Shown one piece after another: positions 1 to 20,493 of a stretch of DNA of 20,493 bases; within the stretch, counting starts at the first letter, position 1; every line of letters starts with the position of its first letter. The translations under genes and the position numbers were made by a program. The DNA is from a virus, in IMG/VR virus record IMGVR_UViG_3300031697_000220, positions 1 through 20,493 of that record, one strand, 5' to 3'. The notes beneath the pieces are model-generated. The model had not been told where the DNA came from. It made no database searches and was given only the letters and a program-made list of their open reading frames with translations.

Positions 1-150
1 CTGGCGAAATCTGAAATCTGGCTTTTTCCATATGATTTCAGAAGCTTGGAAGGTCCTTTCCAGATTTCGGAAGGGTGTTTCCGAAATCTGCTCCGCAATC
101 TGGATTTGCTCAACAAAATCAGTGACCTGCGCCAGATTTCAGATTTCAGA
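1..150. repeat. Iteron-like cluster of CAGATTTC octamers
   Basis: The octamer CAGATTTC, or its complement GAAATCTG, occurs at 6-13, 13-20, 61-68, 83-90, 133-140 and 140-147, with a related GATTTCAGA at 34-42. The outer pairs form a perfect 17-nt inverted repeat: 6-22 against 131-147 (GCCAGATTTCAGATTTC). The inner pair forms a 12-nt inverted repeat, 61-72 against 79-90. Both are centred near position 76, so the block is a nested quasi-palindrome. No gene is apparent here. Such clusters usually bind a replication initiator or a phage repressor, which is inference. The copies are visible directly. Confidence 0.7.
61..90. other. Perfect 12-bp stem-loop inside the octamer cluster
   Basis: CAGATTTCGGAA at 61-72 pairs with TTCCGAAATCTG at 79-90 around a 6-nt loop (GGGTGT). 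There is no T-tract on either side, so a simple intrinsic terminator is unlikely. It may be a DNA dyad bound by a protein or a single-strand cruciform site. Confidence 0.6.
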
Positions 151-155
151 AAAGT

Positions 156-215
156 CCCCCCTAAAGGGGTAGGTGTCCTCCCCGCTAAAGGCGGGGAGAG
201 CCACCACCTACCCCT
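156..215. promoter_or_regulatory. Two consecutive GC hairpins with shared CTAAAGG core, nested in a long stem
   Basis: CCCC-TAAA-GGGG at 158-169 is a short dyad. CTCCCCGC at 178-185 pairs with GCGGGGAG at 191-198 around the loop TAAAG. An outer 11-bp stem, 165-175 with 205-215, encloses the second hairpin and competes with the first, because 166-169 is used by both. The two structures are therefore mutually exclusive, as in a switch or attenuator. The block lies 71 nt before the first ATG of the operon. Function is unknown; an origin, leader-RNA control or protein binding site are all possible. Confidence 0.5.
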
Positions 216-285
216 GGGCAATTTCTCGGGTCGTAGTCTGACCCGTTCCACCCCTCGAGCAGCCAACCACAAAAGGACAAAGCCC

Positions 286-822
286 ATGGCGGACCAATCC
301 ATGACCAACCCGAATCAGGAAACAGATCAAATGTTGCCGCCTGCGTTTGCCGGTCAGCGCACATTGCTCGCGCTCGATCTCGGCACAACCACGGGCTGGG
401 CGCTGCATGGCACCGACGGGCTGATCACCAGCGGGACAGCATCGTTCCGCAATGGCCGGTTCGATGGTGGTGGGATGCGATACCTGCGCTTCACGAACTG
501 GCTGGGCGAGTTGGAGCGGTTGTCCGGTCCCATCGCTGCCATCTGGTTCGAGGAGGTCCGACGCCATGCCGGGACGGATGCAGCGCATGTCTACGGCGGT
601 CTGATGGCCACGTTGACGGCATGGTCCGAACTTCGGGGCGTGCCCTATGCGGGCGTTCCCGTCGGCACGATCAAGCGCCATGCCACCGGCAAGGGCAACG
701 CCAACAAGGACGCCATGATCGCAGCTGCCCGGGCGCGCGGCTTTAGCCCCGCCGACGACAACGAAGCCGACGCCATCGCGATCCTGCTCTGGGCCATGGA
801 AACCCACGGAGGTGCGCAATGA
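286..822 (+). CDS. RuvC-like phage Holliday-junction resolvase
   Basis: A 178-residue protein of the RNase H-fold RuvC type, which would cleave branched DNA produced by phage replication or recombination before packaging. Visible landmarks are LALDLGTTTGW at residues 28-38 (first catalytic Asp, D31), the FEE motif at 88-90 (second acid) and DDNEADAIAIL at 157-167 (terminal acids). The length suits the family. The frame is open further upstream to a TTG at 46, but ATG 286 is preferred because AAAGGAC at 272-278 is a reasonable ribosome binding site and the resolvase fold begins soon after. It opens a tightly overlapping early operon: its stop shares ATGA with the next gene. The exact substrate preference is inferred. 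Confidence 0.85.
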   Translation: MADQSMTNPNQETDQMLPPAFAGQRTLLALDLGTTTGWALHGTDGLITSGTASFRNGRFDGGGMRYLRFTNWLGELERLSGPIAAIWFEEVRRHAGTDAAHVYGGLMATLTAWSELRGVPYAGVPVGTIKRHATGKGNANKDAMIAAARARGFSPADDNEADAIAILLWAMETHGGAQ

Positions 823-1022
823 CCGGAATGCGCTTCACACCCAAGGGCTATGGCGGCAATCGTCGCCAGCCCGACGAGGTCAAACGGGACGGCTGGAAGG
901 AACAAGGGCTGCTGGCCGTCGCAATTGACGATGACCGGCTGACCTGGCCTGAGCGCGAATTGGTGCGCCAGCTTGGCGAGCGCCTTTACGGCAAGCGGGA
1001 ACGGGAGGCACGCCATGGGTGA
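819..1022 (+). CDS. Small uncharacterised phage protein
   Basis: This 67-residue, highly charged protein (many Arg, Lys, Glu and Asp) has no motif I recognise and no membrane segment. It starts at an ATG overlapping the resolvase stop (ATGA at 819-822). Its own stop lies inside the start region of the DUF6362 gene, with an overlap of 8 nt. That tight overlap on both sides, and the strong GC third positions, support it as a real gene in the same transcript. The role is unknown. Confidence 0.65.
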   Translation: MTGMRFTPKGYGGNRRQPDEVKRDGWKEQGLLAVAIDDDRLTWPERELVRQLGERLYGKREREARHG

Positions 1023-1461
1023 GTGGACAACAGCGCGGGTCGAGGATCGGCTGGAGAGCGCGGCCGACGTCTTCCGCACCTTGCCCGGCGTCATGCCGCA
1101 GGGCTTCTTCAACGCATGGCCTGAATATTTCCACAGCTTCGCGGACAAGGTCGGTCAGGAGCCGCAGATGCGGCAGCCCCGGCCGGGTCCGCGCCAGATC
1201 ACCGAAGCTGAGGAGGCATTGCTCTGGTTGCGCTGGCTGGAACGGGACGATGCCCGGATCGTCTGGCTGCGTGCCGAACGCACGCAGTGGAAACCGATCT
1301 GCTGGGAGATGGGGATCAGCCGCCCGGCGGCCAACCGCCATTGGCAATACGGCGTCGCGCTGATCACTTGGCGGCTCAATGGTCGCGTGCCGCCTTCGAA
1401 GCGGTCGCAGCGCTTCGTGGTCAAGAACGCGAACAACCTGTCAAGAAAAATCGTCCTGTGA
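1015..1461 (+). CDS. DUF6362 family protein with a helix-turn-helix-like segment
   Basis: A 148-residue protein recognised as DUF6362, a family common in phages of Rhodobacterales and relatives and of unknown function. The C-terminal half, roughly residues 65-120, contains a predicted helix-turn-helix (WKPICWEMGISRPAANRHW), so DNA binding is plausible. The ATG at 1015 was chosen over upstream in-frame codons because it overlaps the preceding gene in the usual ATG...TGA manner and starts the conserved region. The last residues (NNLSRKIVL) look unlike the rest and are followed by a 395-nt non-coding stretch, so the 3' end may have been altered by recombination. Confidence 0.75.
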   Translation: MGEWTTARVEDRLESAADVFRTLPGVMPQGFFNAWPEYFHSFADKVGQEPQMRQPRPGPRQITEAEEALLWLRWLERDDARIVWLRAERTQWKPICWEMGISRPAANRHWQYGVALITWRLNGRVPPSKRSQRFVVKNANNLSRKIVL

Positions 1462-1856
1462 CAGAATTTTCAGTGAGACATCGCAAAGGGTTACAGTTTC
1501 CGGCTGAGAGGCTACAAATTGGATATACTCGGGAGAGGAGCGCGCAGGCAAAGGCCTCGCAGCTGGCTTCCGGGGTCCATCAAAGGGTCCATATGGGGTC
1601 CAGGTCGCTAACCCACTGAATTCGCGGGTCCTTCCTGGCCCGAAACGTATACGGGCGGGCGAAGCGCGCAATATCGCTAGCGACAGGGCCGGTTTTTTGG
1701 GAAGCCACCCCGGTCGGAATCCACCCGCGACCTGCTGAAAACCACAACAAAACAAACCTTTGGCACCGGACACGCCCGGTGGCCGCTGGACACTTCGCGG
1801 AGTCCAGGCTGGCTGCCGGTGTCCGGAGTCCACCCGAGTGAGGCAAACCGAACCGC
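1462..1856. other. 395-nt intergenic stretch with several dyads, no convincing gene
   Basis: No open frame here has good codon use or a ribosome binding site. Visible structure includes three GGGTCCA copies (1573-1602), the palindromes CGTATACG (1646-1653) and TCGCTAGCGA (1674-1683), and two GGAGTCC copies (1799-1805 and 1825-1831). A TATACT hexamer at 1524-1529 lacks a clear partner -35. The stretch separates DUF6362 from the methyltransferase genes and may hold their promoter and control sites. Confidence 0.4.
1573..1602. repeat. Three phased GGGTCCA repeats
   Basis: GGGTCCAT occurs at 1573-1580 and 1585-1592, and GGGTCCA at 1596-1602. The spacings are 12 and 11 nt, close to one helical turn, so a protein could contact the same face of the DNA at each copy. 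A further GGGTCCAT lies at 13829-13836, upstream of the reverse-strand cargo gene. Possible operator; no regulator is identified. Confidence 0.4.
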
Positions 1857-3110
1857 ATGACCCTGAGTTTTGCCCCGGACGCGATCGAGATGTGGCCGCT
1901 GGCGAGGCTCCAGCCCTATGCGAACAACGCCAAGACACATGGCGCGGACCAAGTCGCGAAGATCGCCGCCAGCATGGCCGAGTTCGGCTGGACGGTGCCC
2001 TGCCTCGTCGCCGAGGACGGCGAACTGATCGCGGGGCACGGGCGCGTGCTGGCCGCAACGCAGCTGGGGCTGGCCGAGGCGCCGGTAATCGTGCTGGGCC
2101 ATCTGACCGAGGCGCAGCGGCGGGCCTACCGGATCGCCGACAACAAGCTCACCGAACTCGGGACCTGGGATGAGGCGCTGCTCTCGGCCGAACTGAACGA
2201 TTTGCTGGCCGACGACTACGACCTGTCGCTGATCGGCTTCGATGACGCGGAACTCGAGGCCCTGTTGGCTGGAGAGGTCGATCCTGAAGCCGCCTCCCGC
2301 GAGGGCGAGGACGATGTTCCCGAACCGCCTGAAACTCCGATCAGCCGTCCCGGCGATCTTTGGGTGCTTGGCAAGCACCGACTGCTCTGCGGTGACGCCA
2401 CCGTGGCCACCGATGTCGAGCGTCTGCTGGGTGATGTGAAGCCGCAACTGATGGTGACCGATCCGCCTTACGGCGTGGAATACGATCCCGGCTGGCGCAA
2501 CAAGGCAGGGGCTGCTGCAACCAAGCGCACCGGCAAGGTGCTGAACGACGACCGCGCCGATTGGCGCGAGGCCTGGGCGTTGTTCCCGGGCGATGTGGCC
2601 TATGTCTGGCACGGCGCGCTGCACGCGACCACGGTTACTGACAGCCTTGAGGCATCCGGCTTCAACATCCGATCGCAGATCATCTGGGCCAAGGACCGTC
2701 TGGTGCTGAGCCGCGGCGATTATCACTGGCAGCATGAACCCTGCCTCTACGCCGTGAAAAAGACCGGCAAAGGACACTGGGCGGGTGACCGCAAGCAGAC
2801 TACGCTCTGGCAGATCGCAAACAAGGATCAGGATGCGGAAACCGTGCACGGGACGCAGAAGCCCGTCGAATGCATGCGCCGGCCAATCCTGAACAATTCC
2901 AGCCCGGGTCAGGCGATTTACGAGCCCTTCATGGGGTCAGGCACCACGCTGATCGCGGCCGAGACCACCGGTCGCGTATGCCTCGGAATCGAACTGAACC
3001 CGGCCTATGTCGATGTCGCCGTGGAGCGGTGGCAGCATTTTACGGGCCAGTCGGCCGTGCTGGACGGAACCGGCCAGACCTTCGCCGATCTGGCGACAAA
3101 CCCACGCTGA
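1857..3110 (+). CDS. ParB-domain DNA methyltransferase (N6-adenine or N4-cytosine, beta class)
   Basis: This 417-residue two-domain protein would methylate exocyclic amino groups in DNA using S-adenosylmethionine. Residues about 10-135 form a ParB/Srx-like domain (AGHGRVLAA around 59-67, then RAYRIADNKLTELG). The methylase domain follows: catalytic TDPPYG at 201-206, then the SAM-binding FMGSGTT at 358-364. DPPY before FxGxG is the beta-class order. The fusion is widespread in prophages, where it probably protects phage DNA from host restriction or marks it. ATG 1857 fits the conserved N-terminus; GAGTGAGG upstream is rather distant. Only 3 nt separate it from the C5-methyltransferase, so the two are likely co-translated. 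Target base and site cannot be read from sequence. Confidence 0.9.
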   Translation: MTLSFAPDAIEMWPLARLQPYANNAKTHGADQVAKIAASMAEFGWTVPCLVAEDGELIAGHGRVLAATQLGLAEAPVIVLGHLTEAQRRAYRIADNKLTELGTWDEALLSAELNDLLADDYDLSLIGFDDAELEALLAGEVDPEAASREGEDDVPEPPETPISRPGDLWVLGKHRLLCGDATVATDVERLLGDVKPQLMVTDPPYGVEYDPGWRNKAGAAATKRTGKVLNDDRADWREAWALFPGDVAYVWHGALHATTVTDSLEASGFNIRSQIIWAKDRLVLSRGDYHWQHEPCLYAVKKTGKGHWAGDRKQTTLWQIANKDQDAETVHGTQKPVECMRRPILNNSSPGQAIYEPFMGSGTTLIAAETTGRVCLGIELNPAYVDVAVERWQHFTGQSAVLDGTGQTFADLATNPR

Positions 3111-3113
3111 GGC

Positions 3114-4295
3114 ATGCATGACCTGGCTTTACATCCCTCCGGACTTGGCTCCGGAGCCGCAGACGCATGCCTGTTCGGCCTCTCCCTCTGCTCCGGCGCA
3201 GGCGGTCTCGACCTCGGGCTTGCCATCGCCTTGCCCGGATATCGAACTGTGGGCCATGTCGAATGGGAAACCTACGCCGCAGCCACTCTCGTGGCGCGGA
3301 TGGAAGACGCGTCCTTGGATTGCGCGCCTGTCTGGGACGACGTTGCCAGCTTCGACGGCCGCCCTTGGCGCGGCGCGGTGGACATCGTCACTGCGGGCTA
3401 TCCGTGCCAGCCGTTCTCCGTCGCGGGAAAACGCCGGGGTGCCGACGACCCGCGCCACCTCTGGCCGCATGTCGCCCGCATCATCGGCGAGTGCGAGCCG
3501 CCCTTCGTCTTCCTCGAGAATGTCGCCCATCATCTCCGCCTCGGCTTTCCTGAAGTCGCCAGCGGACTGGTCGGCATGGGCTACAAGCTTGCGGCAGGCC
3601 TCTTTACGGCGGCGGAAGTCGGTGCGCCGCACAAGCGCGAGCGGCTGTTCATCCTCGCCATCCGCGAGGGGAACGAGTTGGCCGACCCCGCGCGCCTGCT
3701 CTGGCACCCGGTCGAGTGGCGGGAACCGGACCGAGATGTTGAGAATGTGGCCGACGCCTCGCGCCAGCGCCAACGAGAACCGGCAGACGAAACCGACACC
3801 GTCGCAGGCAGCGGGCAAGCATGGGATGAACCTGGCGACCACGGCCGCGATGTGGCCGACGCCGCAGACGGACAGTTTCCGGAGCCGGGGCGGAGATCGC
3901 AAACACGAGAAGGGTCTGGACGGGATGGCCCGGGACTGGCCGACGCCGATGGCGAACGACGGGTGCAAGCCGAGCGCGGGCAATCGCAAGACGGCCGATC
4001 TGACCCATGCCAGCCGCATGTGGATGACGCCGACGGCGCGCGATCACAAGGATGGGGCGACGACATTGGCGAACACGCCTGTGAACGGCCTGCTTGGCCG
4101 CCAGGTCCTGGTGACGCCGATGGCTGGGAACGATACCTCCGATGTGCGCCGGACCTTGAACCCGCTGTTCGTCGAGGCGCTGATGGGCTGGCCCACCGGG
4201 TGGACCGGCTTCGCCTCTGTGGCAACGGCGTGGTCCCCCTGGTTGCAGCGCATGCGCTTCGAACTCTCGCAGCTGAACTGCTGGCCGATGGATGA
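3114..4295 (+). CDS. C5-cytosine DNA methyltransferase (Dcm-like)
   Basis: A 393-residue C5-cytosine methyltransferase. Motif I is LCSGAGGLDLGL (25-36), motif IV with the catalytic cysteine is GYPCQPFS (95-102, Cys98), motif VI is ENV (135-137), motif VIII is HKRERLFIL (173-181), and motif X is CGNGVVPLVA near 369-378. The target-recognition part between VIII and X is acidic, repetitive and rich in ADADG-type words. The gene follows the ParB-methylase directly. Oddities: its ATG sits only 1 nt after the GAGG (3109-3112), which is too close for a normal start. From about 3735 onward its third-position GC drops to about 61% in a 70-codon hand count, while the +1 frame rises to 84%. All essential motifs are intact, so activity is plausible. 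Confidence 0.85.
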   Translation: MHDLALHPSGLGSGAADACLFGLSLCSGAGGLDLGLAIALPGYRTVGHVEWETYAAATLVARMEDASLDCAPVWDDVASFDGRPWRGAVDIVTAGYPCQPFSVAGKRRGADDPRHLWPHVARIIGECEPPFVFLENVAHHLRLGFPEVASGLVGMGYKLAAGLFTAAEVGAPHKRERLFILAIREGNELADPARLLWHPVEWREPDRDVENVADASRQRQREPADETDTVAGSGQAWDEPGDHGRDVADAADGQFPEPGRRSQTREGSGRDGPGLADADGERRVQAERGQSQDGRSDPCQPHVDDADGARSQGWGDDIGEHACERPAWPPGPGDADGWERYLRCAPDLEPAVRRGADGLAHRVDRLRLCGNGVVPLVAAHALRTLAAELLADG

Positions 4296-4311
4296 AGGGG
4301 CACCTGCATGA
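3118..4311 (+). CDS. Overlapping +1-frame gene: WPTP-repeat phage protein
   Basis: An uninterrupted 397-codon frame covers the C5-methyltransferase gene from its start to beyond its stop. ATG 3118 has GAGG at 3109-3112 with ideal 5-nt spacing, better than the methyltransferase start. The stop at 4309-4311 forms ATGA with the next gene. The C-terminal half has regular units starting with WPTP or related words at residues 188, 211, 246, 274, 302 and about 331, ending in LNPLFVEALMGWPTGWTG. I recall phage proteins with the same pattern (WKTRPWI...LSGTT, then WPTPxAxD repeats, then MGWPxGWT), usually annotated hypothetical. Function is unknown. The alternative is a shadow of the methyltransferase frame, but the codon bias after 3735, start context and coupling argue against this. 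Confidence 0.6.
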   Translation: MTWLYIPPDLAPEPQTHACSASPSAPAQAVSTSGLPSPCPDIELWAMSNGKPTPQPLSWRGWKTRPWIARLSGTTLPASTAALGAARWTSSLRAIRASRSPSRENAGVPTTRATSGRMSPASSASASRPSSSSRMSPIISASAFLKSPADWSAWATSLRQASLRRRKSVRRTSASGCSSSPSARGTSWPTPRACSGTRSSGGNRTEMLRMWPTPRASANENRQTKPTPSQAAGKHGMNLATTAAMWPTPQTDSFRSRGGDRKHEKGLDGMARDWPTPMANDGCKPSAGNRKTADLTHASRMWMTPTARDHKDGATTLANTPVNGLLGRQVLVTPMAGNDTSDVRRTLNPLFVEALMGWPTGWTGFASVATAWSPWLQRMRFELSQLNCWPMDEGAPA

Positions 4312-4544
4312 AGCAGTCGCGCGCCATGTCGCTGGTCGAGTCCGTTGCCAATGTGATCGTCGGCTACGGCTTCGCTGTGGTCACGCAGATCCTGATCTTC
4401 CCCATCTTCGGGCTGCACACGACGCTGGCGCAGAACATGAAGATGGGCGCGGTGTTCACCGTGGTGAGCATCGCTCGCTCGTTCACCCTGCGGAGACTGT
4501 TCGAGGCGATCCGTGTTGCGTCGGAAAAGAGAAATCATCAATAG
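4308..4544 (+). CDS. Small membrane protein (DUF7220-like)
   Basis: A 78-residue protein with a hydrophobic segment at about 11-35 (SVANVIVGYGFAVVTQILIF) and a second at about 38-56, then a basic tail (RSFTLRRLFEAI). It resembles small two-helix phage proteins I know as DUF7220, of unknown role, found beside methyltransferase genes in alphaproteobacterial prophages. Its ATG overlaps the stop of the +1-frame gene (ATGA at 4308-4311) and lies 12 nt after the methyltransferase stop, so it is probably translated by coupling. Inner-membrane location is inferred from hydrophobicity. Confidence 0.7.
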   Translation: MKQSRAMSLVESVANVIVGYGFAVVTQILIFPIFGLHTTLAQNMKMGAVFTVVSIARSFTLRRLFEAIRVASEKRNHQ

Positions 4545-4621
4545 CCCGCGTCCATGCGGTGTGGCTTCTGTGTTGTCGCTAACTCATTCAGATCGTATGG
4601 TTTCGGAAATTTGACAGTTGA

Positions 4622-5443
4622 TTGAACTCCGGTTTTGTCGGCCCCAAGCTAAATCGGATCGAGAGTGATTTGTTGAAAAACCTAGACGAGGAAAAGACCG
4701 ATCAAGATTTGCTTCCGGATGGGTTGGAGGCTCTGCGGCAGGAGCTGAGCCTCACGGATGTGATGGGGCTGATCGAGCGCACTGCGAGATGGGTCGATCC
4801 AAAAACCTTCGAGTATCTTCCTGTGTGGTATCCGGAGCATGCGCGGCGTGTCCTGTTCTACAAGGCGAACTGGTCCGAGCCGCAGATGAACCGCAATCGT
4901 CAGACGGGCGTCAGCATCCACAAGTCTGAAGGGAATACGCACGCGAACAAGGCGCTGACGCTTGCCTTGGGGCTTCGAGCCGCGGAAAGACCGAACTGGT
5001 CATGCTGCCATATCTGGGGTGTTGATGATGCCGCCTATCAGATCAGCAATGCCGTAGTGCAGGATCGTCGTTTCTTTTCCTGCGTGGCAAACATGGTTCT
5101 TCTTCCGACGCCGCTGAAGGCGTTCACCGACGTCATGCCTGAAGTGAAGATCATGCTCCGCGTCTGCGCACTTCATCTCTATGGCTGGTCTTGCGACCAT
5201 GAAGAAGTGGCTGGCATCGCCAAACAAGTTTCGGAATGGGCTGGCTGGGACGCTTACCCGAAGAGCTGGCCCAAACCGGGGACGGTTTCGCTTCCGCTCG
5301 GAACGGCCAAATTTTCCACACGGATCAAGAAAGCCGCCGACCGCAGGAAGGCCGCAATTCGCAAGGATCTGGCATCGGCCGGTGCAAATTATCCTCGCGA
5401 GGAGGTCGAAAAGGTTCTCAGCTACTGGAATGTTCCGCTCTGA
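4622..5443 (+). CDS. Uncharacterised protein with an HNH-like motif
   Basis: A 273-residue protein of unassigned family. The centre is the most distinctive part: CCHIWGVDD at about 128-136 followed 25-30 residues later by FFSCVANMVLLPTPLK, near 150-166. The order His-Ile, then Asn-x-Val-x-Leu, resembles the beta-beta-alpha metal fold of HNH nucleases, though the final His is not evident (Lys there), so nuclease activity is only a possibility. The C-terminus is basic and helical. Codon use is less GC-rich than the flanking genes, suggesting a recently acquired cargo gene. The start is uncertain: TTG 4622 gives the longest form; TTG 4670, preceded by GAGAG, is an alternative giving 257 residues. 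It sits after the methyltransferases and ends facing the DUF3489 gene. Confidence 0.6.
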   Translation: MNSGFVGPKLNRIESDLLKNLDEEKTDQDLLPDGLEALRQELSLTDVMGLIERTARWVDPKTFEYLPVWYPEHARRVLFYKANWSEPQMNRNRQTGVSIHKSEGNTHANKALTLALGLRAAERPNWSCCHIWGVDDAAYQISNAVVQDRRFFSCVANMVLLPTPLKAFTDVMPEVKIMLRVCALHLYGWSCDHEEVAGIAKQVSEWAGWDAYPKSWPKPGTVSLPLGTAKFSTRIKKAADRRKAAIRKDLASAGANYPREEVEKVLSYWNVPL

Positions 5444-5449
5444 AAGACC

Positions 5450-5474
5450 GCCGCTGCCCCATGAGGACAGCGGC
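5450..5474. terminator. Possible bidirectional stem-loop between convergent genes
   Basis: GCCGCTG at 5450-5456 pairs with CAGCGGC at 5468-5474 around an 11-nt loop. It sits between the stops of two convergent genes (5443 and 5498), where a shared terminator is expected. No T-tract follows on either strand, so it is either Rho-assisted or not a terminator. Confidence 0.4.
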
Positions 5475-5497
5475 AAGGCTCTGGTTTCGCAGGTGCT

Positions 5498-6070
5498 TCA
5501 GGCCACAGGCAGCTTGTACACGCGCCCCCTATCCTCGATCTTCTCCGAGGTCACCTCGAGCCCGAGCTTCTTCTTCAGGGCCCCGGCCATCGCGCCGCGC
5601 ACCGTGTGCGACTGCCAGCCCGTCGCGGCCATGATCTCCTCGATGGTCGCGCCGTCCGGCGCGCGCAGCATGGCGATCAGCATCGCCTGCTTGGTGCCCT
5701 CGCGCGGCGTGCGCGTCTCGGGCGCGGCCTTCGGTTTGGTGAGGGTGTCCTGCGTGGGCTCCTCGGTCGGCGCGTCCGTCGCGCCTGCAGGCGCGGTGTT
5801 CGCGTCCTCGGGCTCGATGCCGATAGCGGCGAGGCCTGCGTCGGTGGCGATCAGCGTGACGCCGTGGCCGTCGCCGGTCTCGCGCCAGACGGGCTCGCCA
5901 TTGCGAGTGTTCGCCTCGACCTCTTCGAGGAAACCTTTGGCGATCATGGTACTGACCACTTTGGTGGCGGCACCGCCGCGCAGGCTGTCGGGTAACGGCA
6001 AAGCGATCAGGTCGTCGCGTTGGGATGCGGCGCTGAGGATGATCGCCTGGGTGTCGGAAATCTTGGTCAT
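5498..6070 (-). CDS. DUF3489 family protein
   Basis: A 190-residue protein on the reverse strand. The C-terminal part, about residues 120-188 (TREGTKQAMLIAMLRAPDGATIEEIMAATGWQSHTVRGAMAGALKKKLG), is the DUF3489 domain, a winged-helix-like fold that suggests DNA binding. The N-terminal 75 residues form a second helical region, and a Pro/Ala/Thr-rich acidic linker joins them. AAGGAG about 8 nt upstream of the ATG complement at 6068-6070 is a good ribosome binding site. It is the only leftward gene between the early block and the late operon, and is transcribed away from the terminase. A regulatory role is possible but not shown. Confidence 0.8.
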   Translation of the reverse strand: MTKISDTQAIILSAASQRDDLIALPLPDSLRGGAATKVVSTMIAKGFLEEVEANTRNGEPVWRETGDGHGVTLIATDAGLAAIGIEPEDANTAPAGATDAPTEEPTQDTLTKPKAAPETRTPREGTKQAMLIAMLRAPDGATIEEIMAATGWQSHTVRGAMAGALKKKLGLEVTSEKIEDRGRVYKLPVA

Positions 6071-6211
6071 GGGGTCGTCTCCTTGTTCGGGCCCGCGTCA
6101 TGCGGCGCCTTCTACGACCCCAAGCCGCGCAGGGCGCGCGGCAGGTCATCGGGCTGGCTCCTTGGTCGAGTTGCATCGCTTCGTCGGCGTGACGTTCGCT
6201 CTGTCCGCGCC

Positions 6212-6230
6212 GCTTATCAACTCGATAAGC
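6212..6230. promoter_or_regulatory. 7-5-7 operator-like dyad upstream of the terminase genes
   Basis: GCTTATC (6212-6218), spacer AACTC, GATAAGC (6224-6230) is a perfect 19-nt dyad 31 nt before the terminase small-subunit ATG, in the 191-nt gap between divergent DUF3489 and terminase genes. An AT-rich patch with TAGAAT (6239-6244) follows, but no convincing -35 is seen. It may control the late operon, DUF3489, or both. Confidence 0.45.
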
Positions 6231-6261
6231 ACATGATTTAGAATGATAATCGGAGCCACCA

Positions 6262-6822
6262 ATGCAGGGCATGAGCGAGCGCCAGTACGCCGCGCATGTC
6301 GGCTTGTCGCGGGGCGCGATCCAGAAGGCGAAGACGGCCGAGCGGCTGATCCTCTATCGCGATGGAAGCATCAACGCGGCGGCCAGCGACGCCAAGCGTG
6401 CAGAGACGACGGACCCGTCGAAGACCCGCAAACCGCCCACGCCGAAGCTGAAACCCGTTCCCGAGGCGGCCGTTACTGCTGTCGGCGACACCTTGCGCGA
6501 ACAGGGTCTGGCGGTCCCCGCGGTGGGTGGCGGCACGACCTACCTTCAGGCGAAAACCGCCAACGAGGTGCTGAAGGCGCAGGAGCGGCGCATCCGCCTG
6601 CAGAAGCTGAAGGGGGAATTGATCGAGCGGGCGCGGGCGCTGTCGCTGGTGTTTCGCTTGGCGCGCGAGGTGCGGGACGCATGGGTGAACTGGCCCGCGC
6701 GGTCGTCGGCATTGATGGCGGCGGAACTGGGCGTGGAACCGGCCGCGATGCAGAAGGCCTTGGAAAAACATGTACGCGCCCACCTCGACGAGCTTGCCGA
6801 GGTCCGGCCAGACTTCCGGTGA
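6262..6822 (+). CDS. Terminase small subunit (Nu1-like)
   Basis: A 186-residue protein that would recognise the packaging site and recruit the large terminase. The N-terminal residues 4-40 (MSERQYAAHVGLSRGAIQKAKTAERL) form a winged helix-turn-helix like lambda Nu1. A Pro/Lys linker and a long helical C-terminal region follow (LQAKTANEVLKAQERRIRLQ...), typical of assembly and large-subunit contacts. Homologues are sometimes labelled elements of external origin. GGAG 6 nt before ATG 6262 supports the start. It begins the late operon, and its 3' end overlaps the large-subunit gene by 53 nt. Confidence 0.85.
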   Translation: MQGMSERQYAAHVGLSRGAIQKAKTAERLILYRDGSINAAASDAKRAETTDPSKTRKPPTPKLKPVPEAAVTAVGDTLREQGLAVPAVGGGTTYLQAKTANEVLKAQERRIRLQKLKGELIERARALSLVFRLAREVRDAWVNWPARSSALMAAELGVEPAAMQKALEKHVRAHLDELAEVRPDFR

Positions 6823-8794
6823 CGATGATGGATTGACGGACCCCGGATCGTGGTCCGGGGCAAGCTTCGACGGCGCGAGCGAGATCCTGCGCGCCTGGGG
6901 TGCTGGCCTCACGCCCGATCCGGATCTGACAGTGTCGCAATGGGCGGACCGGCACCGGATGCTCTCGGGCCGCGCCTCGGCCGAGCCCGGGCGATACCGC
7001 ACGGTGCGCACGCCCTACATGCGCGAGATCATGGACCGGCTCTCGCCGGGCGATCCGACCCAGCGGATCGTGTTCATGAAGGCCGCGCAGGTCGGGGCGA
7101 CCGAGGCGGGCAACAACTGGATCGGCTTTGCCATCCACCAGGCCCCGGGGCCGATGCTGGCGGTCCAGCCGACCGTGGAACTGGCGAAACGTAATTCACG
7201 ACAACGGATCGATCCGCTGATCGACGAAAGCCCGGAACTGCGCGAACGGGTCAAACCGGCGCGCTCGCGCGACGCGGGCAATACGATGCTCTCGAAGGAG
7301 TTCGCGGGTGGCATCCTGATCATGACGGGCGCGAACTCGGCCGTCGGGCTGCGCTCGACACCCGCGCGCTATATCTTCCTCGACGAGGTCGATGCCTATC
7401 CGGCCTCGGCAGACGAGGAAGGCGACCCGGTCACGTTGGCGGAGGCACGGTCACTGACCTTCGCCCATCGGCGTAAGGTGTTTCTGGTCTCGACGCCCAC
7501 AATCCGGGGGCTGAGCCGGATCGAGCGGGAATACGAAGCATCGGACCAGCGCCGGTACTTCGTGCCGTGCCCGCATTGTGGCCACGCACAGTGGCTGAAG
7601 TTCGACCGGCTGCGCTGGCAGAAGGGCCGCCCGGAGACGGCGGAATATCACTGCGAGGGCTGCGATCGGCCCATCGCAGAACACTACAAGACGGCGATGC
7701 TGGAGGGCGGCGAATGGCGCGCGACCGCCACGGCCACCGATCCGACCACGGTCGGGTATCACCTCTCCGCACTCTATTCGCCGATCGGCTGGCTGAGCTG
7801 GGAGCGGATCGTGCGGGCATGGGACGCAGCCCAAGGGTCGGACGAGGCAATCAAGGCGTTCCGCAACACGATCCTTGGCGAGACATGGGTCGAGACCGGC
7901 GAAGCGCCCGACTGGCAGCGGTTGGCGGACCAGCGCGAGACCTGGAATGCTGGCGCTGTGCCATCAGGCGGTCTGTTCCTGACTGCGGGAGCGGATGTTC
8001 AGAAGGATCGCATCGAAGTCGATGTCTGGGCCTGGGGCCGCGGGCTGGAGAGTTGGCTGATCGATCACCTGGTCATCGAGGGAGGGCCCGGCGACCAGGC
8101 GTGCTGGCAGCAGCTGACCAATTTGCTCGGCCAGACATGGATGCATGCTTGCGGTCAGAAGATGACGTTGGCACGGCTGGCGATCGATACCGGCTACGAG
8201 ACAAGTGCTGTGTATGCCTGGTCGCGACAGGTCGGCTTCGCGCAGGTGGCTCCGGTCAAAGGCGTCGAAGGATTCAACCGGTCCAGCCCGGTCACCGGCC
8301 CGACATATGTGGACGCGACCATCGCAGGCAAAAGGCTGCGGCGCGGGGCCCGGCTTTGGACGGTCGCCACGTCGACCTTCAAGACCGAGACCTATCGCTA
8401 TTTGCGCCAGGACCGGCCGACGCGGGAGGAAATCGAGGCTGGGCACCTTTGCCCGCCCGGAACGATCCATCTGCCAAACTGGGCGGACGGCGAGTGGCTG
8501 AAGCAATTCACGGCCGAACAACTGATCACGGTCGCTACCCGCCGCGGCTTCGCCAGGCTCGAATGGCAGAAGCTGCGCGAACGCAATGAAGCTCTGGATT
8601 GTCGCGTCTATGCCCGGGCAGCCGCCTGGATATTGGGCGCTGACCGTTGGTCCGATGCGCGGTGGGCCGATCTGGAAGCACAGGCCGGGATCAAGGCGGT
8701 GGACATGGCTGAGGACGGGGCGGGAAACACCATGCCCGCTTCTCGGCGCGCGGGACCACAGCGGCGAACCGTGCGCTCAAGTTACATGAGGTGA
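6770..8794 (+). CDS. Terminase large subunit (GpA family)
   Basis: A 674-residue packaging motor, the ATPase and nuclease that pumps phage DNA into proheads. The ATPase P-loop region is MKAAQVGATE near 103-112 and Walker B is YIFLDEVD at 201-208. A four-cysteine zinc knuckle follows (CPHC at 257-260, CEGC at 285-288). The nuclease domain begins near TAGADVQKD, with an acidic residue at D419. This architecture matches lambda GpA. ATG 6770 overlaps the small subunit by 53 nt; homologous sequence only becomes obvious near residue 45, so the true start may be later (TTG 6833 is one option). The C-terminal tail is basic (RRAGPQRRTVRSSYMR). Confidence 0.93.
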   Translation: MYAPTSTSLPRSGQTSGDDDGLTDPGSWSGASFDGASEILRAWGAGLTPDPDLTVSQWADRHRMLSGRASAEPGRYRTVRTPYMREIMDRLSPGDPTQRIVFMKAAQVGATEAGNNWIGFAIHQAPGPMLAVQPTVELAKRNSRQRIDPLIDESPELRERVKPARSRDAGNTMLSKEFAGGILIMTGANSAVGLRSTPARYIFLDEVDAYPASADEEGDPVTLAEARSLTFAHRRKVFLVSTPTIRGLSRIEREYEASDQRRYFVPCPHCGHAQWLKFDRLRWQKGRPETAEYHCEGCDRPIAEHYKTAMLEGGEWRATATATDPTTVGYHLSALYSPIGWLSWERIVRAWDAAQGSDEAIKAFRNTILGETWVETGEAPDWQRLADQRETWNAGAVPSGGLFLTAGADVQKDRIEVDVWAWGRGLESWLIDHLVIEGGPGDQACWQQLTNLLGQTWMHACGQKMTLARLAIDTGYETSAVYAWSRQVGFAQVAPVKGVEGFNRSSPVTGPTYVDATIAGKRLRRGARLWTVATSTFKTETYRYLRQDRPTREEIEAGHLCPPGTIHLPNWADGEWLKQFTAEQLITVATRRGFARLEWQKLRERNEALDCRVYARAAAWILGADRWSDARWADLEAQAGIKAVDMAEDGAGNTMPASRRAGPQRRTVRSSYMR

Positions 8795-8798
8795 ATTG

Positions 8799-9014
8799 AT
8801 GCCCACGATAGCCGAGCTCCGCGCCCGCCGCGAGACCCTGGCTGTTCAGCGTTCCTCTGGTGTGGCGCGTGTCAGTTACGACGGAAAGACGGTGGACTAT
8901 CGCAGCGTCGCGGAAATCGACCGGGCCATCGAGGCCATCGACCGCGAGATTGCCACCGCCGAGGGACGACGGATTGTTCGGCAGGTGCGTGTAACGACGG
9001 CGAAGGGTCTTTGA
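8799..9014 (+). CDS. gpW-like head-tail joining protein
   Basis: A 71-residue protein that would fit beneath the portal to let the tail attach after DNA packaging. It has the gpW layout: a helical N-terminus (TIAELRARRETLAVQRSSG), a short beta hairpin (VSYDGKTVDYRS), a second helix (IDRAIEAIDREIA) and the end RRIVRQVRVTTAKGL. ATG 8799, preceded by GAGGTGA (8788-8794), is preferred to the TTG directly before it. It lies between the terminase and portal genes, as in lambda. Confidence 0.85.
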   Translation: MPTIAELRARRETLAVQRSSGVARVSYDGKTVDYRSVAEIDRAIEAIDREIATAEGRRIVRQVRVTTAKGL

Positions 9015-9017
9015 TCC

Positions 9018-10613
9018 ATGGGCCTGTTTGATCGTTTCCGTCGCCCATCCTCGGGCGGCCCGGCAGCCGTGTCAGCGCGCCTCGAAGGCGCGATGGCCCG
9101 GCGGCGGCTTCGCGGCTGGAACCCGCCGCTGGAAAACATCAATTCGCTGGTCGCCTCGGGCGGTCCACGCCTGCTGGCGCGGTCGCGCGAACTGGTCGTG
9201 ACCAATGGCTATGCCGCCAATGCCTGTGAGGCATTTGCATCAAACCTGGTGGGCGATGGCATCAAGCCCTCGTCGCTTATCACGGATGCGGCGTTGCGTG
9301 ACAGCGTTCAGCAGCTCTGGCTCGCATGGACCGACGAGGCGGATGCGGATGGACTGACCGATTTCTACGGTCTGCAGGCCATGGTGGCGCGCGAAATGTT
9401 CGTGGCGGGCGAATGCTTCGTGCGTCTGCGTCTCCGCCGCGCCGAGGACAGCCTGCTTGTGCCGATGCAACTGCAGTTGCTCCAGTCGGAGATGCTGCCG
9501 TTCGAGAAGACCGAGACCGCGGCAAATGGCAATCGCATCCGTTGCGGGATTGAATTTGACGCCATCGGACGGCGCGTGGCCTATCATTTTCGCCGTCGCC
9601 ATCCTGGAGACAGCACCGATCAGGGGATGGTGATCCCCGAAACGGTGCGCGTGCCAGCCGACGACGTGCTGCACATCTACCGCCCCATTGACGCAGGCCA
9701 GATCCGTGGCCTGCCGCATGTGGCGCCCGCCATGGTGCGGCTGTTCCTGCTCGACCAATACGACGATGCCGAACTTGACCGCAAGAAAACCGCGGCGATG
9801 TTCGCGGGGTTTATCACCAAGACAGCGCCGGAAGACCCGATGATGGGCGAGGGTGAGGCCACTCTTGATGGCACCGCCATTGCGAGCCTCGAACCCGGCA
9901 CGATGCAGGTTCTGCTACCGGGCGAAGACGTGAAGTTCTCCAGTCCTGCAGATGTTGGGGGCGGCTATGAGGCGTTTCAATACCGAACGCTCTTGTCGGT
10001 ATCAGCCTCGCTGGGGCTGCCGTATCACCTCGTAACCGGGGATGTGCGTCAGGCGAACTATTCGAGCCTGCGGGCAGAGCTGGTCGAGTTCCGCCGCCGC
10101 ATTGGCCAGCTGCAACACGCGGTGATGGCGCACCAGCTGTGCCTTCCGATCTGGCGGCGCTGGCTTGAGACGGCCGTGTTGTCGGGGGCGCTGGATATCG
10201 GTGACCCCGCCGCCGCGCGAGCGGTGCAGTGGATCCCGCCACGCTGGGATTGGGTCGATCCGCTGAAGGACATCCAGGCTCAGGTGCTGGCGATGGAAGC
10301 GGGGATCACCTCACGCCGCAAGGTGGTCGAGGCCACCGGCTATGACGTTGAGGAAGTCGACCGAGAGAATGCGGCAGATGCCAAACGCGTTGCAGATCTG
10401 GGGCTGAGCTACCGCGCGAGCCCTGGCGAAACGCAGGGCGCGCGGGCGACGCCCGCAGCGCGGCCTGATCCTGGAGATGGCACGGGCGAAGACACGGGCC
10501 AAGACACGGGCCAAGACACGGGCAAAGACACGGGCAAAGGCACGGACAAAGGCACGGACAAAGGCACGGGCGACGGATCCGCCTCCACCGATCCCGCCAC
10601 CGAACAGGAGTGA
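9018..10613 (+). CDS. Phage portal protein (lambda gpB type)
   Basis: A 531-residue portal subunit, forming the ring at the capsid vertex through which DNA enters and leaves. The sequence is lambda-type: ENINSLVASGGPRLLARSRELVVTNGYAANACEAFASNLVGDGIKP near the start, VLHIYRPIDAGQIRGLPHVAPAM at about 218-240, and YSSLRAELVEFRRRIG at about 351-366. The last 50 residues are unusual: an 8-unit Thr-Gly-x-Asp tail (TGED, TGQD, TGKD, TDKG variants) encoded by 12-nt tandem repeats. That tail is acidic, probably disordered, and likely variable between relatives. The start lies 3 nt after the joiner gene. Confidence 0.93.
   Translation: MGLFDRFRRPSSGGPAAVSARLEGAMARRRLRGWNPPLENINSLVASGGPRLLARSRELVVTNGYAANACEAFASNLVGDGIKPSSLITDAALRDSVQQLWLAWTDEADADGLTDFYGLQAMVAREMFVAGECFVRLRLRRAEDSLLVPMQLQLLQSEMLPFEKTETAANGNRIRCGIEFDAIGRRVAYHFRRRHPGDSTDQGMVIPETVRVPADDVLHIYRPIDAGQIRGLPHVAPAMVRLFLLDQYDDAELDRKKTAAMFAGFITKTAPEDPMMGEGEATLDGTAIASLEPGTMQVLLPGEDVKFSSPADVGGGYEAFQYRTLLSVSASLGLPYHLVTGDVRQANYSSLRAELVEFRRRIGQLQHAVMAHQLCLPIWRRWLETAVLSGALDIGDPAAARAVQWIPPRWDWVDPLKDIQAQVLAMEAGITSRRKVVEATGYDVEEVDRENAADAKRVADLGLSYRASPGETQGARATPAARPDPGDGTGEDTGQDTGQDTGKDTGKGTDKGTDKGTGDGSASTDPATEQE
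10481..10576 (+). repeat. Eight 12-nt tandem repeats in the portal gene
   Basis: Eight imperfect copies of CACGGGCAAAGA-type units run from 10481 to 10576 and encode a T-G-(E/Q/K/D)-(D/G) series at the portal C-terminus. The unit is a multiple of three, so copy-number change by slippage keeps the frame. In the +1 frame the same DNA reads RAKT repeats, which falsely extends the downstream protease frame. Confidence 0.9.
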
Positions 10614-10617
10614 TTAT

Positions 10618-11736
10618 ATGACAAGCTGGTATGCGATCCGCGCCCGGGGAACCGGCGCGGAAGTGGCGATCTATGACGAGATCGGTGCCCATGGGGTTTC
10701 GGCGAAGGGGTTCCTTGCCGAACTCGGCGCACTGCCAGACGGAACGCCAGTCGATCTGCGGCTGAACAGCCCGGGCGGGTCAGTCTTCGATGCGGTCGCG
10801 ATTTACAATGCGCTGAAACGGCACGCGGGCACGGTCACGGTCTGGATCGACGGTATTGCCGCTTCGGCTGCGTCCTATGTCGCGATGGCGGGCGACGAGA
10901 TCGTCATGCCGGAGAACGCGTTCCTGATGATCCACGATCCGTCGGGGTTGGCAATGGGCACGGCGGGCGACATGCGCGCGATGGCCGAGGCGCTTGACAA
11001 GATCGCGGGCAGCCTGGTTCGGGGATATGCCGCCAAATCCGGCAAGAGCGATGACGAGATCGCAGCGCTGATGGCGGCCGAAACCTGGTTCGATGCGGCC
11101 GACGCGGTTGCGGCGGGCTTCGCGGACCGGCTGGCGGAACCTGTGAGGATGGCCGCCCGCTTCGACATCGGTCGGTTCCGCAACGCGCCGCCCGACCTCG
11201 TCGAGGCAGTGGAAGCCACTGGCCAGGAGGATGTTCCGACCGAGGCGGAGGGCGTTCAGCCCGAACTGGAGCACGTTGGCGAGGACAGTATCCAAGACAC
11301 CGGCACAAAGACCGACAGTATCGTGGACGGCGATGTCGAACCCGCCGATAGCACCGGCGAGGCGGGCAGCGACGAAGCGCTTGTCGAGCCCGAGGGGCAT
11401 GGTGCCGCCGACGACATGCCCAGCCCTTCGGCTCGGATCCCGGCTCCGGATGGCGCACCGCCCGATGCCGCCGCGATCAGCGCCGAGGCAATCCGAGCCG
11501 AGGCGATCACTCATGCCCGCGCTATCGTCGATCTTTGCCGACTTGCAGGTCAGCCACAGATGGCTGGACGGTTCCTGGAACAGGACGCCCGCCTCGACGA
11601 CGTCCGCATGGCCCTTCTGGCTTTGAGGTCAGAGGCCGAACCCGACATCACTGCCCATCACCCGCAACCCGGCCGGACCACGACGGCCCGCCCATGGGGT
11701 GAGATCGTCGCCCGTACCTTCAAGCTGAAAGGATAA
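10618..11736 (+). CDS. ClpP/S49-type head maturation protease with C-terminal extension
   Basis: A 372-residue protein. Residues 1-195 form a ClpP-like serine protease: LNSPGGSVFDA at 49-59, GIAASAASYVA with catalytic Ser83, and MIHDPSG with His106. It would process the portal, scaffold or capsid proteins during head assembly, as lambda gpC does. After a Pro/Glu/Asp-rich linker (about 200-285), a helical C-terminal part (AEAIRAEAITHARAIVDLCRLAGQ) probably acts as the scaffold, comparable to lambda gpC/Nu3, which is inference. ATG 10618 is chosen because GGAG (10607-10610) precedes it and the protease fold starts at once; the frame's upstream extension is only the portal repeat read in another frame. 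Confidence 0.9.
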   Translation: MTSWYAIRARGTGAEVAIYDEIGAHGVSAKGFLAELGALPDGTPVDLRLNSPGGSVFDAVAIYNALKRHAGTVTVWIDGIAASAASYVAMAGDEIVMPENAFLMIHDPSGLAMGTAGDMRAMAEALDKIAGSLVRGYAAKSGKSDDEIAALMAAETWFDAADAVAAGFADRLAEPVRMAARFDIGRFRNAPPDLVEAVEATGQEDVPTEAEGVQPELEHVGEDSIQDTGTKTDSIVDGDVEPADSTGEAGSDEALVEPEGHGAADDMPSPSARIPAPDGAPPDAAAISAEAIRAEAITHARAIVDLCRLAGQPQMAGRFLEQDARLDDVRMALLALRSEAEPDITAHHPQPGRTTTARPWGEIVARTFKLKG

Positions 11737-11740
11737 CCAC

Positions 11741-12118
11741 GTGACCACGCTTACCGAGACCACGCATCCAGGAGGCTTCCTCGTTTGGGAGGCGTTCCGC
11801 GACTTCACCCGCGAAACCATCACCGTCGCCACAGGAACAGCGTTTGCCAAGCTCGATCCGGGCACCGTGCTGGGCAAGATCACCGCGTCTGGCAAATACA
11901 CCGCCCATGATCCTGCCGCCGTCGATGGCACGGAAACCGCCGTGGCGGTGCTTTGGGGCAGGGCCGATGCCACAGGCGGCGATGTGCCAGCCGTTGCGCT
12001 GGTTCGCGGTCCCGCCATCATCAATCGCCACGATCTCGTTTTTGCCGGCACCCCCAGTGAGGGCGAGATTACCGCCGCCCATGCCGCGCTGCTGGCGGTC
12101 GGCATCCTCGTCCGCTGA
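11741..12118 (+). CDS. Head decoration protein (gpD-like)
   Basis: A 125-residue capsid-stabilising protein that would bind the outside of the expanded capsid. The lambda gpD-like signature includes FAKLDPGTVLGKIT near 39-52, GKYTAHDPAAVDGTETAVAVLWG and the ending HAALLAVGILVR. It starts with GTG at 11741, 4 nt after the protease stop, and is followed closely by the major capsid gene, the standard lambda order. Confidence 0.9.
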   Translation: MTTLTETTHPGGFLVWEAFRDFTRETITVATGTAFAKLDPGTVLGKITASGKYTAHDPAAVDGTETAVAVLWGRADATGGDVPAVALVRGPAIINRHDLVFAGTPSEGEITAAHAALLAVGILVR

Positions 12119-12143
12119 TCAAACCCTCAAAGGAGGCATTCCC

Positions 12144-13157
12144 ATGACCACCATGGATATTTTTGAGGCCGATGCATTCACCATCATCGAGCTTACCCGC
12201 GCGCTGGAAAACATCCCCTTCAAGCCCGCGATCCTGTCGGGCGCCAGCCTGTTCTCACCGCGCGGCGTGCGCTCGCGCACCGTCGTGATTGAAAGCCGTG
12301 ACGGCACACTGTCGCTGATCCCGTTCTCTGAACGCGGCTCGGCGGCCGAGCAACAGGTGCCGGAGCGTCGCGACATGCGCGCCTTTGTCTGCCGCCAGTT
12401 CAAGAAGCAGGACGTGCTCTGGGCCTCTGAAATTCAGGGCATCCGCGACTTTGGCTCGGAAAGTGCGACCCAGCAGGTGCAAAGCGAGGTCGCCCGCAAG
12501 CTCGCCCGTTTGCGCCAGGATGCGGAGGCGACGTTCGAATATCACCTGCTGAACGGCATTCAGGGGATCGTGAAGGATCCCAAGGACAACGCCACGGTGA
12601 TCAACTACTTCACCGAGTTCGCCATCACGCCCGCCACCGAGATCGACTTCGATCTGGACAATGCGACCCCGGCCTCCGGTGCGCTGCGCAAGCGCTGCCA
12701 GGCACTGATCGAAAGCGTCGAGGACTCGATGGGCGGGCTTGCCGCCGGGGCCGTGCAGGTCCGCGCCGAATGTGGCTCAGCCTTCTTCGCCGATCTCATC
12801 GCCCACAAGGAGGTGCGCGAGACTTATCTCAACACTGCCGCTGCTGCCGATCTGCGCGGCCGGGTCGCCGACGAGGTCAGCTTTGGTGGTATTACTTTCC
12901 GTCGCTACCGCGGTGGGGCGGGCTTCGGTGTGCCGACCGACAAGGCCTTCTTCTATCCCGAAGGGGTGGAGGGCCTCTTCGAGATCTACCATGCCCCCGC
13001 CGACACGTTCGAGACGGTCAATACTCTGGGATTGCCGCTCTACGCGCGCACCATCCCCGACCGGGACCGTGACGAATGGGTGCGGCTTGAAATCGAGAGC
13101 AACCCACTGCCGATCTGCACTCGCCCACAAGTGCTGCGCTCGGCAAGGCGGACGTGA
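12144..13157 (+). CDS. Major capsid protein (lambda gpE family)
   Basis: A 337-residue HK97-fold capsid subunit of the gpE type. Typical sequences are the N-terminal IFEADAFTIIELTRALENIPFKP, SESATQQVQSEVARKLARLRQDAEATFEYHLLNGIQG and the ending FETVNTLGLPLYARTIPDRDRDEWVRLEIESNPLPICTRPQVL. ATG 12144 follows AGGAGG at 12131-12136, the strongest ribosome binding site in the window, as expected for the most abundant virion protein. The frame is open upstream, but that part lies inside the decoration gene in another frame and is not coding. Confidence 0.95.
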   Translation: MTTMDIFEADAFTIIELTRALENIPFKPAILSGASLFSPRGVRSRTVVIESRDGTLSLIPFSERGSAAEQQVPERRDMRAFVCRQFKKQDVLWASEIQGIRDFGSESATQQVQSEVARKLARLRQDAEATFEYHLLNGIQGIVKDPKDNATVINYFTEFAITPATEIDFDLDNATPASGALRKRCQALIESVEDSMGGLAAGAVQVRAECGSAFFADLIAHKEVRETYLNTAAAADLRGRVADEVSFGGITFRRYRGGAGFGVPTDKAFFYPEGVEGLFEIYHAPADTFETVNTLGLPLYARTIPDRDRDEWVRLEIESNPLPICTRPQVLRSARRT

Positions 13158-13468
13158 TGTCTGCCTTCGACGCCGCCGTCAATTTGCTGTTCGCCGATCC
13201 GAACATCGGTCGGGATGCGGTCTACATCGCAGACGGCGGCGCACCCGTGCTGGTGCGCATCGTCGCCCGGCAGGCTGATGCGATTACCGACTTCGGCGAT
13301 GCGCGGCTTTGGTCCGAAACCATGCGGGTCGACCTGCGCGTGGCCGAGGTGCCTAATCCGCGCCCGGGTGACCGCTTGGAAATCGACGGCGACGCCTTCC
13401 TCATTCAGGGCGCGCCTGTGCGGGATCGCGAGCGGCTTGTCTGGACCGTGGACTTGCGGCCGTCATAG
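13157..13468 (+). CDS. Head-tail connector protein (gpFII-like)
   Basis: A 103-residue protein in the position of lambda gpFII, right after the major capsid gene. It has a small beta-rich pattern (VLVRIVARQADAITDFGDARLWSETMRVDLRVAEVPNPRPGDRLEIDGDAFLIQGAPVRDRERLVWTVDL) common to connector proteins that cap the head and receive the tail. The start overlaps the capsid stop (TGATG); a GTG 3 nt earlier is possible. The assignment rests on pattern and location. Confidence 0.75.
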   Translation: MSAFDAAVNLLFADPNIGRDAVYIADGGAPVLVRIVARQADAITDFGDARLWSETMRVDLRVAEVPNPRPGDRLEIDGDAFLIQGAPVRDRERLVWTVDLRPS

Positions 13469-13508
13469 GCTACCGGTCGTCTGAAACGCCAACTGCCAGC
13501 GGGTCAGA

Positions 13509-13793
13509 TTATTTGAACCGCTTCATCGCACTTTGGAACGAGTCCGAGATGCTGTCCCAGGCCGATTGAAAACCCTTGCTCATATCGTCCCAGGCGGCGT
13601 TAGATGCCAGCTGCGCCTCCTTCATCTTCGCCTCGGCGTCATCGCGTTGCTTGCGCATTTCGGCAAGCTGCTTCTCGTATTCGATCTTCGCATCGGCCTG
13701 CGCTTCCTTGGCGTTTGCCTGCATCTTGTCGATCTCTGCGTTCCACTTGTCGATATTGGCCTTGGCCTTCTCTACATACGCGTCACGATCCAT
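13509..13793 (-). CDS. Reverse-strand coiled-coil cargo protein
   Basis: A 94-residue, almost entirely helical protein with heptad-like charge spacing (AYVEKAKANIDKWNAEIDKMQANAKEAQADAKIEYEKQLAEMRKQRDDAEAKMKEAQ) and an amphipathic end with WDDMSKGFQSAWDSISDSFQSAMKRF. It has no signal peptide or membrane helix. GGAGG about 9 nt before the ATG complement supports the start. It lies opposite to all the late genes, between the connector and DUF6441 genes, with AT-richer flanks. That is the usual look of a moron gene expressed in the lysogen. Similar coiled-coil proteins are chromosomal in many proteobacteria, sometimes linked to stress, but I cannot assign a function. Confidence 0.75.
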   Translation of the reverse strand: MDRDAYVEKAKANIDKWNAEIDKMQANAKEAQADAKIEYEKQLAEMRKQRDDAEAKMKEAQLASNAAWDDMSKGFQSAWDSISDSFQSAMKRFK

Positions 13794-13865
13794 CGTCGTT
13801 GTCCTCCACGGTTCTGAATTTCAAATAAGGGTCCATGGTAACCTGAAAATGAAGTCTTTGGAAAT

Positions 13866-14495
13866 TTGAGACTGAAGCTCGACATTGATCCCGACATCGT
13901 CGCGATGATGGCGGCCGAGGTCGCGGCGGGCGAGCGCGCGGTGACAGCCGCCATGCGCGAGGCTGGGGGCGGGCTCAAGACTGCCTGGCGCACGCAGATC
14001 ACTGGAGCGGGGCTCGGGCCTCGGCTGGCCAACTCGATCCGTAACCAGAACTTCCCGAGGTCCGGCGAGAGCCTGGATGCCGCGGCGCTGGTCTGGTCCA
14101 ATGCCCCGGTCATCGTCGGTGCGCATGACACCGGTCCGCTGATCCGCTCGAAGGAGGGGTTCTGGCTCGCGATCCCGCTGCCCGCGGCTGGCAAATCCCT
14201 GCGCGGCGGCCGGATCACCCCCGGTGAATGGGAACGACGACGCGGGCAGCGCTTGCGCTTCGTCTATCGCCGCACGGGTCCGAGCCTGCTGGTGGCGGAG
14301 GGACGCCTGAACACGAAGGGTCAGGCGGTGGTGTCGCGCTCGAAGACCGGGCGCGGCAAAGTCACCGCGCCGATCTTCCTGCTGGTGCCGCAGGTCAAGC
14401 TGCCGAAGCGGTTGGATCTGGCGCGGGACGCAGACCAGGCATTGGACAGCGTCCCGGGGCTGATCGTGGCGAACTGGGTGGAGACCCGGTTCTGA
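13866..14495 (+). CDS. DUF6441 family tail-region protein
   Basis: A 209-residue protein recognised as DUF6441, a phage structural-region family probably involved in tail attachment or completion; the location matches lambda gpZ or a tail completion protein, which is inference. Conserved parts include MMAAEVAAGERAVTAAMREAGGGLKTAWR, GAHDTGPLIRSKEGFWLAIPLPAAGKS, RGGRITPGEWERR and FLLVPQVKLPKRLDL. The only start giving the complete N-terminus is TTG 13866, with a poor GGA as ribosome binding site. The weak start coincides with the insertion of the reverse-strand cargo gene just upstream, which may have removed the original initiation region. Confidence 0.85.
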   Translation: MRLKLDIDPDIVAMMAAEVAAGERAVTAAMREAGGGLKTAWRTQITGAGLGPRLANSIRNQNFPRSGESLDAAALVWSNAPVIVGAHDTGPLIRSKEGFWLAIPLPAAGKSLRGGRITPGEWERRRGQRLRFVYRRTGPSLLVAEGRLNTKGQAVVSRSKTGRGKVTAPIFLLVPQVKLPKRLDLARDADQALDSVPGLIVANWVETRF

Positions 14496-14505
14496 ACGGT
14501 GGTGG

Positions 14506-14540
14506 TCGACATGTGGAAGACATTGGCATATATTGCCAAT
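14506..14540 (+). promoter_or_regulatory. Promoter with overlapping palindromic operator for the toxin-antitoxin pair
   Basis: TCGACA (14506-14511) and TATATT (14529-14534), separated by 17 nt, each match the sigma-70 consensus in five of six positions. A perfect 7-5-7 dyad, ATTGGCA (14522-14528), TATAT, TGCCAAT (14534-14540), covers the -10. That is what is expected of an autoregulated ParD-type operator: the antitoxin, or the complex with toxin, would block RNA polymerase. Confidence 0.75.
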
Positions 14541-14559
14541 CACCTGCATGGAGACCTAC

Positions 14560-14817
14560 ATGGCCACGCGAAACGTCGTTCTCACCGATACGCAATCCGA
14601 CCTGGTCGACCAACTGGTCGCATCGGGGCGCTACCAGAACGCCTCGGAAGCCCTGCGGGCGGGCCTTCGGCTGCTCGAACGCGAAGAGAGCGAACTGGGC
14701 GAGTTGCGTTCCCGGCTGCAATCCGGCCTCGAGGAAGCACACAGGGGCGATCTTGCCGAGGGTTCGGGCGAGGACGCCATCCGTCGCGCCTTTGCGGCTG
14801 CGCGCGAAGGGTCCTGA
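14560..14817 (+). CDS. parD: ParD-like antitoxin
   Basis: An 85-residue type II antitoxin. The N-terminal 50 residues form a ribbon-helix-helix DNA-binding domain (RNVVLTDTQSDLVDQLVASGRYQNASEALRAGLRLLE) and the acidic C-terminal tail would wrap around and neutralise the toxin. It binds its own promoter, and a fitting palindrome lies over the -10 just upstream. ATG 14560 with GGAG 6 nt before it is preferred to the ATG at 14548. The stop overlaps the toxin start (TGATG), so the pair is translationally coupled. It is inserted among tail genes and carries its own promoter, so it is independent of late transcription. Confidence 0.9.
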   Translation: MATRNVVLTDTQSDLVDQLVASGRYQNASEALRAGLRLLEREESELGELRSRLQSGLEEAHRGDLAEGSGEDAIRRAFAAAREGS

Positions 14818-15161
14818 TGCCGAAACCGTGGCGGCTGACGCGGGCGGCGGAAGCCTCGCTCATCGATATCGCACGTTGGACGTTCGAGACCTTCGGGCCG
14901 CGACAGGCTGCGGCTTATGAGGAAGATCTGATCGCCGTGTGCCGCGACATCGCGGCGGGAATTGCCTTGTCGCAGGATTGCCGCCGTCTAATCGATCCGT
15001 ACCTGGCCGAGGATCTGCGTTTTTCGCGCTGCGGCCAGCATTTCATCGTGTTTATCGAGGACCTGGATCAGGTGATCATCATTGATTTCCTGCACAGCCG
15101 ATCCGACCTGCCGGGAAAGCTGGCGATGTTGCAGGGTCCAAAACCTTACCGCAACCGTTGA
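14817..15161 (+). CDS. parE: ParE-like toxin (RelE/ParE superfamily)
   Basis: A 114-residue toxin. Signature parts are WRLTRAAEASLIDIARWTFETFGPRQAAAYEEDL at the start and RFSRCGQHFIVFIEDLDQVIIIDFLHSRSDLPGKL at the end, the ParE layout of two helices and a beta-sheet ending with an arginine-containing strand. ParE toxins inhibit DNA gyrase; related RelE toxins cut ribosome-bound mRNA, and the sequence favours the ParE side. It would stabilise the prophage or exclude other phages, which is inference. The start overlaps the antitoxin stop. The length is slightly above the usual 95-100 because of a C-terminal extension (LQGPKPYRNR). Confidence 0.88.
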   Translation: MPKPWRLTRAAEASLIDIARWTFETFGPRQAAAYEEDLIAVCRDIAAGIALSQDCRRLIDPYLAEDLRFSRCGQHFIVFIEDLDQVIIIDFLHSRSDLPGKLAMLQGPKPYRNR

Positions 15162-15195
15162 GACCATTGGGTCCGATGATACCCGGAGCCCGTCG

Positions 15196-15615
15196 ATGCC
15201 CTCCCTCCGCGAAATCATACTCACCGCGCTGCACACCCTGCTGCAGGCGCTGCCCGCCACCGTCTTGCGCGGAGAGGTCCTGCCCGAGCGGGTTCCGGCC
15301 GAGGGCCTGCTGATCCTGCGTGACGGCGAGCCGGGGGAGCCCGAAGTCACGCTCTCGCCCCTGCGCTACCACTACCAGCACCGCGCCGAGATCGAGGCGG
15401 TTGTGCAGGGCACTGACCGTGACGCCACCTTCGACACGCTGATCGCCAGTATCGGCACGGCACTCGCCGCCGACCGGACTCTCGGCGGGCTCTGCGACTG
15501 GATCGAAGCCGAAGCGCCACGGCCGGTCGATCTGCCCGTCGAGGGCGCGGCCAGCCTGAAGGCGGCGGTCATTCCGGTCGTCCTTCACTATTCGACAGCT
15601 GATCCGCTGGGATGA
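15196..15615 (+). CDS. Tail terminator-like protein (often mislabelled acyl-CoA transferase)
   Basis: A 139-residue protein in the place of lambda gpU, between the connector/DUF6441 block and the tail tube. Pattern: SLREIILTALHTLLQALPATVLRGEVLPERVPAEGLLILRDGEPGEPEVTLSPLRYHYQHRAEIEAVVQG and DATFDTLIASIGTALAADRTLGGLCDWIEAEAP, resembling tail terminator or completion proteins. Homologues in this group are sometimes named acyl-CoA transferase, which I think is a mistaken transfer. ATG 15196 has GGAG (15185-15188) before it. The last 12 residues (VVLHYSTADPLG) are repeated just downstream as a remnant of a second allele. Role is inferred from context. Confidence 0.75.
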   Translation: MPSLREIILTALHTLLQALPATVLRGEVLPERVPAEGLLILRDGEPGEPEVTLSPLRYHYQHRAEIEAVVQGTDRDATFDTLIASIGTALAADRTLGGLCDWIEAEAPRPVDLPVEGAASLKAAVIPVVLHYSTADPLG

Positions 15616-15625
15616 CCCGGCGACT

Positions 15626-15734
15626 AGCCTGAAGGCCGCGTTCGGCGGGACGACAGTCCACTGGACTGTCGTCTGATCCGCCTCACTCCCGGTAGTCCTG
15701 CACTATTCCACGGCCGATCCACTCGGCTGACCCC
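15626..15734 (+). pseudogene. Remnant of a second allele of the tail terminator 3' end
   Basis: Codons at 15692-15733 repeat the final VVLHYSTADPLG, stop and following CCC of the preceding gene (15577-15618). All 8 of 42 differences fall at third codon positions, so the copy diverged under protein selection before arriving here. A shorter match, AGCCTGAAGGC (15626-15636), lies upstream in the same frame. A 42-nt insertion with a 12-bp inverted repeat separates them and adds a stop. This is the scar of recombination with a relative, not a working gene. Confidence 0.75.
15649..15673. repeat. Perfect 12-bp inverted repeat with 1-nt centre
   Basis: GACGACAGTCCA at 15649-15660 and TGGACTGTCGTC at 15662-15673 flank a single C. 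It lies within the 42-nt insertion in the allele remnant. No T-tract follows. It could be a small mobile palindrome, a recombination scar or a recognition site. Confidence 0.65.
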
Positions 15735-15754
15735 GACAATCCAAGGAGAAAACG

Positions 15755-16696
15755 ATGGCACGAGCCCAAGGGGCGCGGGCGCAGATGGCGCTTGCGTTCG
15801 AGACGACCTATGGAACGCCCCCTGTGGGCGGCTTCACCAGGATGCCCTTCGCCAGCACCTCTTTGGGGGCGGAGCAGCCACTGCTGAACAGCGAGTTGCT
15901 GGGCTACGGCCGCGATCCGCTGGCACCGATCAAGGATGCGGTGACGGCGGATGGCGATGTTGTCGTACCGCTCGATGCTGAGGCCTTCGGGTTCTGGCTG
16001 AAGGCGGCGTTCGGGACACCCACGACGATGGGCGCGGAGGCGCCCTATAGCCACGAGTTCCAGTCGGGGTCCTGGACGCTGCCCTCGATGTCCATCGAGA
16101 CCGGCATGCCCGAACTGCCGCGATTTGCCATGTACTCCGGCTGCGTGCTCGACCAGATCACCTGGCAGATGCAGCGCTCCGGCCTGCTGACCGCGACGGC
16201 GCGGCTGGTGGCGCAGGGCGAGACGGTTGGCACGACGACCAGCGCAGGCACGCCCGCCGCGTTGGAGCTGAAGCGCTTTGGCCATTTCAACGGAGCCATC
16301 ACGCGCAACGGATCGGCGCTCGGCAATTTGGTCTCTGCCCAGATCACCTACGCCAACAATCTCGACCGGATCGAGACCATCCGCTCGGACGGCCGCATCG
16401 ACGGCGCGGACCCGTCCATTGCAGCCCTGACTGGCTCCATCGAGGTGCGCTTCGCCGATCAGACGCTGGTGACGCAGGCGATCAACGGCGAGGCCTGCGA
16501 GATGGAGTTCGCCTACGTGCTGCCCTCTGGCGAGAGTTTTACCTTCACCGTGCACGCCGTCTACCTGCCGCGTCCCCGCATCGAGATCTCCGGGCCGCAG
16601 GGCGTGCAGGCGACCTTCGACTGGCAGGCCGCCCGCGACAGCACCGTCGGCCGGATGTGCACCGCAACCCTCGTGAATGATGTGGAGACCTATTGA
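15755..16696 (+). CDS. Phage tail tube protein
   Basis: A 313-residue major tail protein that would polymerise into the siphophage tail tube around the tape measure. The N-terminus (ARAQGARAQMALAFETTYGTPPVGGFTRMPFASTSLG) and internal stretches (VVVPLDAEAFGFWLKAAFG, GSIEVRFADQTLVTQAINGEACEMEFAYV) are characteristic of tail tube proteins in alphaproteobacterial phages. AAGGAG about 7 nt before ATG 15755 is strong, consistent with high expression. Its stop overlaps the tail assembly chaperone start (TGATG). Confidence 0.88.
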   Translation: MARAQGARAQMALAFETTYGTPPVGGFTRMPFASTSLGAEQPLLNSELLGYGRDPLAPIKDAVTADGDVVVPLDAEAFGFWLKAAFGTPTTMGAEAPYSHEFQSGSWTLPSMSIETGMPELPRFAMYSGCVLDQITWQMQRSGLLTATARLVAQGETVGTTTSAGTPAALELKRFGHFNGAITRNGSALGNLVSAQITYANNLDRIETIRSDGRIDGADPSIAALTGSIEVRFADQTLVTQAINGEACEMEFAYVLPSGESFTFTVHAVYLPRPRIEISGPQGVQATFDWQAARDSTVGRMCTATLVNDVETY

Positions 16697-17133
16697 TGCT
16701 GACGCTCGACCTGACCAACCAGCCGCGCTGGCATGATCTGGTGCCGGGCGTTCGGGTGCAGCTGCGCCCGCTCACCACGGCGCTGATGGTGGCGACCCGA
16801 AGCGATCCAGTTGTCGAAAGCCTGCCAGAGGAGGCCAGCGACGAGGAACGCGCCGTCGCCTTCGCCAAGGCGCTGGCGCGGCGGGCGATGCTTGCCTGGG
16901 AGGGCATCGGTGATGCGGACGGCAAGCCGATCGATCCCAGCCCGGAGGCCATCGACGCGCTGCTCGACGTCTGGCCAATCTTCGAGGCGTTCCAGCTGAC
17001 ATACGTCTCCAAAGGCCTGCTGCTGGAACAGGAAAAAAACGTCTCCGCGCTCTCGCCGAATGGTCCTTCGGCGGGGGCGAGCGCTACTGCGACGCGTGCC
17101 AAGCGACCTGCGAAACCTGCCCGGCGCGGCTGA
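16696..17133 (+). CDS. Tail assembly chaperone, zero-frame product (gpG analogue)
   Basis: A 145-residue protein between tail tube and tape measure, where lambda has G and T. The first 115 residues (MLTLDLTNQPRWHDLVPGVRVQLRPLTTALMVATRSDP... WPIFEAFQLTYVSKGLLLEQEKN) form the chaperone domain. The last 30, read in the zero frame after the slippery site, are a low-complexity Ala/Pro/Arg tail (NGPSAGASATATRAKRPAKPARRG). Chaperones of this type coat the tape measure during tail assembly. ATG 16696 overlaps the tail tube stop; a TTG 3 nt earlier is also in frame. The frameshifted longer product is listed separately. Confidence 0.8.
   Translation: MLTLDLTNQPRWHDLVPGVRVQLRPLTTALMVATRSDPVVESLPEEASDEERAVAFAKALARRAMLAWEGIGDADGKPIDPSPEAIDALLDVWPIFEAFQLTYVSKGLLLEQEKNVSALSPNGPSAGASATATRAKRPAKPARRG
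17034..17084 (+). promoter_or_regulatory. Programmed -1 ribosomal frameshift signal
   Basis: A_AAA_AAC at 17034-17040 is in the correct phase of the chaperone frame (GAA AAA AAC). A 6-nt spacer (17041-17046) precedes a stem-loop: GCGCTC (17047-17052) with GAGCGC (17079-17084), and CGCCGAA (17054-17060) with TTCGGCG (17067-17073), loop TGGTCC. Heptamer, spacer and structure are all textbook for -1 frameshifting, and the -1 frame is coding downstream. Confidence 0.85.
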
Positions 17134-17360
17134 ACCGTCCGGAAACGCCGGAAGGTTGGCAGGTCTGGGACCTCGTCGGCCGTCTGGGTGGCCAGCTCCG
17201 TGTCCTGCCTGGTGCTGTGATCGGCTGGGACATGTCGGCCGCGCTGGCGCTCGGTGACGCGCTTGGTGTGCCGCCGCTCGCCATGGCCGAACTGCTGCCC
17301 GTCATCGAGGCAGTGATGGTCGCCAAACTCAACGAACAGATGGATCACTCCCATGGCTGA
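17040..17360 (+). CDS. -1 frame extension of the tail assembly chaperone (gpGT analogue, DUF7697-like)
   Basis: The part of the gene that is translated only after the -1 slip; the full product joins 16696-17040 with 17040-17360, giving 221 residues. The 106 residues added begin RLRALAEWSFGGGERYCDAC, carry four or five cysteines (CDACQATCETC) suggesting a metal site, then WQVWDLVGRLGGQLRVLPGAVIGWDMSAALALGDALGVPP and VIEAVMVAKLNEQ. No start codon in this frame lies near its beginning (the first is GTG 17217), so it cannot be an independent full-length gene. Its stop overlaps the tape-measure start by 8 nt, which argues for real translation. I recall the family as DUF7697. Confidence 0.8.
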   Translation, partial: RLRALAEWSFGGGERYCDACQATCETCPARLNRPETPEGWQVWDLVGRLGGQLRVLPGAVIGWDMSAALALGDALGVPPLAMAELLPVIEAVMVAKLNEQMDHSHG

Positions 17361-19536
17361 GAAGAGGGTCAGCGTCCGCCTTGCTGCGGTTGGCGGCCGA
17401 CAGGTGCGCGCCGAGCTGGAAGGTGTCGGCGAGGCCGGGTCGCGCGGCTTCGGACGGCTGAGCCGGGAGATGGAAGCGGCCAACACTCGGCTTGCGGCCT
17501 TCTCGCGGCGGGTCTCTGTGGCCGCCGCAGCAGCGGTTGCTGCCGCTGGAGCTGCTGGCGTCGCTATGGTCCGATCCGGGCTCTCCAGCGTCGATGCGCA
17601 GGCCAAGCTCGCGCAGTCGCTGGGGACCACGGTCGCCTCGATCCAGACGCTGGAGCGCGCCGGCGAGCTTGCGGGCGTCTCGATGTCGGGCATCGAGCAG
17701 GCCACGAAGGATCTGACGCGTCGTCTCAGTCAGGCGGCGGCCGGGAGCGGTCCCGCCGCCGACGCGCTCGACCGGCTCGGGCTCTCGGCCAACGAGCTGA
17801 TCGCGCTGCCGCTGGACCAGCGTGTGGGTGCGATCAACGCCGCCATCGAAAGCTTCGTGCCCGCCGCAGAGCGCGCGGCCGTGGCAGGTCAGCTTTTCGG
17901 TGAGGAAGGCTCCATCGCCATGTCGCGGATCGACACGGCGACGCTGCGACAGGCGACGCAGGACGTGCTTGCCTTCGGGGTCGTGGTCTCCGAGCAGGAT
18001 GCCGACCAGATCGAGCGCACCAACGATGCCATCTCCCGGCTTGGCCTGATCTGGCGCGGGCTGTCGAACCAGCTGGCGGTGGCCGCCGCCCCCGCGCTGG
18101 AAGCCGTCGCGAACGCCATGGCTGCGGTCGCCAGCCGCACCGGGCCCCTCGGCATCGCCATTCGCGGCCTCTTCGACAACATTGGCCGTCTGACCATCTA
18201 TGCCGGAACCTTCGCGGCGTTCCTGGCCGGACGCTGGGTGGCTGGCATGGCTATCGCAGCGCTGTCGGTCCGCGGGCTCGCCATGGCGCTGGTGGTCCTG
18301 CGCGGCGTGCTGATCCGCACCGGCATCGGCTTGGCTGTAGTCGGCGCGGGCGAGCTCGTCTACCAGTTCACCCGCCTTGTTTCTGGTGCGGGTGGGTTCG
18401 CAAACGCGCTGGACCTTATGGGCAATGTCGCCCGTGCCGTCTGGGACGGTATCAAGGCCACGATGTCGTCCTTTGTCGACGACTTCCGTGCGATGCGCGC
18501 CAACATTGAAGGCATCTGGCTGCAGCTCATGGGGTTCCTCTCGGCAAAATGGGCCGAGTTCCTCGGCATGATCGGGCCGACGTTCAACGCGGTTGCCGAC
18601 CGCATCGGCTCGGATGTCCAGATCGACTGGTTCGGGGCGCAGTCCTACGCCTCGATGCTCGACCATGCGGCAAGCACCATGGGCGCGAGCGCCGAGCACT
18701 TTGCCCAGCGCGCCACCCAGACCCGCGCCGCGGCCTTCGACGGCGTACGCGATGCCGTTGCCGCACTCGTCGACGCGATGCGTGGCTCGAGTGAGGACAC
18801 CGAAGACGCGATGGATGCTGCTGCCGCAGGCGCACAGCGTGTGACCGACGCGCTCGATCAGGCCCAGGCAGCAGCAGGCCGCGCAGGGTCGGCCGGAGGG
18901 CAGGCAGGCATGGATACCCAGACGGGCGCGCAGGAAGCCCTGACCGGCTGGCAGGCCGTCACCGCCGCTCTGTCGGACTACGCCAGCAAGGCCCGAGAGA
19001 TCGGCGGCGACATTGGCCAGAGCCTTGTTGGCGCCTTCCAGTCGGCCGAGAACGCGGTCGGTGAGTTCGTGAAGACTGGCAAGCTCGACTTCCGCGACCT
19101 CGTCACCTCCCTGCTGGCCGATCTGGCAAAGCTCGCAGCGCGGCGCTTCGTCCTGGGACCGATCGCCAATGCGCTCTCCGGTGTGTTCTCCGGAGCGGGG
19201 GGTATCTTCGCCAACGTATTGCACGCGGGCGGGATGGTCGGGTCGGCCAGTCCCTCGCGCATGGTCCCGGCGATGGCCTTTGCGGCCGCGCCCCGCATGC
19301 ATTCCGGCGGGATAGCCGGGCTTGGCCATGATGAAGTGCCAGCGATCCTGCAGCGCGGCGAGCGGGTGCTGAACCGGGATGAGACGCGCGCCTATGGGCG
19401 CGGCGAGCCCCGATCTGGCAGCGCGATCGTCAATGTCACCATCCAGACGCCGAACCCGACAGCCTTCGACGCCAGCCGTAGCCAGATCGCGGCAGGGCTT
19501 GCCCGTGCCGTTCGCTCCGGAATGCGAGGCCTGTAG
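17353..19536 (+). CDS. Tail tape measure protein
   Basis: A 727-residue protein that fixes tail length and passes through the tube. The N-terminal 200 residues are helical (ELEGVGEAGSRGFGRLSREMEAANTRLAAFSRRVS), with an Ala-rich segment near 55-75. Hydrophobic stretches at about 266-355 (YAGTFAAFLAGRWVAGMAIAALSVRGLAMALVVL) may insert into the host membrane at infection. The C-terminus is lambda gpH-like (LDFRDLVTSLLADLAKLAARRFVLGPIANAL, then HSGGIAGLGHDEVPAILQRGERVLNRDE). It is short for the class, so the tail should be rather short, which is inference. The start overlaps the end of the chaperone -1 frame. Confidence 0.92.
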   Translation: MAEKRVSVRLAAVGGRQVRAELEGVGEAGSRGFGRLSREMEAANTRLAAFSRRVSVAAAAAVAAAGAAGVAMVRSGLSSVDAQAKLAQSLGTTVASIQTLERAGELAGVSMSGIEQATKDLTRRLSQAAAGSGPAADALDRLGLSANELIALPLDQRVGAINAAIESFVPAAERAAVAGQLFGEEGSIAMSRIDTATLRQATQDVLAFGVVVSEQDADQIERTNDAISRLGLIWRGLSNQLAVAAAPALEAVANAMAAVASRTGPLGIAIRGLFDNIGRLTIYAGTFAAFLAGRWVAGMAIAALSVRGLAMALVVLRGVLIRTGIGLAVVGAGELVYQFTRLVSGAGGFANALDLMGNVARAVWDGIKATMSSFVDDFRAMRANIEGIWLQLMGFLSAKWAEFLGMIGPTFNAVADRIGSDVQIDWFGAQSYASMLDHAASTMGASAEHFAQRATQTRAAAFDGVRDAVAALVDAMRGSSEDTEDAMDAAAAGAQRVTDALDQAQAAAGRAGSAGGQAGMDTQTGAQEALTGWQAVTAALSDYASKAREIGGDIGQSLVGAFQSAENAVGEFVKTGKLDFRDLVTSLLADLAKLAARRFVLGPIANALSGVFSGAGGIFANVLHAGGMVGSASPSRMVPAMAFAAAPRMHSGGIAGLGHDEVPAILQRGERVLNRDETRAYGRGEPRSGSAIVNVTIQTPNPTAFDASRSQIAAGLARAVRSGMRGL

Positions 19537-19540
19537 CGTT

Positions 19541-19590
19541 TAGCCAAGCGAAGTGGGAACCGGTTCGTGTGAAGCGAACGCGTGAGAAAG
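19541..19590. repeat. Intergenic palindromic element resembling alphaproteobacterial dispersed repeats
   Basis: The 60 nt between tape measure and DUF2460 genes carries the perfect 10-nt palindrome GAACCGGTTC (19557-19566) and an adjacent TTCG...CGAA pair (19564-19578). The wording (GTGGGAACCGGTTCG followed by GTGAAG and CGCG) resembles short dispersed intergenic elements I know from rhizobial genomes. It is unexpected inside a tight late operon. Identification is from memory. Confidence 0.4.
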
Positions 19591-19596
19591 AACCAG

Positions 19597-20187
19597 ATGC
19601 CGCAACCGTTTCTCGATATCGCCTTTCCTGGCTCGGTTGCACGCGGTGCTACCGGTGGCCCGGGTTTTTCGACGCAGATCGTCACGCTCGCTTCGGGCGC
19701 AGAGCAGCGCAACATCAATTGGGCGAACAGCAGGGGCCGCTGGAACATCTCGACCGGTATCCGCAGCCGTGCCGACATGGCAGCGGTGATCGCGCATTTT
19801 CATGTGGTGAAGGGCAGGGCCTATTCGTTCCGGTTCAGGGACTGGAACGATTTTGACGCCACCGATCAGGCAATGATCCAGATCACGCCAACGCTCTGGC
19901 AGATCGTCAAACGCTACAATCGCGCTGGCTACGAGCATGTCCGCACGATCACCAGGCCCGTTGCCGGATCTGTCACGGTAAAGATTGCCGCAACCCCGGT
20001 CACACCGGCAGCCATCGATGCGCTGACGGGCCAGATCACCTTTGCCTCCGCGCCGGGGTCAGCGCCGACGGCCTCGTTCCAGTTCGACGTTCCTGTCCGC
20101 TTCAATACCGACAGCCTGCCGGTTCAGGCCAACGCCTGGGACGTGCAGATCGTCAACGATATCGACCTTGTGGAAGTCCTGGAGTGA
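19597..20187 (+). CDS. DUF2460 tail protein (GTA gp12-like)
   Basis: A 196-residue protein of the DUF2460/TIGR02217 family, a component of the distal tail in the Rhodobacter gene transfer agent and related siphophages. Conserved parts are FLDIAFPGSVARGATGGPGFSTQIVTLASGAEQRNINWA, GRWNISTGIRSRADMAAVIAHFHVVKGRAYSFRFRDWNDF and SFQFDVPVRFNTDSLPVQANAWDVQIVNDIDLVEVLE. ATG 19597 follows GAGAAAG; an upstream in-frame GTG at 19582 would add five residues. In relatives the next gene is a DUF2163 protein, but here the sequence changes character after the stop. Confidence 0.92.
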   Translation: MPQPFLDIAFPGSVARGATGGPGFSTQIVTLASGAEQRNINWANSRGRWNISTGIRSRADMAAVIAHFHVVKGRAYSFRFRDWNDFDATDQAMIQITPTLWQIVKRYNRAGYEHVRTITRPVAGSVTVKIAATPVTPAAIDALTGQITFASAPGSAPTASFQFDVPVRFNTDSLPVQANAWDVQIVNDIDLVEVLE

Positions 20188-20229
20188 CAAGCTGGACATC
20201 CGCAATAACCTAGTCGCCGATACGCTTTC

Positions 20230-20439
20230 ATGCATTTTGCCATGAACAAATCAGATTCGAAGCGCGAACATATCAGAATCAAAAGTGCCTCGGGTAATCG
20301 CCGAGTTCTGTGTCTGGGGGTTTTTGCGGCTGTCCAGCTTGGGGTTGTGCCCAATCTCATCAAGCACATCGCTTTCGGCTGGCGCACGGAATCGCCTATA
20401 AAGAAAAATGCGCGAGAAACCGAAGACGATCGTCATTAA
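20230..20439 (+). CDS. Possible small hypothetical protein
   Basis: A 69-residue frame with a basic start (NKSDSKREHIRIKSASGNRR), a central hydrophobic stretch (VLCLGVFAAVQLGVVPNLI) that could be one membrane helix, and a charged end. There is no clear ribosome binding site, and an ATG at 20242 is an alternative start. I recognise no family. It overlaps the partial gene beginning at 20408 by 32 nt, so at most one may be real. Confidence 0.3.
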   Translation: MHFAMNKSDSKREHIRIKSASGNRRVLCLGVFAAVQLGVVPNLIKHIAFGWRTESPIKKNARETEDDRH

Positions 20440-20493
20440 ATTTGTTGAACCGAATGGGCTCACGCATTCTGAAATGACGCTTGAGATTCCAGA
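20408..20493 (+). CDS. Start of an unknown gene, cut by the window end
   Basis: Open from ATG 20408 to the end of the window: MREKPKTIVIKFVEPNG and 11 further residues, with an A-rich AAAGAA leader instead of a clear Shine-Dalgarno. The alternating hydrophobic pattern (TIVIKFVEP) resembles a beta strand at the start of a folded domain. Codon use is less GC-rich than in the phage genes. It could be the first gene of a cargo unit. Too little is visible to assign a function. Confidence 0.4.
   Translation, partial: MREKPKTIVIKFVEPNGLTHSEMTLEIP

Follow-up and report, generated by a model that had tools for sequence, protein, structure and literature searches.

The alpha protein of P4 has a primase of the Toprim type. 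According to the portion of PMC4234260 that was available, P4 alpha also unites primase, helicase and winged-helix origin-binding parts in a single protein, and repeats are found at its origin. RSF1010 (IncQ) uses three proteins, RepA, RepB' and RepC, with a RecA-like helicase among its parts, and at its oriV iterons lie beside a pair of small ssi hairpins, one for each strand (excerpts of PMC4234260 and PMC4434180); the ssiA hairpin is bound by RepB' (excerpt of PMC4434180). In pRN1 (ORF904) a stem-loop origin lies 3' of the gene for a primase-helicase-winged helix protein with an SF3 helicase; this stem-loop is essential and conserved in shape at low sequence conservation, the origin is described without iterons, and the accessible text of PMC4234260 compares it with P4 and RSF1010. 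In the PLE replicons of V. cholerae (RepA_N plus iterons), the DNA-binding domain of the initiator covaries with the origin, the rest of the initiator is conserved, modules have been swapped repeatedly, and the N-terminal RepA_N domain forms two specificity groups (partial text of PMC8263062). For Wolbachia phage WO, the available part of PMC9203015 describes no replication origin belonging to the phage itself.

Here we analysed a viral fragment from IMG/VR (the window, which is the whole fragment of 20,493 bases) and find it quite probable that its first 215 bases are most of an iteron replication origin belonging to a phage or prophage of Rhodobacterales, with octamers that would be read by the winged helix of its own primase-helicase. 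Origins of this kind are known; the combination, together with repeated slot-wise switching of the iterons, is new as far as our searches show, and no paper on iteron origins in Rhodobacterales phages or prophages was found in the open-licence literature, some of which was judged by title and the start of the abstract. We regard the proposed origin as a new variant of the P4/RSF1010/pRN1 theme. It shares with P4 the repeats and the single protein of primase, helicase and winged-helix parts, but its primase is of the archaeo-eukaryotic and not the Toprim type, and its helicase matches AAA_25. It resembles RSF1010 in its iterons, RepB'-like primase fold, RecA-like helicase and hairpin beside the iterons, and differs in having one fused protein (the 806-aa ORF, as in the relative L004) and one larger hairpin found; set against the ssi sites, this hairpin is conserved and covarying, with a correlation of about 0.07 to the primase domain. 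With pRN1 it has in common the order of domains in the protein and a stem-loop just 3' of the gene that keeps its shape more than its sequence, whereas here there are iterons and an AAA_25 helicase. The likeness to PLE lies in the covarying DNA-binding domain, the conserved remainder of the initiator and the repeated swapping of modules; here, however, the proposed specificity domain is a predicted C-terminal winged helix on a primase-helicase, there are 13 classes and the iteron has changed in place at fixed slots. Among the phage records searched, the RepA of phage WO is the nearest helicase relative, at 38-50% identity over parts only.

The earlier note on this DNA had described six exact octamers in both orientations within 150 nt, and all of them were located (Table 1), joined by a seventh copy with one mismatch. 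The six exact copies of CAGATTTC lie within the first 147 nt, with zero elsewhere in the window. In 100 dinucleotide-preserving shuffles the copy number averaged 0.64 and never exceeded three, against the six observed, which rules out a chance origin of the array and agrees with that note's view of chance. Its two perfect inverted repeats are likewise exact, an outer one of 17 nt (6-22 and 131-147, centre 76.5) and an inner one of 12 nt (61-72 and 79-90, centre 75.5). The weight it placed on their common centre is, however, unsupported: the 17-nt pair occurs in 0 of 24 relatives of the CAGATTTC motif class, so that the outer symmetry is peculiar to the window within its class and palindromic symmetry was rejected as a conserved trait. 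Both inner 12-mers are present in 11 of the 24. What these 24 relatives conserve instead is copy number and placing, with 5-13 copies (at most one mismatch) per array. Bases 1-150 have a GC content of 0.44, lower than the 0.65 of the window as a whole.

Table 1. Features at the left end of the window, with positions counted from its first base.
Feature	Position	Strand	Remarks
Right-hand two thirds of the iteron array (proposed origin)	1-150	n/a	GC 0.44; octamer copies
Iteron CAGATTTC	6-13	-	exact octamer
Iteron CAGATTTC	13-20	-	exact octamer
First IHF-like site TTTCAGAAGCTTG	36-48	+	2 mismatches to WATCAANNNNTTR
Iteron CAGATTTC	61-68	+	exact octamer
Iteron CAGATTTC	83-90	-	exact octamer
Iteron with one mismatch, CAGATTGC (seventh copy)	95-102	-	
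Second IHF-like site AATCAGTGACCTG	117-129	+	2 mismatches to WATCAANNNNTTR
Iteron CAGATTTC	133-140	+	exact octamer
Iteron CAGATTTC	140-147	+	exact octamer
Short hairpin CCCCCCTAAAGGGG	156-169	+	3' arm is the 5' arm of the long hairpin
Long hairpin	165-215	+	outer stem 165-175/205-215, inner stem 176-186/190-200, 3'-side bulge 201-204
RuvC-like Holliday junction resolvase gene	286-822	+	adjoins the proposed origin on the right in every lineage used

Further along the window, a ParD antitoxin/ParE toxin pair (14533-15161; Pfam 5.5e-12 and 5.6e-9) sits among phage structural genes, and a DUF3489 gene (5498-6070, minus strand; Pfam 2.7e-32) lies on the strand opposite to the adjoining phage genes. 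Two overlapping ORFs in different frames at 10477-10613 both encode short repeated peptides (AKTR.. and TGQD/TGKG..), and this repeat-rich stretch spans the end of one gene and the possible start of the next.

Relatives were collected by scanning viral contigs with the RuvC-like protein, which gave 80 loci. The closest eight that were aligned (L002-L009; RuvC 86-94% identical) all carry the same array, and in 8/8 it extends leftward to a stop codon about 78 nt before base 1 of the window; the contig end thus cuts the array, and its left third (about 78 nt) lies beyond the window. The conserved unit is about a dozen iterons between the gene for an 806-aa primase-helicase and RuvC. The suggestion to look to the left for an initiator or repressor gene leads, in the relatives, to the primase-helicase ORF that adjoins the array; as this gene is outside the window itself, the link between array and helicase rests on them. 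Where the genome collection names a host, it mostly belongs to the Rhodobacterales, e.g., Shimia, Antarctobacter, Oceaniglobus, Palleronia and Paracoccus. In the phage collection, nine records matched at the DNA level, all in the RuvC gene alone, and none matched the array. The Shimia haliotis DSM 28453 genome that holds one of the loci (L199) also has three CAGATTTC octamers within 33 nt on contig C11 (about 103753-103785), perhaps a second array. Mean GC skew shifted from -0.011 over the 4 kb preceding the array to +0.019 over the 4 kb following it, rising across the array in 45/49 loci with enough flank; the loci are related, and the rise lends modest support to the origin reading.

In more distant relatives the gap keeps an array, with a motif other than CAGATTTC; replacement repeats include CAGAACAC, GAGGAGTTA, GGACGAAC, ATGAGGAA, CAGTTTCGG, ATGACAG and CAAATTTC. 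The expectation that relatives would show the same octamer before the resolvase gene therefore holds for close ones and fails for distant ones. Loss of the octamers under an unchanged gene order, which had been named as telling against the array, does occur, but another repeat fills the slots one by one. Repeats were assessed in 74 gaps (76 loci had an upstream ORF, two being skipped because their gaps were short, and four further loci had no ORF). In 60 of them the count of the commonest 8-mer was reached by at most 5 of 100 shuffles, although some control slices of the same loci attain the array's 8-mer count (e.g., 16/63 in L016). The best repeat was not above shuffles in the other 14/74 gaps, 12 of which belong to the ATGAGTTAGG class, with only 3-4 copies per array. 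For the statistics, the RuvC loci were combined with a genome scan and a helicase scan, 236 loci being examined, of which 169 contained the helicase C-terminus in full, 168 had a useful gap length and 129 were distinct. Five were excluded, three by hand for an apparently wrong or broken reading frame or ORF (L078, L241 and L351) and two as the RuvC start was not found (L282 and L349), and average-linkage clustering divided the remaining 124 arrays into 13 motif classes.

Across these 124 arrays (7,626 pairs), motif similarity followed the identity of one segment of the helicase, residues 655-806 (r = 0.82), and neither its other domains (about 0.1; residues 390-640, r = 0.10) nor RuvC (r = 0.13); the partial correlation given residues 390-640 and RuvC was still 0.82. 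Sliding windows place the step at residue 661, rising from 0.21 (621-660) to 0.66 (661-700) and 0.79 (701-740), and within RuvC give 0.26 in the first 45 residues and 0.06 beyond. In 809 pairs with an identity of 93% or more in the helicase domain and 68% or less in the C-terminus, median motif similarity was 0.04; in 266 pairs of the opposite kind, with 85% or less in the helicase domain and 75% or more in the C-terminus, it was 0.87. Compared with L008 or L004, for example, L010, L011 and L012 are about 95% identical to residue 650 and about 45-72% thereafter, and each has its own iteron, L010 belonging to the CAGAACAC class. Motif class changes 12 times on a tree of the C-terminal segment, the minimum for 13 classes, against 51-52 times when the tree is built from the primase or the helicase part and about 82-87 with shuffled labels; the trees were made with FastTree and carry no support values, so that 51 is a rough count of exchanges. 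The match between repeat specificity and the DNA-binding domain of the proposed initiator is one of covariation only, and since C-terminus and array are contiguous, linked inheritance accounts for part of it.

No other phage protein compared tracks the motif above 0.25: besides RuvC these were a ResIII-type helicase (0.25, 50 loci), a Cas4-like nuclease (0.15, 111 loci), a C5 methylase (0.20, 34 loci), and an N6/N4 methylase domain (0.19, 67 loci) and a ParB domain (0.09, 82 loci); terminase was present in four loci only and lay outside the comparison. In the window, a ParB-like domain is fused to an N6/N4 DNA methylase (1857-3110) and directly followed by a C5 cytosine methylase, placing two DNA methylases side by side (1857-4295). 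The partition site offered by the earlier note, that is, parS read by this ParB-domain methyltransferase, is hardly credible in the light of these figures: the domain is nearby and recognised by PHROG matches, with a Pfam ParB_N score of 15.2 bits below the cut-off of 26.3, yet over the same 82 loci the helicase C-terminus reaches 0.86 where the ParB domain gives its 0.09, and the methylase domain fares little better.

Phage repressors also diversify together with their operators. This, and the short clustered sites beside genes, would suit an operator or stoperator array at which a phage repressor silences the surrounding genes, another of the functions originally offered. We consider it very unlikely, as 7 of the 10 exact octamers in the 49-kb L004 record lie inside the one array and are not dispersed at promoters, bases 1-400 of the window hold no sigma-70-like promoter, and the motif follows the C-terminus of the primase-helicase, the only segment found to track it; repressor genes lie outside the loci compared. 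A replication origin was the remaining function put forward, and it is the one to which both the place of the array and the covariation with the C-terminus point.

The way in which motifs replace one another bears further on how array and protein are connected. All 10 iterons of the CAGAATCC array (a single locus, L352) share position and strand with those of CAGATTTC arrays, as do 7/10 in CAGAACAC arrays, whereas controls over 112 shifts averaged 0.7-0.9 coincidences with a maximum of three. Between the CAGATTTC, CAGAATCC and CAGAACAC iterons the CAGA half is retained and the other half exchanged. Switching at fixed slots is more than simple block exchange would produce, and a reader protein with changed specificity explains it. 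It is conceivable that some other host or phage protein binds the array and that the match to the C-terminus reflects neighbouring DNA exchanged as a block; the two are contiguous, and the C-terminus is also followed, if less closely, by the hairpin on the far side of the array (r = 0.62; 10 changes of hairpin type against a minimum of two). Linkage of this sort alone seems an unlikely account nonetheless, since motif class never leaves the C-terminal tree as the neighbouring hairpin does, the other phage proteins compared all stay low, and a joint change at about ten fixed slots calls for a trans-acting reader. Reading of the iterons by the primase-helicase thus remains our preferred explanation.

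The array also contains two approximate matches to WATCAANNNNTTR, the IHF consensus. Exact copies of it number 32 in 33.5 kb of gap and eight in the 648.6 kb that flank these gaps, an enrichment of 77 times in gaps (72 loci, not de-duplicated); the copies in the window are degenerate. They are 81 nt apart, which is about the usual spacing in relatives, and relatives of other motif classes have exact matches to the consensus in the same register as the window's first site.

Between array and RuvC lies the long hairpin, whose pairing and that of the short one are mutually exclusive through their common arm. Across arrays the form is an outer stem of 9-12 bp, a 3'-side bulge of 3-4 nt, an inner stem and a small loop, the bulge being found in 92/126 arrays in a scan run without a control. 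Sequence varies by lineage and pairing is kept: in two sets, of 28 and 27 sequences, 94.5% and 90.7% of cells are paired. Double changes number 10 and 14 in these sets, where shuffling gives 3.4 and 4.1; two other measures, pairs changed on both sides and the number of further pair types, were not clearly above shuffles. As the hairpin shows no correlation with the primase domain (about 0.07), its sequence-specific recognition by that domain is unsupported. By analogy, the hairpin may be a priming site like the ssi sites of RSF1010 or the pRN1 stem-loop, or an RNA element. An element of the RuvC leader RNA in place of a DNA priming site, for example an attenuator or antiterminator built on two exclusive pairings, strikes us as possible, though less likely than not. 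The hairpin's fixed orientation between co-directional genes, the competing short 5' hairpin and the excess of G.T over A.C mismatches on the plus strand (50 against 18, in a search that itself favoured G.T, and not counted as proof) would fit an RNA, while no T-run follows the long hairpin on that strand and Rfam returned no family at gathering score for window 1-1500. A mascRNA-menRNA match of 23.7 bits, against a cut-off of 42.5, was taken as chance. Read on the minus strand, the short hairpin is followed by a T-rich stretch and resembles a terminator for leftward transcription.

The 806-aa protein matches Pfam AAA_25 in its middle and the PHROG family "DNA primase/helicase", and its nearest relatives among 50,697 phage records come from Wolbachia phage WO, where they are annotated as RepA, ATPase or hypothetical. 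Structures were modelled on the L004 protein, a relative of the window's, in which primase, helicase and predicted C-terminal winged helix are combined. AlphaFold2 gave a pTM of 0.37 and a mean pLDDT of 62.6 for the full protein, with confident regions at about residues 66-290 and 662-800 and a poor helicase part; a sequence search of solved structures with the helicase gave nothing useful. Foldseek aligned the N-terminal domain with the PrimPol of cyanophage S-2L (3e-8) and the RepB' primase of RSF1010 (3h20/3h25, 1.5e-7; with initiator DNA, 1.7e-6), and as modelled this domain is of the archaeo-eukaryotic-type (AEP) primase fold. The C-terminal domain modelled alone (pLDDT 83.9, pTM 0.78) has three helices and a wing, with more strands after them, and is predicted to be a winged helix. 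Its Foldseek matches were weak (Fur/PerR/MarR, best E 0.014), as were those among viral models (a phage RepA-type ATPase and a Prim_Pol protein), and VIA likewise gave weak matches, with Z up to 7, to winged helices in general with no single best family. Among the columns most informative of motif class are residue 693, residue 710, where the likely recognition helix begins, and residues 733-741 within the wing region; sequence relatedness inflates such values.

At the same site before RuvC, some distant members carry other, unrelated primase-helicases. L052 and L066 have one of Toprim_3 and VapE, the P4-like primase type, with strong gap repeats; L033 and L063 have Prim-Pol, PriCT_2 and DUF3987 with moderate gap repeats, L045 the same domains with gap repeats not above shuffles, and L076 a D5_N primase-helicase with a weak repeat of three copies. 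Judging from these gene contents, whole initiators also appear to be exchanged at this site.

If the octamers are read as we infer, several copies of the primase-helicase would bind the iterons via their C-terminal winged helices, and the host bending protein IHF, at its two sites, would fold the array. The RecA-like helicase domain would then open the AT-richer array and the N-terminal primase domain would prime, perhaps at the exposed hairpin, after which host replication proteins would take over. We further propose, tentatively and as somewhat less likely than not, a specificity switch: on one scaffold of about ten fixed slots, two IHF-like sites and a hairpin, iterons and winged helix would change jointly to yield at least 13 origin types that do not cross-react. 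Such a switch would act like replication incompatibility groups, with superinfecting relatives, satellites or origin-targeting nucleases as possible drivers, and would provide a natural catalogue of winged helices paired with their DNA sequences. Should the origin reading be right, an origin would be located for a common alphaproteobacterial phage group whose helicase is related to that of Wolbachia phage WO, and the specificity between initiator and origin would have shifted repeatedly, at fixed sites of a single scaffold. Questions for which material is usually scarce would then be testable: how function survives joint change in iterons and their reader, which winged-helix residues read which bases, and whether these origins serve as immunity or incompatibility groups among phages.
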